A DNA stretch of 64,000 bases from Deltaproteobacteria bacterium (GCA_020848545.1 JADLHZ010000012.1:248001-312000); one strand, 5' to 3'; positions 1 to 64,000 are shown, counted from the first letter of the stretch. The notes: generated from the letters alone by a model not told the origin. A program made the numbers and translations.

Positions 1-601
1 ACGCGTTCAGGAGGCCGGTCTGCAGCGCGGACAGCACCTCCGGCACAGCGAGCACCTGCGCCGTCGCGCCGAACGCCTTCACCGTCTCGATGCTGACGTC
101 GGACTCTTGCGCGTACATCTTGAGCCCCTCGAAGTCCTTCGGCGTCTTCAGCACGCGCACCGAGTTGCCAAAATCGATCCAGCCGTTCTCCGCCCAACAG
201 AACAAGAAGAGGCCCTTCTTCTCCATCGCCTGGGTGAGCTCGGTGAGCAGCACTTTGTCCATGACGTAGTCGCTCTCGGCGTTGTCATCGAACAGGAACG
301 GGAGCTCTAGGAGCTGCAGCTCCGGCACGACCGCTGCCATGCCGCCCGTGGAGAAGCCGCCGCCGGTCAGCTGGCCGAAGCGCATCTTCTGCAGCATCGC
401 GCGCTCGTCGCCTTGCTTGCCGTCGAGGTAGATCTTCACCTTCACCTTGCCGCCGGACTTCTCTTCGACCTGCTTCTTGAAGTCTTGCAGCAGCTTCGAC
501 CACGGCGTGTTGTCGGGCGCGAGCGTGCCGAACTTCAACGCGTCCTGCGCGAACGCCGGCACGCAGACGAGCGACAGCGCCAGAAAGACGAGCGCTCTCA
601 T
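1..601 (-). CDS. TRAP transporter solute-binding protein, DctP/TatP type (partial, C-terminus outside window)
   Basis: This is the N-terminal part (about 200 residues) of a periplasmic DctP-family solute receptor. A Sec signal peptide (MRALVFLALSLVCVPAFA) is followed by the family opening FGTLAPDNTPWSKLLQDF and the EKSGGKVKVKIY strand. The ATG overlaps the stop of the upstream lipoprotein gene by 4 bp (ATGA), so the two are translationally coupled. TatT lipoproteins are known to pair with this kind of receptor (Treponema Tp0956/Tp0957), so the neighbour supports the call. The gene runs off the left edge, and the membrane DctQM subunits are not visible. The substrate cannot be told from the sequence. 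Confidence 0.85.
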   Translation of the reverse strand, partial: MRALVFLALSLVCVPAFAQDALKFGTLAPDNTPWSKLLQDFKKQVEEKSGGKVKVKIYLDGKQGDERAMLQKMRFGQLTGGGFSTGGMAAVVPELQLLELPFLFDDNAESDYVMDKVLLTELTQAMEKKGLFLFCWAENGWIDFGNSVRVLKTPKDFEGLKMYAQESDVSIETVKAFGATAQVLAVPEVLSALQTGLLNA

Positions 602-1467
602 TCGAAAAACTCCTTCGTCTTCGTCATCAGCTCTTTCGCCTCGGTGCGCGCCAGGTTGTTCACCAGGCGCACGATCGATCCCGGGGGATCCTCCGGCGCG
701 TCGATCGCTTTTTGCAGCAGCGACGTGAACATCGCCTGATCCTCGGCGTCTTTGGCGTAGTAGCGCGCTTGCGTCACGTTGTGCGCCGGCATGCACTCGG
801 GCGAGAGGGACATCGCGTGCTCGTAAGCGGCGACGGCCTTCTTCGGATCGCGGCCGGCAAAGCCCGGGATGACCACCCAGTAGCCCATGAAGAAGCGATC
901 GGCGCCGCCGCAGTGCGACTTCGGCGCGACTTCGTTCGTGCGATCGAGCAAGGCCTTCACCTTCGGGATGTCGATCGCGGCGCGGATGATGCCGTAGAGC
1001 TCGCCCCACTTCGCCCAGTTCAGGCCGGTCCACAGCATCGCCAGCGCGTCTTGCTCGCCGAGCAACGCGGTTTGCTTCGCCATGTCGTTGTCCTTCTCGT
1101 ACGCGGCGCGGAAGGTCGGGTTCTGCCCGAGCGCGCGCAGCCCGTACTCGCGGCCCTTGAGCCACGTGGCGAGCCGGGCGTCTTTGTCATTCTCCGTCAG
1201 CACGTCATTGCCGTGCATGAAGCGCAGCATCGCCGCGTTGACGAGCGCCTCTTTGTGATCGGGCGCGAGCGCGAGCACGTCCTCGTAGAGCTTCAACGTG
1301 GGCGCAATATCCTCACGCTTCGTCGCGGCCGCGAGCGCAGCGTTCGCTTTGTCCATCAAGAGCTGCACCTGCGCGAGATCGCCGTGGGTCGCCTGCGACG
1401 AAGGCAGATCGGGGCCCGCCGCGCAGGCCACGAAGAACAAGGCAACGAGCACAAGCAACGATTTCAT
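598..1467 (-). CDS. TRAP transporter TatT-like TPR lipoprotein
   Basis: The protein has 289 residues. It begins MKSLLVLVALFFVAC, a lipoprotein signal with the acylated Cys at residue 15. The body is alpha-helical with TPR-like repeats (for example YEDVLALAPDHKEALVNAA) and aromatic stretches such as LWTGLNWAKWGELYGI that resemble the TatT family. TatT trimers bind the TRAP receptor encoded next to them, here the overlapping downstream gene. The start at 1467 is chosen because the lipoprotein signal begins there and a GAGAGGA element lies upstream. Longer upstream starts would enter ptsP. The ptsP stop is only 14 bp away, so the gene probably shares the ptsP transcript. Confidence 0.8.
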   Translation of the reverse strand: MKSLLVLVALFFVACAAGPDLPSSQATHGDLAQVQLLMDKANAALAAATKREDIAPTLKLYEDVLALAPDHKEALVNAAMLRFMHGNDVLTENDKDARLATWLKGREYGLRALGQNPTFRAAYEKDNDMAKQTALLGEQDALAMLWTGLNWAKWGELYGIIRAAIDIPKVKALLDRTNEVAPKSHCGGADRFFMGYWVVIPGFAGRDPKKAVAAYEHAMSLSPECMPAHNVTQARYYAKDAEDQAMFTSLLQKAIDAPEDPPGSIVRLVNNLARTEAKELMTKTKEFFE

Positions 1468-1481
1468 TCGGAGCAATCCTC

Positions 1482-3242
1482 TCATCCGTCGAGCTCGGGG
1501 TGGTGCACCTTCAGGTACGCGCGCAAACGCTCTTCGACCTCGAGCGGCGAACAAGTCATCAGCAACTCATCGACGAGCCGGCGGCAGTCGGTGAACGAGC
1601 TGTCACGGACGATCTTCTTCACCCACGGGATCGCCGTCGCGTTCATCGACAGCTCGGTGATGCCGAGGCCGAGCAGCACCGGCGTGTGGATGGCTTCGGC
1701 CGCCATCTCGCCGCACACGCAGACCGAGATGCCTGCGTGCGACGCCGCTTCGGTCGTCTGGGCGATGAGCCGCAGGATCGCCGGGTGCAGCGGCCGATAC
1801 ATGTGGGCGACGTGCTCGTTGCCACGATCGATCGCCAGCGAGTATTGAATGAGATCGTTAGTGCCGATGGCGAAGAAGTCGACCTCTTTGGCGAGCAAGT
1901 CCGAGACGATCGCCGCCGCCGGGGTCTCGACCATGATCCCGACCGGCACGTCGGCCGAGTGTTCGATCCCTTCGGCACGCAGCGTCTGGATCTCGGCGCG
2001 GATGAGCTGCTTCGCCGAGTGAATCTCGCTGACGTCGGTAATCATCGGCAGCATCAAGCGCACCGGAAATTCGGCAGCCACGCGCAAGATCGCGCGGAGC
2101 TGCGTGCGCAAGAGCTCCGGCTGCTGCAGGCACAAGCGGATCGCGCGCAGGCCGAGCGCCGGGTTGCGCTCTTGCACCTTGTGCGCTGTCGAGAACAGCT
2201 TGTCGCCGCCGAGATCGAGGGTCCGGATGGTCAGCGGCCTGCCGGCGAGGCGCCGCGCGAGGTCGCGATAGTTCTGCAGGTGCTCTTCTTCGGTCGGCGT
2301 CGTGGCGCGGCCGACGAAGAGGAACTCCGTTCGGTAGAGGCCCACGCCTTCGCCGCCGTGCGAGAGCACCGCGTCGGCTTCGAGAGGCAGCTCGACGTTG
2401 CCGAAGATGCTGACCTTGTAGCCGTCTTTGGTGTGCGCCGGCGTCAGCGACGCCCTGATCGCATCCTTCTCTTTCGTACGCGCGCGCTGCTCGGAGTCCT
2501 TCGCCGTCGAGATTTGCTTCGCCGTCGGCGAGAGGATCACCTCGCCGGTGAAGCCGTCGATGACGATGCGATCGCCGGTGCCGGCGATCTGCAGCATGCC
2601 AGGCAGCCCGACCACAGCCGGGATGTCGAGCGAGCGCGCGACGATCGCGGCGTGGCTCGTGCGCGAGCCGGCCTCGGTGATCAGCCCGCGCACGCGAAAA
2701 CGCGTGAGCTGCGCGGTGTCGGCCGGCGAGAGATCGTGGGCGACGACGACGACGTCTTCGGGCAGGTCATCGGCTGCGAACACCTGCGCTTGGCCCATCA
2801 AGTTACGCAGGATGCGCTCGCCGACGAAGTCGATGTCGCTGCCGCGCTCGCGAAAGTAGTCGTGCGCGAGCCCTTCGAACATCGAGCGGATGCGCTCGAT
2901 CGTCTTACGCAGCGCCCACTCGGCGTTGATCGTCTCTTCGCGGACGAGGCTTTTCACCCCTTCGACGAAGACGGCGTCGTTCAACATGAGCAAGTGCGCT
3001 TCCAAGATCAGCAGGTGCTCGCCGCCGTCGGCGCCGCTCAGCCGATCGCGGATCTCGCGGATCTGCCGCGTACTGAGCGCCACCGCGGCTTCGAAGCGCT
3101 CGAGCTCCTTCGGCACTGCCTCCTGATCGAGGTGAAACTGCGGCGGTGCGTCGAGGCCCGCGTTGACGACGTAGACCGTGCCCTGGGCAATGCCCGGCGA
3201 AGCACCGATCCCTTTCAGTCGCCGCGAGGTCGCGCGTCGCAA
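1482..3242 (-). CDS. ptsP: PTS enzyme I (phosphoenolpyruvate-protein phosphotransferase)
   Basis: The protein has 586 residues, close to the usual 570-590 for enzyme I. It takes phosphate from PEP onto a histidine and passes it to HPr in the cytoplasm. The phosphohistidine motif GSRTSHAAIVAR is present with His at about residue 197. The PEP-binding barrel carries GEGVGLYRTEFLF, LGLRAIRLC and CGEMAAE. There is no N-terminal GAF domain, so it resembles classical PtsI in architecture, but its context (HPr, EIIA-Man, HprK, EIIA-Ntr, RpoN) and the absence of a sugar EIIBC suggest a regulatory PTS. It is the first of three close genes on this strand. The start at 3242 is the likely one but was not tested against others. 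Confidence 0.93.
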   Translation of the reverse strand: MRRATSRRLKGIGASPGIAQGTVYVVNAGLDAPPQFHLDQEAVPKELERFEAAVALSTRQIREIRDRLSGADGGEHLLILEAHLLMLNDAVFVEGVKSLVREETINAEWALRKTIERIRSMFEGLAHDYFRERGSDIDFVGERILRNLMGQAQVFAADDLPEDVVVVAHDLSPADTAQLTRFRVRGLITEAGSRTSHAAIVARSLDIPAVVGLPGMLQIAGTGDRIVIDGFTGEVILSPTAKQISTAKDSEQRARTKEKDAIRASLTPAHTKDGYKVSIFGNVELPLEADAVLSHGGEGVGLYRTEFLFVGRATTPTEEEHLQNYRDLARRLAGRPLTIRTLDLGGDKLFSTAHKVQERNPALGLRAIRLCLQQPELLRTQLRAILRVAAEFPVRLMLPMITDVSEIHSAKQLIRAEIQTLRAEGIEHSADVPVGIMVETPAAAIVSDLLAKEVDFFAIGTNDLIQYSLAIDRGNEHVAHMYRPLHPAILRLIAQTTEAASHAGISVCVCGEMAAEAIHTPVLLGLGITELSMNATAIPWVKKIVRDSSFTDCRRLVDELLMTCSPLEVEERLRAYLKVHHPELDG

Positions 3243-3304
3243 ACGTTCTCTCCAAATCCAGCCAATTTCGGAATACAGAGCCTTGTACGTAGGAGCTGGG
3301 GTCG

Positions 3305-3661
3305 ATGCAAGCAGGCGTTCTCTACGATTGCCAGGCGTGCGGCGCGTGCTGCACGAACCCGGACGAGAACCGGCGCGAGGGCTTCACCGCCTACGTCGAC
3401 GTGGCGCCTGGGAGCCCCTTGCTGAAGCGGGCGCACGTCATCAAGCGCTTCGTCGTCGTCGACGATCGCGGTGCGCACATGCGCCTCGATCCGGCCGGGC
3501 GGTGCAGCGCCCTCAAAGGCAAGCTCGGGGTTCGTGTGTCGTGTCAGGTGTACGCCGACCGACCGCGCGGCTGCCGCTTGGTCGAGGCGGGATCACCCCG
3601 ATGCCAGCAGGCGCGGCGCGAGCGGGGCATCGGGCGGGAGAGGCGCGCTCAGTCCTCGTGA
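3305..3661 (+). CDS. YkgJ-type CxxCxxCC cysteine-cluster protein
   Basis: A small protein of 118 residues with an N-terminal CQACGACC cluster and further cysteines in GRCSALKGKLG, SCQVYADRPRGCR and RCQQAR. This spacing matches the YkgJ/UPF0153 family, thought to bind zinc or an iron-sulfur centre; the function is unknown. It is on the opposite strand to its neighbours, divergent from ptsP, and its last 13 bases overlap the 3' end of the HPr gene. The ATG at 3305 sits just before the cluster (MQAGVLYDCQACG), which fits the family. Confidence 0.75.
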   Translation: MQAGVLYDCQACGACCTNPDENRREGFTAYVDVAPGSPLLKRAHVIKRFVVVDDRGAHMRLDPAGRCSALKGKLGVRVSCQVYADRPRGCRLVEAGSPRCQQARRERGIGRERRAQSS

Positions 3662-3936
3662 AACTTCTCTGCGATCAACGTGCCGAGCGCGGTCAGCGCC
3701 TTCTCCGCGTCGCCACCGATGCAACGCACGTGGATGGTCGCGCCCCGCGCCGCCGCGAGCGACAGGATGCCCATGATGCTCTTGCCGTTCACTTCGACGT
3801 CGTCGCGCTTGACCCAAATCTCGGCGCTGAACTTGCCGGCGGTCTGGACGAACTTGCCCGCGGCGCGCAGGTGCAAGCCGAGCTCATTGTCGATGGTGAA
3901 ACTTTTCTCCGCGGCGGGGCGCCCGTCCGAAGCCAT
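3649..3936 (-). CDS. HPr phosphocarrier protein
   Basis: The protein has 95 residues. It relays phosphate from enzyme I to EIIA proteins. The active-site motif reads ELGLHLRAAGKF with His22; the usual GLHARPA is altered to GLHLRAA. Ser53 in NGKSIMGIL lies 31 residues after the histidine, the spacing of His15 and Ser46 in classical HPr, so the HPr kinase gene upstream has a plausible target. It lies downstream of EIIA-Man with a gap of about 39 bp and probably shares its transcript. A C-terminal 13-bp overlap with the convergent YkgJ-type gene is unusual but small. Confidence 0.92.
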   Translation of the reverse strand: MASDGRPAAEKSFTIDNELGLHLRAAGKFVQTAGKFSAEIWVKRDDVEVNGKSIMGILSLAAARGATIHVRCIGGDAEKALTALGTLIAEKFHED

Positions 3937-3975
3937 TATTCGCAGTCTACCCGATCACTGGCACTTGAATGACGT

Positions 3976-4386
3976 TTATTGACTGAGAAATTCGCTGGCG
4001 ACGGAGATGTTTTTTTGCCCGTAGTACTTGATGAGCCGCGCCATCTCTCCGAGGGCCGCCGGGGGCGTCGACACGCTGCGCGAGGTCGCGAGCTTCAGGA
4101 GCATCGGCAGGTTGACGCCCGTCAGCACCTCGACCTTGCCCTCGGCGAGCAACGACAGGCCTAGGTTCGCCGGCGTGCCGCCGAACATGTCGGTGAGGAT
4201 GAGGATGCCTTCGCTGTCGTCGACCCGATCGACCGCGGCCTGGAAGCGCGCCTGCATCTCTTCGTTGGTGCTGACGCCGTCGACGCTCACGCTGACGCAG
4301 CGCTGAATCTCGCCGACGACACGCTCCGCCGTCCGCACGAGCTCGTGGGCCAATTCTCCGTGCGACGCGACGATGATGCCGATCAT
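3976..4386 (-). CDS. PTS EIIA component, mannose (PTS-EIIA-Man) family
   Basis: The protein has 136 residues and a single EIIA-Man domain. It opens MIGIIVASHGELA with the phosphorylatable His at residue 9 and contains the family motif ILTDMFGGTPANL. No EIIB, C or D subunit is visible in the window, so it is likely regulatory rather than part of a sugar permease, as is common for the lone EIIA-Man beside rapZ and hprK in deltaproteobacteria. A GGGAGC ribosome site precedes the ATG. It lies 24 bp downstream of rapZ. Confidence 0.9.
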   Translation of the reverse strand: MIGIIVASHGELAHELVRTAERVVGEIQRCVSVSVDGVSTNEEMQARFQAAVDRVDDSEGILILTDMFGGTPANLGLSLLAEGKVEVLTGVNLPMLLKLATSRSVSTPPAALGEMARLIKYYGQKNISVASEFLSQ

Positions 4387-4410
4387 GGTGCTCCCGACCG
4401 TCTGAGCCGA

Positions 4411-5298
4411 CTAACGCTCGATGTCGCGGTGGCGGACGCCGATCAAGGCGCCGTCGACGACCATCGGATGTGCCAACACTTGGTGCAGATGCTCAACCAG
4501 CGTCACCGAGCGATGCTTCCCGCCGGTGCAACCGATCGCGACGGTCAGGTATCGTTTTCCCTCCCGCTGGTAAAGGGGCACCAAGTGACGCAGCAGGTCA
4601 TGCACCCGACCCAAGAATTCGCCCGCGTTCGGGTCGGCCATCACGTAGTCGCGCACGCGGCTGTCGGCGCCGGTGAACGCCTTCAGTGTCGGCTCGAAGA
4701 AGGGATTCTTCAGGTGGCGCACGTCGAGCACGAGATCGGCGCCGACCGGCAAGCCGTACTTGTAGCCGAACGAGAGCAGCGTGATCGACATGCCGCGGCC
4801 GTCGCTCTGCGCGGCGACACCGTCTTTGATCAACTTGCTGAGCTCATGGCGGTTCAAGCTCGAGGTGTCGAGGATGCGCGTCGCGAGGTCGCGCACCGGA
4901 ATCAACGCTTGCCGCTCGGCGACGATGCTCTCGACCAGCGTGTGGCCGTCGAGCGGGTGCCGGCGGCGCGTCTCGCTGAAGCGACGGATGAGCACTTCGT
5001 CGGACGCGTCGAGGAAGAGCACGTCGACGCTGTGGCCGGCGTCGCGCAGATCTTGCACCGCGCGCGGTACGTCTTCGAGCAGGTGACCGGAGCGCGCGTC
5101 TAACACGAGCGCGATGCGACTCCGGTGATCGCGCGCGTTCAAGCAGGCGTCGACGGCTTCCTTGGCGAGCCGCGGCGGCAAGTTGTCGATGCAGAAGAAG
5201 CCTTCGTCCTCGAGCGCCTGCACCGCCGTCGTCTTGCCGGATCCGCTCATCCCCGTGACGAGCGCGATCCACGCCCGCGCCGGCTCACTCGACGTCAT
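4411..5298 (-). CDS. rapZ: RapZ/YvcJ-family nucleotide-binding protein
   Basis: An ATP/GTP-binding protein of the RapZ family. The P-loop GMSGSGKTTAVQ is at about residues 16-27, followed by EGFFCIDNLPP. The C-terminal domain has AIGCTGGKHRSVTLVEHL, which in E. coli RapZ belongs to the RNA- and sugar-phosphate-sensing half. The start at 5298 is preferred because a GAGGT site precedes that ATG and it overlaps the hprK stop by 14 bp; a start at 5340 would add 14 residues. The length of 295 residues matches the family (about 284). In this context it is part of the PTS/HprK operon; its target here is unknown. Confidence 0.9.
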   Translation of the reverse strand: MTSSEPARAWIALVTGMSGSGKTTAVQALEDEGFFCIDNLPPRLAKEAVDACLNARDHRSRIALVLDARSGHLLEDVPRAVQDLRDAGHSVDVLFLDASDEVLIRRFSETRRRHPLDGHTLVESIVAERQALIPVRDLATRILDTSSLNRHELSKLIKDGVAAQSDGRGMSITLLSFGYKYGLPVGADLVLDVRHLKNPFFEPTLKAFTGADSRVRDYVMADPNAGEFLGRVHDLLRHLVPLYQREGKRYLTVAIGCTGGKHRSVTLVEHLHQVLAHPMVVDGALIGVRHRDIER

Positions 5299-6256
5299 CA
5301 CCGACCTCGCCGGCTTCTTGCTCGCGGCGCTCGATCTCACGCGTCAATCGCTCCTGGAACGCGCGCGCGGCGTGGTGACCTTGCATCTTCAGCAGTTGAT
5401 TGCGCGCGGCGACCTCGACGATGCCCGCCATGTTGCGGCCGGGCTTCACCGGCACCGTCAGCTTCGGCACGCGCACGTCCAAGATCTCGTAGTGCTCTTC
5501 GTCGATGCCCAAGCGCTCGTACTCGGCGTTCTCGTCCCAATCGACGAGCTCGATCACGATCTCGATCTTCTTGCGCTCGCGCACGGCGGCGACGCCGAAC
5601 ATGTCCTTGATGTTGATGATGCCGAGGCCGCGGATCTCCATGTGGTGCTTGATGAGATCGGATCCGGCGCCGTAGATCGAGTCGGTGCCCTTCGACTTGA
5701 TCTCGACGATGTCGTCGGCGACCAAGCGATGGCCGCGGAGCACGAGGTCGAGCGCCGTCTCGCTCTTTCCGACGCCGGAATGGCCGAGCAAGAGCACGCC
5801 GACGCCGAGCACGTCGCACAAGACGCCGTGAACGCTGGTCGCGACCTGCAGCGTCTCTTCCAAGAAGTTCTGCACCCGCGCGATGCACGACGACGTCGGC
5901 AGCTGCGAGACGAAGAGCGCGGTCTGCGATTGCTCGGCTTCCTCGATCACCTCGGCCGGCAGCTCTTGGCCGTTCGTCACGACGACGGCGCAGATGCGCA
6001 GGTTGAAGAAGCGGCGCACCGCGTGGCGCAATTCTTTGGGCGAGAGCCGCATCAAGTACGTGAGCTCGGTGTTGCCGAGGATGTGCACGCGGTGCGGGTT
6101 GATCGACTCGACGTAGCCGGCGAGCGCGAGGCCTGGCTTCTGGATGCGCGGGCTGTCGATCTTGCGCTTGGTGCCGGCTTCACCCGCGAGCAGCGTCAGC
6201 TCGAGGCCGTGCTCGGTGTCATCGAGCAGGTCCTGGGCTGTGACGCGGTTGATCAC
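5285..6256 (-). CDS. hprK: HPr kinase/phosphorylase
   Basis: The protein has 323 residues, the normal length. It phosphorylates and dephosphorylates the regulatory serine of HPr. The P-loop LLGHSGVGKSETALDL is at about residues 157-172 with the conserved SVHGVL just before it and the signature region EIRGLGIINIKDMFG after it. The start is GTG at 6256. It heads the run hprK-rapZ-EIIA-HPr on the minus strand and is divergent, with a 54-bp gap, from the M50/HlyD gene at 6311. In related genomes hprK usually follows ptsN; here an 8.5-kb island separates them. Confidence 0.93.
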   Translation of the reverse strand: MINRVTAQDLLDDTEHGLELTLLAGEAGTKRKIDSPRIQKPGLALAGYVESINPHRVHILGNTELTYLMRLSPKELRHAVRRFFNLRICAVVVTNGQELPAEVIEEAEQSQTALFVSQLPTSSCIARVQNFLEETLQVATSVHGVLCDVLGVGVLLLGHSGVGKSETALDLVLRGHRLVADDIVEIKSKGTDSIYGAGSDLIKHHMEIRGLGIINIKDMFGVAAVRERKKIEIVIELVDWDENAEYERLGIDEEHYEILDVRVPKLTVPVKPGRNMAGIVEVAARNQLLKMQGHHAARAFQERLTREIERREQEAGEVGDDVE

Positions 6257-6310
6257 CTGTCCAGGGTATCAGGAGGTAGCACCCGGAGGCAAAGCGGTTA
6301 GACTTGCTGC

Positions 6311-8776
6311 GTGAGCGCTGCCGCCCTTCGCTACGTCCGCCCAGACCTCGTGCTGAAGCAGCGCGTCGACGAAGAGAGCGGCGACGAGACCTACGTCATC
6401 AAGGATCGCGTCTCGAACCGCTACTGGCTCGTCGGGCCGATTCAGTTCGAGGTCGCGCGCATCTTCGCGCAGACCGGCAAGCCGTACGCAGCCCTCAAGC
6501 AGGAAGTGCAAGACTGCTTCGAGGACGAGGTCACCGACGACGACATCACGTCCGTCTACCAAGACTTCCACCAGCTCGGGCTCTTGCAGCTCGTGCCGGA
6601 AGAGGTCGCGCAGCGGCAGATCCCGTTGAAGCAGTACCGGGCCGCGCTCCGCCGCTTCGGCGTGACCATGCGCCGCGCGTCGCCGCCGTTGCAAGCGTAT
6701 CTGCGCGAGGTCGAGGCGCCGAACGCAGACATGCTCGCGCTCTTCAACGCGCATCAGGCGCTGGCCCGAAAGTACCCCGACGACGCCTTGGTGCTGCGCG
6801 CCGGCGAGGCGTTCTTTGCGGCCGACGCGCAAGAAGTGAAGCGCAAGCAGATGGCACAGATGCCGCCCGTCGTGCGGCTGATGCGCGTGCAAAAACCGCT
6901 GATCGATCCGAACGAGCACTTCGATCGCTGGCTGCCGCGCCTGCGCTTCATCTTCACCCGCTGGTTCTTCGTGCTCACGCTGATCGTCAGCGCCTTCGGC
7001 TTCGCGATCTACGCCGCGCGCCTGCCGGAGCTCGCGAACATGATGACGGTCGTCGCGAGCAATATTCCGCTGCTCGTCATCTGCGCCGCGATCATGCTCT
7101 TCGTCCATGAGTGCATGCACGGCCTCACCTGCAAGTACTTCGGCGGCGAGGTGCGCGACATGGGCGTGATGCTCATGATGCTGACGATCCCCGCCGCTTA
7201 CGCCGACGTGAGTGACGCGCACTTGTTCGAGTCGCGCAAGGCGAAGGCGTGGGTGACCTTCGCCGGCACCTATTCGTCCTTCGTCGTCGCCGCGCTCGGG
7301 ACGCTGATCTGGAGCTACACCGAGACCGACACGATCCTGAACCACGCCGGGCTGATGTTCGCGATGAGCGGCTTCGCCGTCGTCTTCTCGAACCTGAACC
7401 CGCTGATCCCGCTCGACGGCTACTTCTTGCTCTGCGATCTCACGGGCATCGAGAACTTGCGCGAGCGCGCGATGCCCTACGCCCGCGCGTACATCGCGGC
7501 GCTGATCAACAAGAAGGCGCCAAAGCCCGCCGGGAGCCCAAAGGAGCGCACGATCTTCCTCGGCTTCTACGTGTTCGCCACGATGTATCAGATTTCATAC
7601 GTCTTCGTGATGCTCTCGCTCGGCTGGATGACGCTCGTGCGCGGCGGCAACGTCGCCACGCTGATGCTCTTCTGCTTGCTCGTCTACGTCATGTACGCGC
7701 GACCCTACGGGCGAAAGCTCTGGCAGCTCAGGAAGAACCAGCCGCACGCGTTTGCGATGGCGATGAGCGCCGCGATGATCTTGCTCGCGCTGGCGATCTT
7801 CGTCCCACGCGAAGCGAAGGTCACGATCGACGCGAAGGTCGTTCCTGGCGTGCACCGCGAGCTCAGCGTGGGTGAGACGGCCACCGTACGCAGGCTGGTC
7901 GCGCACGCCGGTGAATGGGTCGACAAGGACGCGCTGATCATCGAGCTCGGATCCGAGGAGCTCGAGATCGAGACGATGCGCGCGAAGTCGGAGCTGATGC
8001 AGGTAGAGAGCGAGCTGCAAAACCTCGGCAAAGGTCCGCAGGAGGAGCTGGTCAACGCGTACGAAGAGCAGGCTCGCAGCGGACGCTTGGAGCAGATGCG
8101 TCGCTTCGCCGCCCAGTCACGGCTCGAAGGTGAGCTCGCGCTCGGCGTCGCCACAGTTTCCTCCCTCGACGCTGCGATGCTCGGCACCGCGGCCAGCGCC
8201 ACGCGCGCCAAAGAGCGGCAGATCAACGTCGACTCCTTGTACAACGATCCGCTGCGCCGGCTCACGATCCAACGCGCCGGAATGAAGGCGGAGTACCTGC
8301 GGCGCAAGTTGATGGAGCTCGCTGACCGCAGGGACGCGATGCAGATCCGCGCGCCGATCGCTGGCTGGGTGATCTACGATCAGAAGGACTTTTCCGAAGG
8401 GAGCGCGATCGCGGCGGGCGAGAGCTTCGGCATCGTCGCCGCGACCTTCGCGCTCTCGGGGGTGCTTCCCGAAGCGTACATGGGCCTCTTCGAGCGTGTG
8501 ACGCGCTGCGAGGCGTACGTCAGCCATGCGCGTGTCGCCGTCAAAGACGTGGCCATCTGGCAGCCGAAGAAGCCGGACTGGGAGAAGAAGAACCACGGCG
8601 CCGTCGCCTACGCTGAGCTCACAGCGGCGCCGACCGCGGACAAGTCACGGCCGCCCGTCTTCTTCGGCGCCACCGGCGAGCTCATCGTCCATGCCGACAA
8701 ACGGACGAGCTCGCTCTGGCTTTGGACCAAGCGATCGGTGACCGAAGGCATCCTCGATTTGTGGCGAATGATCTGA
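6311..8776 (+). CDS. PqqD-like / M50 site-2 metalloprotease / HlyD fusion protein
   Basis: The protein has 821 residues in three parts. Residues about 10-95 look like a PqqD-type peptide-binding winged helix (KDRVSNRYWLVGPIQFEVA). Residues about 210-490 form a polytopic M50 metalloprotease with HECMHG (His266, Glu267, His270) and the partner motif NPLIPLDGY with Asp369. Residues about 500-821 are a HlyD/membrane-fusion arm (TIDAKVVPGVHRELS, then GEWVDKDALIIEL and a helical hairpin). Such proteins are annotated as putative peptide zinc metalloproteases beside peptide exporters. It starts with GTG at 6311 and heads an apparent plus-strand operon with the FHA-HlyD and TolC genes. No ABC ATPase is present in the locus. 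The substrate is inferred, not shown. Confidence 0.85.
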   Translation: MSAAALRYVRPDLVLKQRVDEESGDETYVIKDRVSNRYWLVGPIQFEVARIFAQTGKPYAALKQEVQDCFEDEVTDDDITSVYQDFHQLGLLQLVPEEVAQRQIPLKQYRAALRRFGVTMRRASPPLQAYLREVEAPNADMLALFNAHQALARKYPDDALVLRAGEAFFAADAQEVKRKQMAQMPPVVRLMRVQKPLIDPNEHFDRWLPRLRFIFTRWFFVLTLIVSAFGFAIYAARLPELANMMTVVASNIPLLVICAAIMLFVHECMHGLTCKYFGGEVRDMGVMLMMLTIPAAYADVSDAHLFESRKAKAWVTFAGTYSSFVVAALGTLIWSYTETDTILNHAGLMFAMSGFAVVFSNLNPLIPLDGYFLLCDLTGIENLRERAMPYARAYIAALINKKAPKPAGSPKERTIFLGFYVFATMYQISYVFVMLSLGWMTLVRGGNVATLMLFCLLVYVMYARPYGRKLWQLRKNQPHAFAMAMSAAMILLALAIFVPREAKVTIDAKVVPGVHRELSVGETATVRRLVAHAGEWVDKDALIIELGSEELEIETMRAKSELMQVESELQNLGKGPQEELVNAYEEQARSGRLEQMRRFAAQSRLEGELALGVATVSSLDAAMLGTAASATRAKERQINVDSLYNDPLRRLTIQRAGMKAEYLRRKLMELADRRDAMQIRAPIAGWVIYDQKDFSEGSAIAAGESFGIVAATFALSGVLPEAYMGLFERVTRCEAYVSHARVAVKDVAIWQPKKPDWEKKNHGAVAYAELTAAPTADKSRPPVFFGATGELIVHADKRTSSLWLWTKRSVTEGILDLWRMI

Positions 8777-8800
8777 GACGCGACTACCCTTTCATTACGC

Positions 8801-11188
8801 ATGGTTTACAACGACGGCTGGGACAGTAAGCCCGGCGAAGAAGACGAGCCGAGCCCAGGGAGCGCCGCGCCGAAGCCGGCCGCTGCTCCGGCCAAGCCCG
8901 TGTCGAAGCCTGCGGCCAAGACGAACGACGTCGCGACCGGCGCCGCGCAGCCTGCGGGCAACACCCGGCCGATCGCGGTCGGCTCGAAGACCACCGATTT
9001 GAAGGCGCGCGCGAACGAGAGCAGCGCGCCGAAACCCGCGCCGAAAGCCGAGAGCAGCGCGCCGAAACCCGCACCTAAGACCGACAGCAGCGCACCGAAG
9101 CCCGCACCGCGAGCAGATAGCAGCGCGCCAAAGACGCGGCCGAACGAGCGGGTCTTGCCGGTCGCCGAGAGCAGCGCGCCGAGAGCCGCACCGCGAAGCG
9201 AGAGCAGCGCGCCAAAAGCGGTGCCCATCGACGCACACGGCACGCGCGAAGATCGCGCGCTCCTCTGCTGCGTGATCGGCAACAGCGTCTATCGCATCGG
9301 CTTACAAAAAGACGTGAGCATCGTCGGTCGCTCGCTCGAGTGCGACGTCAAGCTCGACGTCATCTCGGTCTCACGCCGCCACTGCAAGCTGACGATCGGC
9401 CGCGACGGCAAGAACCTCATCGAGGATCTCAAGTCGAGCGGCGGCACCTTCGTCGGCAGCGACCCCGAGGCGCTCACGGCGAACCGCATCACGGCGTCGA
9501 GCGAGCTGAAGCCGTTCAGCTACGTGCGCTTCGGCGAGATGAAGTTCGCGTTCATCGTCCCAAAGCCCTCGACCGAGCCCGGCTCGTTCATCCTGCACCC
9601 GCAGAACAACGACAAGCCGCTCGACGTGACGGGCGACTCGCTCTCGGTCGGCCGCGTCGGCTGCGATCTGACGATCAACGCGAAGCAAGTCTCGTCACGC
9701 CACGCGCTCTTCGAGTGCTACGGCGAAGACATCGTCTATCTCTACGATCTCGGCAGCAGCAACGGCACCTTCGTCAACGGCAAGCGCATCACCTTGCCGG
9801 TGAAGCTGCGCACGGGCGACCTCGTCGCGTTCGGCGACATCACCTATCGCTTCCAAAACGGCCAGGAAGCGAACAGCACGCGCATGGGCGTCGACCTCGA
9901 CGCGATCAACTCCGAGGGCAAGCTGAAGTCGTCGTCGACGCAGCTTCTCTCGCAAGAAGATCTCGAACGCGCACGCGCTCAGCTCGAGCAAGCGAAGGCC
10001 GGCACGGTTCCGGTCGGAGCGGCGGGCGACGCGGTGCGGGCCGAGATGGCAGCAGAGGTCGCCGCGCGCCCGGCCGAAGCAAAGCCGGCGACGCCGCCGA
10101 CGCGGCAACAAGCGCAAGTTCAGGCCGACCTCAAAGGTCGCGTCCGCGGCGCGATCAACGAAGGCCGCCAGCGCATCAAGAACGGCGATCGCAAGTACCT
10201 CGTGAAGGTCGTGCTCGGCGCCGTGTGCGTGCTCGGCCTCTTTTATCCGTATCCGCTCCTCGTCGGTGGCGAGGCGCGCGTCACGCCGGGCCAGGTCGAT
10301 CGGGTGCGGCCGCAGCTCGGCGGCCAAGTCGAAAAAGTGCTGGTCGCCGAGGGGCAAGAGGTCAAGGTCGGCGACGAGCTCGTGCGGCTCTCGGACAAGA
10401 TGGTCGCGTTCGAGAAGAAGCGCGCCGAGCTGGCGCTGCAACAGTCGCAAGCGTCGCTGCAGATGCTCATGAAGGGGCCGACGCCGGAAGTGCTGAAGAT
10501 GGCCGCCGAACGCAGGCGCGGGGCGCAGACCGCAGCGGCGTTCGCCAAGCGCACGAACGATCGCAATTTGAAATTGGCGCAAGAGGGCATCCTCTCGGCG
10601 CAGGCGCTGCAAAACAGCCAAGAAGCGCTCGCCGCCGCCAACCAGGCGGTGCGGGAGGCCGAGCGCAACTACGAGCTGACGAGCGCCAAACCGACGCCCG
10701 AGCGCATCTCGATGCAGAAGGCCGACGTCGAGCGCGCCGAAAAAGAGCTCGCGCTCGTCGACGAGCAGCTGAAGAACCTCACGCTGCGCTCGAAGATCAT
10801 CGGCAAGGTGGCGACGCCGAACGTCACGGCGCTGCAGTCGCGCTTCGTCGCGGCCGGCCAAGAGGTGGTCGAGGTACACAACACCGATTCGATGATCATC
10901 GAGATCTTGGTGCCCGAGAGCGAGATCGCCGACGTGCGCGTGGGCCAACCGGTCGCGGTCAAAGTCCGCACGAATCCGGGCGAGGTCTTCGCTGGTTCCG
11001 TCACCACGATCACCCCCGTCGCCGAGCAAAGCCTCCTCGGGTCGCGCATCGTCGTGAAGGCGCAAGTACCGAACGACAAAAAGACACTCATCCCCGGCAC
11101 CACGGGCACCGCGAAGATCCGCGCTGAGCGGCAGTTGATCATCGCGCAAATCCTTCGCCGCTTGCTCCGGACCTTCCGCTTCGAATGA
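8801..11188 (+). CDS. Membrane-fusion (HlyD) protein with Ala-Pro repeats and two N-terminal FHA domains
   Basis: The protein has 795 residues. Residues 1-150 are disordered and Ala/Pro/Ser-rich, with SSAPKPAP repeats. FHA domain 1 is about 155-245 (IVGRSLECDV, SRRHCKL). FHA domain 2 is about 258-355 and is canonical (SVGRVGCDL, SSRHALF, LGSSNGTFVNGKRI). A coiled-coil stretch leads to one membrane helix at about 470-490 (VVLGAVCVLGLFYPYPLL). A HlyD module follows: lipoyl-like half GGQVEKVLVAEGQEVKVGD, helical hairpin, and beta-barrel. The layout predicts phosphothreonine-reading FHA domains in the cytoplasm and an adaptor in the periplasm. Its stop overlaps the TolC start by 4 bp (ATGA). Confidence 0.88.
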   Translation: MVYNDGWDSKPGEEDEPSPGSAAPKPAAAPAKPVSKPAAKTNDVATGAAQPAGNTRPIAVGSKTTDLKARANESSAPKPAPKAESSAPKPAPKTDSSAPKPAPRADSSAPKTRPNERVLPVAESSAPRAAPRSESSAPKAVPIDAHGTREDRALLCCVIGNSVYRIGLQKDVSIVGRSLECDVKLDVISVSRRHCKLTIGRDGKNLIEDLKSSGGTFVGSDPEALTANRITASSELKPFSYVRFGEMKFAFIVPKPSTEPGSFILHPQNNDKPLDVTGDSLSVGRVGCDLTINAKQVSSRHALFECYGEDIVYLYDLGSSNGTFVNGKRITLPVKLRTGDLVAFGDITYRFQNGQEANSTRMGVDLDAINSEGKLKSSSTQLLSQEDLERARAQLEQAKAGTVPVGAAGDAVRAEMAAEVAARPAEAKPATPPTRQQAQVQADLKGRVRGAINEGRQRIKNGDRKYLVKVVLGAVCVLGLFYPYPLLVGGEARVTPGQVDRVRPQLGGQVEKVLVAEGQEVKVGDELVRLSDKMVAFEKKRAELALQQSQASLQMLMKGPTPEVLKMAAERRRGAQTAAAFAKRTNDRNLKLAQEGILSAQALQNSQEALAAANQAVREAERNYELTSAKPTPERISMQKADVERAEKELALVDEQLKNLTLRSKIIGKVATPNVTALQSRFVAAGQEVVEVHNTDSMIIEILVPESEIADVRVGQPVAVKVRTNPGEVFAGSVTTITPVAEQSLLGSRIVVKAQVPNDKKTLIPGTTGTAKIRAERQLIIAQILRRLLRTFRFE
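9017..9232 (+). repeat. Tandem 33-bp coding repeats (SSAPKPAP units)
   Basis: Six imperfect units encode (E/D)SSAPKPAP(K/R)x, residues 73-144 of the FHA-HlyD protein. The first three and the last two are 11 residues each; the fourth is expanded to 17. The DNA units share the core agcagcgcgccgaa. It is a flexible Pro/Ala linker before the first FHA domain and likely varies in copy number between strains. Confidence 0.85.
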
Positions 11189-12870
11189 CCACGCGCGCGA
11201 TGGCCATCGCTCTCTTACTCTCATTGTGCGGCGGCGCTGCGCTCGCGGCAGCGCACCGGCCCTCTGCCCGGACGTCGGATCCGCCCGCTGCCGAGCCTTC
11301 GACCGATGTGCCGACCGAGCTTCCAGCCGAGATCCTCGCCTTCTCCGAGGACACGCGCACGCCGATGGCCATCTCGCTGAAAGACGCGGTCGAGCTCACC
11401 GTCGGCCAAAACGCACAGCTCGTCAGCGCCCGGGTCGACGAAACGATCGCTGGCGCCGAGAAGCTGCGCGCGTGGAACGTCTTCGTGCCGGTGTTTCGCG
11501 CGGACTTCGGCGCGACGCGATCGTGGCGCGAGGCCACGGCCGACTCCGGCTTTCCGAACTCGAGCTTGCGCGCCCTGCAAGGCGGCGCCGGCGTCACCAG
11601 CTTCGTTCCCACCGGCACCTCGCTGGCCGCGAGCGTTCGCCTCGTCGAGAACAGCAACGACGCGCGCGCGGCTGCGTTCTACAAAGATCACTTCGCCATC
11701 GTGCGCTTCGAGCTCACGCAGTCGCTCATTCGCCGCATCGGGTTGAACGTCGATCTCGCGTCCTTCCTCGTCGCCAAGGCCGGGCACAAGGCCGCAGAGC
11801 AGCGCTTGCAGTTCGTCTGCGAGCAGATCGTGCAGCGCGTCGGTCAGGCGTACTTCGGCATGCTCGAGACCACCGAGGTCTACAAAGCGCGCCGCGAAGG
11901 ACGCCGCCTCGCCGTCGATCTCTACGACCTCACGAAGCGGCGCATCGCCAACGGCTCGGCTGCGCCCTACGAGGTGTTCCAGGCGCAGTCGTCGCTCGCC
12001 GCGCGCTACAGCGTGGAGCTCGCCGCCGAGCAATCGCTCGACTTCGCCAACGAGGCGCTGCTTCAGCTCTTCAACGCACGCATCCGCACCGACGGCCGGG
12101 TCAGCGCACAATCGATGCTCGTGCTCGCGCAAGACGCGGAGCCGATCTACGCGGGCGATCCCTTGGAGCAGCTCTTCGATCGGGCGCTCAAACAGCGACC
12201 GGACTTCCTCGCATCGCAAAGCGACGTCGAGGGCGCCGACGCGCAGCACTACGCGGCGTTTCGAAACTCGCTGCCGGAGCTGAGCGCGCGCGGCTTCGTC
12301 GAAGCGCAAGGCGCGGCGGGCTTTCTGTCCGACACCGCCGTCCGCAACATCTCGAACAGCTTGTCGACCTTCGATCCGCGGCGCATCGGCAACTTGGGGA
12401 GCGCCTTTCAGAACGTCGGCGATCTCTCGTTCTGGAACTGGGGCGTGTTCCTGCAGCTCGAAGTGCCGCTGCTGCTCGGCGCCGAGCGCGCGAACCTGAA
12501 GATCGCCGCCGCCGCCCTGCAGCGCACGCAAGCGAGCCGCATTGCCATCGAGCAGCAGCTCCGCACCGACGTTGCCATCGCCCACGCGCAGCAGGCCCGC
12601 GCGATCCGCCGGGTCACCGTCGCCAAGGCCTCGCTCGACGCCGCCCGCCAAAACCTCGCCGCCGAGACCAAGAAGATGAAGCTCGGCTCGAGCACGAACT
12701 TCGACGTGCTGCGGATTCAGGACGAAGTGATCAACGCCTACGTGAACATCGCGACCGCCAAAGCCGAGCTCGGCCGCGCCACCGTCAACCTGCGCTTCGC
12801 GCTCGGCGAAGGCCGCGAAGGCATGCGCTTCGAAGTCAAGTCGATCTTCGCCGACGAACGTGCTCGCTGA
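11185..12870 (+). CDS. TolC-family outer-membrane efflux protein
   Basis: The protein has 561 residues. A Sec signal (MAIALLLSLCGGAALAAA) precedes two long heptad-rich outer-membrane-factor repeats. TolC-type features include ISLKDAVELTVGQNAQL, the helical AEKLRAW segment, FELTQSLIRR, and a C-terminal GSSTNFDVLRIQDEVINA with LGRATVNLRFALGEG, which matches the usual end of the second repeat. It would form the trimeric outer-membrane channel for the two HlyD adaptors encoded upstream. The ATG overlaps the FHA-HlyD stop by 4 bp, so coupled translation is likely. Confidence 0.9.
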   Translation: MTTRAMAIALLLSLCGGAALAAAHRPSARTSDPPAAEPSTDVPTELPAEILAFSEDTRTPMAISLKDAVELTVGQNAQLVSARVDETIAGAEKLRAWNVFVPVFRADFGATRSWREATADSGFPNSSLRALQGGAGVTSFVPTGTSLAASVRLVENSNDARAAAFYKDHFAIVRFELTQSLIRRIGLNVDLASFLVAKAGHKAAEQRLQFVCEQIVQRVGQAYFGMLETTEVYKARREGRRLAVDLYDLTKRRIANGSAAPYEVFQAQSSLAARYSVELAAEQSLDFANEALLQLFNARIRTDGRVSAQSMLVLAQDAEPIYAGDPLEQLFDRALKQRPDFLASQSDVEGADAQHYAAFRNSLPELSARGFVEAQGAAGFLSDTAVRNISNSLSTFDPRRIGNLGSAFQNVGDLSFWNWGVFLQLEVPLLLGAERANLKIAAAALQRTQASRIAIEQQLRTDVAIAHAQQARAIRRVTVAKASLDAARQNLAAETKKMKLGSSTNFDVLRIQDEVINAYVNIATAKAELGRATVNLRFALGEGREGMRFEVKSIFADERAR

Positions 12871-12887
12871 GGAATATAGAGGGACCC

Positions 12888-13355
12888 ATGAAAAAGATTC
12901 TTGTCGCTTTCGTTTTTATCGCTGGCTGCGGCTCTGCCGATCCTTTGATCGGCACCTGGCGCTCGACCGACATCGGGCAGTTCTCGCTGATCGCGAGCTC
13001 GTTGAACCAGACGCTCGTGTTCTCGAAGGACAAGAAGGTGAAGGCGACGGCGATTACGACCTACCGAGAGTCGGCGACGAACGCGCGCTGCCTGGAGACG
13101 AGCGAGGCGGAAGGCGTCTACGCGATCAGCGGGCCAGCGGACAACCAGCAGCTCGTCTTCACGTACACCGTCGGCAAGTTCACGCGCACGGAGTGCAAGG
13201 ACGCGACGCAGAACACGACCGACCGTGCCCTCTCCGAGGCTGAGATCGCGCTGAACAACGCGACGAGCGGCAAGGTCGTCATCTCGCCGACGACCTTCTC
13301 ACTGACGAACACGATCAACGGCACACAAGCGACGTACACCTTTCAGAAGCAGTAG
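12888..13355 (+). CDS. Small putative lipoprotein of unknown function
   Basis: The protein has 155 residues. It starts MKKILVAFVFIAGCG, a clear lipoprotein signal with Cys14, after an AGAGGGA ribosome site. The mature part begins LIGTWRSTDIGQFSLI and has alternating beta-strand patterns (TLVFSKDKKVKATAITTY, LVFTYTVGKF), as in lipocalin-like lipoproteins whose first motif is GTW. The family was not recognised with certainty. It lies 17 bp after the TolC gene on the same strand and precedes the two Gly-rich genes, so it probably belongs to the export locus. Confidence 0.75.
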   Translation: MKKILVAFVFIAGCGSADPLIGTWRSTDIGQFSLIASSLNQTLVFSKDKKVKATAITTYRESATNARCLETSEAEGVYAISGPADNQQLVFTYTVGKFTRTECKDATQNTTDRALSEAEIALNNATSGKVVISPTTFSLTNTINGTQATYTFQKQ

Positions 13356-13484
13356 CCTGATGTGCGTGCGAGTGGGCTTATGTGGCCCGTGTCGTTGCGT
13401 GAATTCTTAGCCCATCTGACGCGCGCCAGTTACAGTTGTCGAGAGACGCCGATCACAAAGAGCCGCACCGGCTCGGGAGCAAAC

Positions 13485-14120
13485 ATGACGACGACCACCG
13501 ACAAGAAGAAGCACAAGGGCACGGGCAAGAAGATGGAGTCGCTCGAGAACCGCGTGGCTCCGTTGGCGATCAGCAACCTCATGCAAAACGTGCAATTGGC
13601 CCAAGACCACGAGGGCGCCAACCGCATCGGCGCGACGACGTCGAACCAAGACGCGGGCAGCAGCAGCGGTGCTTCGACGGGTGGCGGCGGAAGTGGCGGC
13701 GGCGGTTCGCCCGTCATCATCAACCTGTCCAACTTCGGCAACTCGTCGAACGTCAACGCCAACGAAAACCATCAACTGCAAGAGAACAATCAGCACGTCG
13801 GCGACAACAAGAGCTTGTCGATCGACATCAAGAAAGACAGCCACGACAACAACTCGGTCACGGATGACCACAGCGTGCACGACAACGCCGGTCAAACGGC
13901 CGTCGCAAACGCGCAAGGCGGCGGCGCCGCTGGCGCGATCAACTTCGGCATCGGCGCCGGCAAGCAAGACCATGGCGGCGACGACGGCAAGATCAGTGGC
14001 GACGAGCCTATCGACACGAAGGGCGACGGGGACGAGGACCAGTCGTCGGCTGACGAGGAGAAACGCAAGTTGGAAGAAGAGCGCCGCCGTCGCGAGGCTG
14101 CAGCCGCTGGCAAGAAGTGA
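13485..14120 (+). CDS. Gly/Asn-rich protein with conserved LENRVAP leader (paralogue A), candidate exported substrate
   Basis: The protein has 211 residues. The start at 13485 follows a GGGAGC site and gives MTTTTDKKKHKGTG; it also matches the start of paralogue B. The N-terminal 56 residues are basic then amphipathic (MESLENRVAPLAISNLMQNV). A Ser/Gly spacer, a middle block (SPVIINLSNFGNSSNVNANE), an Asn/His/Asp-rich stretch and DDHSVHDNAGQTAVAN follow, then a charged tail of Glu, Arg and Lys. No Sec signal, membrane helix or lipobox is visible. The combination of shared leader, low-complexity body and location behind an M50/HlyD/TolC set suggests an exported substrate, but this is inference. 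The function is unknown. Confidence 0.75.
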   Translation: MTTTTDKKKHKGTGKKMESLENRVAPLAISNLMQNVQLAQDHEGANRIGATTSNQDAGSSSGASTGGGGSGGGGSPVIINLSNFGNSSNVNANENHQLQENNQHVGDNKSLSIDIKKDSHDNNSVTDDHSVHDNAGQTAVANAQGGGAAGAINFGIGAGKQDHGGDDGKISGDEPIDTKGDGDEDQSSADEEKRKLEEERRRREAAAAGKK

Positions 14121-14173
14121 GCGATTTCTTTCGACGTCTCTAGCCCCGCACTGAAACACTTTTGGAGGCCACG

Positions 14174-14827
14174 ATGACCACGGATAAAAAGAAGCACAAA
14201 GGCACCGGCAAGAAGATGGAGTCGCTCGAGAACCGTGTGGCTCCGTTGGCGATCAGCAACCTCATGCAAAACGTGCAAGTGGCCCAAGACCACGAGGGCG
14301 CCAACCGCATCGGCGCGACGACGTCGAACCAAGACTCGAGCCCGGGTGCTGCCACCGGCGGCGGGTCGGGCGGCGGGAGTGGCGGCGGCTCGCCCGTCAT
14401 CATCAACCTGTCGAACTTCGGCAACTCGTCGAACGTCAACGCCAACGAGAACCACCAAGGCCAAGTGAACGATCAGCACGTCGGCGATGACATCGACGTG
14501 AAGGCGAGCCTGTCGATCGACAGCCACGACGACAACTCGAAGAAGGACGACCACAGCGTGCACGACAACGCCGGGCAGACGGCGGTCGCGAACTCGGAGG
14601 GTGGCGACGGCACGGGTGGCCCGCACGGCAAAGACGGCGGCAGGGGCGGCATGGCGATCGCTGCAAACCTCGGCCTCGGGGTTGGCATCCAAGGCGACGG
14701 TGCCGATGGCGGCGAGACCGGTGGGACCGACCCGACAAACCGCCTGCGCAGCAACCCGAATGGGGCGCCGAACGGCTCGGATGTGCCGGCAGCGCCGACG
14801 GCGATGATGGCATACAAGAAGAAGTAG
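14174..14827 (+). CDS. Gly/Asn-rich protein with conserved LENRVAP leader (paralogue B), candidate exported substrate
   Basis: The protein has 217 residues, a tandem paralogue of the gene before it. A strong GGAGG site five bases before the ATG at 14174 fixes the start. Its N-terminal leader (KKKHKGTGKKMESLENRVAP onwards) is identical to that of paralogue A for 50 residues except one Leu/Val change. The blocks SPVIINLSNFGNSSNVNANE and DDHSVHDNAGQTAVAN are also kept, while the Gly spacer and C-terminal half have diverged; this copy ends in a Gly/Asp-rich tract and AMMAYKKK. It has no Sec signal. It ends 10 bp before the convergent ptsN gene. Confidence 0.75.
   Translation: MTTDKKKHKGTGKKMESLENRVAPLAISNLMQNVQVAQDHEGANRIGATTSNQDSSPGAATGGGSGGGSGGGSPVIINLSNFGNSSNVNANENHQGQVNDQHVGDDIDVKASLSIDSHDDNSKKDDHSVHDNAGQTAVANSEGGDGTGGPHGKDGGRGGMAIAANLGLGVGIQGDGADGGETGGTDPTNRLRSNPNGAPNGSDVPAAPTAMMAYKKK
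14186..14335 (+). repeat. Second copy of a 150-bp duplicated leader-coding segment (first copy 13503-13652)
   Basis: The 150 bases here match 13503-13652 at 145 positions by direct reading. Four differences are silent and one changes Leu to Val. The remainder of the two genes is much less similar, so the leader has either duplicated recently or is under strong constraint or gene conversion. Confidence 0.9.
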
Positions 14828-14837
14828 CCCGCCCGAA

Positions 14838-15299
14838 TCAGCAGCGCGCGTCTTCGTCCGAAATAATCCTAAAGATCGAGCCCGCGTCGTCAGCCCTCAA
14901 CAGGCGGTCGCGGAACTCTTGGCTCTTCAGCAAGCGCGAGATCCGCGCCAGCGCCTTCAGGTGCAAGCCGGCCGAGTTGTTCGGCGCCAACAAGACGAAG
15001 AACAGGTGCGACGGCTGGCTGTCGATCGCCGCAAAGTCGATGCCTGGGGTGCTCTTGGCGAAGCACGCGACCAGGTTGTCGATGCCGTTCAGCTTGCCGT
15101 GCGGAATCGCCACGCCTTCGCCGATGCCGGTCGAGCCGAGCTTCTCGCGCTCGAGCAGCGTCTTCACCATGTCGTCGATCTTGAGGCCGGTCTTGTGCTT
15201 GGAGATGTGGGTGCACATCTGGCGGATGGCACCTTCTTTGTCGGCGGCGTCTAGCTCCGACATCACCATCTGCGGCGACAAGATCTCGACCAGTTTCAT
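14838..15299 (-). CDS. ptsN: PTS EIIA-Ntr (nitrogen regulatory) protein
   Basis: The protein has 153 residues, the normal length. The phosphorylation site is EGVAIPHGKL with His67. The family opening ILSPQMVMSELDAADKEGAI and the region LFFVLLAPNNSAGLHLKALA are present. It would receive phosphate from HPr and act as a regulator rather than a sugar carrier. It is the last gene of the lptA-lptB-rpoN-hpf-ptsN run, 29 bp after hpf, and is convergent with the export island. Confidence 0.93.
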   Translation of the reverse strand: MKLVEILSPQMVMSELDAADKEGAIRQMCTHISKHKTGLKIDDMVKTLLEREKLGSTGIGEGVAIPHGKLNGIDNLVACFAKSTPGIDFAAIDSQPSHLFFVLLAPNNSAGLHLKALARISRLLKSQEFRDRLLRADDAGSIFRIISDEDARC

Positions 15300-15328
15300 G
15301 CGACTTACGTTCTACTCGGGCCGACGCC

Positions 15329-15877
15329 TCACGACGTCGCAGCGGCAATGAGGCCGTACCGGCCACCTTCGCGGCGGTAAATCACGTTGAGTTGTTTCGA
15401 GTCAACGTTCTGAAAAATGAAGAAGTCGTTGTGGATCAAGTCCATCTGCATGACCGCCTCGTCGACGCTCATCGGCTTGGCCTCGATCTGCTTGCTCTCG
15501 ACGATCTGGGCGATGTGCGGGCGCTGCGTCGCCTCTTCCGGCAGCTCGACGATTTGGTGCGTCACCGCCATGGTGCCGAGGTGCTTGCCTTTGTGGCTGT
15601 GGATCTTCTCTTGGTAGCGCTTCACCTGGCGCACGATCTTGTCGGTCGCTTCGTCGATCGACTTGTACATGTTCTCGCTGTGCGCTTCGCCGCGACAGTG
15701 GATGCCGCCGGCATCGATCAACACTTCCGCCTTGTGCTGCAGCTTTTCGACGCAGAGGATGACGTGCGCGTTCGTGGCACGCGAAAGGTACTTCGACACT
15801 TTCGAGACCTTTTCGTTCGCGTAGTCCTTCAAAGCGTCCGTCGAATCCATGTGCCTGAACGTGACTGCAACCTGCAT
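15329..15877 (-). CDS. hpf: Long-form ribosome hibernation promoting factor
   Basis: The protein has 182 residues. The N-terminal HPF/YfiA domain (MQVAVTFRHMDSTDALKDYA) binds the ribosome; the C-terminal domain (KPMSVDEAVMQMDLIHNDFF, then VIYRREGGRYGLI) is the dimerisation domain that makes 100S particles in long-form HPF. A GGAGG site precedes the ATG. Its place directly after rpoN is the standard proteobacterial arrangement. Confidence 0.93.
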   Translation of the reverse strand: MQVAVTFRHMDSTDALKDYANEKVSKVSKYLSRATNAHVILCVEKLQHKAEVLIDAGGIHCRGEAHSENMYKSIDEATDKIVRQVKRYQEKIHSHKGKHLGTMAVTHQIVELPEEATQRPHIAQIVESKQIEAKPMSVDEAVMQMDLIHNDFFIFQNVDSKQLNVIYRREGGRYGLIAAATS

Positions 15878-15909
15878 GGCGAAGCCTCCTCTGTTTTAAC
15901 GGCGAGACG

Positions 15910-17376
15910 TTAGTACAGCTTCTTCCTCTTAGCGCTCGAGAGAATTCCCATCATCTCTCGATACTTGGCGACGGTGCGACGGGCGATGTCGATGTTGTGC
16001 TTGTCGCGGATGGCAGAGACCAACTTCTGATCCGAAAGGGGTCGCTTGCCGTCCTCTTTTTCGACGAGCTGCTTGATCATGTTCTTCACGGCCTCGGACG
16101 CGACGTCGTCGGAGCCGTCCGAGCTCGAGATCGACGAGTTGAAGAAGTACTTCAGCTCGAAGATGCCTTGCGGCGTGTGCACGTACTTGTTCGACGTCAC
16201 GCGGCTCACGGTCGACTCGTGCATGCCGATGTCGTCGGCCACCTGACGCAAGATCAGCGGTTTCAGATGCTCGACGCCGTGCTCGAAGAAAGGCCGTTGA
16301 AATTTCAGAATGCTTTCCATGACGCGGTAGATCGTCCGCTGCCGTTGATGAATCGATCGTATCAGCCAAACGGCGCTTCGCAATTTGTCCTGGATGTAAC
16401 CCTTGGTCTCACCCCGCGCGCCGGCCATGACGTCTTTGTAGTACTGGGAGATCTTGAGCTTCGGCATGCCGTCTTCGTTCAGGACGATCTGAAACTCTTC
16501 GCCCATCCGGTACACGTAGATGTCGGGCGTGATGTACTGCGCGTCTTGATCCGAGTGGTGGCGGCCCGGCTTCGGATCCATCTGCTCGATGATCTTCACG
16601 GCGGCGATGATCGCTTCGAGGGGGTCCTTCGTCTCGCGGGCGATCTGCTGCAGGTTTCGCTTCTCGACGCAGTGCAGGTACTGCTGAATGATCTGCAAGA
16701 CGAGCCCTTCGGTGTGCCCGAGGTGCAGCGCCTGCAGGGTCAAGCACTCGCTCAGAGACCGCGCGCAGACGCCGATGGGGTCGAAGGTCTGCAGCGCACG
16801 CAGCACTTGCTCGACGTAGTCGAGGCTCTGCTGCGCTTCGTCGGCGACGCGTTGGCAGATGTCCTCCGGCAAGTAGCCGTCTTCGTCGACCTCGCCCAAG
16901 ATGCGCTCGCCGACCTTCTTCTCTTCGTCCGAGAGCTCGCTCATGCCGAGCAGCCACATCAGGTGATCGTGCAGGTTCTCTTTGTGCGTGAGCGTCGCTT
17001 CGTACGACGGCAGATCGTCCGGATCGATCGACGACGCCGACGGCGGCAGCGCGAAGCGGTTCGACTCGAAGTAGCTCTCCCAGTCGAAGTCCTCGACCGC
17101 CTTCTTCTCGTCACCGGTCTTCGTCTCGGGATCCTGCGCCGGCGCTGACGCTTCCATCGGCACTTCGACGAGGCCTTCGGCGAGCGCCTCCCCCTGCGCC
17201 TTCTCGTCGCCAGCCTCGACCGCCTCTTCGAGCACGGGGTTCTCTTCGAGCTCGGCTTGGATGGCGGTGACGAGCTCGAGGCGCGAGAGCTGCAACAGCT
17301 TGATCGCCTGCTGCAGCTGCGGCGTCATCACCAGCGACTGCATCATCCGCTGACTTTGTTTGAGTTCGAGTGCCAT
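15910..17376 (-). CDS. rpoN: RNA polymerase sigma-54 factor
   Basis: The protein has 488 residues. Region I is Gln/Leu-rich (LKQSQRMMQSLVMTPQLQQA), an acidic region II follows (about residues 50-110), and the C-terminus has the DNA-binding helix-turn-helix (MHESTVSRVTSNKYVHTPQG) and the RpoN box ARRTVAKYREMM for -24 recognition. It lies between lptB and hpf on one transcript. It directs transcription with bEBP activators; no such activator is encoded in this window. Confidence 0.95.
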   Translation of the reverse strand: MALELKQSQRMMQSLVMTPQLQQAIKLLQLSRLELVTAIQAELEENPVLEEAVEAGDEKAQGEALAEGLVEVPMEASAPAQDPETKTGDEKKAVEDFDWESYFESNRFALPPSASSIDPDDLPSYEATLTHKENLHDHLMWLLGMSELSDEEKKVGERILGEVDEDGYLPEDICQRVADEAQQSLDYVEQVLRALQTFDPIGVCARSLSECLTLQALHLGHTEGLVLQIIQQYLHCVEKRNLQQIARETKDPLEAIIAAVKIIEQMDPKPGRHHSDQDAQYITPDIYVYRMGEEFQIVLNEDGMPKLKISQYYKDVMAGARGETKGYIQDKLRSAVWLIRSIHQRQRTIYRVMESILKFQRPFFEHGVEHLKPLILRQVADDIGMHESTVSRVTSNKYVHTPQGIFELKYFFNSSISSSDGSDDVASEAVKNMIKQLVEKEDGKRPLSDQKLVSAIRDKHNIDIARRTVAKYREMMGILSSAKRKKLY

Positions 17377-17422
17377 GGTGTTCAGCTCGCTTCGGTAACG
17401 TTCCCCTGGTTCTTGATGCGAT

Positions 17423-18144
<722 letters not shown>

Positions 18145-18148
<4 letters not shown>

Positions 18149-18642
18149 TTCTTCGGTGCGCCCGCTTTGTCGCTAGGCACCGGCAGCGGAGCGTTTTGTT
18201 GGATCTTGCCGCGCACGCGCTTCACGCTCAGGCGGTCGTTCTTCAAGTCGTAGACGATGACGTCGCCTTTGAACTCGTTGCCGCCCTGGCGAACGATCGG
18301 GTTGCCGCTCAAGATCAGCGTCTGGCTGTCGGCCTCGAACTCGGCCTTTTCGCTCGTGCTTCGGCCTTCGCCGCGCTGCATGACCACGTTCTCGAGGCAG
18401 ACCATCTTGCGCAGGTTGTTCTTTTCGTCGGTGAAGGCCTCGAAGAGATCGCAGGTGATCTTGATGTCGTCGCGCTTGACGACGACGTGACCGCGGCACT
18501 GCGTGCGGTTCTCTTTGTTGAACAGCTTGATCTCGTCGCAGGCGAAGTCCCAAGGGTTCTTCGAAGCGCCGAGGTTCGCGCGCAACGGGTCGGTGGCGGG
18601 CGGGGTGGCGGAGAGGCTCAGGGCAAGAAGAAGCGCCGTCAT
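18145..18642 (-). CDS. lptA: LptA/OstA-like periplasmic LPS transport protein
   Basis: The protein has 165 residues. A short signal ([16 protein letters not shown]) leads to an OstA-type beta-jellyroll: [60 protein letters not shown]. LptA forms the periplasmic bridge for LPS. The position directly before lptB supports it. A separate lptC gene was not seen in the window. It is the first gene of the sigma-54 transcript. Confidence 0.87.
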
Positions 18643-18687
18643 GATTAATCCTCAGTGTAACGCCACGATCCTGGATCGGCAACGTCA

Positions 18688-18706
18688 TTGGCACGAATGT
18701 TGCCAA
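18688..18706. promoter_or_regulatory. Perfect inverted repeat TTGGCA-N7-TGCCAA; sigma-54-like -24/-12 spacing
   Basis: The 19-bp palindrome lies 46 bp before lptA. Both strands read GG-N10-GC with TGGCA at -24, the sigma-54 promoter pattern. The plus strand (TGGCAC-N5-TTGC) is the closer match but points away from lptA; the minus strand (TGGCAA-N5-GTGCC) points at lptA-lptB-rpoN. It could therefore be a sigma-54 promoter controlling rpoN, or an operator for an unrelated regulator. A second, weaker repeat TATTG-N6-CAATA is at about 18721-18736. Confidence 0.45.
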
Positions 18707-18762
18707 ATCTTCCGACCAGCTATTGACACAGCAATAACAGCGCCAACACCGGCAAATTTCAC

Positions 18763-18782
18763 CGCGAAAAGGGACCGGGGAG
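18763..18782 (+). repeat. Intergenic REP-like element (copy 1)
   Basis: The 20-mer cgcgaaaagggaccggggag recurs exactly, in reverse complement, at 26514-26533, with near copies at 26541-26559 and 26430-26454. It sits just outside the 3' end of the acyltransferase gene. Exact repetition in non-coding DNA suggests a short interspersed (REP-like) element. Confidence 0.7.
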
Positions 18783-18786
18783 GATT

Positions 18787-19722
18787 TCAGGGCTGGCGCT
18801 TCCAGCGATCGTGGAGCCAGACCCATTGCTCCGGATGGCGGCGAATCAGCGCCTCGGTGCGACGCGTGAGCTCGGCGGTCAGCGCCGTCGCTTGGGTGAG
18901 GCCGGTGAAGTACTCGGACCCGGCAGGCGCCTCTGGCATCGGCACGCGTTCGAAGAACACGCGGTACCGGCCGCCTTCACGCACGGCCGCGCCGAAGACC
19001 ACCGGCGCCTGACGCAAGACCGCGATCCACGCCGGCACAATCGGCGTCGACGCAGGCCGCCCGAAGAACGGGACAAACACGCTCGCGACACGCGTGTCTT
19101 GGTCGATCAACATGCCGAGAAAACCGCCCTCGTCGAAGCGCGCCTGCAGCGTCGCCAAGATATCGACGTCGCCGCGATAGTGCACGACGAGCCCGCCACG
19201 AGTGCGGAACGCGTGAATCAGCTGCGTCAGCCGCGGATCGTAGGTCTTCTTCGCGACCGTCGCGCACGGGTAGCCTCGCGCCGCCGCCACCTGCGCGTAG
19301 AGCTCCCAGTTGCCGAGGTGCGGCGTGATGCAGAGGATTCCCTTGCCCTCGGCGCGCGCGTCATCGAGCGCACGACGCGTCGCCTCATCGAACACGACGT
19401 GCCGCGAGGACGGCGTCAGGTAGCGATCGATCTTCGCAAACTCGGCGCCCGTGCGGCCCAAGTGCACGAACATGCGCAACACGGTCCACGCCGGATGCTT
19501 CAGCTCCGGCATGGCGGCGCGGATCTGGCGAAGCGCCCGTCTTCTGTCGCGCACACTGAAGACAAAACCGACCGCGCCGCCGAAGGCACCGAGCGAGGCG
19601 AGCACGAAGAACGGCATCGCCCGCGCCAACGCCATGGCGAAGCGGGCGGCGTGGAAGATCAGCGTGTTCTTTCTTCGCTGCCAAGGCGTCCACCAGCTCG
19701 GCAGCTCGATACCTTGGGTCAC
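18787..19722 (-). CDS. LpxL/HtrB-family lipid A (Kdo-dependent) acyltransferase
   Basis: The protein has 311 residues. The acyltransferase motif is ITPHLGNWELYAQ, an H-x4-E catalytic pair, followed by the FYRGDVDIL-like region (VVHYRGDVDILATL), the GGFLGMLIDQDTR block and the C-terminal HPEQWVWLHDRWKRQP typical of LpxL. One N-terminal membrane segment is present. The start is a GTG at 19722 overlapping the kdsC stop (GTGA). With kdsA, kdsB and kdsC beside it, it likely adds a secondary acyl chain to Kdo-lipid A. Confidence 0.9.
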   Translation of the reverse strand: MTQGIELPSWWTPWQRRKNTLIFHAARFAMALARAMPFFVLASLGAFGGAVGFVFSVRDRRRALRQIRAAMPELKHPAWTVLRMFVHLGRTGAEFAKIDRYLTPSSRHVVFDEATRRALDDARAEGKGILCITPHLGNWELYAQVAAARGYPCATVAKKTYDPRLTQLIHAFRTRGGLVVHYRGDVDILATLQARFDEGGFLGMLIDQDTRVASVFVPFFGRPASTPIVPAWIAVLRQAPVVFGAAVREGGRYRVFFERVPMPEAPAGSEYFTGLTQATALTAELTRRTEALIRRHPEQWVWLHDRWKRQP

Positions 19723-20252
19723 GCGCCGTCGCTCTCGAAGTCCGCGAGGATCTGCGTCCACTTGCCCTGCGCCTGCAAGATCGCTTCGCACACTTCACGC
19801 ACGGCGCCTTTGCCGCCGGCGTGCTTCGTCACCCAGGCGGCGCGTTCAACGAGCTCGGGCGCCGCGTCGGCGACCGCCACCCCCACGCCCGCGATCCGCA
19901 CGGCGCCAATGTCGTTGATGTCGTCGCCCACGTAGCAGACGTCGGCGAGATCATAGCCATTCTCCGAGCACAGCGCGCGCAGGGCGCTCCCCTTCTTCCA
20001 CGCCATCTCGACGATGTGATCGAAGCGCAGCTCGGTCACCCGCTTCACCACCGACGTCGACTTACGGCCGGTGATGAGCGCCACTTTCAGCCCGCCGACC
20101 TTGCGCAGGAGCACGATGCCGTGACCGTCGCGCGCGTTGAAGACGTGCTGGTCGTCGCCGTGCTGATCATAAATGAGCTCGGCGCCGGTCATCACGCCGT
20201 CGCAGTCGAGCACGAGCACACGCACACGCTTCAACTTCTCGTCGAGCGTCAC
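19719..20252 (-). CDS. kdsC: 3-deoxy-D-manno-octulosonate 8-phosphate phosphatase
   Basis: The protein has 177 residues and is a HAD-family C0 phosphatase. The nucleophile motif is LVLDCDGVMTGAEL (Asp-x-Asp), followed by FNARDGHGIVLL, LITGRKSTSVVKR and YVGDDINDIGAVRIAGVGVA. These match KdsC, which releases Kdo from Kdo-8-phosphate. It starts with GTG overlapping the kdsA stop and overlaps the acyltransferase start on the other end, so the three are coupled. Confidence 0.93.
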   Translation of the reverse strand: MTLDEKLKRVRVLVLDCDGVMTGAELIYDQHGDDQHVFNARDGHGIVLLRKVGGLKVALITGRKSTSVVKRVTELRFDHIVEMAWKKGSALRALCSENGYDLADVCYVGDDINDIGAVRIAGVGVAVADAAPELVERAAWVTKHAGGKGAVREVCEAILQAQGKWTQILADFESDGA

Positions 20253-21076
20253 CGCGGATCCTCCGGGAAACGCCGTCTCGATGCGTGGATTTCTTTACAT
20301 TGCACCAGCAGGCGCTCCAAGAGCTCGAAGGTCAGCGAGTTCGGGCCGTCGCTCTTGGCGTGCTCCGGATCCTCGTGCACCTCGGCGAACACCGCATCGA
20401 CGCCGACCGCGACCGCGCCGCGCGCCAACGGTCCCGCGAGCAAGCGATCGCCGCCGGTGGATCCCCCGGCGGAGCCCGGCTTCTGCACCGAGTGCGTCGC
20501 GTCGAACACCACTGGCACGCCGAGCGTTCCCAAGGTGATCAACGCGCGCATGTCGACGACGAGGTCGCGGTAGCCGAACGAGGCGCCGCGCTCCGTCACC
20601 ATCTGGTGCGTGCCGCCGACCTCGCGAGCCTTGTCGATGGCGAAGCGCATGTCTTCCGGCGCGAGAAACTGGCCCTTCTTGATGTTCAGCGGCTTTCCCG
20701 TCTTCGCCGCCTCGGCGATCAAATCGGTTTGCCGGCAAAGAAACGCGGGGATCTGCAGCACGTCCGCCACCTCGGCCGTCGGCGCGCACTGCTCGATCGA
20801 GTGCACGTCCGTCAGCACCGGCAGGCCGGTCGCCGCCTTCACCTTGGCGAGCGCAACGAGGCCCGCCGCCATCCCTGGCCCGCGATAGCCGTTGACGCTC
20901 GTTCGGTTCGCCTTGTCGAAGGACGCCTTGAATATGACCGGCACGCTCAGCCGCTCGCACAACGCTTTGACGCGCTCGGCGTGGCGCACGACGAACTCTT
21001 CGCCTTCGACGACGCACGGCCCGGCGATGAGCACGAGCTCCTTGCGCGCAAACAACGTTGTCAGCGTGGCGTGCAA
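20249..21076 (-). CDS. kdsA: 3-deoxy-8-phosphooctulonate synthase
   Basis: The protein has 275 residues. It condenses PEP with arabinose-5-phosphate to make Kdo-8-phosphate. Family motifs are VLIAGPCVVEGEEF, FKASFDKANRTSVNGYRGPG, LTDVHSIEQC, KKGQFLAPEDM and VFDATHSVQKPGS. Asn in KANRTS and the metal-ligand pattern were not analysed further. It appears to begin at a TTG (21076), 6 bp after the pyrG stop with an AGGA element; the conserved N-terminus leaves little room for other starts. Confidence 0.95.
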   Translation of the reverse strand: MHATLTTLFARKELVLIAGPCVVEGEEFVVRHAERVKALCERLSVPVIFKASFDKANRTSVNGYRGPGMAAGLVALAKVKAATGLPVLTDVHSIEQCAPTAEVADVLQIPAFLCRQTDLIAEAAKTGKPLNIKKGQFLAPEDMRFAIDKAREVGGTHQMVTERGASFGYRDLVVDMRALITLGTLGVPVVFDATHSVQKPGSAGGSTGGDRLLAGPLARGAVAVGVDAVFAEVHEDPEHAKSDGPNSLTFELLERLLVQCKEIHASRRRFPEDPR

Positions 21077-21082
21077 GCGATC

Positions 21083-22774
21083 CTAATTGACGACGGCCGG
21101 CGCGCCGAGCAGCCCGGAGTCGACCTCCGAGCGCGTGGTGCTCGCTCCGCGCCGCGGCTCGACTTGCTTCTGCTTCAGCGCGGCGTTGACGAAGCTCGAG
21201 AACAACGGGTGCGGCGAGAACGGCTTCGACTTGAACTCCGGGTGGAACTGGCACGCGACGAAGTACGGATGATCCTTCAGCTCGATCATCTCGACGAGGC
21301 CGTTGTCGGGTGACACGCCGCTCAAGGTGAGGCCGTTGCCTTCGAGCTTCTCCCGGTACGCGTTGTTCACCTCGTAGCGATGGCGGTGGCGCTCGCTGAT
21401 CTCGGCGCGGCCGTAGATCTCTCGCGCGCGGGTGCCGGCGCCGAGCTTACAGATGTAGCTGCCGAGGCGCATGGTGCCGCCCTTGTCGACCACCGCGTGC
21501 TGGTCGTTCATCATGGCGACCACGGGGTGCGCGGTGTTCTTGTCGAGCTCGGTCGAGTTGGCGCCGTCGAGCTTGCACACGTTGCGCGCGAACTCGATCG
21601 TCGCGATCTGCAGGCCGAGGCAGATGCCGAAGTACGGGATCTTCTGCTCGCGCGCGAACTGCACGGCGAGGATCTTGCCCTCGGTGCCGCGCTCGCCGAA
21701 GCCGCCGGGCACCAAGATACCGTCGAGGCCGCCCAAGATGTTCGCGGCGCCGTTCTTCTCGATGTCCGCCGCGTCGATCCACTCGACGACGACGCGCGCG
21801 TCGTTCGCCACGCCGCCGTGGACGATCGCCTCGGTCAGCGACTTGTACGACTCTTTGAGACCGACGTACTTGCCGACGATGCCGATCTTCACTTCGTGCG
21901 TCGGGTTCTTCACCTTGTCGACGAAGCGCGTCCAGTTGTCGAGCTCGGCCTTACGCGACCAGATGTTCAAGATCTCGCAGATCTTCGTGTCGAGGCCCTC
22001 TTCGTGCAGGCGCATCGGCACTTCGTAGACGACCTCGGCGTCTGCGGCGCTCAACACGCGCTCGGGCGCCACATTCGTGAACAGCGCGATCTTGTCCTTC
22101 ACGCTGCGCTCGAGCGGCACCTCGCAGCGGCACAAGAGCACGTCCGGCATGATGCCGATCTCGCGCAGTTTTTGGACCGAGTGCTGCGTCGGCTTCGTCT
22201 TCAACTCGCCCGCGGCCTTGATATACGGCACCAGCGTCAGGTGCACGTACAGCGTGTTCGTTTGACCTTCGTCGAAGCGCATCTGGCGGATGGCCTCCAA
22301 GAACGGCAACGACTCGATGTCACCGACAGTGCCGCCGATCTCGCAGATCGCGATGTCGGCACCTTCAGCGGCGGCGCGAATGTTCGCTTTGATCTCGTCG
22401 GTGATGTGCGGGATCACCTGCACCGTCTGGCCGAGGTACTCGCCGCGGCGTTCTTTCTGAATCACCGCGTTGTAGATCTTGCCCGTCGTCAGGCTGTTCT
22501 TTCGCCCGTACGGCCCCTGCGTGTAGCGCTCGTAGTGGCCGAGATCCAAGTCGGTCTCGGCGCCGTCGTCGGTCACGTACACTTCGCCGTGCTGAAACGG
22601 GCTCATCGTGCCGGGATCCACGTTGATGTACGGATCCAACTTCAGCATCGTCACTTTGAGGCCGCGCGCCTCCATCAAAGCGCCGATCGATCCCGCCGCG
22701 AGCCCCTTGCCTAGGCTCGAGACGACGCCACCGGTGACGAAGATGTACTTGGTCCGATGCGGGCGCTGGCTCAT
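21083..22774 (-). CDS. pyrG: CTP synthase
   Basis: The protein has 563 residues. The synthetase half opens [20 protein letters not shown] with [19 protein letters not shown]; the glutaminase half has [14 protein letters not shown] and the catalytic Cys in [11 protein letters not shown], then [12 protein letters not shown]. It makes CTP from UTP and ATP. CTP is the donor used by KdsB to activate Kdo, which explains the frequent pairing of the two genes. The ATG at 22774 overlaps the kdsB stop by 4 bp. Confidence 0.97.
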
Positions 22775-23553
22775 AGTGTGATCCCTCCGAGATCGTGCGT
22801 GAACGAAGCAAACGAACGCGCGTCTTTCAACCACGGCCCGTCCTGCTCTTGGGCGCGTGCGAGGTCTTCGGGGGTGTCGATGCCGAGGCTCCGGCCGTGG
22901 GCAGAGATCACCTTGATCTTGGCGCCCATCTGCAGCGCGCGCAGTTGCTCGAGGCCCTCCTTTTGCTCGAGCGGCGTGCGGGCATGCGAGGCGAACGCCA
23001 AGAGGAATTCACGTTTGAACGCGTAGACGCCGATGTGCTTGTAGGCGCCTTCGAAGTGGCCGTGGCGGTGATAGGGAATCGCGGCGCGCGAGAAGTACAG
23101 CGCGTAGCCACGCTCGTCGGTGACGACCTTCACGACGTTCGGATCGATGAAGTCGCGCTCTTCGACGATCGACTGCCTGAGCGTCGCCATCTCCGCGTAG
23201 GGATCGCTCGCGACGGCGTCGGCGACGTTGTCGAGATCGACCGGATCGATGAACGGCTCGTCGCCCTGCAAGTTGACGATGATGTGCGCGCGCACGTCCT
23301 GCGCGGCCTCGGCGATGCGATCGGTGCCGCTCTCGTGCTCGGGGCTCGTCATCACCGCTTTGCCGCCGACTTTCTCGACGGCGTCAGCGATGCGCACGTC
23401 GTCGGTCGCCACGATCACTTCCGAAAAACGCGTCGCCTTCAGCGCTTGCTGAACGACGCGCGCGATCAGCGGTTGGCCTTGAATTTTCGCGAGCGGTTTT
23501 CCTGGGAGGCGGGTCGAGCCGTAACGGGCGGGGATGATCAGAACCGCTTCCAT
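22771..23553 (-). CDS. kdsB: 3-deoxy-manno-octulosonate cytidylyltransferase
   Basis: The protein has 260 residues. It activates Kdo to CMP-Kdo. Motifs are [43 protein letters not shown] and [15 protein letters not shown]. It is the first gene of the overlapping chain kdsB-pyrG-kdsA-kdsC-lpxL (4-bp or few-bp junctions), which therefore reads as one operon. The ATG at 23553 begins [12 protein letters not shown] directly. Confidence 0.96.
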
Positions 23554-23611
23554 CTATGCGCCCATAAATGGCCGACGCGGCAGAGGTCAACAGCGCCGGA
23601 GCCGCACCGCC

Positions 23612-26395
23612 TCAACGCAAATTCGTCGCCTCGGCCTTGACGTCGATCTTCGCGGGCAGCTTCGCCTCGCTGTAGCCGAGAAAGCTCGCGACGAACTTGC
23701 GTGCGCCCGGCTCGTCGAAGCCGCCGATCTTCACGAGCGTGAGGATGATCTCGTCGGTCGAGAGCGCGGCGGCGATCGTCAATTTACTGAGGGCGCTCGC
23801 CGGCGCGCCGGTCCAGCCGAGCGACATGCCGCTGAGCGTGATCGCGCCAATGACTTTGCTGGAAGCGCCGTTGACGAGCGGAAGCGTGACGTCGACCGGC
23901 GCCGTCGTGTCGCCAGCGCGGGTCAGGCGTACGAGCGAACGCGCTTCGGGCTCGCCGTCATTGTTCGTGTCCGGCGCGAACGCGACAAACTCACCGTCGC
24001 CGTCGGTGCCGAAGCCGACGACGAGGCCGGGCAGCACCGCCGAGAGGATGGCTGCGGCAGGCGGCTCAGGCACGCGCAGATCGCCAACCGGCACACGCCA
24101 CGCCTTGTCGACGACGGCGACGCTGTCTTTGTCATCGAGGTTGAGATCGCCCGCGGCCTGCACGCGCAGCGCATAGATCCCATCGCCGGCGTACGAGTGG
24201 GTCGCCGGTGCTGTCGTCGCGCTCGTGCCGTCGCCAAAGTCAATGCTCAGCGAGCTCGCGCCGAGATCGGCGATCGACACCGAGAGCGCTTCGCCGGCTT
24301 CGAGCATGCGCGCCGAGAGCTGCACCTTGTCGCTCGTCGAGAATAAGGCGTCGACGAGGCCGTTGTGGCGCGTCCAGAAGAACAGCCGGTGCGTGCGACT
24401 GAGGTAGCGATAGGGATAGATGGTGCGGTTCTTCAGCGCGCCGGGCGTTCCGGGCTCGTCCCCCGGGATCGACCACTCGAGCGGATAGCGATACCCGGCT
24501 TCGCGCCGTGCGACGACCTCACGCGCCTGATCGGTGATCGCGAGGGCTTCGTCGTAGAACGCGCGCGCCTCCGCGATGAGCGCCGGGTTCTTCTGCAATT
24601 TGGCGTCGACGAGCGCGGTCGTCGCGTCCATCAACGCCCGCATGTGCGCGCCGCGCAATCCGGTGATCGCGATACCGTCGCGGATCTCGGCGCCGATGCG
24701 ATCGCCGTCTTTGAGCGCCTTCGTCACCGCCGCCGCGCGCTCGGCGAACTTCGTCTCCCAGCGCAGCAAGTGTTCGCGATCGGTCGCGCGATACGCGTCG
24801 ACTTGCGCTTGCGACCAGCCGAGCACGTTGCGAAAGCCCGGCGGCAGTGGATGAAACACGATGCCGGCGGCGAAGGCGATCTCCGTCTCTTCGTCGGTGC
24901 CGACGAGCCACTTCACGAACTCGGCATTCCAGATGAGCTCGTCGACTTCGTGATCGATGGTCTCCTGCAGCGCTCTTTGTACGATCTTCGGCGCGCTCGT
25001 GTGCGCAGCGATGTCTTCGACGCAGTCCTCGTACTTGAACGCGAGATCGAAGGTCATGCGCGCGACGCACCAGTCTTGCTGCCAGTAGCCCCACTCTTGG
25101 CCGGTGCCGAAGGTGTGGTGGCCGACGATGCCGCGTTTGTCGTCGGTCGTGAGCAAGTGCTTCATGTGCTGGATGTCGTACGAGCGCGCCTCCATCGTCA
25201 CCGGCAAATAGAGCGGCACCGGCAAGTCGAAGGTGAGCCACCACGCGTTTTCGGGGAAATACTGGATGCGCCGCCGCGACGCCTCGCGCTCGATGAGATC
25301 GTAGAGGTGGTGGAAGTTCTCGTTGCCGTAGACCGGCGCCGGCCGAAAGAGATCGTAGAACATCAGCGTGTGGATGCGCATGCCGAGCTCTTTTGGCGCG
25401 AACACCGGCAGATCGTAGTAGCGCACGCCGTAGTAGCGCGTGGGCTTGCCGGCGGTGCCGTGCACGATCGTCGTCACCGGAATGTCCGGATAGTTCTGCG
25501 TGATGTAGTTCGTGATGAAGGTCATGCGCCGCACCGTGGCGCGATCGTCTTCTTCGGTGAACTCGCTCGGGTTGAACAGGAAGTCGAAGTCGCTCGGCTT
25601 GTCTTCCGGCGGCACGTTCAAGCGCGCGTCGATCGCCTCCTTCATGATCTGCTCTTCGCTGCGCGGATCGTCGGGGTTCAAGAGCGGCACGCCGCCTTGC
25701 TGCGTCTCGACGAGGTTGAAGCCGGTGCCGAAGCGAAAGCCGCGCTCCTTGGCGTAGGCGTAGCGCTCGCCGCTGATCGACGTCTCCGAGTGGCCGTTCT
25801 TCACGTTCCAATCGATCCACCGCTTCACGTACGGATCGCCGCCCTCGTCGCCCGCGAGCGGATCCAAGAGCTCGATGGGATGCGCCGTGTGCGTCGAGAT
25901 ACTGCGGCTGCGAAACGGAGGCGTGCGGCTGCCTTTGTCCGGCACCTGCCGCCACGCGACGCGCAGCGCTTGCGGCGGCAGCCACTCGTCTTCTGGGTGG
26001 TAGAAGCGGGCGCCCAGCATGTGCAGAATTTCATACACGACGTACTGCTCCGCGAGCGTGTCCGTGCCGTAAGTATAGATGCGCTGGCCGTTCTCGACGC
26101 CGCCACAGCTCGCGCGCCGCCACGCGTAGCCGTTGTGGCCGGGCGGCGTGTTGTCGTCGAGCGCTTTTTCCGATTGCAGAATGATCTGCACCTTGCCCGG
26201 CGTACACTTCTCGGGCGGCGGATCGCGGCTGATCGTGACCTCGCCCTTCTGCATGCGCGCGAGGTAGCCCTGCAGGTCTTCGGCGGCCATCCCGAGCGCG
26301 CTTTTGGCGTCCGGTGCCAGATACACGACGTGCTCGAGCGGCTTCGTTTGGTCACAGGCCGCGAGGAGGATCGCCGCCACGATCGTCCTTCCCAT
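23612..26395 (-). CDS. Large lipoprotein with GH67/DUF4838-like N-terminal region and PKD domain
   Basis: The protein has 927 residues. It starts MGRTIVAAILLAACDQ, a lipoprotein signal with Cys14. The first 150 residues resemble the GH20b/alpha-glucuronidase-type N-domain (VQIILQSEKALDD, YTYGTDTLAEQYVVYEIL, LGARFYHPEDEWLPP). A long middle region of about 450 residues carries many aromatic residues (YYGVRYYDLPVF, FPENAWWLTFDLP), which would fit a TIM-barrel glycosidase, but no active site was identified. Around 705-750 is a PKD fold (LSIDFGDGTSATTAPATHSY). The true function is unknown. It is separated from kdsB by 58 bp. Confidence 0.8.
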   Translation of the reverse strand: MGRTIVAAILLAACDQTKPLEHVVYLAPDAKSALGMAAEDLQGYLARMQKGEVTISRDPPPEKCTPGKVQIILQSEKALDDNTPPGHNGYAWRRASCGGVENGQRIYTYGTDTLAEQYVVYEILHMLGARFYHPEDEWLPPQALRVAWRQVPDKGSRTPPFRSRSISTHTAHPIELLDPLAGDEGGDPYVKRWIDWNVKNGHSETSISGERYAYAKERGFRFGTGFNLVETQQGGVPLLNPDDPRSEEQIMKEAIDARLNVPPEDKPSDFDFLFNPSEFTEEDDRATVRRMTFITNYITQNYPDIPVTTIVHGTAGKPTRYYGVRYYDLPVFAPKELGMRIHTLMFYDLFRPAPVYGNENFHHLYDLIEREASRRRIQYFPENAWWLTFDLPVPLYLPVTMEARSYDIQHMKHLLTTDDKRGIVGHHTFGTGQEWGYWQQDWCVARMTFDLAFKYEDCVEDIAAHTSAPKIVQRALQETIDHEVDELIWNAEFVKWLVGTDEETEIAFAAGIVFHPLPPGFRNVLGWSQAQVDAYRATDREHLLRWETKFAERAAAVTKALKDGDRIGAEIRDGIAITGLRGAHMRALMDATTALVDAKLQKNPALIAEARAFYDEALAITDQAREVVARREAGYRYPLEWSIPGDEPGTPGALKNRTIYPYRYLSRTHRLFFWTRHNGLVDALFSTSDKVQLSARMLEAGEALSVSIADLGASSLSIDFGDGTSATTAPATHSYAGDGIYALRVQAAGDLNLDDKDSVAVVDKAWRVPVGDLRVPEPPAAAILSAVLPGLVVGFGTDGDGEFVAFAPDTNNDGEPEARSLVRLTRAGDTTAPVDVTLPLVNGASSKVIGAITLSGMSLGWTGAPASALSKLTIAAALSTDEIILTLVKIGGFDEPGARKFVASFLGYSEAKLPAKIDVKAEATNLR

Positions 26396-26429
26396 GTTAG
26401 CGCGTCGCATGGGCCGCGCCGCTACCACG

Positions 26430-26559
26430 CGAAAACGGACCGGGTCCATTTTCGAATTCGGCGATCGCCCTGTCGCTACGACACTTTTCCGCTGTCCCGC
26501 GCCCGGGAAAACGCTCCCCGGTCCCTTTTCGCGGCGAAAGCTTCCCCGGTCCCTTTTCG
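26430..26559. repeat. Cluster of three REP-like intergenic elements
   Basis: Between the PKD lipoprotein and ftsK lie a 25-bp palindrome at 26430-26454 (CGAAAAcGGACC-G-GGTCCaTTTTCG) and two direct copies of CCCCGGTCCCTTTTCG at 26514-26533 and 26541-26559. The middle copy is the exact reverse complement of 18763-18782. This stretch of about 175 bp otherwise contains no gene. Confidence 0.7.
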
Positions 26560-26569
26560 TTTTCGGACA

Positions 26570-29260
26570 CTACGCTTGCTGCTGCTGGATCAGGACTTCG
26601 CGCGGCTTCGCGCCGTCGCCGGGGCCGACGATGCCTTCCTTCTCCATGCGCTCGATGAGGCGCGCGGCGCGGTTGTAGCCGATGCGCATCCTGCGTTGGA
26701 TCATCGACACCGACGCGTAGCGCTGCTCGGCCACGAACGCGACCGCCTGATCGTAGAGCTCGTCTTCGTACTCGTCTTCGCCGCCCATCGCGCCAGTGCC
26801 GTCGCCCTCTTCGCTCTCGCGCGGCTTCAAGATGTTCTCGTCGTATTGCGGCTTGCCTTGGGTCTTCAGGAACTCGACGACGCGCTGGATCTCGACCTCG
26901 CTCACGTACGCACCGTGCGCGCGCATGAGCCCACCGACGCCGGGCGGCGTGAGCAGCATGTCGCCCATGCCGAGGAGGTTCTCGGCGCCGATGCAGTCCA
27001 AGATCGTGCGCGAGTCGTGCCGCGACGCCACCTGGAACGACATGCGCGCCGGAAAATTCGCCTTGATGACGCCGGTGAGGACGTCGACCGACGGCCGCTG
27101 CGTCGCGAGGATCAAGTGGATGCCGGCGGCGCGCGCCATCTGGGCGAGGCGGGCGATGCTCGTCTCGACCTCGCGCGACGCGACCATCATGAGGTCGGCG
27201 AGCTCGTCGATGATGATGACGATGTACGGAAGTTTTTCCGCCGGCGGCTTCGGCTCGGTCGGCTCCATGCCCGGCAGCGGCAGCGTCTCCTGCGCGCCCT
27301 TCTCGACCTTCTTGTTGTAGCCGGCGATGTTGCGGACGCCGGCCTCGCTGAGCAGCGCATAACGCCGCTCCATCTCTTCGACCGCCCAGCGCAGCGCGAG
27401 CGCCGCTTTCTTCGGATCCGTGACGACCGGCAAGAGCAAGTGCGGAATCCCTTGGTACACGCTGAGCTCGAGCATCTTCGGATCGACCATCAGCAAGCGC
27501 ACTTCGTCGGGCGTCGCGCGGTAGAGGATCGACAGCACGATCGTGTTGATCGACACCGACTTTCCGGATCCGGTGGCGCCGGCGACGAGCATGTGCGGCG
27601 CCTTGCCGAGGTCCATGCAGTACGGCTTGCCCTCGATGTCTTTGCCGACGGCGAGCATGAGCTTCGACGCTTCGCCTTTGAACTGCTCGCTCGAGACGAT
27701 CTCTTTGAGGAACACGGTCTCTCGGCGCTCGTTCGGGATCTCGATGCCGACGACGCCCTTCCCTGGGATCGGCGCCACGATACGCACGCGCATCGCCTCC
27801 ATCGCCATCGCGAGGTCGTCCGAGAGGGACGCGATCTTGCTGACCTTGATGCCGGCGGCCGGCAGGAACTCGTACATCGTGACGACCGGACCGGGACGGA
27901 TTTCGACGACGGCGCCGTCGATGCCGTAGTCCTTCAGCTTGCGCTCGAGCTTCTTCGCGTTCTGCAGCAGCTTGTCGCTGTCGATCGCGACCTTCTCCGG
28001 CGCGTCGTAGTTCAAGAGCGAGACGTCCGGCAGCTCGTACTTGGTGTTCTTCGGCTGCTCGATCGATCCCGACGCTTTGACGATCGCCTGCGTCTCTTCG
28101 TCGCTCGAGCCAGGGCGCGGATCGACGATCAAAGGGCCAGCCGCTGCGCGCATCGTCAGCTCGCCGGCCTTCACGTCGTTCTGCCACTCGCGCTCGGGCT
28201 GCTTCGCCAAGACTTCCGGCACGTCGGGCCAGGCGCCGAACTCGCCGGGCTCGTCGTCGTCGCGGCCGTTCTTGCCGATGTTGCCGAGCTCCTGCGGCTC
28301 GTCATCCAAGGGAGAGAACGCTCTCGGCTCGGGCGGCGCTTCCGGCTTCGCGGCCTCGGTCTTCGGCTTCGGCTTCAGTGGCGCGGCCTTCGGCGGCTCA
28401 ATGCGCTTCACTTCTTTCAGCGCGGGCGGATCGATCTTCTTCGCGACGACCGGCTTCGGCAGCGCGTCGTCTTCGTCGTCGGCAGGCTCGCTGAGCGTCT
28501 TCTTGATCCGCGCCATGCGCTCGACTTCTTCCGCGATCTTCTCGGCGGCGCGCGCGTCGGCTTCTAGCTCTTCGGCGGCCTTCTTCTCCTTCGCTTCTTT
28601 GGCGGCGTCCTTCGCGGCTTTCTTCTCGAGCTTCTTCCGCTCGGCGCGCGCTTCTAGCCACGCTTGCACCGCCGTCCGCGAGCGCTCGAAGGTCCAGCGC
28701 CACACGTTCGCGCCGAAGGCCGACAGCGCGAGCGTCACCCGTGCGAAGGAAAAGTTCAGCGTGGCGATCGCAAACGCGATCAACGCCACGCTCAACGCGA
28801 TCGCGGCGCCCGCACGGCCGATGCGAAACGACAGCGCTTCGACGATCGCTTCGCCGAGCCACCCGCCCTGCTTGTTCGCGAACGCGAAGTCGATGAGCGC
28901 GCTCGTGACGACGGCGAGCGCCATCGCGGCGAAGAGCTTCACCATGACGTGCTTCAAGTCGCGGCCGAGCAACACCGCGAGCCCGAACGCCATCGGGATC
29001 CACGCGATCATGTACGCGCCGACGCCCAAGAACTGATGCGCGAGATCGGCGATGGTCGCGCCGACGGGCCCGATCCAATTGTGCACGCGGCGCGCGCCGG
29101 CGGCGGTGTTCAACGACGGATCGCTCGGGTGGTAGCTGACGAGTGCGAGGCACACCATGAGCCCGAGCGCGACGAGCACGAGCCCGGTGAGCTCCCGCTT
29201 TCGCCCGAAAGATCCGTCTTTTTTCGGTGCCCTCTTCGCTTCCAGGACAGCAGTCGCCAT
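26570..29260 (-). CDS. ftsK: DNA translocase FtsK/SpoIIIE family
   Basis: The protein has 896 residues. Several N-terminal membrane helices (ELTGLVLVALGLMVCLALVS and on) are followed by a charged linker rich in Ala, Lys and Pro (about 200-400), then the FtsK motor with Walker A GATGSGKSVSIN at about 557-568, IIIDELADLMMVASREVE, LILATQRPSVDVLTGVIK, and a C-terminal gamma winged helix (RYASVSMIQRRMRIGYNRAA). It pumps chromosome termini at division. The ATG at 29260 (MATAVLEAKRAP) is preferred because longer starts lack membrane-protein character. Confidence 0.95.
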   Translation of the reverse strand: MATAVLEAKRAPKKDGSFGRKRELTGLVLVALGLMVCLALVSYHPSDPSLNTAAGARRVHNWIGPVGATIADLAHQFLGVGAYMIAWIPMAFGLAVLLGRDLKHVMVKLFAAMALAVVTSALIDFAFANKQGGWLGEAIVEALSFRIGRAGAAIALSVALIAFAIATLNFSFARVTLALSAFGANVWRWTFERSRTAVQAWLEARAERKKLEKKAAKDAAKEAKEKKAAEELEADARAAEKIAEEVERMARIKKTLSEPADDEDDALPKPVVAKKIDPPALKEVKRIEPPKAAPLKPKPKTEAAKPEAPPEPRAFSPLDDEPQELGNIGKNGRDDDEPGEFGAWPDVPEVLAKQPEREWQNDVKAGELTMRAAAGPLIVDPRPGSSDEETQAIVKASGSIEQPKNTKYELPDVSLLNYDAPEKVAIDSDKLLQNAKKLERKLKDYGIDGAVVEIRPGPVVTMYEFLPAAGIKVSKIASLSDDLAMAMEAMRVRIVAPIPGKGVVGIEIPNERRETVFLKEIVSSEQFKGEASKLMLAVGKDIEGKPYCMDLGKAPHMLVAGATGSGKSVSINTIVLSILYRATPDEVRLLMVDPKMLELSVYQGIPHLLLPVVTDPKKAALALRWAVEEMERRYALLSEAGVRNIAGYNKKVEKGAQETLPLPGMEPTEPKPPAEKLPYIVIIIDELADLMMVASREVETSIARLAQMARAAGIHLILATQRPSVDVLTGVIKANFPARMSFQVASRHDSRTILDCIGAENLLGMGDMLLTPPGVGGLMRAHGAYVSEVEIQRVVEFLKTQGKPQYDENILKPRESEEGDGTGAMGGEDEYEDELYDQAVAFVAEQRYASVSMIQRRMRIGYNRAARLIERMEKEGIVGPGDGAKPREVLIQQQQA

Positions 29261-29339
29261 GGCGCCAGAGTAGGCTTTTGTCCTACATCGGTCAAAAATT
29301 CGGTTGGTCACAAAGGGTAAACCGGAAGATGATGAGAGA

Positions 29340-31371
29340 ATGGGACGCCGGCTGACCTGGATCGTCGCTTTGGGAGCGCTCCTCGTGCTGTTGCCGTTGG
29401 CGTACGCGTACATCACGCCGAACGATCCGCAGTACCCCGGCACGACGACGACCGGGCAGTGGAACCTGCGGATGATCGGCGTCGACAAGACGTGGAAGCA
29501 CACGCGCGGGGCTGGCGTGAAGGTGGCGATCGTCGGGCAGGGCGTGCCGCTCGATGTGGATGCCGACGCTGGCAAGCCGAGCCACGAAGACCGCCCCATC
29601 AACTATCGCTCGAACCTCGACGGCGACACTGTTGCTGCCGGAGACAACGCTCCGCACGATGCGTCGGGTACGTCAGCGCTGATGCAACTTTCAATCATGG
29701 CCGCCAACACGAACAATGGTGTCGGCGTCGCATCCATCGCTCCAGAGGCGGATGTTTTCGTCATCCGCAATCTCGGATCCGGAACGGATTTCGCCGAAGG
29801 CATCGACCTAGCTCGCGCGATCTCGCGCGATGGGGGCGCAGGTGATGGTTCTTGGTTACACGCAAGCATCACTCACAGCCGGGGACACCGCCGCCTTCGA
29901 TGCAGCGTTCGCCGGCGCGGTGGTCGTCGCGTCGGTCGGCAGCGGAAACTCTACGACGTCGATCGCTCTGCCCGCGAACTACTCGTCGATCATCGCGACT
30001 AGCATTGTCGACAGCGCGAAGACGCGTTCTTCGAGCGCCAATTACAACACGACTGCCGACGAAGTAGACATCATGGCACCGGGAACAAGCGTAATAACCA
30101 TGACGACGGCCGGCGGATACGGCGCCACGAGCGGCGGGGCTGCGGCCTCCGCGCACGTCGCCGGCGTCGCCGCTCTCATCTACTCCCACTGCGCAAGAAA
30201 ACGCGCGATCACGCCCGCCGAAGTCCGCACTGCGATACTCGGCAACACCGAGCTCATCGCGGGAAAGCTTGGCTACGATCGCGAATACGGCAACGGCTTG
30301 CTACGCGCCGATCTCGCTTTGGAAGCGTTCCCCGAGTGCTTCGTCGTCGCGCAGAACGGCTCCGGGTCCGTGATGCAAGGACGCTCCGTCGGCATCAACC
30401 TGAGCGCGGCCGGCGGCGAAGGCGACACGCTGACGTACCAAGTCCAAACGCAGCCAGCCCACGGCTCGGTCACGCTCAGCGGCAACACCGCGACGTACAC
30501 GCCCGCTGCCGGCTACACCGGCGGTGACTCGTTCACCTTCCGCGCGCTCGATCCGAAGCCGCACATTTCGAACACCGCGACGGTGACTGTCACCGTCACA
30601 CCGAACACCGCGCCAAGCGTCTCCACTCCGACGGTCATGCTCGCCGGCGTCGCCGCTTCTTTGTCCGCGACCGCGAGCGATGCCGATCCGGGCGAAGTCT
30701 TCACCGCGACGATCGACTGGGGCGACGGCGGCGGCATGCAGACCGCGAGCGTCTCGGGCCCGAACGTCACCGGCTCGCATACGTACACGACCCAAGGCGC
30801 GAAGACAGTGACCGTCTGCGTGCGCGATCTCGCGCAGATCCCCGCGTGCGCGAGCACGACCATCAACGTCTCGGCGGCGACGACGTCGAATAGCGCGGAC
30901 CTCGTGCTGTCGATCAACACGATCCCGGCCGAGACGCCGCTCAATCAAGCCGTCGTCATCACACTGAGCGCAAAGAACCTCGGCCCGGCGAGCGCCAACA
31001 ACGCGAAGGTCACGACCACGCTGCCAACCGGATCCGCGATCGAACCCGCCACTTCGGCTTCGTGCGCCGCGGCCGCAGGCGGCATCGTCTGCTCCACGAG
31101 CCAACTCGCTCCCGACGCATCACTCGCGTTCACGATCGCCGCGACCGCTGCGAGCGCCGGCGAATGGCACTTCAGCGCGAGCGCAACGTCCGACGAGAAC
31201 GATCCCGTGTCGAGCAACAACACCGTCTCGGCCGACGTCGACATCCACCCTGCGAATCTTGGCAGTCTCAACGTTTCGACGACACCGAAGCGCGGGTGTC
31301 AGACTATTGATCCCTCGGGGCTCAGTGTGCTGGTCGTAATCGTTCTCGCTTGGAGACGACGACGGTCTTAG
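29340..31371 (+). pseudogene. Subtilisin-like (S8) homologue, frameshifted and lacking the catalytic triad, with MYXO-CTERM-like tail
   Basis: The reading starts at 29340 with a signal peptide (RLTWIVALGALLVLLPLAYA) and runs to about 29836, then continues one frame over to 31371. A run of five G at 29832-29836 marks the junction; with four G the text reads RDGAQVMVLGYTQ, as expected in a subtilase. The Asp site reads VAIVGQGV, the His site SGTSALM and the Ser site GGAAASAHVAGVAALI, so none of the three catalytic residues is in place. Downstream are Ig/cadherin-like (TLTYQVQTQPAHGSVTLSG), PKD-like (SHTYTTQGAKTVTVCVRD) and DUF11-like domains. The end is GCQTIDPSGLSVLVVIVLAW plus RRRRS, a MYXO-CTERM-like sorting signal. 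The break could be a sequencing error. Confidence 0.75.
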
Positions 31372-33209
31372 AACGCCGACCGGACGCATCGAGAGTAGCA
31401 GCTGTCCGCGTTTTTCACCCCATAGGTCCAGGTCCCGGTCTGAAAGTTGATTGCCCAGGGTGAGTACGGGTAGTTGCTATCTGCCGTGGAGGTAATCGTG
31501 CAGCCTCCCGGGGTGTTCGGGAAATAGGCCCCGTCGATCTTCGGTGTAGCAGGTTGCTTGTCATCAAGGATCGAAGCAATCTCGACGATGTTTGGCAGCC
31601 GCCAATCGCTGAAACCTGCCCAGCTATGCCCAGCGCAAATGTACATGCTTCCACTCCATGTGTTTACGAGACCGCCGCCATTGCAGCCGGACCCATTTTC
31701 TCCGGCCATCACACACCCAGTCCACATCAGTCCGGTGACCGCATCGTGCACAATCGTCTCTCCTGGGACCGGTTCAGTTCGTGAAAAGCGTGTCGCGGGA
31801 AGTGAAGCCGAAAACCCGCCCCGCACACATCGAACGCCGTACGCTGTGTAGCGAACGCTGTCGATCGCGAGAACACCTCCGGCAAGATCAACCCGACTCG
31901 CCTTCACGCTGTCGGGAACAGAGATCGTCCAGTACGACAAGCTCGGAGTTCCTGGAAAGCTTGCTCCAACTCGAGGAGGCAGCGAATCGTGATGGATGAT
32001 GGATTGAATTTCGAATCGGTCGGGCACGCGCCAGTCGGCGACGCCACCCCACGCCAAACCATCACAGTACGCGAGCGCGTCGGACCAGGTCAGCAACGAC
32101 GCGCTTCCCGTTTCACAGGACGCGCCGCGCAAACCTGCAATGCAACCCTGCCATACCAAACCTGTCGTCGCGTCAACGACAGTGGATTCTTCCTCGCTCA
32201 ATCGGGCGAAGCGCTCGGAGTCTACGTGCGAGGTGTCCCAACCGAATTCCGCGTCTTCGCCGATCCCGGCACATGCGACTGGGCCGCTGTCGAAATCGAG
32301 ACCATAACAAGTCCTCTGACCGCTATCTCCAAGGGGAAAGTGCGGCCCGGGCGGGTTGCACGATTGGTCCCCGCACCCCGGCGACACGCACGCTCCGCCG
32401 ACGCAGATGTCGTACGAGCGATCCGACGCCGTCACGACCTTGCACAACGTGAAATTGTTCTTCCCAGCACACGTATCCGCCACGCACGTCGCTGAGTTGC
32501 ACGTCAAACCGCCGTTGCACGCGTCGCTTTCGCAGCATGCTTCCGCGTACCCGCCGCACGACACGCAGCTCTGCGCCTGGCACACTTTCCCTTGCCCGCA
32601 ACTGCCGGTGCACGCTCCACCGCATCCGTCCGAAGCACCGCCGCACTTGTTCGTGCAGCTCGGCGAACAACACGCAGCGTTCGCGCAAACCTGCCCGAAG
32701 CCGCAGAGCTCCTTCGGCCCCGTCACGATTCCACAGGAGTCGGCCCAGAAAACATGGCCGGTCTGACACACGCTCGAAGCATTCGCGGCGGCCGTGCAGG
32801 ATCCTGCGACGAGCTCGCTCCGGCACCCCTTGCAGACACACGACACGACAATGTTCACGACGTCTGAATCGCCGACGGTCCCGGCGCTCGCCGATACGCT
32901 GCAGTCCTGATCCGGATTCAGCGAAGCGTCTGCGACCGTGACGGAATACGCATCGCCTGCCGACAACGCGGTCGGAAACACGAACGGGCTCTCGCCGCTC
33001 AACGTGACTGTCTCACCGCCGTTGATCTGCACGACGATCGATCCAACGAGGCCGACGACGGTGCCGCCGACGCGAAATCCCTCAGCGGCGGTGTCGGTCG
33101 TGTCCTGATCCAGCGCCTCGCATCCCGAAATACAAGTCGAACGGTGCCAAAGGATGCAGCCGTCCAACAGGCCGAGCGCCAGCAATGCCACGAACCCCCT
33201 GCGAGCCAT
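31368..33209 (-). CDS. Cys-rich putative lipoprotein with two DUF1566 (Lcl C-terminal) domains
   Basis: The protein has 613 residues. It starts MARRGFVALLALGLLDGC, a lipoprotein-type signal. A beta-sandwich-like segment (VVQINGGETVTLSGESPFVF) is followed by about 150 residues with many Cys pairs (CAGKNNFTLCK, CSPSCTNKCGGASDGCGGAC). Two DUF1566 modules follow: TTGLVWQGCI with WGGVADWRVPDRFEIQSI, and VTGLMWTGCV with WAGFSDWRLPNIVEIASI. It resembles myxobacterial surface lipoproteins; the function is unknown. Its stop overlaps the convergent subtilase-homologue stop by 4 bp. About 175 bp before 33385 hold no gene. Confidence 0.85.
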   Translation of the reverse strand: MARRGFVALLALGLLDGCILWHRSTCISGCEALDQDTTDTAAEGFRVGGTVVGLVGSIVVQINGGETVTLSGESPFVFPTALSAGDAYSVTVADASLNPDQDCSVSASAGTVGDSDVVNIVVSCVCKGCRSELVAGSCTAAANASSVCQTGHVFWADSCGIVTGPKELCGFGQVCANAACCSPSCTNKCGGASDGCGGACTGSCGQGKVCQAQSCVSCGGYAEACCESDACNGGLTCNSATCVADTCAGKNNFTLCKVVTASDRSYDICVGGACVSPGCGDQSCNPPGPHFPLGDSGQRTCYGLDFDSGPVACAGIGEDAEFGWDTSHVDSERFARLSEEESTVVDATTGLVWQGCIAGLRGASCETGSASLLTWSDALAYCDGLAWGGVADWRVPDRFEIQSIIHHDSLPPRVGASFPGTPSLSYWTISVPDSVKASRVDLAGGVLAIDSVRYTAYGVRCVRGGFSASLPATRFSRTEPVPGETIVHDAVTGLMWTGCVMAGENGSGCNGGGLVNTWSGSMYICAGHSWAGFSDWRLPNIVEIASILDDKQPATPKIDGAYFPNTPGGCTITSTADSNYPYSPWAINFQTGTWTYGVKNADSCYSRCVRSAF

Positions 33210-33384
33210 CGAAGAATGCTATACCGAGAAACCCGTTCCGCAAATCAAGCCCCGCATCCTAAGGAGGCCTCTGCTCCCGGCAACATCGAGGCCTGACCAT
33301 CGGGACTCCCTCGCAGCCCTAAACGTCGTTGAACAACCGCGCCCCGTCACTTCGTCGTCAGGCGCAACGGGCGAGGCCAAAGAG

Positions 33385-34185
33385 TCAGCGCCGCCGTTTC
33401 AGCGCCGTCGCGATCCGGCCGCGGAGGTAGCGCTTCGGATCTTTCTCCCGTGCCGCGAGCAACTCGGCGATCCCGCGCTCGATGCGCGCCTTCACCTCGT
33501 CGCGCGTGCGTCGCACGATCACGTCGTCGCCCTCGCCTCCGCGGAGGTGCGCCGTCGGCACCGCCTCGCAGAAGTGAAAGTAGAGCCGCTCGGGACGAGG
33601 CAGCGGACCGAGGCCCCGCGCGAGCGGCAAGAGGACGTCGTCCCTGACGCCGAGCTTCCCGAGCAGCGCGCCGAGCGGGGTGCGCTTGATGTCGTCAGCG
33701 TCGAGGATGATGTCGAAGGCGTCGTCGACACCGACCGCGGCGAACGGCACGATCGTGCACCCCGCCTCGATCGCCATCTTCACGAAGCCGGTACGCTCCT
33801 TCCAGATGAGCCGGTAGCGCTCGTTGCGCCGCTTGGCGACCTCGCGCGCGCCGCCCGGAAAGACGAGCAGACACTCCCCCTCCTTCATGAGCGCGCGACA
33901 GTTGTCGCGGGTGCCGTCGACCACGCCGTAGCGCGCGAGGAAGTCGCGCCAGAGCGGCACCCGGAAATGCGCGTGGTCGCCGAGCGGACGCAGCCAGATG
34001 CCGCGCTTTCGATACAGCCGCGCGAACAACAGGGGCACGTCGAAGACGCCGAAGATCGTGTGATTGCCGACGAACAACAAAGGCCGATCGTCCGGAATGT
34101 TGCCCCAGCCGGTGAACCGCGGCGCGAGCACGGTAAAGAGCGGGTCGAGCATGCGCAGGCGCCGCGCCAAGCCATCCTGGGCCAT
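33385..34185 (-). CDS. Lysophospholipid acyltransferase-family (DGAT/TMEM68-like) protein
   Basis: The protein has 266 residues from the ATG at 34185; a GTG at 34230 would add 15. Motifs are LLFVGNHTIFGVFDVPLLFA (NH box), LRPLGDHAHFRVPLW, LLVFPGGAREVAKRRNERYR and TGFVKMAIEAGCTIVPFAAVG. These are the blocks of the PlsC-like family that includes plant diacylglycerol acyltransferase-type enzymes and TMEM68, acting on lipids at the membrane. The acceptor is unknown. It is divergent from the GspE-type ATPase gene. Confidence 0.85.
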   Translation of the reverse strand: MAQDGLARRLRMLDPLFTVLAPRFTGWGNIPDDRPLLFVGNHTIFGVFDVPLLFARLYRKRGIWLRPLGDHAHFRVPLWRDFLARYGVVDGTRDNCRALMKEGECLLVFPGGAREVAKRRNERYRLIWKERTGFVKMAIEAGCTIVPFAAVGVDDAFDIILDADDIKRTPLGALLGKLGVRDDVLLPLARGLGPLPRPERLYFHFCEAVPTAHLRGGEGDDVIVRRTRDEVKARIERGIAELLAAREKDPKRYLRGRIATALKRRR

Positions 34186-34424
34186 GTCCGCAGCATGCCA
34201 TAGCTCGGATGCGCCGCCGTGACGATCCACGAAAATCTGTCAGCCACCGCGGACGTCGGAAAGGCCGGCGATCAGCAAAGCGCCGAGCCGTGGGAGGGGG
34301 TCGGCGATACCCACCTGGGGCGGGCCGCACCCGTGCGCGTCGTGACCTAAAGACGCTCGAGCCCGCCTGGAACGCCGACGAAGCGCTCCTTTCTCTCGGC
34401 GTGCTCTTTGCACCCAGCAGCGTC

Positions 34425-36182
34425 ATGATCGCCCAACGCGCAACGCCTTCGCCGCGAGTCGCTCCCGAACCCGAAGACGCGCCGCACGCTGCCCTCGCCG
34501 AGCTAGAGTTGGCGCGCGCCGAGGCAGCCGCCCACGCGGATCACGTCAGGCTCGGGCCGTGGCTCCTCGACCACGAGCTCTCGACTGCCGAAGAGAAGGA
34601 GCGCGCGCTCGCCGCCCGCTTCGGCTGCCCGTTCTTGCACATCGACGCTTCGGCCACGATCCCCGAAACCCTGCGCGAGCATGTGCACGCGCCGTTTCTG
34701 CTGAAGATCAGCGCGGCGCCAATCGAACAAAGCGACGAGCATGTCGTCGTCGTCCTGGCGGACCCCTCGAACCTCGAGAGCATCGACGCACTTCAGGCGA
34801 TGATCGGCCACAGAAAGCTCCTCGTTCGCGTGGGCTTCGCCGAGGACATCGTCGCCTGCATCAACCGGTCGTACGCCCCGAAGTCGCCAATGAAGAACAT
34901 CTTGCGTCAGCTCGGCGACGAATCGCCAAGCGAACGGGAAGCCGAGCGCGCGGCCGCCGGCACGAGCGACGAAGCCGACGGCGCGGCCGAGGTCACCGAG
35001 GCCGACAGTGCGGTCATCAAGCTCGCGAGCCAGGTGATCATCGAGGGCCTGCAGCGCGGCGCGTCCGACATCCACATCGAGCCGAACGGTCCGAGCCGGC
35101 CGATGCGCATCCGCCTGCGCATCGACGGCGACTGCGTCGACTACCAGGAAGTGCCGCCACGCTTTCGTCGCGCGCTCGTCGCCCGCTTCAAGATCATGGC
35201 GCGCCTCGACATCAGCGAGCGCCGCAGACCGCAAGACGGCAAGATCAACTTCAACAGCGGCGCGCGCAAGACGGAGCTGCGCGTCGCGACCTATCCGACC
35301 GCCGGGGACGATGAGGACGTCGTCATGCGAATCCTCCCGGAGGGCGGCCCGATCCCGCTCGACGCGATGCACATGAGCGCGGAGAATCTGAACGCGCTCC
35401 GCACGCTCATCCGCAAACCCTACGGCCTCGTGTTGTGCGTGGGACCCACGGGATCGGGAAAGACCACCACCCTGCACAGCGTGCTCGGCGAGCTCAACGG
35501 TCCGGATCTGAAGATCTGCACGGTCGAGGATCCGGTCGAGATCACGCAAGCGGGGTTGCGGCAAGTGCAAGTGCGCCCGCGCATCGGACTCGACTTCGGC
35601 ACCGTGCTGCGCTCGTTCTTGCGGGCCGATCCGGACGTGATCATGGTCGGCGAAATGCGCGATCACGAGACGGCGCAAATTGCCGTCGAGGCCTCGCTGA
35701 CCGGCCACCTCGTCCTGTCGACGATCCATACGAACACGGCGCCCGAAACGATCACCCGCCTCGTCGAGATGGGGCTCGATCCGTTCACCTTCGCGGACTC
35801 GCTCCTCGGCGTCATCGCCCAGCGCCTTGTGCGTGCCCTTTGCCCGCATTGTCGCGAGCGCTGCGCGCCTGGTGGCGATGAACACCGGCGCTTCGACGCG
35901 TTGCTTCGCAGCGTCGGCCGAGCGCCCGCCGCGCTGCCGCCGTGGCGTGGCGTCGGCTGCGCGCAGTGCGGCGGCAAGGGCTATCGCGGGCGTTTGGCGC
36001 TTCACGAGCTGCTCGTCGTCGACGACGCGCTTCGCCGCGCCATCGGCAATCGCGCCCCGATCGAGGAGCTGCGAAGGTTGGCCGGCGCGAGCGGCATGCA
36101 CACGCTGCTCGAGGACGGGCTCACCAAGATCGCTGCGGGTCTCACCGACCTACGACAGGTGCTGAGCGTGTGTAGCCGGTAG
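34425..36182 (+). CDS. GspE/PilB-type secretion or pilus assembly ATPase
   Basis: The protein has 585 residues from the chosen ATG (MIAQRATPSP); the true start could be upstream as no clear ribosome site is seen. An N1 domain (FGCPFLHIDASATIPE) is followed by the core: QRGASDIHIEPNG, ERRRPQDGKI, Walker A GPTGSGKTTTLHSVL, Asp box TVEDPVEI, Walker B VIMVGEMRDHETA, His box GHLVLSTIHTNTA, and a zinc site CPHCRER with CAQCGGKGYRG. It powers type II secretion or type IV pilus assembly. No other subunits are nearby, so which machine it serves is unknown. Confidence 0.9.
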   Translation: MIAQRATPSPRVAPEPEDAPHAALAELELARAEAAAHADHVRLGPWLLDHELSTAEEKERALAARFGCPFLHIDASATIPETLREHVHAPFLLKISAAPIEQSDEHVVVVLADPSNLESIDALQAMIGHRKLLVRVGFAEDIVACINRSYAPKSPMKNILRQLGDESPSEREAERAAAGTSDEADGAAEVTEADSAVIKLASQVIIEGLQRGASDIHIEPNGPSRPMRIRLRIDGDCVDYQEVPPRFRRALVARFKIMARLDISERRRPQDGKINFNSGARKTELRVATYPTAGDDEDVVMRILPEGGPIPLDAMHMSAENLNALRTLIRKPYGLVLCVGPTGSGKTTTLHSVLGELNGPDLKICTVEDPVEITQAGLRQVQVRPRIGLDFGTVLRSFLRADPDVIMVGEMRDHETAQIAVEASLTGHLVLSTIHTNTAPETITRLVEMGLDPFTFADSLLGVIAQRLVRALCPHCRERCAPGGDEHRRFDALLRSVGRAPAALPPWRGVGCAQCGGKGYRGRLALHELLVVDDALRRAIGNRAPIEELRRLAGASGMHTLLEDGLTKIAAGLTDLRQVLSVCSR

Positions 36183-36189
36183 GCGGCGC

Positions 36190-36217
36190 TCGACGAAGGG
36201 GCAAGCCCGGCTATACT
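36190..36217 (+). promoter_or_regulatory. Possible promoter for the beta-helix lipoprotein gene (leaderless)
   Basis: A good -10 box TATACT at 36212-36217 lies 6 bases before the ATG at 36224; a weak -35 TCGACG at 36190-36195 is 16 bases away. The predicted start of transcription would fall at or near the ATG, so the mRNA would be leaderless. There is no obvious ribosome site. Confidence 0.35.
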
Positions 36218-36223
36218 CACGAG

Positions 36224-39200
36224 ATGTCGCGCTTGCTGCTCTTTCTCGCGCTCACCGCGTCGGGCTGTGTCGTCGACGTGCGCCCGCCAGAGGACGCGCG
36301 CATTGCGTGCCAAAGCGACGCCGATTGTGCGGACGGAGGCAAGTGCGGACCGCGCGGCGTCTGCGCGCGCAAGAACACGCCGCCGGTGCTCGCGCTCGGG
36401 CCCATCGCGCGGTCGACGGAGATCGTCGCCCTGCCGCTCACGGTCTTCGACGACGACGGCGACGAGGTTCAGCTCGAGGCGTTCGTCGAGCGCGGCGACC
36501 ACGCGCCCGAGCCGATCGCCCTCACTCCGACGTCGCTTGCCGCCAGTCCCGACGGTGTCGAGACGCTCCTCGCATGGGACGCCAAAGCGTTCTTCGGCAG
36601 CGGCGCGCACCGGCGTGAATTCCGTGTGCGGCTCGTGGCTCATGACCCCACGAATACGACGGCGCCGCTCGTCTCTCCCGAGCTCGCCTTCGGCAACGAC
36701 CCGCCGATCGCGGGCGGTGTCCGCGTCGACGTCCCAGCGAGCGGCAGCGTCTCGGGCTACGCTGTCGTGCGCTTCGTCGCGAGCGACAGCTCGGCCGATC
36801 CGCTCCGGCTTGCCGGGTTCGAAGTGTCGCGCGCCGGCGACTTCAGCGATGCCAAGACCGTGACGATCGCCGCCGGCGCCGGCACCGCGTTTCCGAGCGG
36901 CGCCATCGCCGGCCTCGCGAGCGATCGCGGTGGAATCGAGCACAGCCTGACATGGGACTCGCGCGGCGACGCGCCCTTCGACGCGGCCTCCGTCGCCGTG
37001 CGTCTGAAGCTCGCGGACGCGTTCGGCGGTGTCTCCGAGTGGGCGGAGTCGACCACCTTCGGCGTCGACAATGCCACGAGCCCTCCCGAGATCGCGCTCA
37101 CCATGGGGCCGAGCGGACCGAGCGCGGTCAGCGGCGACGTTCCCCTCTCCTTCACGATCGCCGACCTCGACCGCGACGCCTGCATCGTCGCGCTCGAGTA
37201 TTCCGTCGGCGGCGGCGCGTTTCAGGTCGGCGCCACGGCGAGCAAGCTCATCGGCCTCACCCCGGGTCCGCATACGATCGTCTGGCAGAGCACGCAGCTC
37301 GGGCTCACACGCACCGAGCACGTACGCTTGCGTGTCTCGGTGAGCGACGCCAACGACGCCGGCGGCTCGGATGAGACGAGCGAGATCATCGTCGACAACA
37401 CGCTGCCGAACACGCAGACGCCGCTGCAGGTGGCTTACGTTTCGCCAGTCGCTGCCGCGATGGACATTCCGTTGAGCACCTCCATCGTGCTCGTCTTCGA
37501 CCATGACGTCGATGTGGCGAGCCTCGCGGGCCGCGTGCACCTGAACGCGCCTGGCGACATGCGCTCGCCGGTTGCCACGCAAGCGAACCCGAGCGTGTTC
37601 AACACCTTCGAGATCGCGGCGAGCAACCTCCTCGCGGAGGCGACCTACACGCTCATCGTCGACGCCGGCGTGGCCCCTCACCCGAGCGCCACAGATGCGT
37701 CGGCGAGCATCATGAGCTTTCAGTCCACGTTCACCACCCGCACGGCGCCCGACACGACGCCGCCGGCCGCGGTCTCGAGCCTGATCGTACAGAAAAACGG
37801 CCCGACTTTTTACCAGCTCGGCTGGGTGAACCCGGCGAGCGACTTCGCCGGCGCGATCGTGCTCCGCCGCCAAGGTCAGCCGGTCGATCCGGCCGACGAG
37901 CCCGTCGATGGCCAGAGCTACTCGCCCCCGCAGCCGCTCGGCAGCGCCAACGTGGTCGCCGTCACCACGAACTCGACCTTCCTCGACGCGACGCCGAGCC
38001 CGGGCGACTACGACTATGTCGTCTACGCCTTCGATGCGGCGCTCAACTACTCGCTCGTCGGCCGGCGCGCGCCTTGGGTGACCGCGTCGACTCAGATCTG
38101 GTGCCCGGACGAGAGCGGCAGCTTCAGCGTCACCGCCATCGGCGCGAGCGCGCAGCAGCTGTGGATCGCTGACGGTCCGGCACAACCGTTTGCCAGCGGA
38201 ACGCTCGCTCCGCCGGCGGGCGCACCGGTCGGCGCGACCACACCTTTCCCCGTCGGCGCCGGCATGACCGTCGGCTCGACCTATTATCTGCGCCCCGTGG
38301 CGAGCGGCCCGCACGGCACCTTCGCCGGCATCGAGGTGCAGACGATCCTCACGCCGGCCGCGCTGCCGGCGCTCAGCCAACCCGTCGACGTCGCCACCGG
38401 TGGAAACACGAGCTTCACGGTGTCGCCGCTCGAGTGGACCGAGCTCGAGGTGACGGCCGACACCGACGTGGCGCCCGCGAGCGAGCTCTTCGGCCCGCCG
38501 TCGCCGGCGACGCCGAGCCCGAACGTCACCGTCACTAGGAGCTTCGCCCAAGCAGGCGAATATGCGCTCGCCGTCCGGCCGAAACGGGCGGGATGCGCGA
38601 GCCCGGGCGCGTGGACGGTGAGCAATCGTTTCCGCGCCGGCAACTTCCGCTTCGTCAAGGTCGGCGGCAGCGGCGATCAGAGCGGCACCAGCCCGGTCAA
38701 TGCCGCTCCCACGATCGCCGCCGGCCTCTCGGGTCTCACAGGCCCCGCCGACGTCTACGTTCGCTACGGCAGCTATCCGCAAGCGAGCCAGCTGGCGGTG
38801 CCTTCCGGAGTCTCGCTCTACGGCGGCTACAGCGACACGTTCCAGACGCGCAATCCGAGCGGCACGCCATCGAGCATCACCGGCGATCTCAACACGTGGC
38901 TCGTGACGGTGGCGCAAGGCGCGACGACGGCGACCGTGATCGACGGTTTCCAGATCCAAAACGGGGTGCAGGCGTTCGCCGCGAGCGTCGGGCTCTTTCG
39001 CACCTCGCCGACGATCAAGAACAATGTGATCTCGGGCGGTAGAGACGGCGTCATCATCGAGAACGGCGCGCCGGTGATCGAGGGGAACACCATCACGCCG
39101 GGCACCGTGGCGGTGGCAGCGGCGATCCGCCTGACCTTCGAGGCGCCGAACGCCCTCATCCGGTACAACGCGCTCGACGGGGGCCTGGGAACGACCACGT

Positions 39201-39922
39201 ACGGGGTCTACGTCGACGTCGGCAAGGCGACGATCCACGGCAACACGATGACCAGCCAGACCGGCTCCACGAGCATCGGCGTTTACGTGCACGACAACGC
39301 GCTCGACGGGAGCGTCATCAGCTCGAACGTGATCACCTCGCCGACGGTCGGCACGTCGACCGGCATCGAGGTGAAGAAGCAGGCGTTCATCGTCAACAAC
39401 ACCGTGCGCTCGAGCGCGCCCATTTCCGGCTACGCCACGCCGATTCACAACTACGCACCGAATACCGTCATCGCCAATAACATTACGTTCACGACCGGCA
39501 CGGGCACCCGCTACTGCATCCAAAACTCGGCGGCGCCGACGGTGGCGATCCTGCAGAATAACCTGATGTTCGACTGCCCGAACGGGCTCTTCGTCGACCT
39601 GGCGACTCCGTACAACTTCATGTGCCCACAGGGCACGCCGTCGCAGTTCAGCGGCTGCGGCAGCCCGCTGTGCGGCGCAGCGTCCTGGTGTCAGGGCAAC
39701 CTGCAACCTTATACCTTGGCGGCGGTCGCGTTCGCCGGCGCCACCGATTTTCATCTGACGATGGCGTCGCCCATCGACGTGCGCTTCAACGGCGTCAACG
39801 CCGGCACCGGCGCCTACGGAAACGTCACGAAGGATCGCGACGACGCCGCGCGCGACTGTCCGGGCATCGCCAACTGCTATTCCGTCGGAGCCTACGAGTT
39901 TTCGTATCCGCCGGGACCCTAG
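36224..39922 (+). CDS. Large lipoprotein with Ig-like domains and C-terminal parallel beta-helix
   Basis: The protein has 1232 residues. The start MSRLLLFLALTASGC gives a lipoprotein signal with Cys15. A small Cys-rich segment (CQSDADCADGGKCGPRGVC) is common in myxobacterial lipoproteins. Several beta-sandwich repeats follow, including a Big_5-like block (PVAAAMDIPLSTSIVLVFDH). From about residue 800 the protein becomes a right-handed beta-helix of DUF1565/pectate-lyase type (ADVYVRYGSYPQAS, SGVSLYGGYSDTF, NNVISGGRDGVIIENGAPVI). No catalytic site is seen; a surface adhesin or structural role is plausible. Confidence 0.85.
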   Translation: MSRLLLFLALTASGCVVDVRPPEDARIACQSDADCADGGKCGPRGVCARKNTPPVLALGPIARSTEIVALPLTVFDDDGDEVQLEAFVERGDHAPEPIALTPTSLAASPDGVETLLAWDAKAFFGSGAHRREFRVRLVAHDPTNTTAPLVSPELAFGNDPPIAGGVRVDVPASGSVSGYAVVRFVASDSSADPLRLAGFEVSRAGDFSDAKTVTIAAGAGTAFPSGAIAGLASDRGGIEHSLTWDSRGDAPFDAASVAVRLKLADAFGGVSEWAESTTFGVDNATSPPEIALTMGPSGPSAVSGDVPLSFTIADLDRDACIVALEYSVGGGAFQVGATASKLIGLTPGPHTIVWQSTQLGLTRTEHVRLRVSVSDANDAGGSDETSEIIVDNTLPNTQTPLQVAYVSPVAAAMDIPLSTSIVLVFDHDVDVASLAGRVHLNAPGDMRSPVATQANPSVFNTFEIAASNLLAEATYTLIVDAGVAPHPSATDASASIMSFQSTFTTRTAPDTTPPAAVSSLIVQKNGPTFYQLGWVNPASDFAGAIVLRRQGQPVDPADEPVDGQSYSPPQPLGSANVVAVTTNSTFLDATPSPGDYDYVVYAFDAALNYSLVGRRAPWVTASTQIWCPDESGSFSVTAIGASAQQLWIADGPAQPFASGTLAPPAGAPVGATTPFPVGAGMTVGSTYYLRPVASGPHGTFAGIEVQTILTPAALPALSQPVDVATGGNTSFTVSPLEWTELEVTADTDVAPASELFGPPSPATPSPNVTVTRSFAQAGEYALAVRPKRAGCASPGAWTVSNRFRAGNFRFVKVGGSGDQSGTSPVNAAPTIAAGLSGLTGPADVYVRYGSYPQASQLAVPSGVSLYGGYSDTFQTRNPSGTPSSITGDLNTWLVTVAQGATTATVIDGFQIQNGVQAFAASVGLFRTSPTIKNNVISGGRDGVIIENGAPVIEGNTITPGTVAVAAAIRLTFEAPNALIRYNALDGGLGTTTYGVYVDVGKATIHGNTMTSQTGSTSIGVYVHDNALDGSVISSNVITSPTVGTSTGIEVKKQAFIVNNTVRSSAPISGYATPIHNYAPNTVIANNITFTTGTGTRYCIQNSAAPTVAILQNNLMFDCPNGLFVDLATPYNFMCPQGTPSQFSGCGSPLCGAASWCQGNLQPYTLAAVAFAGATDFHLTMASPIDVRFNGVNAGTGAYGNVTKDRDDAARDCPGIANCYSVGAYEFSYPPGP

Positions 39923-40043
39923 TGTGCTGAAGCACGCAAAAGCCTCGTGGCTTCGTCGTCGCGCCCTGACTGTTCCGACAAGCAGTCTTGTCGTGCGCTC
40001 CGTCTATCGAGTCGGTAGGCTGTCGACCGCCGACAACCGAAGC

Positions 40044-40439
40044 ATGGCGAAGAAGTCCGCTCTCGAGCCTGATTTCGTCCGAGTGCAACTCGGCTACCCC
40101 ACAGGGGTTGGCTTGGCCCTTTCTTTCGATCTCGGCACACCGATCGTCGCGACGTCTTTTGCCGTGACTCACGTGGGCGCAGGAGACGCCGGTATCGACG
40201 CCGATCTCTACGTGCGTCCTTTGGCGACGGTCGCGCACGTCACGCCCGTCTTCGCCGTGGGTGTGTTCGGCAAGGCGGCGAAGGACGGCACCGCGTCGGG
40301 TGTCAGTATGCGAACTGGGATCGAGCTCCGTCGCGGCGAGACTTCGAGCTCCGTCGAGGTAGGTCTGACGAAGATGCAATGGGGCGATACGGCGATGAAG
40401 GCGCCGTTCATCAAGCTCTCGTTCGGCTTCGCCTTGTGA
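40044..40439 (+). CDS. Small beta-strand-rich hypothetical protein
   Basis: The protein has 131 residues from the ATG at 40044; an earlier start at 39924 exists. Alternating hydrophobic strands (VQLGYPTGVGLALSFDLGTP, VTHVGAGDAGIDADLYVRP, PVFAVGVFGKAA) and an end in SFGFAL, with a terminal aromatic-containing strand, suggest a small outer-membrane beta-barrel. No signal peptide is visible, which argues for a truncated or mis-started gene. The family is not recognised. Confidence 0.45.
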   Translation: MAKKSALEPDFVRVQLGYPTGVGLALSFDLGTPIVATSFAVTHVGAGDAGIDADLYVRPLATVAHVTPVFAVGVFGKAAKDGTASGVSMRTGIELRRGETSSSVEVGLTKMQWGDTAMKAPFIKLSFGFAL

Positions 40440-40537
40440 GAAACCGGAGCGCTGCGCGAACGTTGTCTGGAGCGAGCGCTCTCTGGACGCCCGCCACCAA
40501 AGGCACTAAACCTCGCCGCTCACGAACGAGGTGAGCG

Positions 40538-41506
40538 ATGGACGGGCGACGCGCAGCTCTCACTGCCTTACAAACCATTTGCCTCGTGAATGAGATCGCG
40601 TGCGGCGGCGTGGGGCAGTTGGCACCGGTTGAGACGGCGCCGCCGGCCTACGCGACGAGCCAGGTGCGCGTGGCATTGGCAGAGAAGGCCGCTGTGACCG
40701 TCACCGATCAAGACTGTAACAATCGCGCCCCGCATTGGGTCAGCGGCGACGTCTTAGTCGCAGAGGTGCGGCGACAGCTCGTCGCCGGGGGCTTCGTCGT
40801 CGTGGCGCCCGACGACAAGAAAAAAGACATCGACCTGCGCGTGAGCGCCGACCTCATCGACTGCATGCTCGGCGGCGGGCAGATGCGGCTCACCGCCGAG
40901 GTTCAGCGCGACGGGAGCAGCATCGACAACGCGACAGCGATCCACACCCTCGAGTACAACAACGTGACGCCGTGGGCCAACGACGTTGTCAACGCTCTCA
41001 TGCGCTCGACACGCATCGCCGGGCAGTTGCGGCCCGCCAACCGCGGCCCCTCGGCTATCGCTGGCGGCGCCCTCGCCCTCCACACTGCGACCAAGGTGCT
41101 CGTGTTGCCGCTGCGACCGGTCGGCAATGTCAGCAGCGAAACCTGCCGGCTCCTGACCGGCATCATGCTGTCTCAGCTCGACGGCGTGAAGAACTTGAAG
41201 GCCGTCGGCGGTGAAGACGTGCAAGCCGCGCTCGGCCTGGAGAAGCAGAAGGAAGCGCTCGGCTGTAACAACCTCACGTGCATGGCCGAGATCGGCGGCG
41301 CGCTCGGCGTCGACCTCGTCATGTACGGCGAGCTCGGCACCCTCGGCGCCAAGTACAACGTCAACCTCTCCCTTATCCGCGCGCGCGACGCCTCGGTGGC
41401 GGCGAGGGCCAGCAAGCTCACCGACCAGAGCGAGGAAGTCATGGCCAACGAGCTCCCGCAGCTCGTCGCCGACGTCGTCGCGCGCCTCAACCGCGAACCT
41501 GGCTGA
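40538..41506 (+). CDS. Putative envelope protein with TolB/CsgG-like second half
   Basis: The protein has 322 residues. A GAGGTG site precedes the ATG. The N-terminus (LQTICLVNEIACGG) may be a weak lipoprotein signal, but it is not clear. The second half (LVLPLRPVGNVSSETCRLLT, LGCNNLTCMAEIGGALGVDL, VMYGELGTLGAKYNVNLSLI) matches the recurring myxobacterial pattern in which a protein tests membership in a list; it resembles CsgG/TolB-type assemblies. The CNNLTCMAEI cysteines are typical. The exact function is unknown. Confidence 0.65.
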   Translation: MDGRRAALTALQTICLVNEIACGGVGQLAPVETAPPAYATSQVRVALAEKAAVTVTDQDCNNRAPHWVSGDVLVAEVRRQLVAGGFVVVAPDDKKKDIDLRVSADLIDCMLGGGQMRLTAEVQRDGSSIDNATAIHTLEYNNVTPWANDVVNALMRSTRIAGQLRPANRGPSAIAGGALALHTATKVLVLPLRPVGNVSSETCRLLTGIMLSQLDGVKNLKAVGGEDVQAALGLEKQKEALGCNNLTCMAEIGGALGVDLVMYGELGTLGAKYNVNLSLIRARDASVAARASKLTDQSEEVMANELPQLVADVVARLNREPG

Positions 41507-41619
41507 GTCAGCCACGCGTAAGATGCCTCTGCCTCACCGAAGATAGCGTTGCGCTTGGCCTTCACCGCTTGGCGCTGCCCATTCCACGCGAGGTAGCTTT
41601 CGAGTTAGATACCAGCACG

Positions 41620-42198
41620 ATGGGGAATGCTGGATTCAAGACGAAAGGCCTCGTCTACCTGGCCGCGAAGGAATACTACGGTAAGGTCGTGCCCGGCGGC
41701 CTGGCCGCGTTCGAGGCGGCATTGTCGCCTGAGCTGCGCACGTTCTTCCTGTCGAATTTCATTGCCTCCGGCTGGTGGGACATTCTGCCGATCGTGCCGC
41801 TGAGCGCCGTCGCGGCGAAGCTCTGCGGGATCTCGCAGCGCGAGCTCGTCATCGCCAACGCGCGCCACACCGCCGAGCGCGACATCTCGGGAGTCTACCG
41901 CTTGCTCCTCAAGGTGGCGTCACCGTCCCTGGTCGCTGGGCGCCTACCGCGCATCTCGATGCAGTACTTCTCCTTTGGGGAGTCCTCGGGCGCGCAGGTC
42001 GCTCCGGGCGAGTTTCGCGCGGAGCAGCGGGGCGTGCCGATCGCCCTCCAGGATTGGCTGATCTGGGCCGTCGAGGGCTTCGCGCCTGTGGCGTTGAGCG
42101 CTGCCGGGGCCAAGTCCGTGTCCGTGACGCGAGACCGGGTCCGCGCCGAGCCCGGCGGCGAGACGGTCGCTATCGCTTGGACCTTGCGCTGGAAATGA
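41620..42198 (+). CDS. DUF2378-like (TIGR02265) Myxococcales protein
   Basis: The protein has 192 residues. Segments MGNAGFKTKGLVYLAAKEYY, GWWDILPIVPLSAVAAKLCG and ANARHTAERDISGVYRLLLK resemble the DUF2378 family, a group of paralogues of about 180-200 residues largely found in Myxococcales with no known function. The start at 41620 gives the family length. Its last 29 bases overlap the convergent glycosyltransferase gene. Confidence 0.65.
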   Translation: MGNAGFKTKGLVYLAAKEYYGKVVPGGLAAFEAALSPELRTFFLSNFIASGWWDILPIVPLSAVAAKLCGISQRELVIANARHTAERDISGVYRLLLKVASPSLVAGRLPRISMQYFSFGESSGAQVAPGEFRAEQRGVPIALQDWLIWAVEGFAPVALSAAGAKSVSVTRDRVRAEPGGETVAIAWTLRWK

Positions 42199-43441
42199 AC
42201 CGCGCGATCTGCCGCGCCGCGAGCAACGCCCCCTGTTCCTCGCGAACGATGCGACCGATGGCAGCGGCGCGCTCGCGAAACGCCGAATCCGTCACGGCGA
42301 GGCTGATCGCTGAAGCGAGGCGAGTGCTGTCGAGCTTGCGACGCGGAATCGGATTGGGCCCGAGCCCCAGTTGGCGCACGCGTGACGCCCAGAACGGCTG
42401 ATCGCCATGAAAGGGAACGACGACCGCCGGTACTCCAGCGCGTACGGCCGCCGCAGTGGTTCCCGCTCCCCCATGATGGACGACGGCGCTGCAGCGCGGG
42501 TAGAGCCACGCGTGAGGGACCGCGCTGAGGACGAACACGTCATCGGATAGGATCCCGGGCGTGAGGCCCGCCCATCCCGAGAGGAGGACGAGACGCGAGC
42601 GCGCCGCTTTGGCTGCGTCGATCACGAGCGTGCTCAGCTCCTCCGGTTTCTCGGTGCTCATGCTACCAAAACCCGCGCAGACGGGTGGAGGACCGCCGTC
42701 GAGAAAGCGCACCAGATCCGGCGGCGGCGTGAAGCTGCTTGGTTCATCGACGAACCAAGAGCCGGTCACCTGGACTTGCGCCGGCCAGTCCTTTGGCCGC
42801 GGGACAAGCGCCTCGCTGAACCCATAGAGCAGCGGCCCCGGCAGCAAGCCAGCGTGAGCCCCTGCAAAAGCCGGCGCAGGTTTGGCGCCGAGCACCTCGA
42901 CGCAGGCCTGGTTCGCGACGGCACGAGCCGTCAACCAGAGCACCTCGCGGGTGAGCCAGTGACCGAGACGGCGGGACGACGCGCCGAAGTCGAGCGCCGG
43001 AAACAACGCGCCAGGAAGCGCAGACGTGGCCGTGACAGGGACGTTGTAGGCTTGGACCAACGGAATGCCGAGCTTGCGCGAGATGCCGTCGGCGATGAGC
43101 GGAGTGCCGAAGTTCGTGACGATCACATCGGCCCCGCGACTCGCTTCGAGGCCGATCTCCGCCAACGCCCGCCCCGAACGCCGCCCGATCGCCGCGAGCT
43201 GCCGGAACGAGGAGATGACACTGCCTCCCTCTATAGAGCGTCTGGTCTCGACGCTCCTGAGCTCCTCCGCCACGTTCAACGGGATCGTCACCGCGGTGAT
43301 CCCATACGAGCGAACGAGCACCTCGTGGTCGAGTGTCGTCACGATGGTGCACTCGTGGCCAAGCGACGCCAACGCTCTTCCGAGCGCGATGTAGGGCTGG
43401 ACGTCGCCACGACTACCGGGCGCGATGATCACTGCTCTCAC
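42170..43441 (-). CDS. GT1/MurG-like UDP-glycosyltransferase (sterol/macrolide type)
   Basis: The protein has 423 residues. The N-terminal half opens VIIAPGSRGDVQPYIALGRA, as in GT28/GT1 enzymes; the C-terminal half has FGSMSTEKPEELSTLV and the sugar-nucleotide motif HHGGAGTTAAAVRAGVPAVV then PFHGDQPFWASRVRQLG. The layout is that of sterol glucosyltransferases and macrolide glycosyltransferases (donor UDP- or dTDP-sugar, lipid acceptor). The start is GTG at 43441. It is convergent with the DUF2378-like gene and overlaps it by 29 bp. Confidence 0.85.
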   Translation of the reverse strand: MRAVIIAPGSRGDVQPYIALGRALASLGHECTIVTTLDHEVLVRSYGITAVTIPLNVAEELRSVETRRSIEGGSVISSFRQLAAIGRRSGRALAEIGLEASRGADVIVTNFGTPLIADGISRKLGIPLVQAYNVPVTATSALPGALFPALDFGASSRRLGHWLTREVLWLTARAVANQACVEVLGAKPAPAFAGAHAGLLPGPLLYGFSEALVPRPKDWPAQVQVTGSWFVDEPSSFTPPPDLVRFLDGGPPPVCAGFGSMSTEKPEELSTLVIDAAKAARSRLVLLSGWAGLTPGILSDDVFVLSAVPHAWLYPRCSAVVHHGGAGTTAAAVRAGVPAVVVPFHGDQPFWASRVRQLGLGPNPIPRRKLDSTRLASAISLAVTDSAFRERAAAIGRIVREEQGALLAARQIARFISSARSKR

Positions 43442-43554
43442 GGTGAAGCTTCGATACAGCGCGCGGCGGGATTTGCAATACGCACCTGCCTCTTTCGACA
43501 GGGTTGCTATGCGACCGAGGCTTGCTTATCCAAAGCGCGAAATTCACGACGAAC

Positions 43555-44148
43555 ATGACGCGGCCCACCAAGATCAAAGCCCGGCGCGAGGGACTATCCC
43601 AAGAACGCAACGCCCGCAGCGTCGCGCCGCGGTGGCGCAAGTATACGCTGGCAGCGCGCGGCGCTGAACGCGGCACGATTCGCCGCGTCGACGGCGACCC
43701 GCGCGCGCCGCAAGTTGGCTCAGTGTGCTATCGCGCCATTCACGGGCGAGCGGGCCCGTGCGTCGGTTGTCCAGCGTTCGGGAACGGGGCAGAGGCCCGG
43801 CGGAGTTGGGGCATCGTGACATGCAGCGGCCCGCAGAGCCCGGCTGAGCTCGTGCTCGTCAAGCGCGCAGGCAAGGATGTGGAGGTCGAAGCGCTGTCGT
43901 TGCCGGAGGCGGTGATCAGCGCCATCGCTCACGCACACCGTGAATGCATCTGCGTTCGTGCGCGCCTGTCTGCGCGCGAACGCGAGATCGTCGAGCTCAT
44001 CTTGCGCGGAGCCGCGACCGAGGCGATCGCGTCGAGGCTGCGCATCTCGGGCCGAACGGTGCGTTTTCACCAGCGCAACCTGCTGCGCAACCTGCTGCGC
44101 AAGCTCGGAGCGAACAGCCGGGTGTCACTCATCGGGTTGTTCTCTTGA
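43555..44148 (+). CDS. LuxR-type transcriptional regulator with Cys-containing PAS-like N-domain
   Basis: The protein has 197 residues from the ATG at 43555. The N-terminal segment VCYRAIHGRAGPCVGCPAFG is the pattern seen in PAS-type sensor domains (C-Y-R-x-x-H-G-R and CxxC). The C-terminal LuxR helix-turn-helix is ARLSAREREIVELILRGAAT with SGRTVRFHQRNLL. A 12-bp tandem repeat (44074-44085 and 44086-44097) adds four residues (LLRN) near the end of that helix-turn-helix. A gap of 39 bp precedes the kinase gene, so the two probably work together. Confidence 0.8.
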   Translation: MTRPTKIKARREGLSQERNARSVAPRWRKYTLAARGAERGTIRRVDGDPRAPQVGSVCYRAIHGRAGPCVGCPAFGNGAEARRSWGIVTCSGPQSPAELVLVKRAGKDVEVEALSLPEAVISAIAHAHRECICVRARLSAREREIVELILRGAATEAIASRLRISGRTVRFHQRNLLRNLLRKLGANSRVSLIGLFS

Positions 44149-44187
44149 CCAGCGGTTGAAGCGCGAAAAGAAAACAGGGGGGGTCGA

Positions 44188-46437
44188 TTGCTCGGGGCCG
44201 AGGCGCAGAAGCTGTTCGACCACATGCCGGACGCCACGCTGCTCGTCGACAGGCAGGGGGTCATCCGCGGCGCCAATCCCGCGACGGAGCGCGTCTTTGG
44301 CTGCACGCCGAGCGCGCTCGTTGGGGAACGGCTCGATCGCCTCATTCCGGAGGGCGCGCGCTCGCATCATCAGTCCATGGTCGAGGGCTTCTTTGCCGCC
44401 GGACGCGCGCGCGCGATGGGTCCCGGCCTGGAGCTGTCCGCGCAGCGCCGCGACGGCTCGCTGTTTGCCGCAGAGATCGGGCTGAGCTTCATTGATTTAG
44501 GGGGGCAGCGGCATGCGATCTGCTCCGTGCGCGACGTTTCCGATCGCAAAGCCGCCGAGCGCGCCGTGCGCCTGAACGAGCAATGGCTCAGTGTGACCAT
44601 CGAGAGCATCGGCGACGCGGTGATCGCGACCGATCTCGAGGGACAGGTCGTGCGCATGAACCGGGTCGCAGAGATGCTCACGGGCTACTCGAACAAAGAA
44701 GCGAGGCAGACGCCGCTCGCGTCGGTGTTTCACATCGTCGACGAGCGCACCGGCGACAACGCCGAGGACGTCGTGCAGCGTGTGTTGAGAGAGGGAACCA
44801 TCGTCGCTCTCGCCAAGCATACGCAGCTCATCGCCAGGGACGGGACCCGCCGCGCGATCGCCGACTCGGCGGCGCCGATCCGCGATGCCGATGGTCGTGT
44901 GCACGGTGTCGTGCTCGTCTTTCGCGACGTCACAGACGAGCGCGCGCTCCGCCGGCTCGATGCGCACTGTCGCAGCCTCGTCGACCATGTGAGCGACGCC
45001 GTGATCGCATGCGACGCCGAGCTGCGCTGCACGGCCTGGAACAAAGCCGCCGAGCAGCTCTACGGCTTCACCTTCGCGGAGGTGCGCGGCAGCTCGCTCG
45101 ACGTGCTCGGCACCAAGGTGCGCGGCGACCTTCCCCAGAAAATCGAAGCGCAGCTCCGGGCGGGAGAACACGTGACGGCGGAGCTCGAGCAGACGTGCAA
45201 AGACGGCCGCAAAGTCCAGGTCGTCGCCACAGTCGTCATGCTCAACGACGAAGCCGGAAAGCCGAGCGGCTTCCTGGGCGTCGTGCGCGATCTGACGGCA
45301 TCGCGCGCCATCGAGCAGCGGCTCGTCTTGGCTGAGCGGCTCGCAGCGGTCGGGACGCTCGCAGCCGGCGTCGCCCACGAGATCAATAACCCGCTCGCGT
45401 TCGTCACGGCCAATCTTGGCTTCGTTCACCAGCACCTCGTGGAACATGAGACGCCCGAGACGAGCGACTTGGCGAGCGCGCTCGCGGACGCCATCGTCGG
45501 CGCCGACCGCATCGCCAAGATCGTGAAGGACATCCGCACCCTCGGCCGCACCGATGACGCTTCGGGATCTGTGGACGTCAACGCGGCGGTTCGGGCCGCC
45601 CTTAGCGTGACCCACAATCGGGTGCGGCACTGCGGGCGGGTGGAGGAGTGCCTGCAAGCCAAGCACCTCGTTCACGGAAACGAGCTGCGAATCGTTCAAG
45701 TGTTGACCAACCTCATCGTCAATTCCGCGCGAGCCCTGAACCAGGAGAAGGGCGCTGAAAACATCATTCGCGTCGGCACGCGGGACGACGATGGCGACGA
45801 AATGGTCGAGCTGTGCGTCGAGGACAACGGCGAAGGCATCGAAGAGCGTGATCTTGCCCGCGTCTTCGATCCCTTCTTTACGACGAAGCCGGTCGGCCAT
45901 GGCACGGGGCTCGGCCTCTCCATCTGCCACCGCCTGGTCTCAGCGATGGGTGGGACGATCCAGGTCGACAGCGAGCGAGGCATGGGCACGCGCGTGACGA
46001 TTCGGCTGCAACGCGGAGTCGCGAGCGCGGAGGTCGTCGATCGCCCGCCGGAGATCGTCCTGGCGCCGCGCCGCATGCTCGTCGTCGACGATGAAGACCT
46101 CATCCTCAAAGCGATCGCGCGCATGCTACCCGAGTGGCCCGTCGTGCTTTGTCGTGATGCGCCGCAGGCGATCGATCGGCTCGTCGCCGGAGAGGCCTTC
46201 GACTTCGTGCTTTGCGACGCGATGATGCCGGCGCTGTCGGGCGCGCAGCTCTACGCCAGACTGTGCGAGGTGCGACCCGACCTCGCGCGGAGCGTGGCCT
46301 TCATGACCGGCGGTGCGTTCGATCAGGGCGTGGCGGCCTTCTTGGCGGACAAGCGGGTTCTGCAAAAGCCTTTCACGGAGGACGAGCTGCGCGTGTTCAT
46401 CCGCGATTGTTTCAGCGCCGGCCCTCTGCCCGCTTGA
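44188..46437 (+). CDS. Soluble hybrid histidine kinase with PAS domains and C-terminal receiver
   Basis: The protein has 749 residues. It starts at a TTG at 44188 within the MLGAEAQKLFDHMP reading. Three PAS domains are seen (FDHMPDATLLVDRQGVIRG; TIESIGDAVIATDLEGQVVR; VSDAVIACDAELRCTAWNKA). The H-box is AAGVAHEINNPLAFV with His397. The ATPase domain has NLIVNSARAL, EDNGEGIEERDL and GTGLGLSI. The receiver domain (MLVVDDEDLILKAIARML) carries Asp677 in FVLCDAMMP. No membrane helix is seen, so the sensor is cytoplasmic. It follows the LuxR gene. Confidence 0.88.
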   Translation: MLGAEAQKLFDHMPDATLLVDRQGVIRGANPATERVFGCTPSALVGERLDRLIPEGARSHHQSMVEGFFAAGRARAMGPGLELSAQRRDGSLFAAEIGLSFIDLGGQRHAICSVRDVSDRKAAERAVRLNEQWLSVTIESIGDAVIATDLEGQVVRMNRVAEMLTGYSNKEARQTPLASVFHIVDERTGDNAEDVVQRVLREGTIVALAKHTQLIARDGTRRAIADSAAPIRDADGRVHGVVLVFRDVTDERALRRLDAHCRSLVDHVSDAVIACDAELRCTAWNKAAEQLYGFTFAEVRGSSLDVLGTKVRGDLPQKIEAQLRAGEHVTAELEQTCKDGRKVQVVATVVMLNDEAGKPSGFLGVVRDLTASRAIEQRLVLAERLAAVGTLAAGVAHEINNPLAFVTANLGFVHQHLVEHETPETSDLASALADAIVGADRIAKIVKDIRTLGRTDDASGSVDVNAAVRAALSVTHNRVRHCGRVEECLQAKHLVHGNELRIVQVLTNLIVNSARALNQEKGAENIIRVGTRDDDGDEMVELCVEDNGEGIEERDLARVFDPFFTTKPVGHGTGLGLSICHRLVSAMGGTIQVDSERGMGTRVTIRLQRGVASAEVVDRPPEIVLAPRRMLVVDDEDLILKAIARMLPEWPVVLCRDAPQAIDRLVAGEAFDFVLCDAMMPALSGAQLYARLCEVRPDLARSVAFMTGGAFDQGVAAFLADKRVLQKPFTEDELRVFIRDCFSAGPLPA

Positions 46438-46472
46438 GTGGGTGACGACGATTCTTCCTCCTAGCGCAATAA

Positions 46473-46488
46473 TGGATAATATGGTCTG
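46473..46488 (+). promoter_or_regulatory. TGGA-type palindromic motif, copy C, upstream of heme A synthase
   Basis: TGGATAATATGGTCTG lies 63 bp before ctaA and 35 bp after the kinase stop. It is one of five related 16-mers in the last 18 kb (others at 58161, 59838, 61855 and 62955). The half-sites are imperfect here. Confidence 0.4.
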
Positions 46489-46551
46489 TTATCGCGCGAG
46501 AAGGAGCGGTGCAGCGGCAAGGCGCCGAACGCATCGAGCTCGGGCGGCATT

Positions 46552-47625
46552 GTGCGAGAGTTTCTCACCAAAGACGGCGTCGGTGGCGTGAGTCGAGTTT
46601 CGGGAGTGTGGGCGGCCGTTGCGATGACCTTCGCGCTCGTCGTCCTCGGCGGCGTCGTGCGGCTCACGGGATCTGGCCTTTCGATCACGACTTGGGAGCC
46701 GCTCGCTGGCGTCATCCCACCATTCTCCGACACGCAGTGGGCGCACGTGTTCGCAGCGTACCGAGAGACGGCTGAGTACCGCGTGTACAACAGCCACCTC
46801 GCGATCGAGGACTTTCGTCGCCTGTATTGGCTCGAATACTCCCACCGCTTGCTCGCGCGTGCGGTCGCCCTCGTCATCTGCCTGACGGCCGCGACGACCG
46901 CGTTGACGAAGCCGCGCGACACATGGCTTGCGCGCAGGCTCGTCGCGGCCGTTGCGCTCGTCGGCGCCCAAGGCTTCGTTGGTTGGTACATGGTCGCCAG
47001 CGGCTTGGATCGGGCGCCGCACGTGAGCCACTACCGCCTCGCCCTGCACTTCGGCCTCGGGCTCGCGTTGCTCGGGCTGCTCGCTGACACGGCTTGGCGC
47101 GCACCAGCCCATCGGCGGCATTTGACGCGCTCGCTGCCGGTGCTGCTGACCTGCGCCATCGCGGCGTGGAGCGGCGCCTTGGTCGCGGGCTTGAAGGCCG
47201 GGCATGCGTTCGCCACCTTTCCGTTGATGGCCGGCGCTTGGCTGCCCGATCGGCTCTCGTCCATCGCGATCGGCGACTGGCTCAATCAACCGGCGAGCGT
47301 GCACTTTCAGCATCGCGCGCTGGCGTTTGCCGCCGGGATCTTCGTGGTCGCGCGCGCCTGGCGAAGCCGGGATCCGCTGCGCCGGGTGCTCGTCGCGTTG
47401 GTGTGGTTACAGATCGGTCTCGGCGGCTTGTTGGTCGTGACGCACGTGCCGGCCTGGCTTGCGTCTATGCACCAAGCGAACGCCTTGCTCGTCATAATCT
47501 GTGCTGCGCTGTCCTCTTCCGTCGTGCGCCGTCGTGCGCTAGTTGGAGGGGGTGAGTCATCTTTCGCAAACCGCAGAGTACGCGCTCCGGGCGATGAGTC
47601 AGCTTGCCTTGGCGGACCCAAATGA
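46552..47625 (+). CDS. ctaA: Heme A synthase (COX15/CtaA family)
   Basis: The protein has 357 residues in this reading. Heme A synthase oxidises heme O to heme A for aa3-type oxidases. Conserved parts are ALVVLGGVVRLTGSGLSITT, WEPLAGVIPPF, EYSHRLLARAVALVI, APHVSHYRLALHFGLGL and VHFQHRALAF with the final MHQANALLV histidine. Eight hydrophobic segments are present. The start is GTG at 46552. The last 35 residues (from about GGGESSFANRRV) are basic and soluble and run across a truncated Rrf2 gene in another frame, so the natural stop may have been lost. Confidence 0.88.
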   Translation: MREFLTKDGVGGVSRVSGVWAAVAMTFALVVLGGVVRLTGSGLSITTWEPLAGVIPPFSDTQWAHVFAAYRETAEYRVYNSHLAIEDFRRLYWLEYSHRLLARAVALVICLTAATTALTKPRDTWLARRLVAAVALVGAQGFVGWYMVASGLDRAPHVSHYRLALHFGLGLALLGLLADTAWRAPAHRRHLTRSLPVLLTCAIAAWSGALVAGLKAGHAFATFPLMAGAWLPDRLSSIAIGDWLNQPASVHFQHRALAFAAGIFVVARAWRSRDPLRRVLVALVWLQIGLGGLLVVTHVPAWLASMHQANALLVIICAALSSSVVRRRALVGGGESSFANRRVRAPGDESACLGGPK

Positions 47626-47662
47626 GCTCGTCCCGGCCGCAGAGCGGTCGCCCCGCAAATAG
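47552..47662 (+). pseudogene. Truncated Rrf2-family regulator (N-terminal 36 residues)
   Basis: A GTG at 47552 after a GGAGGG site reads VSHLSQTAEYALRAMSQLAL, then a stop at 47660-47662. This is the opening of Rrf2-type regulators (hxLSqtAeYALRAmxxLA), which are normally about 150 residues long. Only the first helix is present, so it looks like the front end of a gene lost by deletion. It overlaps the C-terminal coding of ctaA in a different frame. Confidence 0.65.
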
Positions 47663-47677
47663 CAGAGGGCCGGCGGT

Positions 47678-48118
47678 ATGATCTTGCTCTCCCTTCACGT
47701 GCTCGGCGCGACTGTGTGGACCGGCGGCCACATTGTCTTAGCGCTCGCGGTGCTCCCACGCGCGTTGCGTAAGAACGATGTTTCGATCATTCGCGATTTC
47801 GAGGCGGGCTACGAACGCGTCGGCATCCCCGCCCTGCTCGTCCAAGTGGCGACCGGGCTCCTGCTCGCGATACGCACGCTCGGCTCGCCGCTCGAGTGGT
47901 TGGCGCTCGCGGGATCGAGCTCAGTGGCACGCGCCGCCCTGATCAAGCTCGGCCTCCTCGTCGCAACCTTCGTGTTGGCCCTAGACGCGAGGCTACGGAT
48001 CATTCCCCGCCTCGACGCGCAGCGGCTGCCGTCGCTCGCGTGGCACATCGCGCTCATCACGGTCGTGGCCGTCGCATTCGTCGTCGTCGGCGTCAGCTTT
48101 CGCTACGGCGGCATTTAG
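47678..48118 (+). CDS. CopD-like small membrane protein
   Basis: The protein has 146 residues in four hydrophobic helices. The first carries LHVLGATVWTGGHIVLALAV with two histidines, and the last has LAWHIALITVVAVAFVVV. This is the CopD/DUF2269-like fold linked to copper or heme handling; the particular role is unknown. It lies after the Rrf2 fragment on the same strand and is convergent with the MarR gene 5 bp away. Confidence 0.75.
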   Translation: MILLSLHVLGATVWTGGHIVLALAVLPRALRKNDVSIIRDFEAGYERVGIPALLVQVATGLLLAIRTLGSPLEWLALAGSSSVARAALIKLGLLVATFVLALDARLRIIPRLDAQRLPSLAWHIALITVVAVAFVVVGVSFRYGGI

Positions 48119-48123
48119 CGGGG

Positions 48124-48669
48124 CTACGCGCGTTCGTGCTCGTAGCAAATCTTCAGACTGTCGGCCTTGCTCAAGCGCTCTTCGGTCAGACCGCAGCGAA
48201 ACCCGTCCGTTTCGCGACGGAAGTGCTGACAGGTGGCGCAAACTCCGAAGGAACGCCCGCCGTTTCGCTGCTGAAGCGCGAGCAGCAGCCCGCGAAGCTC
48301 GGCGGCGAGCCGCCGCTGCGTGGCCTTCGGCAGCGCCGCGACCACTGATTGCCAGCCGCGTCGCTCGAAACTCCTGCTTAGAATTCGACCAGCCTCCGTC
48401 AGAGACAGCCGCGTGACGCGCTTGTCTCCTTCGTCCATCGCTTTGTCGATGAGGTCGCGTTCCAGGAGCGAACGCAGGGTCTCGGAGACGGTGCCCTTGG
48501 TTGCGCCAAGGTAGGCGGTGAGCGCGGTCAACGTATTGCTGTAGCGATTGCTGCGAGCAAGATAGGCGAGCGTCGCATATTGCACGGGTGCGAGCCCTTG
48601 CTCGTGGTGGCGCGCGTCGCTCCGAACGAGAAGCGTCAGTCGTTCGATCAGATCGGCCGCGTCACTCAT
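48124..48669 (-). CDS. MarR-family regulator with C-terminal cysteine cluster
   Basis: The protein has 181 residues; start at 48669 (MSDAADLIERL). The MarR winged helix is in YATLAYLARSNRYSNTLTAL, GATKGTVSETLRSLLERDLI and DKRVTRLSLTEAGR. The C-terminal extension has Cys144, Cys147, Cys159 and Cys175 in C-x2-C-x11-C-x15-C, a likely metal or [Fe-S] site, which could make the DNA binding redox- or NO-responsive. It is divergent from the cytochrome P460 gene across an 81-bp gap containing an inverted repeat, so that gene is the likely target. Confidence 0.8.
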   Translation of the reverse strand: MSDAADLIERLTLLVRSDARHHEQGLAPVQYATLAYLARSNRYSNTLTALTAYLGATKGTVSETLRSLLERDLIDKAMDEGDKRVTRLSLTEAGRILSRSFERRGWQSVVAALPKATQRRLAAELRGLLLALQQRNGGRSFGVCATCQHFRRETDGFRCGLTEERLSKADSLKICYEHERA

Positions 48670-48718
48670 TGAAGGATTGTAGCGGTCGAGGCGAAGGTTG
48701 ACAACGGCCGCCGTCATA

Positions 48719-48737
48719 TGGTTTCGAATCAAAACCA
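48719..48737. promoter_or_regulatory. Candidate operator TGGTTT-N7-AAACCA
   Basis: A perfect inverted repeat with 6-bp arms lies between the MarR and cytochrome P460 genes, ending 3 bp before the GGAGG ribosome site of the latter. Position and size suit a MarR dimer that would repress P460 and possibly itself. Confidence 0.5.
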
Positions 48738-48750
48738 ATGGAGGCTCCGC

Positions 48751-49218
48751 ATGCTTTCACCGCTTGTCGCTCTCGCCGTCGTTTTCGCCGCCAACCCGCC
48801 CGCGCCGCCGCCCGTTTCCTACCCAGAGGGCTATCGTGCGTTTAGCCACGTCAAATCGCTGCTGCTCAAACCGAGCCATCCTCTCGCCAATCCGTTCGCA
48901 GGGCTCCATCATATTTACGCAAACGACAAAGCCGTTCGGGGACTGAAGAGCGGCAAGTACGAAGACGGCGCCATCTTTGCGTTCGATCTGCTCGAATACA
49001 AAGACGAAGAATCGTCGCTCGTCGAAGGCAAGCGCAAGCTCCTCGGCGTCATGGAGCGCAACGCGAAAAAGTATGCGGCGACTGGCGGCTGGGGGTTCGA
49101 GGGGTTTGCCGCGGATTCGAAGAGCGAGCGGCTCGTCAAGGACGGCGGCGCCGGCTGCTTCGGCTGCCACCAAGCACAGCAGGCCAAGAGCTTCGTCTTC
49201 ACTGAGTGGCGTCAGTAA
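48751..49218 (+). CDS. Cytochrome P460-family c-type heme protein
   Basis: The protein has 155 residues. A GGAGG site six bases before the ATG fixes the start. A signal peptide (MLSPLVALAVVFAANPP) exports it to the periplasm. The heme motif CFGCH is near the C-terminus (GGAGCFGCHQAQQAKSFVFT). The core YPEGYRAFSHVKSLL, HHIYANDKAVRGLKSGKYED and FAFDLLEYK is typical of P460 proteins, some of which oxidise hydroxylamine or NO. The crosslinking Lys of true P460 was not located, so it may be a cytochrome c'-beta-like member. Confidence 0.85.
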   Translation: MLSPLVALAVVFAANPPAPPPVSYPEGYRAFSHVKSLLLKPSHPLANPFAGLHHIYANDKAVRGLKSGKYEDGAIFAFDLLEYKDEESSLVEGKRKLLGVMERNAKKYAATGGWGFEGFAADSKSERLVKDGGAGCFGCHQAQQAKSFVFTEWRQ

Positions 49219-49245
49219 CGCAACAGAAGTGCCCCGCGTCGCTGC

Positions 49246-49749
49246 TCAGCTCAGAATGGCGCGCAGCGCGTCGATCGTCGTGAACACGCCGATGACGCGC
49301 TCATCATCGTCGACCACGAGCGCGGCGCCGAGCTTCTTGTCCGCCATCCGCCGCGCCACCTCGCCGACCGTGGCGTCGTAGCGCACCATGAATGGATCCC
49401 GGCTGGCCGCTTCCTCCACCGTCACTTGGGTCGGGTCGACGTCGCGAAATGTCTCGACCAGGTGAAGATCGCGCTCGGAGACGATGCCGAACACGGCGCC
49501 GCCGTCGAGCACCGGGAGATGGCGTATCTTGTGCTCGCGCATGATCGCATGCGCTTGGGCGAGCGATTGATCTTTGCCGATGGTCAGCGGCAGCAGGCTC
49601 ATCACCTCGCTGATGCGACGCTGCTTCAGCGCAACGTTCAGCGCAGGTGGTCGCTTCGCCGGCGCTCGCTTGACGCGTTTGCGCTTCGTCGCTCGTTTGG
49701 CGGTGATCGCTGCGGAGGAGGTCTTCTTCTTGCGATTCTCTTTCTTCAT
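49246..49749 (-). CDS. CBS-pair protein with Lys/Arg-rich N-terminus
   Basis: The protein has 167 residues from the ATG at 49749 (MKKENRKKKTSSA). The first 45 residues are basic (KRATKRKRVKRAPAKRPPA) and may bind nucleic acid or an acidic surface. Two CBS domains follow: SEVMSLLPLTIGKDQSLAQA with HLPVLDGGAVFGIVSERDL, and EAASRDPFMVRYDATVGEVA with ALVVDDDERVIGVFTTIDAL. The ligand is probably an adenine nucleotide. It is convergent with the P460 gene. Confidence 0.85.
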   Translation of the reverse strand: MKKENRKKKTSSAAITAKRATKRKRVKRAPAKRPPALNVALKQRRISEVMSLLPLTIGKDQSLAQAHAIMREHKIRHLPVLDGGAVFGIVSERDLHLVETFRDVDPTQVTVEEAASRDPFMVRYDATVGEVARRMADKKLGAALVVDDDERVIGVFTTIDALRAILS

Positions 49750-49956
49750 GCCGGCTGCAGAATCACAGAATCCTGCCGGCGACAACGCCGCGCGCGCCGC
49801 AAGACACCGCGGCGAGGTCCTGGCTGTCGCTGACCGGCGGTTCAGCGTGTTACCGGCACGTAGCAAGACCTGCGGGCGCGCGTCACCCGACGGTGCCAGC
49901 GCGCGCGTTTTTCGCTCCTGTTTTCATGCGGCACGAAGGTTGCGAGGTGCCGAGAC

Positions 49957-50397
49957 ATGAAGGCGAAACCCGTGATGACCCGCGAAGTGATCTACGTCGG
50001 CCCGCATCAGCCGCTGTCGATGGCGTATCGATCGATGGTGCTTTGGAAGGTGCGCCACATGCCAGTCGTCGAGCGCGGCAAGCTGGTCGGGATCCTCTCG
50101 GATCGCGATGTGCTGATCCATGCGACGCGTAAGACCGACGAGATCTTCGTGCCGGCGATGACCGTCGACGACGCGATGACCGCGTCGCCCATCACGCTAG
50201 CGCCGGACGGAACCGTGAGCCGCGCTGCAGAGCTGATGCTCGAGTACAAGATCGACGCGCTGCCGATCGTGTCCGGGGAGAAGCTCGTTGGCCTCGTCAC
50301 CTCGAGCGACTTGCTCGTGCTGCTCATCGGCAACAACGAGCGGGTAGATGAAGTGAAGCTGCCCTTCTCCTTCAAGCTGCGCGAAGCCGAAGCCTGA
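49957..50397 (+). CDS. CBS-pair protein (two CBS domains)
   Basis: The protein has 146 residues. CBS1 is KPVMTREVIYVGPHQPLSMA with HMPVVERGKLVGILSDRDVL; CBS2 is DAMTASPITLAPDGTVSRAA with ALPIVSGEKLVGLVTSSDLL. Stand-alone CBS pairs usually sense adenosine nucleotides and regulate a partner, which is not identified here. The 207 bp before it hold no gene. It forms a pair with the following CBS gene at a spacing of 46 bp. Confidence 0.87.
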   Translation: MKAKPVMTREVIYVGPHQPLSMAYRSMVLWKVRHMPVVERGKLVGILSDRDVLIHATRKTDEIFVPAMTVDDAMTASPITLAPDGTVSRAAELMLEYKIDALPIVSGEKLVGLVTSSDLLVLLIGNNERVDEVKLPFSFKLREAEA

Positions 50398-50443
50398 GCC
50401 ACCTGTCCAAGCCAACCGTCCGCGTCAACGAGGAGCGCCCCAG

Positions 50444-50854
50444 ATGAGCAAGCACATTCCGCCGATAGAGAAGTACATGAGCACGTCGCCGGTCACCGTC
50501 GAGCCGAGCACGACGCTGCCGCGCGCGAAGCAACTGCTGCAAGAGCACGGCATCCGCCACCTGCCGGTGGTCGAACGAGACGTGCTGGTCGGGCTCGTGA
50601 GCGCCTCGGATCTGCGCGCCATCGAAGGCTTGGCTGGCGTGAAGCCGGAAGACGTCCGGATCAAGGACGTGATGCGCGAGAAGCCGTTCACGTGCCGCCC
50701 GGACTCGCCGCTCGACGCCACCGTCAACGAGATGGTGAGCCACAAATGGGGCAGCGCCGTCGTGCTGCACAACCAGCGGGTCGTCGGCATCTTCACGTCC
50801 ATCGACGCAATGCGGGCGTTGGTTGAGCTCGCCCAAACCCGCCTCGTGAAGTAG
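50444..50854 (+). CDS. CBS-pair protein (two CBS domains), second of a tandem pair
   Basis: The protein has 136 residues. CBS1 is EKYMSTSPVTVEPSTTLPRA with HLPVVERDVLVGLVSASDLR; CBS2 is DVMREKPFTCRPDSPLDATV with AVVLHNQRVVGIFTSIDAMR. A GAGGAGC element lies before the ATG. It is similar in size and layout to the gene before it, suggesting a duplication. The next gene, a lipoprotein, begins 5 bp after its stop. Confidence 0.87.
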   Translation: MSKHIPPIEKYMSTSPVTVEPSTTLPRAKQLLQEHGIRHLPVVERDVLVGLVSASDLRAIEGLAGVKPEDVRIKDVMREKPFTCRPDSPLDATVNEMVSHKWGSAVVLHNQRVVGIFTSIDAMRALVELAQTRLVK

Positions 50855-50859
50855 ATCCC

Positions 50860-51648
50860 ATGCTGCAACTCCACCTACGATTCCTATCGCCGTTGCTCTT
50901 GCTCTCGCTCTCGGCGTGCAACGACGAGACGCCTCTGCGCGGCTCTCTGCGCAACTGCGTGGACGACGCAGGATGCCCGATCGGCGAGATCTGCGCGACC
51001 GAGTTCGGCCGGTGCGTGGTCGTCGATCCGAACGATCTGGGACCGCGCCCGGCGACGTCGAGCGATCTGGTCGAGCGCTTGGGCCCGATCGTCTTCAGCG
51101 TGCCGAGCGAGGGCGTCACGAGCGGCGAGTCTGGTCTCGTGTCGGTGAAGCTGACGGTGCTCAATAAGCACGCGCTCACGCTGTCGCAAGTCATGCGCAG
51201 CGGCACCGTGCGCGCGAAAGTCAAGGACGACACTATTCACCTGTGGAACCTGCGTCTCGGCTCCGACGGAGGCGGCGTGACGCTGGTGGATGCCACGAGC
51301 GGCGAAGTGCGCGCCTACGTCGTCGACCTCACCGTCTCGTCGGAGAGCGAGCTGTCGGGACCGCTCATCCCCGATGACTATCCGAAGTCCCATTTCTCAC
51401 TGCCCGGCAAGATCTTGGTGTCAGCGCAGGCGGGCGGCTCGCTCGACGATCTGCATCCGATCTCGTTCACCTTCCCTGAAGCGAAGATCGACGGTGAGTT
51501 CGACGTCGATGGCAACCTCCTCGTCGCCTCGATCGCGCTTTCCGATCAACTCTTGGTCGAAGGCGCCGAGGGCCTCTTCCGCATCGATGAGATCGCCATC
51601 CGCGCGCACTTTCACGGCGCCCGCGTGCCCGACGGCTGGGCACGCTGA
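50860..51648 (+). CDS. Hypothetical lipoprotein with small Cys motif
   Basis: The protein has 262 residues. The signal MLQLHLRFLSPLLLLSLSAC gives Cys20 as the acylated residue. A Cys-rich segment (NCVDDAGCPIGEICATEFGR then C) follows, of the type found at the start of many myxobacterial lipoproteins. The rest is beta-rich (LVSVKLTVLNKHALTLSQVM, GKILVSAQAGGSLDDLHPIS), ending at IRAHFHGARVPDGWAR. The family is unknown. Its close spacing (5 bp) after the CBS gene suggests shared transcription. Confidence 0.75.
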   Translation: MLQLHLRFLSPLLLLSLSACNDETPLRGSLRNCVDDAGCPIGEICATEFGRCVVVDPNDLGPRPATSSDLVERLGPIVFSVPSEGVTSGESGLVSVKLTVLNKHALTLSQVMRSGTVRAKVKDDTIHLWNLRLGSDGGGVTLVDATSGEVRAYVVDLTVSSESELSGPLIPDDYPKSHFSLPGKILVSAQAGGSLDDLHPISFTFPEAKIDGEFDVDGNLLVASIALSDQLLVEGAEGLFRIDEIAIRAHFHGARVPDGWAR

Positions 51649-51703
51649 CTCGCGCCTCGGACGCCATCGGAAAGCATCGCCGCACGCTCGAGGCGCAGCA
51701 GAC

Positions 51704-52951
51704 ATGTGGTCACGCAACCGGGCTGCCCTGGCTGCGATAACGAGCGCGATGCACACTGGCCCTACGCTTGCGGCATGCTGGCCACCCCTTGCCCGCCCAG
51801 CACCCGCGAGACCGGCACTGGCCAGCCCGGCCGAGGTCGCCGCATGCGTGAATCCTCCCGATCCGTCGCAGCCGCTCACCCCTGCGCCCGCGCTCCTTGC
51901 GTGCACGGCAGCGGTCAGCGCCGCTTTGCCCGCCGCCGAGTTGCGCGCGCCAGCCGCCGCGAAATTGTCGCATTCGTTTCACGCTCTCTTGCGGCGAAAC
52001 CTTCGCGGGCAGGGGCGTGGGGCAGGCGCAACGCTCGTCGTGCTGCGGCATGGGCGCGTGCTTGGTTCGGCGAGCGCGGGGTTCGCGGACATCAGCGCCA
52101 AGCGCGCCATTCTCCCGAGCACCGTCTTCGACCTGGCGTCCGTGTCGAAGCAGTTCACCGCCGTCGCCATCCTGCGCCTGGTCGAGCGCGGCGTGGTCAA
52201 GCTGGACCAGCCGGCGCGTGCTTGGATCCCGGAGTTGGCGGAGGGCAAGCCCCGGCCGCTGCTCGTGCGCGATCTGTTGAACATGACGTCGGGGCTCCCC
52301 GACTACACCGAGGCCTTCGAAGAAGAGGAGCTGCCTCACGTGGACAATCCTGCCGTCGCTCGCTGGGCTGCAAGCGTGCCCCGCCGTGCGGTCGGCGCGG
52401 CGCATCGCTATTCGAACACAGACTACGCGTTGCTCGCGCTGATCGTCGAGCGCGCCTCGGGGCGAACCTTCGCGGACTTCCTGGCGGACGAGGTCTTGCG
52501 GCCCCTCGCGATGAACGACTCACGCGCCGAGGCGCGGCCCGGTCCATCCGTCGACCCTGCGCGCGCTCGGGGGTACCGACCGCGCGGCGCGAGCTGGGTC
52601 GAGAGCCGCCTCGACGCTCCAACGGTAGGTGATGGCAACGTGTACTCGTCGGCGAGAGATCTCGGCGTTTGGTTGAGTCGTCTCGCCGCGGGCGAGGTCC
52701 TATCGCCGCGGCTGCTGGGTGAGGCCTGGCGAACTGGCGTCGACGACCGGGGACGCGCGCACGGTTACGGGTTCGGCTGGGCCGTCGACGGTCAAACCGT
52801 GTCGCACAGCGGCAGCTGGAACGGGACGTCGACCTACGTTGGCTATCACCGCGCCGACGGTTTCGCCGTCGTCGTGCTCTCCAACGACGAGTCGTTCGAC
52901 GCTGAGTCGCTCGGCGAGACCGCCGTACGCATGGCCCGCAAGGCTCGTTAG
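51704..52951 (+). CDS. Serine hydrolase, class C beta-lactamase/DD-peptidase family
   Basis: The protein has 415 residues from the ATG at 51704. A poorly conserved N-terminus rich in Ala and Pro may hold a signal peptide. The catalytic motifs are SVSKQFTAVA (SxxK), YSNTDYALLA (YxN) and VSHSGSWNGTSTY (HxG), with LLNMTSGLPDYTEAF. These mark the penicillin-binding-protein-like family; members act as esterases, peptidases or beta-lactamases. The substrate is unknown and resistance activity should not be assumed. Confidence 0.85.
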   Translation: MWSRNRAALAAITSAMHTGPTLAACWPPLARPAPARPALASPAEVAACVNPPDPSQPLTPAPALLACTAAVSAALPAAELRAPAAAKLSHSFHALLRRNLRGQGRGAGATLVVLRHGRVLGSASAGFADISAKRAILPSTVFDLASVSKQFTAVAILRLVERGVVKLDQPARAWIPELAEGKPRPLLVRDLLNMTSGLPDYTEAFEEEELPHVDNPAVARWAASVPRRAVGAAHRYSNTDYALLALIVERASGRTFADFLADEVLRPLAMNDSRAEARPGPSVDPARARGYRPRGASWVESRLDAPTVGDGNVYSSARDLGVWLSRLAAGEVLSPRLLGEAWRTGVDDRGRAHGYGFGWAVDGQTVSHSGSWNGTSTYVGYHRADGFAVVVLSNDESFDAESLGETAVRMARKAR

Positions 52952-52991
52952 TCTCATTCAGAGCGTCGCGGTGCCGTCCGGTCGTAGTCGT

Positions 52992-53609
52992 TCACTCCGG
53001 CTCGGGTTGGCAAAGGAAATAGCCGACGCCGCTGGCCGTCAGGCTGCCGAGCAACAGCCCGGCGCCTAGCACGGGTGCCACGGCGCCGAACGCGAGCAGC
53101 CCGAGCGGTACGCTCACCGCACCGACAGCCGCGATAGCGGCGAGCGATCGCTTGCGTGAAACCTCTTCGCTCGGACCGAGCAAGCACACGCGCTCACTCT
53201 TGCCCGTCACCGCAAACTCCGCCAGCCGCGCTTGGATCGCCTCGCGCACTTTTTCGGCCGGAAGATCTTGCAGAAACCAGTGTGAACACAACGAGCGGGC
53301 GTTGCCTGTCGCTTGCACCAGACCCTCGCTGCACAAGTACACCCCTTTGACGAGCTCGATCACCGGCATGAAGTCTCGGCTGGTGTTTTGCCGTGCGACA
53401 CACAGCAGGAGCGACTGCGCGTCGGGGCCGGCGACGAGCTCCGCGATCGCTTCGCAATTCTCGCGGGCCGCCTGCGCCTTGGCCGCCTCTTCTGCCTTTC
53501 GGAGGCGGTGCGCGATTTCGCCTGCGGCACGCGCCTCGCGCTCGGCATCGTCGCGCGCTTGCGCAACCTCGATCGCTTTCGTCATCGCGTCGACCGCTAG
53601 ATCTCTCAT
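52992..53609 (-). CDS. Hypothetical protein with helical N-terminus and two C-terminal membrane helices
   Basis: The protein has 205 residues from the ATG at 53609 (MRDLAVDAMTKAIEV); a TTG at 53699 would add 30. The first 60 residues are charged and helical (AREARAAGEIAHRLRKAEEA). Cysteines recur (LLLCVARQ, YLCSEGLVQ, RSLCSHWFLQDL). Two hydrophobic segments close the protein (IAAVGAVSVPLGLLAFGAV and VLGAGLLLGSLTASGVGYFL). The family is not recognised and the start is uncertain. Confidence 0.6.
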   Translation of the reverse strand: MRDLAVDAMTKAIEVAQARDDAEREARAAGEIAHRLRKAEEAAKAQAARENCEAIAELVAGPDAQSLLLCVARQNTSRDFMPVIELVKGVYLCSEGLVQATGNARSLCSHWFLQDLPAEKVREAIQARLAEFAVTGKSERVCLLGPSEEVSRKRSLAAIAAVGAVSVPLGLLAFGAVAPVLGAGLLLGSLTASGVGYFLCQPEPE

Positions 53610-53732
53610 GCGGCGGTATCGGGTCTGGCGTCGCGCGCTTTGCGTCGGCGTCGTTGGGTGTCGTCCCTGATTGACAGGAATGTCGTCCGATCGAGACAAC
53701 GCGTCATTCGCCGGCGCGTGAATGAAAGCAGG

Positions 53733-54038
53733 CTAAGGCGGCTTTCCGAGCCGCGTGAAGATGTCGTGCGCGGTGGCGTCGTCTTCGATGCCGCTCCCGG
53801 TGATCTTGGTGGCGAGCGCGGCGCAGACCCCGGCGGCGTCAGCGACGCCGCGCTGCTCCAACATCGCGACAAGCACGCGCTCGAGCACCACCTTGATCTG
53901 CGCCGTGGTCACTTGAGCGGCATCGAGGCCTGCTTCTTTGAGCGCGATGCGCAGCGTGCCGCGAATCGCGGGGGGCGACAAGCTTGTCACATTTTCCAGC
54001 TCCCTCGCCGTCCAGTCAAAGGCGCGCGAATCAGCCAC
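53733..54038 (-). CDS. Small hypothetical protein
   Basis: The protein has 101 residues if it starts at the GTG at 54038 (VADSRAFDWTARELENVTSL), which overlaps the end of the upstream membrane-protein gene by 8 bp; an ATG at 54086 would add 16. It is mainly helical (ALKEAGLDAAQVTTAQIKVV) with no membrane segment. No family is recognised. It sits in a minus-strand series kinase - membrane protein - this gene, which suggests a shared transcript. Confidence 0.55.
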   Translation of the reverse strand: MADSRAFDWTARELENVTSLSPPAIRGTLRIALKEAGLDAAQVTTAQIKVVLERVLVAMLEQRGVADAAGVCAALATKITGSGIEDDATAHDIFTRLGKPP

Positions 54039-54765
54039 CGACGCCCCCAAAGCGCCGGACGAACCAACGTGGCGGAGAGAAGGCAAGCCAGAGGCACACG
54101 CCCGATACGACGCCGACCCACGACGCGACGGTCATCACGTCACCGTCGCCGCGCAGTCCCATGCCCATGCTGAACCGCGTGTAGATGCTGAGCAAGTGGA
54201 TGACGACGGCGCCCGTCGTGGCAACGCTGTAGAGAAGGACCCGATTGAGCACTTCCTTCGTCGTGAGACCGAAGACGATCTGGCGCCGAAACGCCCGATA
54301 CGCCGCCCAATTTCGCTCGGCGACGATCACGGCGCAGAGCGTTCGAAAGCAGAGGCCGAACATCAGGCGCGGCGTCGGCATGACGAGCGCGTCGTAGTCG
54401 TTGTGCACGCCGAGGCCGACCTCGACGGCGCCCACGAGCACGGCGAGCGCCGCGATCGTCGCGTACACGGCCGAAGCGACCGGCTTAGCGCGCGCGTAGG
54501 CCTCCCGTACGAACAGCGCCGACGCGGCGACGCCGATGTAGAGCGCAAGCAGGCCGGCCGCGAGGGAGGCGGCTCGCACCCGCGGGTCGAGCACCTCGAT
54601 CGACCCGGCGACCTGGAAGAACACGAGCCCAAAAAACCCTGAGAAGAAGAAACCAGTCCCAAGAAAAAGCTCGGGACGCCCGCGCGTCCTTCGCGCAAGC
54701 AACACGAGGCGCGCCGAGACGAGCAAGTTGAAGATCGCGAAGGCGGCTGCTCCGACGAAGCTCAC
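54031..54765 (-). CDS. Seven-helix-like integral membrane protein of unknown function
   Basis: The protein has 244 residues with about seven hydrophobic segments, for example FVGAAAFAIFNLLVSARLVL, ASLAAGLLALYIGVAASALF and LLYSVATTGAVVIHLLSIYT. The start is GTG at 54765, three bases after the hybrid kinase stop, so it is probably co-transcribed and may be linked to that kinase. No family is recognised; a 7TM sensor or intramembrane partner is a possibility. Confidence 0.7.
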   Translation of the reverse strand: MSFVGAAAFAIFNLLVSARLVLLARRTRGRPELFLGTGFFFSGFFGLVFFQVAGSIEVLDPRVRAASLAAGLLALYIGVAASALFVREAYARAKPVASAVYATIAALAVLVGAVEVGLGVHNDYDALVMPTPRLMFGLCFRTLCAVIVAERNWAAYRAFRRQIVFGLTTKEVLNRVLLYSVATTGAVVIHLLSIYTRFSMGMGLRGDGDVMTVASWVGVVSGVCLWLAFSPPRWFVRRFGGVGG

Positions 54766-54768
54766 GCG

Positions 54769-57700
54769 TCACCCCACCGCTTCTTGGCCGCGCGAGCGCG
54801 AATCCTGGCGCGCCCGGATCAAGGCGCGGATGGCCTGTTCGTCGAACGGCTTCTCGAGGTGCAGGTTCTTCGTGCGCTCGAGGAACGCCCGCGCGCCGTC
54901 GCTGAACGCACCACCGGTGACGAAGATCATCCGCTCGGCGGCGTCTTTGTGGGAGGCGGCGAGCTTCGCATGCAGCTCCATGCCGGTCATGTCGGGCATC
55001 ATCAAATCGCAGAAGATCACGTCGAAGCGTTCGCCGGCCTCGATTCGCTCGAGGGCCGCGACTCCGCCGCCGGCGATCGCCACATCATGATCGTTCGAGA
55101 CGACGCGACGCAAGGCGGTCGCCACCGACGGCTCGTCGTCGACGATGAGAATCCGGCATCGAGACCCGCCGGGAGCCGGCGAGGCATCGGTCTTTTCCTG
55201 CGCGACAATCCGCTCGGGGGCGGCCGGGAGCCGCACACGAAACGTCGTTCCACGACCGACGGTGCTCGTGACCGAGATGTCCCCACCGAGCGCCTGCACG
55301 ATGTTGCGCGAGATCGACAGGCCAAGCCCGGTCCCCTGGCCGACTGGCTTGGTCGTGAAGAACGGCTCGAATACGCGCGAGAGGTGCTCGGGCGCGATGC
55401 CCGGCCCGGTGTCCTCGACGACGATGAAGACGTCGTGCCCATCGGTGTCGATCGATACGCGAATCTCGTTGTCAGCGGCCCGCCCCTCGGGGAGCGCCTG
55501 CGCGGCGTTGACCAGCAGGTTGAGCACCACCTGACCGAGCCGGGACTCGTTGGCGAGCACCGGCGGCACCGGGCGGTAGCTCTTGACCAAGCGCGCGCGG
55601 TGGCGAATCTCGTTCCACGCCATGTTGATCGAGGCCTCGGTCACCCGTTGCGCGGCCACCGGGGCGGCCACATCGCTGTCGCTGCGAGAGAAGGTCTTCA
55701 GATCGCGCACGACGTTGCGGATTCGTTCGGCGCCTTCGCGGGCATCAGCCAGGATCTCGACGAGCTCGCTGAGACGTCGGCCGGCATCGGCCGCCACCGC
55801 GTCGTCGACTGTTTGCAGTATACGCATCACCTGCGGCAGCTCACCGGCGATGAAATCGGCGTTGGCGATGACGTAGGCGAGCGGGTTGTTGATCTCGTGC
55901 GCGACTCCCGCCGCCAAGGTCCCCACCGACGCCATGCGCTCCGCTTGGGCGAGGCTCGTTTGCAGCGACTGCAGATGACTCCTGTCGCGAACGGTCGCTT
56001 GCAGCAGCACCTTGCCGTGGATCTCCACTCGCGTGAACAACACCTCCGCCGGGAACAGTTCACCGGATACCCGTCGAAACGTCCAAGCAAAGAAGTGCGA
56101 TCCATTGCGCTGGGCGATGGCCATGGCCTCTCGTGCGGCGGCGGCGGAGTCGCGACCATCGGGCTGCTGCTCGGGCGAGTACTGCCACATGGGGTGGTCG
56201 ACGAACGCGGAAAGCTCCTGCGCGCCGAAGAGCGCCAGCGCCGCGCGGTTACCCGCGGTGAATTGCCAATCGGGAGGAGCCAACGTCATCAGCGCGTCGC
56301 GCGACGACTCGAAAAGCAGACGATGGCGCTCCTCGGATTCGCGCAGGACCGCGTCGAGCTCAACCCGTTGCGTCACATCGTCGTGGGCAACGATGACGCG
56401 GGCTCTGTCGTGGTCGCCAAAGCGCGCGACGCGGCACACGAACCACCGTGGCTTGTCTGGCGTGTGGCATGGGTATTCTATTGTTCCGTGGGTCACCCGA
56501 CCCGCGATCACGTTGCCGATGAGGGCCGCCGCGGCGGCGGCGACTTCGTCGTCTTTTCCGGCCGCGGCGCAGGCGCCGAGGTAGTTCGCCCCCTCGGCGG
56601 TGCTCTCTGGTTGGCCGCCATTTTGCGCCGCGAAGTCGCGCCAGGCGCGGTTCGTCGTCATGATCACGCCTTCGGCATCGAGCACGGCGATGTTGGCGGG
56701 GAGCGCGTCGAGTGCCGCTCGCGCGAACACCGCGGTACGCGCGAGCTCTCGCGTTCGCTCCGCAACGCGACCCTCGAGCGCCACGTTGGCCGCCTCGAGC
56801 GAGGCACTGCTCTGCCGCAGCCTCTCTTCGACGATCTTGCGCGGCGTCACGTCGCTTTGAATGCTGATGAACGCGTTCAAGCCATCGCCACTGCGCATCG
56901 AAACGATCGTGGATTCGACCCAGAACAAGGTCCCGTCGCGAGCGCGATTGCATAGCTCGCCGTGCCAAGTGCGGCCGGCGAGAATCGTCGACCAGAGGTC
57001 AGCAAATAAGCTGGCCGGATGCTGCCTCGAGCTCACCTTGCGGTGGGTCTGACCGATGAGCTCGTCGCGTGACCACTGGGAGATGGCGCAATACCTGTCG
57101 TTGACGTACTGAATGACGCCTCTGTCGTCCGTGATCGAGACGATCGCGTGCTCGTCGAGCGCGGCCTTCAGCTCCGCCAACTGCGCCATCGAGCGCTGAC
57201 TCGAGGCGTCGCTGCGGTTCAGGCGGCCCGAGAGCGCCAAAACTATCGTCGTCAGAACGGAGGTGCCGACGAGCACGACGCACGCGTCGGCGACCCGGCT
57301 CGTGAGAAGGTCATGCTCGACGACGAGCCCGCGAAAGCGCAGGAGCAGGATCGGAAGGATGAGCACGACCGGCAAGGCGCGGCGGGCGATGAGGCCACCG
57401 CGCGTCGGCGCCGTGAGCGTGCCGATAAAGCCGCGCTCCGGGCGTAAGAATGCGCTGCCAAGGGCCAGCCCGAACAACCCGAGCGCGCCGAGGAAGGAGA
57501 CCTCGGGCACCCGAGGCAGCTTCACGATCGAAGTGACGCCGAAGATGTAGCTGGCGATCGACAGCCAGGCAGCCGCAGCGGCCATGGCCGACAAGACCGG
57601 CGCCGGCCACAAGCCGCGCAGTGGACGATCAACGAGGAGCATGGCCGCGTTCACGCACAAGATGCCGGCCAGTGCGTTCGGCGCGACCTGACCGGCGGCC

Positions 57701-58056
57701 GGCGAGTGGTCCTCGACGAGGAGCTGATCGAGCCCGCTCCAACCGACGAGGTAGCCGATCAAGGAGAGTGCCGCGAAGGCGGCGACCGAGGCCGCGAGCG
57801 CCCTGGCGGCGAACAGGCGGCGCAGAGAGTCTGGACCGCGCACGGTCCCCTGGAGCACGAGCGCGACGCCGGTCGCGCACATCATCAGCGCCAAATTGAA
57901 GCGCGTCGCGGCCCAATCTGGGCGCACCTGCCGCAGAGCGTCGACATCGAGGAACCAACCCGCGAGGCCGGCCAGACCCATGGCGACCCCAAGAACCCCG
58001 CCGAGCGGCGCGAGTTGGGACCACGTTGAACTACCGCTTGTCGTCTTCTCGCGCAC
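54769..58056 (-). CDS. Membrane hybrid histidine kinase with PAS domains and C-terminal receiver
   Basis: The protein has 1095 residues. The N-terminal 260 residues hold about eight hydrophobic helices (LGGVLGVAMGLAGLAGWFLD and on), then a PAS domain (VSITDDRGVIQYVNDRYC), a coiled coil, PAS domains (ALDALPANIAVLDAEGVIM; LLFESSRDALMTLAPPDW), the H-box TLAAGVAHEINNPLAY with His720, the ATPase domain (NLLVNAAQAL, GPGIAPEHL, GTGLGLSISR) and a receiver (ILIVDDEPSVATALRRVV; Asp in VIFCDLMMPDMTGM). It is the first of three close minus-strand genes. A TGGA-type motif lies 105 bp upstream. Confidence 0.9.
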   Translation of the reverse strand: MREKTTSGSSTWSQLAPLGGVLGVAMGLAGLAGWFLDVDALRQVRPDWAATRFNLALMMCATGVALVLQGTVRGPDSLRRLFAARALAASVAAFAALSLIGYLVGWSGLDQLLVEDHSPAAGQVAPNALAGILCVNAAMLLVDRPLRGLWPAPVLSAMAAAAAWLSIASYIFGVTSIVKLPRVPEVSFLGALGLFGLALGSAFLRPERGFIGTLTAPTRGGLIARRALPVVLILPILLLRFRGLVVEHDLLTSRVADACVVLVGTSVLTTIVLALSGRLNRSDASSQRSMAQLAELKAALDEHAIVSITDDRGVIQYVNDRYCAISQWSRDELIGQTHRKVSSRQHPASLFADLWSTILAGRTWHGELCNRARDGTLFWVESTIVSMRSGDGLNAFISIQSDVTPRKIVEERLRQSSASLEAANVALEGRVAERTRELARTAVFARAALDALPANIAVLDAEGVIMTTNRAWRDFAAQNGGQPESTAEGANYLGACAAAGKDDEVAAAAAALIGNVIAGRVTHGTIEYPCHTPDKPRWFVCRVARFGDHDRARVIVAHDDVTQRVELDAVLRESEERHRLLFESSRDALMTLAPPDWQFTAGNRAALALFGAQELSAFVDHPMWQYSPEQQPDGRDSAAAAREAMAIAQRNGSHFFAWTFRRVSGELFPAEVLFTRVEIHGKVLLQATVRDRSHLQSLQTSLAQAERMASVGTLAAGVAHEINNPLAYVIANADFIAGELPQVMRILQTVDDAVAADAGRRLSELVEILADAREGAERIRNVVRDLKTFSRSDSDVAAPVAAQRVTEASINMAWNEIRHRARLVKSYRPVPPVLANESRLGQVVLNLLVNAAQALPEGRAADNEIRVSIDTDGHDVFIVVEDTGPGIAPEHLSRVFEPFFTTKPVGQGTGLGLSISRNIVQALGGDISVTSTVGRGTTFRVRLPAAPERIVAQEKTDASPAPGGSRCRILIVDDEPSVATALRRVVSNDHDVAIAGGGVAALERIEAGERFDVIFCDLMMPDMTGMELHAKLAASHKDAAERMIFVTGGAFSDGARAFLERTKNLHLEKPFDEQAIRALIRARQDSRSRGQEAVG

Positions 58057-58160
58057 GGCCGCCCCGATCCTTTGGTTAGAATCGACGGCCGCGCGCAGAC
58101 GTTAAGTGACGGCAATATCGCGAGACCTCAACACCGTGGCGGCAAGACGCGCTTCAGTAA

Positions 58161-58176
58161 TGGATACTTATATCTA
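58161..58176 (+). promoter_or_regulatory. TGGA-type palindromic motif, copy B
   Basis: TGGATACTTATATCTA lies 105 bp upstream of the hybrid kinase (58056), in the 165-bp gap that follows the radical SAM gene. Its left flank (gacgcgcttcagtaatggata, from 58146) nearly equals the flank of copy A. A separate perfect palindrome TCTACTGTAGA spans 58173-58183. Confidence 0.45.
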
Positions 58177-58220
58177 CTGTAGACAAGGCTGCGACTTGGT
58201 TCGACGGTCCGCCGTCGATG

Positions 58221-59786
58221 CTACCGGCTAACCACGCTCGGCCGGCGATGCGCCACCTCGTCCGGCGTCGAGATCGCACGGAGCGCGCGCAGCTGTCGCT
58301 CGAAGCCCTTGCGCCGGCTGCGCCCCGCAAAGCGAAAGAGCCGCGGCAAATGTTGCCAGAAGACGCCGCCCCAACCGAGCGCGGAAAAGACGCGCTTCAT
58401 GATCGCGGCTCGGGTCGGATCGAGCACGGTCTCGGCGTTGGTCATCCAGTTCGGATGCGCCGCCGCCGCGCCGACGAGCAGCGCGTAGAGCTCTTGCAGA
58501 TCGAGCTCGGGCGAGACGTACCAAGATGGTTCGAAGAGCGGATCGTCCTCGACGAACCAGCCGCTGTCTTTGCAGTGGCGCTCGAGCGGCGTCCCCGCGT
58601 GGACGCGAATGCCGGTGGTGAAGAGCACCATGTCGGTTGGCGCGATGTGCTCCTCACAGAACGAGAGCGTCTCGCGCACGGTGTGCATCGTCTCCCCTGG
58701 GGCGCCGAACATGAAGAACCAATAGGTCGGCAGCCCGGCGTCCCGCAGCAGGCGCGCCGCACGCACCAAGGTCTGCCGGTTGAACCCTTTGGCGAGCGTC
58801 GCGAGCGTCGTGTCGGAGGCGCTCTCCGGCGTGCACATGACGTTCGCGAACCCGGCGCGGCGCATGAGGCTCAGCAGATCAGCGGTGAGCGCCGCTGGGT
58901 TCAGCCCCATGGTCGACAGCTCGACGGGCAAGGCGCGCCGCGCGAGCTCCTCGCAGAGCTCGAGCGCGTGACGCAACGGCATGTTGAAGGTGGAGTCGAC
59001 GAAGTCGACGCGCCGAACGCCGTGCCAGCGCACCACGTAGGCGATCTCGTCGACGACCTCTCTCGGCTCGCGCAGGCGAAACTCGCGGCCTTCGAGCTGA
59101 TTATAGACGCAGTACGAGCACCGCTGATTGCAGCCGCGCTTGCTCTGGATGGGATAGGGAGCGCCAAGCGATGCGTAGCGCTCGAGATCGACCCAGCGCC
59201 AGGCGTGGCTGCGCACCGACGTGCAAAAATCCTGAGCGAGCGCGCGGCCGCTCGGTGGTTCGCCGCGGGCGTGGCGGCCGGTGTCGAGGATGACTCTGGC
59301 CTCAGTGGTGCCGCCGTCAGGGCGCAGCAGCCCCGGCACGGCATCGAGGCTGGCTCCGTGCTCGAGCGCGTCGGCGAGCGCGCCGATCGCCTCCTCGCCT
59401 TCGCCTACGATTGCATAGTCGGCGCCGAGGTAGCGCAGCGTGTCCCGCGGCGCGACGTTGACCCCGCTGCCGCCGATCACGATCGGCGTCGTCGGGCGCG
59501 CGCGACGAACGGCGGCGATGACCGAGTCGCGGATCTCCTCGAGATAGAACACGGGCCGCTCGAAGTTGCAGTTGTCGATGTTGCGGACGGTGACGCCGAC
59601 GAGATCCGGCGCGAGGGCGCGGGCGTGGCGCTCGACTGCCTGGCGCGGCCGCTTCGTGAACGCCAGATCGAGCACGCTGACGCGGTGACCGGCGCGATCC
59701 AACGCGCTCGCGACGATGCAGAGCCCGAGCGGCACGGTGGGCCAAGGCATGTGCTCGCGATTCGAATTGACGAGCAGAACGTTCAT
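58221..59786 (-). CDS. B12-binding-domain radical SAM protein
   Basis: The protein has 521 residues. The N-terminal domain (VLLVNSNREHMPWPTVPLGL, VGVTVRNIDNCNF, IVIGGSGVNVAPRDTLRYLG, AIVGEGEEAIGALADAL) is a cobalamin-binding-like fold. The radical SAM site is GCNQRCSYCVYNQLEGREFR, a Cx3Cx2C cluster, followed by the SAM core (RVDFVDSTFNMPLRHALELC, MCTPESASDTTLATLAKGFN). The reaction is unknown; relatives include methyltransferases and ring-closing enzymes. The ATG at 59786 is used. A TGGA motif lies 52 bp upstream. Confidence 0.88.
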   Translation of the reverse strand: MNVLLVNSNREHMPWPTVPLGLCIVASALDRAGHRVSVLDLAFTKRPRQAVERHARALAPDLVGVTVRNIDNCNFERPVFYLEEIRDSVIAAVRRARPTTPIVIGGSGVNVAPRDTLRYLGADYAIVGEGEEAIGALADALEHGASLDAVPGLLRPDGGTTEARVILDTGRHARGEPPSGRALAQDFCTSVRSHAWRWVDLERYASLGAPYPIQSKRGCNQRCSYCVYNQLEGREFRLREPREVVDEIAYVVRWHGVRRVDFVDSTFNMPLRHALELCEELARRALPVELSTMGLNPAALTADLLSLMRRAGFANVMCTPESASDTTLATLAKGFNRQTLVRAARLLRDAGLPTYWFFMFGAPGETMHTVRETLSFCEEHIAPTDMVLFTTGIRVHAGTPLERHCKDSGWFVEDDPLFEPSWYVSPELDLQELYALLVGAAAAHPNWMTNAETVLDPTRAAIMKRVFSALGWGGVFWQHLPRLFRFAGRSRRKGFERQLRALRAISTPDEVAHRRPSVVSR

Positions 59787-59837
59787 GGAGGCTCCTCACC
59801 GCGTCCGCGCAGGTGATCTGGCGACGCGCTTCAATAA

Positions 59838-59853
59838 TGGATATATATGTCCA
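59838..59853 (+). promoter_or_regulatory. TGGA-type palindromic motif, copy A, between radical SAM and deacetylase
   Basis: TGGATATATATGTCCA lies in the divergent gap of 60 bp between the radical SAM gene (minus) and the deacetylase (plus). It has the most regular half-sites (TGGAT/GTCCA) and overlaps the first codons of the deacetylase ATG at 59847. Confidence 0.55.
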
Positions 59854-60743
59854 CTGTGCCACAGTCGACCCCGAAGATCACGGGCGCGCGGCGCGCCGCT
59901 CCGTGGGCGCGCGGCGCGCTCCTCCTCGTCTACCTGGGGCTCGGAGCGTCGTTGCTTTGGGCCAGCGGCGATCGCGCCCTCGACGACGCGCTGATCTCAG
60001 TGCTGGCGATTGGCCTCCTCGCGACGATCGGCGCGGGTGTCTTCGTGCTTCGCTCTGGCCTCTTCGCGAGGCCGATCCTGGCCGGCCCGCCGAACGAGGG
60101 GCTCTTGGCGCTGACCTTCGACGACGGCCCGGACGAGCGAGAAACGCGCCGGGTGCTCGCGCTGCTCGAAGCGCGAGGACACCGCGGCACGTTCTTCGTG
60201 ATCGGCGCGCGCGCCGCCAACGCGAAGGCGTTGCTCGAGGAGATCGTCGCGCGCGGTCACGGGCTTGCCAACCACACGCACAGCCACACCTGGTCGCTGC
60301 CTCTTTGCTCGGTCCGGCGCGTCGTCGACGAGCTCGAGCGCACGCAGGCGATCCTTCGCGCTGCCACGCGCGCCACACCAGAGACTCCCGAGCCGCGCTG
60401 GCTCCGCCCGCCTGCGGGGATCATGTCACCGCGCATCGCAGTCGCCAGCGCGCTCTCTGGCCTCGAGCTCGTCGGTTGGTCGGCGAGCGCCCGCGACGGC
60501 ACGCGCACGACTGTCCCGCGCGCCGTGCGGCGCCTGGCGCGGGCTGCGGTGCCCGGCGCCATCTTGGTGCTTCACGACGGTATTGAACGCGGTGATCGAG
60601 CGCCCATCGCCGCCGCGGTCCTCGAAGAGCTCTTGCCTATCCTCGAGGCGCGTCGCCTGACGAGCGTGCCCCTCGATCGACTGCTGCTCGGCGACACCGA
60701 CGCCAAGCTCAGCGGCCGATCAAGCTCGCGCGATACGCGTTGA
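59847..60743 (+). CDS. Polysaccharide deacetylase (NodB/CE4 family) with N-terminal membrane helices
   Basis: The protein has 298 residues. Two hydrophobic segments (GALLLVYLGLGASLLWASG and LISVLAIGLLATIGAGVFVL) lead to the catalytic domain: LALTFDDGPDERETRRVL (metal Asp), FFVIGARAAN, GHGLANHTHSHTWSLPL (metal His pair), LRPPAGIMSPRIAVAS and ILVLHDGIERGDRAP. It would remove acetyl groups from N-acetylated glycans at the cell surface. A GTG four codons in is a possible alternative start; the ATG lies inside the palindromic motif. Its 3' end overlaps the next gene by 35 bp. Confidence 0.87.
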   Translation: MSTVPQSTPKITGARRAAPWARGALLLVYLGLGASLLWASGDRALDDALISVLAIGLLATIGAGVFVLRSGLFARPILAGPPNEGLLALTFDDGPDERETRRVLALLEARGHRGTFFVIGARAANAKALLEEIVARGHGLANHTHSHTWSLPLCSVRRVVDELERTQAILRAATRATPETPEPRWLRPPAGIMSPRIAVASALSGLELVGWSASARDGTRTTVPRAVRRLARAAVPGAILVLHDGIERGDRAPIAAAVLEELLPILEARRLTSVPLDRLLLGDTDAKLSGRSSSRDTR

Positions 60744-61839
60744 TCGCGTCACGCAGCTGTCCGCCGTCGCTCGTGATGGTCGTTTGGCCAGTCGCGCCGG
60801 GTCCGAAGGCGACGCCGAAGCCGCCGATCGAGGCGAGCTCGTCGAGGTGGGAAAAGATGTACCGGACGCGGTTGTCACGATAGGCGCCGGGCACCCCGCC
60901 GGGCGTGTCGCTCGGCACCCCGAGCGGGATCTGCCACCAGAGCACTGGCAGCTCGAGGGCGCCGGCGAGCGTCGCGACCCACGCGAAGTGCTCGCGAAAG
61001 CTCGGGCTCGACTGGTTCGTCGCGTCCCAGTACCACGGCCCGTCGTTGCGCTGGCACCCGGGTCCGCGCGCCTCGTAGCAGCCGGCGTCACGATCGAGCA
61101 TCTCGACGCTGATGTAATCACACTCCTTGGCGCCGACCGCCGCCAGGAACGCAGCCGTCTTCGCCGGCGCCGGCTGACCGCCCTCGAACGCAGACCAGGC
61201 AGAAGCCTCGAAGCCGAGCAGCGTATTTGGCGCGAGCGTTCGCCCCATGCGCACGAGGCACTTGCCCATGCCCGCCACGTCATCGGGCAAATCGGCGCAG
61301 GCTGGGTTGATGCGCGTGTGCATGAAGAGCGCGGACGGGTCGTCATTCGAGTCGCGCTCGGCGTAGCCCCAGAAGTCCGGCTCGAACTGGACGAGCGCGG
61401 GACCGCCAAAGGCGGCGAGCTGCTGAAACATGACCCGTACGTCATCCCAGAACCCCGACATCGCAGCGGCGTCTTGCCCGATCGCGGTGTTGCCGTCGCC
61501 GAGGCCGGCCATGAGATAGAGCGTGAACATGGGCACCGCGCCGTGGTCCTTCGCCTTCTTCGCGCTGAGCAGCACGAAGGCGCCGTCTGGCTTGTTCCAC
61601 GTTCGCCAGTCGCCGACGAGGTAGCGGTAGCGGAGATCGATCGGCGCACCGAAGGAAAAAGCCGTGTCCTTGTCGTCCGAGCCAACGCCAACGACGAAGC
61701 GCGACGCCCCGACGAGCTTCGTCGCCACCGCCGCGGCCTTCGTCGTCAACGGACCAGCGCTCGCGACGTCGACTGGCACGGCCGTGCGGGGTGCACAGGC
61801 GCAAAACAAGATCAGGGCGGGCGCAGTCAGGCGCAACAT
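60709..61839 (-). CDS. Putative glycosidase-like lipoprotein (TIM-barrel type, unassigned)
   Basis: The protein has 376 residues. The signal MLRLTAPALILFCACAP includes a lipobox Cys. The body has barrel-like strands (VPMFTLYLMAGLGDG, PALVQFEPDFWGYAERDSND, LLGFEASAWSAF, YISVEMLDRDAGCYE, ELPVLWWQIPLGVPSD, GFGVAFGPGATGQTTITSDG), with acidic residues at strand ends as in glycoside hydrolases, but no known family is assigned. A GAGGAG site precedes the ATG. It is convergent with the deacetylase and overlaps its end by 35 bp. Confidence 0.7.
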   Translation of the reverse strand: MLRLTAPALILFCACAPRTAVPVDVASAGPLTTKAAAVATKLVGASRFVVGVGSDDKDTAFSFGAPIDLRYRYLVGDWRTWNKPDGAFVLLSAKKAKDHGAVPMFTLYLMAGLGDGNTAIGQDAAAMSGFWDDVRVMFQQLAAFGGPALVQFEPDFWGYAERDSNDDPSALFMHTRINPACADLPDDVAGMGKCLVRMGRTLAPNTLLGFEASAWSAFEGGQPAPAKTAAFLAAVGAKECDYISVEMLDRDAGCYEARGPGCQRNDGPWYWDATNQSSPSFREHFAWVATLAGALELPVLWWQIPLGVPSDTPGGVPGAYRDNRVRYIFSHLDELASIGGFGVAFGPGATGQTTITSDGGQLRDAINAYRASLIGR

Positions 61840-61854
61840 CCGCGTCTCCTCAAT

Positions 61855-61870
61855 TGGACAACAATAGCCA
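61855..61870 (-). promoter_or_regulatory. TGGA-type palindromic motif, copy D
   Basis: The plus strand reads TGGACAACAATAGCCA, that is TGGCTATTGTTGTCCA on the coding strand, ending 15 bp before the ATG of the glycosidase-like lipoprotein (61839). It fits the TGGA-N8-half-site pattern of the other four copies. Confidence 0.45.
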
Positions 61871-61910
61871 TCGTCCGTCCTTAGCTCTCATTACGCCAGC
61901 GTTGCGAGCG

Positions 61911-62903
61911 TCACGGCACCGAACGCGTCCCTTGCGCCAACCGCCGTGCGATCGCGTGCAACGGTCCGAACAGCGCGGACCCGAGGCTCGCGGGTGAGTG
62001 ATTGAGCTCGTGCGCCGGAAGGCCGAAGCGTCGCGGCCGGTTTCCCCGACTGGTGACGAGCGTGCCGGCGAGCCAGTCCCACACCGCCAGCCAGCTGCCG
62101 AGGTTCTTGTGGCAGTGGCGGAGCTCCGCGCTGTGGTGAAGCTGATGTTGCGCCGGGCTCATCAACAATCGCTCGAGCCAAGGCGGCAGCGGCAGCCAGA
62201 CGTGCGAGTGGCGTAGGTTCCCGCCGGCGAGGTTGAACACGAAGCCCACGCCGTTGACGCCCATGATCTCGTACTGCACGGCGTCGCTGCGAAAGAAGTG
62301 AAAGAAGACGCCAGAAACGAGCCCCGTGACGGCGAGCCCGCGCAACTGGAAGAGCAGGTTCTCGATCGGGTGGTTTCGATAGAGCGTCATCGGCGTCATC
62401 ACCTCCGCCGAGTGGTGGACCTTGTGCAGCTCCCACAACGTCGGCACGGCATGCGCGAGAGAGTGCAAGGCGAAGCGGCTGAAGTCCCAGCTGACGAAGA
62501 GAACGAGGGTGTACACGACGCGCGTCGCGCCGGGCGAGAGCAGCGGCGTCGCTGCGACGGTGTGTATGGAGTCGAGCGTGTGCACCGTCCATACGGCGAG
62601 CGCAGTCGCGGAGAAGATCCACGGCGCGAAGAGCACCGCGTGGATCAGCGGCTTCGCCAGGAACAGCTTGTAGTCCAAGAGCGCGGAGCGGTGCAGCCAG
62701 ATCCGCGGCGAGAACAAGCCGGCGATACGGCGGAGGCCCCGTGGCCGCACGAGGCTCGTCGCGACCGCCAGCGCGAGGCTCGTGAGCAGATAGAGCCAGA
62801 ACAGCCGATGCTCGGGATCGAGCACGTGCTGAAATGCCCCGCCAAGCGATCGCAGGGCGCGCGTGACGAGCGCGGCAACTTCGCCCATGTCGAACTCGGC
62901 CAC
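61911..62903 (-). CDS. Sterol desaturase/fatty-acid hydroxylase-family membrane enzyme
   Basis: The protein has 330 residues. The start is GTG at 62903 because a GGAGGG site lies 5 bases upstream; an ATG lies five codons later. Several hydrophobic helices frame the diiron histidine motifs RFALHSLAHAVP (HxxxH), LHKVHHSAEVMT (HxxHH) and MSPAQHQLHHSAELRH (HxxHH). These are the sterol desaturase/hydroxylase superfamily motifs. Substrates could be sterols, fatty acids or carotenoids. A TGGA motif is 52 bp upstream, and the FAD gene is divergent. Confidence 0.87.
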   Translation of the reverse strand: MAEFDMGEVAALVTRALRSLGGAFQHVLDPEHRLFWLYLLTSLALAVATSLVRPRGLRRIAGLFSPRIWLHRSALLDYKLFLAKPLIHAVLFAPWIFSATALAVWTVHTLDSIHTVAATPLLSPGATRVVYTLVLFVSWDFSRFALHSLAHAVPTLWELHKVHHSAEVMTPMTLYRNHPIENLLFQLRGLAVTGLVSGVFFHFFRSDAVQYEIMGVNGVGFVFNLAGGNLRHSHVWLPLPPWLERLLMSPAQHQLHHSAELRHCHKNLGSWLAVWDWLAGTLVTSRGNRPRRFGLPAHELNHSPASLGSALFGPLHAIARRLAQGTRSVP

Positions 62904-62954
62904 TCGACCCTCCGGGTGCTCGATGCTGGTGGCGCTCGCTAGCACAACCCAAAC

Positions 62955-62970
62955 TGGACTGCATTGTCTA
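62955..62970 (+). promoter_or_regulatory. TGGA-type palindromic motif, copy E
   Basis: TGGACTGCATTGTCTA lies in the 94-bp gap between the desaturase gene (minus, 62903) and the FAD oxidoreductase gene (plus, 62998), 52 bp from the former start and 28 bp from the latter. It is one of the five related copies and could serve both divergent genes. Confidence 0.45.
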
Positions 62971-62997
62971 TTGTCGCAAAGCAGCGTAAGCGCGCGC

Positions 62998-64000
62998 GTG
63001 CGGATCGCCGTCATCGGAGGAGGCATCGCCGGCCTCGGCGCTGCGTTCGCCCTGCGCAGGGCCGCCAAGATCATCGTGCTCGAGCGCGCGCCGCAAGTCT
63101 TCGCTCATGCGTCAGGCAAGAACGCGGCGATCTATCGACCGCTGGAGCTCCCGCTGCCGATCACGCAGCTCGCGCGCGCGAACGCATCACTGCTCGACGA
63201 GCTCGTGGGAGATCGCGCCGCGTGGCTGCGCGCCTGCGGTCTCCTGCTCGTCGCGCGATCGCCGGGCGTGCTCGCGCCGCTCGCGATCGCCGGCACCGCT
63301 GCGGGCATCGACCACGCATGGCTCGGCAGTGAGGAGCTTCGCCGGCGCGCGCCCTCGCTCGCCGGCGGCGAAGCAAGGACGGCGCTCAGTGTTCCGGGCG
63401 CCGGCGTGATCGACGGTCATGGCGTCGCCATGGCCCTCGTGAGCCACATCCGCGCCGCCGGCGGCGAGGTGCGGACGGGGGTGGATGTCGAGCGGATCTG
63501 CGTCAGCGCCGGACGCGTGACGGGCGTCCTTTGCGCAGGAGGCGTGCTGGCGGCTGACGCGGTGATCATCGCGGGCGGCGCCTACGCACGCGCGCTCGGC
63601 GAGAGTTGCGGCGCGCCGCTGCCACTCGAGCCATTCATCCGTCACCTCGTCTTGCTCGACGTCGTGCCAGCGCTTCCAGAGAGCGCGCCCGTCGTGTGGG
63701 ATGTGGAGCAAGGCGTGTACTTTCGCCCGGAGTCCGCTGCGGTGCTCGCGAGCCCGGGCGACCGCGTGCCTTCACCGCCATGTGATCCGACAGCGAGGCC
63801 CGAGGCGCTCGTCATGCTCGCGGACAAGCTCGCCACCCTCGCGCCCCTCGTCGGTCGCGCTGGCGTCCGGCGCTCGTGGGCTTGTCTGCGCACCTTCGCG
63901 CCGGACGGGCTTCCCGTTGCGGGCGCCGATCACCGTGTCCGCGGTCTCTTTTGGCTCGCCGGGCTCGGCGGATATGGCTTGAGCGCGGGCCTCGGTATCG
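62998..64000 (+). CDS. FAD-dependent oxidoreductase of the D-amino-acid oxidase (DadA/DAO) family, truncated by window end
   Basis: The GTG at 62998 opens VRIAVIGGGIAGLGAAFALR, a GxGxxG dinucleotide fold, and reads without a stop for 334 codons to the window edge. Other blocks are ASGKNAAIYRPLELPLPITQ, VIDGHGVAMALVSHIRAAGG, AVIIAGGAYARALGESCGAP and near the end LRTFAPDGLPVAGADHRVRG followed by FWLAGLGGYGLSAGLG, the typical C-terminal FAD-binding pattern. It probably oxidises a small amine or amino acid. It is divergent from the desaturase across a TGGA motif. Confidence 0.82.
   Translation, partial: MRIAVIGGGIAGLGAAFALRRAAKIIVLERAPQVFAHASGKNAAIYRPLELPLPITQLARANASLLDELVGDRAAWLRACGLLLVARSPGVLAPLAIAGTAAGIDHAWLGSEELRRRAPSLAGGEARTALSVPGAGVIDGHGVAMALVSHIRAAGGEVRTGVDVERICVSAGRVTGVLCAGGVLAADAVIIAGGAYARALGESCGAPLPLEPFIRHLVLLDVVPALPESAPVVWDVEQGVYFRPESAAVLASPGDRVPSPPCDPTARPEALVMLADKLATLAPLVGRAGVRRSWACLRTFAPDGLPVAGADHRVRGLFWLAGLGGYGLSAGLGI

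Follow-up and report, generated by a model that had tools for sequence, protein, structure and literature searches.

Introduction

Daptide clusters were discovered through RRE domains fused N-terminally to a site-2 protease, and the precursors they encode carry an ELExMEAP leader with P at position -1 that is removed by the RRE-dependent peptidase MpaP; ABC transporters are likewise part of these clusters (PMC10036551). Daptides have been described from Actinomycetota and Bacillota. EpeP, another M50 protease, is thought to perform both cleavage and export (PMC10885120). For planctomycetes, LxLExLExRxxP is presumed to be a cell-surface export signal (PMC8567305, citing Studholme 2004); in the portions of that work on Tuwongella immobilis consulted here, 8 of the 10 longest proteins are of the LExLExR type, and no machinery for the signal was found named. 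Our literature search returned no description of the leader motif reported below, of the combination of PqqD, M50 and HlyD domains or of pump-less type I systems, and Pfam and NCBIfam yielded neither a model of the combined cassette nor a curated model for the leader peptides.

Here we describe a cassette that, with a probability of roughly two in three (0.68), exports proteins with an LExR[IV]AP leader by an RRE-guided, protease-coupled mechanism; two such proteins are encoded as paralogues within the cassette and would be its dedicated substrates.

Gene content and putative insertion site

Within the window, i.e. the whole 64,000-nucleotide stretch of DNA analysed here, six plus-strand genes make up the cassette: an M50-HlyD fusion, an FHA-FHA-HlyD adaptor, a TolC gene, a lipoprotein-like gene and two leader-bearing paralogues. 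From the first gene to the fourth, the junctions are +24 bp, an overlap of 4 bp (ATGA) and +17 bp. All parts named by a preceding sequence-only reading were found at the places given for them, but the 155-aa lipoprotein-like gene had been overlooked. The features are as follows.

5285-6256, minus strand: hprK, flank of the putative inserted segment
6257..14837: putative inserted segment, plus-strand cassette between ptsN and hprK
6311..8776, plus strand: RRE/PqqD-like – M50 intramembrane metalloprotease – HlyD periplasmic adaptor fusion, 821 aa (Pfam, NCBIfam, AF2, Foldseek)
6338..6595, plus strand: N-terminal winged-helix RRE/PqqD-like domain of the fusion, predicted leader reader (AF2 model, PqqD matches of homologues, PDB profile)
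8801..11188, plus strand: FHA-FHA-TM-HlyD adaptor, 795 aa (Pfam FHA E=1.9e-30, HlyD_D23 E=5e-15)
11185..12870, plus strand: TolC-type outer-membrane channel with N-terminal signal sequence, 561 aa (Pfam OEP E=6.2e-29; hydrophobic N-terminus)
12888..13355, plus strand: small lipoprotein-like gene, 155 aa, MKKILVAFVFIAGCGSADPLIGTW... (ORF, lipobox-like FIAGC)
13485..14120, plus strand: leader paralogue 1, 211 aa (sequence)
13485..13562, plus strand: leader of paralogue 1, MTTTTDKKKHKGTGKKMESLENRVAP (sequence; cleavage predicted after AP, from daptides)
14174..14827, plus strand: leader paralogue 2, 217 aa (sequence)
14174..14245, plus strand: leader of paralogue 2, MTTDKKKHKGTGKKMESLENRVAP (sequence)
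14838-15299, minus strand: ptsN, flank of the putative inserted segment

The flanks of the cassette belong to the minus-strand group rpoN–hpf–ptsN / hprK–rapZ, and ptsN is the immediate upstream neighbour of hprK in 16 loci of the same phylum. Because these two genes, adjacent in relatives, are split here by an oppositely oriented cassette, we infer from gene order only that the cassette was inserted into a conserved group of genes. A foreign origin is not indicated by GC content (0.651 for the cassette vs 0.638-0.654 for the flanks). Within the phylum of the window, the cassette family is rare, with 3 of 195 genomes. In agreement with the sequence-only reading, the cassette contains no ABC or MFS pump; neither a linked dedicated pump of the ABC, MFS or RND type nor an energy source was found, the ABC gene closest to the cassette being an lptB-like housekeeping gene at 17423-18148.

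The M50-HlyD fusion protein

AlphaFold2 modelling of the fusion (mean pLDDT 85.6) revealed a bbbaaa winged helix at residues 14-90 followed by a helical linker, the helices of the M50 membrane domain at residues 217-497 and a full HlyD adaptor including the helical hairpin at residues 503-795. Foldseek matched this C-terminal part to the tripartite efflux adaptors MacA/EmrA/MexA, which share the fold of the HlyD part; in contrast to these, the adaptors of the window come without a cognate pump and are fused to RRE–M50 or FHA domains. The M50 assignment is backed by Pfam (E=4.5e-7), and the active-site motifs are intact: HExxH is present as HECMH (residues 266-270), and LDGY (368-371) forms the end of NPLIPLDGY (363-371). 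Among 52 homologues, the HExxH residues are at least 90% conserved and D369 is invariant.

The PqqD-like domain previously ascribed to the N-terminus holds at the level of the family, of which 15 of 52 members are matched by PF05402, but not for the window protein taken by itself, on which Pfam PqqD has no match. When the N-terminal profile was compared with the PDB, the top matches were the TfuB1 RRE 6jx3 (E 0.019) and PqqD 3g2b (E 0.039), both weak. PqqD, M50 and HlyD domains were found across the fusion family. The top NCBIfam match of the fusion is the daptide_HExxH equivalog NF041824 (E=2.2e-47), with 162 bits lying below the 300-bit cut-off. We propose a candidate LExR[IV]AP-leader / RRE-M50-HlyD family, to which the window would belong by its fusion with intact HExxH and LDGY and by its linked leader genes.

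Second adaptor, channel and lipoprotein-like protein

The second adaptor carries its FHA domains on the cytoplasmic side, ahead of a single TM segment at residues 465-483, and its FHA2 shows the canonical GR..SSRH. In the window it occupies the place of the GAF-HlyD adaptor of related loci, and such counterparts were identified in four of them (L030, L039, L048 and L088). FHA was rejected as a universal part of the system: outside the two copies in this genome no FHA-HlyD was seen, and its usual counterpart is GAF-HlyD. The TolC gene product matched TIGR01844 at 7e-27, under the cut-off of that model, and TolC is also present in about 20 related loci. For the small lipoprotein-like product, Pfam and NCBIfam returned no family. 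As a side observation, one related locus (L070) encodes a separate FHA protein.

Leader-bearing paralogues and a second copy of the system

The two paralogues most likely start at ATG 13485 and ATG 14174. Their near-identical leader with the motif LENRVAP, as noted before, was corroborated: the leader regions are 96% identical and differ mainly by synonymous changes, with 6 synonymous and 2 non-synonymous changes over the first 56 codons, and the tails have diverged (43 non-synonymous changes). Both proteins are rich in Gly, Asn and Asp, lack a Sec signal, TM segments, Cys and Trp, and contain no domain recognised by Pfam. Alternatively to a role as exported proteins, they could be regulators or scaffolds that are retained inside the cell.

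The leader of the window, MESLENRVAP, is divergent, and a leader profile built without rows from its own genome does not detect it. We assign it to the family because of its LExRxAP motif, its N-terminal position, its linkage to the fusion, the second copy described below and the existence of intermediates such as LEERVAPGM (KPKLDRLEERVAPGM), which were found in two related loci (L154 and L219).

The second copy in the same genome, on contig C95, consists of a 78-aa LENKVAP peptide (MSPRHAKKSNGKTFHALENKVAPMVV...), followed by an M50-HlyD protein of 702 aa, which is ~40% identical to the window fusion, and an FHA-FHA-HlyD protein of 552 aa, with gaps of at most 6 bp between the genes. Since C95 carries all three, leader, fusion and FHA adaptor recur jointly at an independent locus. 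No ABC-type pump was found at C95.

Association of leader and fusion across phyla

For comparison, 80 M50 loci from about ten phyla were collected from a scan of 85,000 species genomes. The motif LE.[RK].AP occurred within the first 120 aa of 59 ORFs in 38 of these loci, ~30 times more than the mean of 2.0 ORFs for 100 permuted motifs (maximum 10), and 57 of the 59 ORFs lie on the strand of the M50 gene. With a broadened motif of the ELExRIAP type, confined to the same strand and a distance of at most 3 kb, 38 of the 80 loci were matched, as opposed to 0.15 on average, and never more than 2, for permuted motifs. The leader consensus reads M-K-x-L-K-L-x-I-E-E-L-E-[EQ]-R-I-A-P-G. The remaining 42 loci have no such leader within 3 kb; some of them are located at contig ends and some have giant leader proteins farther off. 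A genome-wide leader search in the tested Acidobacteriota genomes with GAF-HlyD, HlyD and M50-HlyD genes found none. A degenerate DNA pattern for ExLExR[IV]AP, applied to the same phylum as the window, was swamped by a recurrent EFLENRIAP-type site and by the control rates.

Leader proteins range from 29 aa to 2929 aa across loci, and the parts that follow the leader differ completely between phyla. The smallest are peptides of 29-31 aa, partly in tandem, followed by Gly/Ser/His/Lys-rich peptides of 45-130 aa; large leader proteins were found in Bdellovibrionota (1220-2013 aa) and Planctomycetota (1491-2929 aa). Among the carriers is a cultured organism, Adhaeretor mobilis (L024), with a LEERIAP protein of 245 aa. 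The loci with large proteins comprise M50-HlyD, HlyD, GAF-HlyD and a giant leader protein, often with TolC, and are thus near to the gene set of the window. Leader genes adjoined the fusion again in six independently drawn loci (L204, L221, L223, L226, L227 and L228), the first of which combines a 2929-aa LEERIAP protein with M50-HlyD, HlyD and GAF-HlyD. In a quick tree of M50-HlyD proteins, leader-linked forms appear in several deep clades. His-Xaa-Ser and collagen matches at one locus (L031) were traced to repeat composition and do not represent a leader family.

Analysis of whole genomes revealed the same association. Among 197 Acidobacteriota genomes, in which leaders were called with the leader profile at E<=1e-3, all 8 leader genomes fall within the 29 that have M50-HlyD (p=9e-8), and 6 of 6 do so once seed genomes are removed (p=4e-6); in most of them, the leader gene and M50-HlyD are adjacent. 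Among 195 Planctomycetota genomes, all 5 leader genomes lie within the 51 with M50-HlyD (p=0.001), a result that becomes weak without seed genomes (2/2, p=0.06). Leader and fusion are thus associated across phyla. The idea of the sequence-only reading survived its own counter-scenario, namely that homologous loci never carry leader genes: such genes adjoin M50-HlyD in dozens of loci from about ten phyla and at C95, and leader and fusion co-occur genome-wide.

Comparison with described systems

As in daptide clusters, where short ORFs with the ELExMEAP motif are found near MpaP, the window has an RRE domain fused N-terminally to an M50 protease, the RRE match being weak for the window protein alone. 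The daptide leader and the family leader ELExRIAP have the same layout and are related, yet non-identical, and the window leader (MESLENRVAP) departs from the daptide motif. Relative to daptide clusters, the window adds a fused HlyD adaptor, TolC and a second HlyD adaptor (FHA here, GAF elsewhere), whereas the enzymes MpaB/C/D/M, the ABC transporter and the short core with an invariant C-terminal Thr are missing. An identity as a daptide pathway was rejected, since the modifying enzymes and the exact leader motif are absent. EpeP/YydH (NF058609) resembles the fusion as an M50 protease thought to combine leader cleavage and export, but is Gram-positive, has no HlyD or TolC and yields a modified peptide; the fusion scores only 38.8 bits against the 225-bit cut-off of that model.

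With type I secretion (HlyB-HlyD-TolC) the window shares an HlyD-type adaptor, a TolC channel and Gly/Asn/Asp-rich substrates. It differs by an N-terminal leader in place of a C-terminal signal, by the fusion of the adaptor to a protease and by the lack of an ABC ATPase, which is absent from the cassette and from C95 and non-recurrent in the 80 related loci, so that membership in the type I class was rejected. The earlier label "type I-like" accordingly fits the adaptor and TolC parts, but not the defining pump. What is new is that the predicted RRE–site-2-protease leader processing is joined to an HlyD/TolC conduit, in a combination that is neither a type I system nor a daptide pathway.

Proposed mechanism and alternative explanations

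Based on the daptide RRE–site-2 protease, the ELExMEAP leader and the NF041824 match, we infer that the leader is bound by the RRE/PqqD-like N-terminus of the fusion and is then cut by the M50 domain at the inner membrane, the probable site being immediately behind AP. The freed protein would then enter a periplasmic conduit formed by the HlyD part of the fusion, the FHA-HlyD adaptor and TolC, with the Gly/Asn/Asp-rich paralogues as dedicated substrates. The FHA pair probably gates assembly through phospho-Thr binding, a role that GAF domains may take in other phyla. Since EpeP, likewise an M50 protease, is thought both to cleave and to export, the inner-membrane gate may be formed by the M50 membrane domain itself; alternatively, an unlinked transporter may accomplish this crossing. 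Of the leader-processing export originally proposed, recognition and processing of the leader have good support from the daptide analogy, while cleavage, export and the power source are put forward here as predictions.

An unlinked pump is the main rival to the M50 domain as inner-membrane gate. The cassette would then be a split type I-like system that provides maturation and the outer conduit, and an ABC or MFS transporter encoded elsewhere would drive the inner-membrane step. We consider this possible, if rather doubtful. Unpowered membrane crossing is unlikely for large proteins, ABC transporters accompany daptide clusters (PMC10036551), and tripartite export systems are described, in the part of PMC8277102 consulted, as built on energised ABC, RND or MFS transporters. 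However, had a pump co-adapted with the cassette, the two should be linked at least occasionally over some ten phyla, yet ABC profiles gave matches in only 6 of 85 loci at scattered positions, and no pump family recurs among the neighbour genes of related loci.

Two further readings concern the leader proteins themselves. They might be RiPP precursors whose modification, by enzymes that are unrecognised or encoded at other places, precedes cleavage, as would suit the RRE-like domain, the leader-core layout, the tandem small precursors and the RiPP-type clusters of the same phylum, in which LExRIAP/LEPKxAP peptides stand beside PqqD-M50 proteins and radical SAM or YcaO enzymes. A conserved, uncharacterised 336-aa protein that neighbours 14 loci could point the same way, but is absent from the window (a structure model of its family, with pLDDT 34.5, was set aside). 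As no modifying enzyme was found in the window or at C95, and substrates that measure 211-2929 aa and, in the window, lack Cys are atypical for RiPPs, this reading appears unlikely. M50 proteases elsewhere release regulators and FHA domains sense phosphorylation, which would fit a stress-signalling site-2 protease with the paralogues as regulatory baits freed by cleavage, and with HlyD/TolC as a separate small-molecule efflux route. Yet the leader proteins of the window have neither a TM segment nor a recognised domain, and post-leader parts that are wholly different and extend from 29 aa to >2000 aa are as expected for cargo; we hold this signalling role to be quite improbable.

The interest of the RRE-guided export system is that in about ten phyla a short N-terminal leader is tied to one particular membrane machine, and that leader removal by an RRE–protease of the daptide type would no longer be confined to tiny peptides but would reach large proteins and the Gram-negative envelope. 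Searches with the leader could also help to uncover many secreted peptides and proteins that lack annotation. Pump-free protein export by an M50 protease, an adaptor and TolC becomes testable, as does the exit route of planctomycete-type LExLExR proteins. A bolder view, to be taken only tentatively, is that of a separate Gram-negative secretion class, in which the RRE–protease–adaptor recognises, cleaves and exports LExR[IV]AP proteins without an ATPase or proton pump, and which would also be the machinery that the orphan planctomycete LExLExR signal so far lacks; its cargo would extend from cores of few residues to giant surface proteins.

The planctomycete motif (PF07595), which stands at the N-termini of large surface proteins, is built on the same LxLExLExRxxP skeleton, whereas the genome of the window is non-planctomycete. 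PF07595 did not match the window paralogues at E<=1, and its best score among related leader peptides was 12.7 bits (E=0.11, one peptide), against a gathering score of 25.5 bits. In planctomycete loci, LEERIAP, LEDRIVP and LEERVAP occur beside M50-HlyD cassettes or in the same genome, and one planctomycete genome (G227) contains 17 leader matches, many of them on large ORFs.

In locus L018 (6990-10485; G012:C221), from the same phylum as the window, a gene for a radical SAM/SPASM-like protein is followed by at least four small-peptide genes in tandem (..ELEQRIAPVKCDKNPEAPECQ..). The group also encodes a PqqD-M50 protein that lacks HlyD, and is likely a RiPP cluster. Within this phylum, PqqD-HlyD and PqqD-M50-HlyD proteins also adjoin YcaO proteins in L016 (5965-17350) and L017 (2079-8784). 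L016 additionally carries TolC and a 58-aa peptide with LKLQVKKLEPKSAPAKC, which is likely a YcaO precursor sharing its leader skeleton with LExRIAP-type leaders.

In L157 and L234 (both 139-492), three tandem genes adjoining M50-HlyD encode near-identical 31-aa peptides (MAKKSTKKVVKLNVERLEKRIAPTRAAIAMG) with a predicted core of just 8 residues. Genes adjoining planctomycete M50-HlyD in L038, L043, L053 and L055 encode GGSSKK-type repeat proteins of 104-180 aa with the leader variant RF[KR]ITRLEDRIVP, which forms a bridge between RIAP leaders and the LExLExRxxP surface motif.

Immediately 3' of M50-HlyD in the small-peptide clade lies the gene for a conserved, uncharacterised ~336-aa protein (L031, 12132-13142; homologues in 14 loci, alignment A6) containing the ParB/Srx-like stretch NNGSHRAYxLRxxGxTHVPC. 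The one member tested had no Pfam match, and structure prediction gave no usable model. A conserved ~157-aa protein, likewise without a Pfam match, is encoded 5' of M50-HlyD in L041 (8732-9205) and 10 more planctomycete loci; its IDGNHRAARCLQLG motif resembles the ParB/Srx-like stretch, and it may represent a second version of the ~336-aa partner.

M50-HlyD is present in several copies in a single acidobacterial genome (L078/G231), and an in-frame stop interrupts the copy on G231:C5, which suggests that these cassettes undergo turnover.
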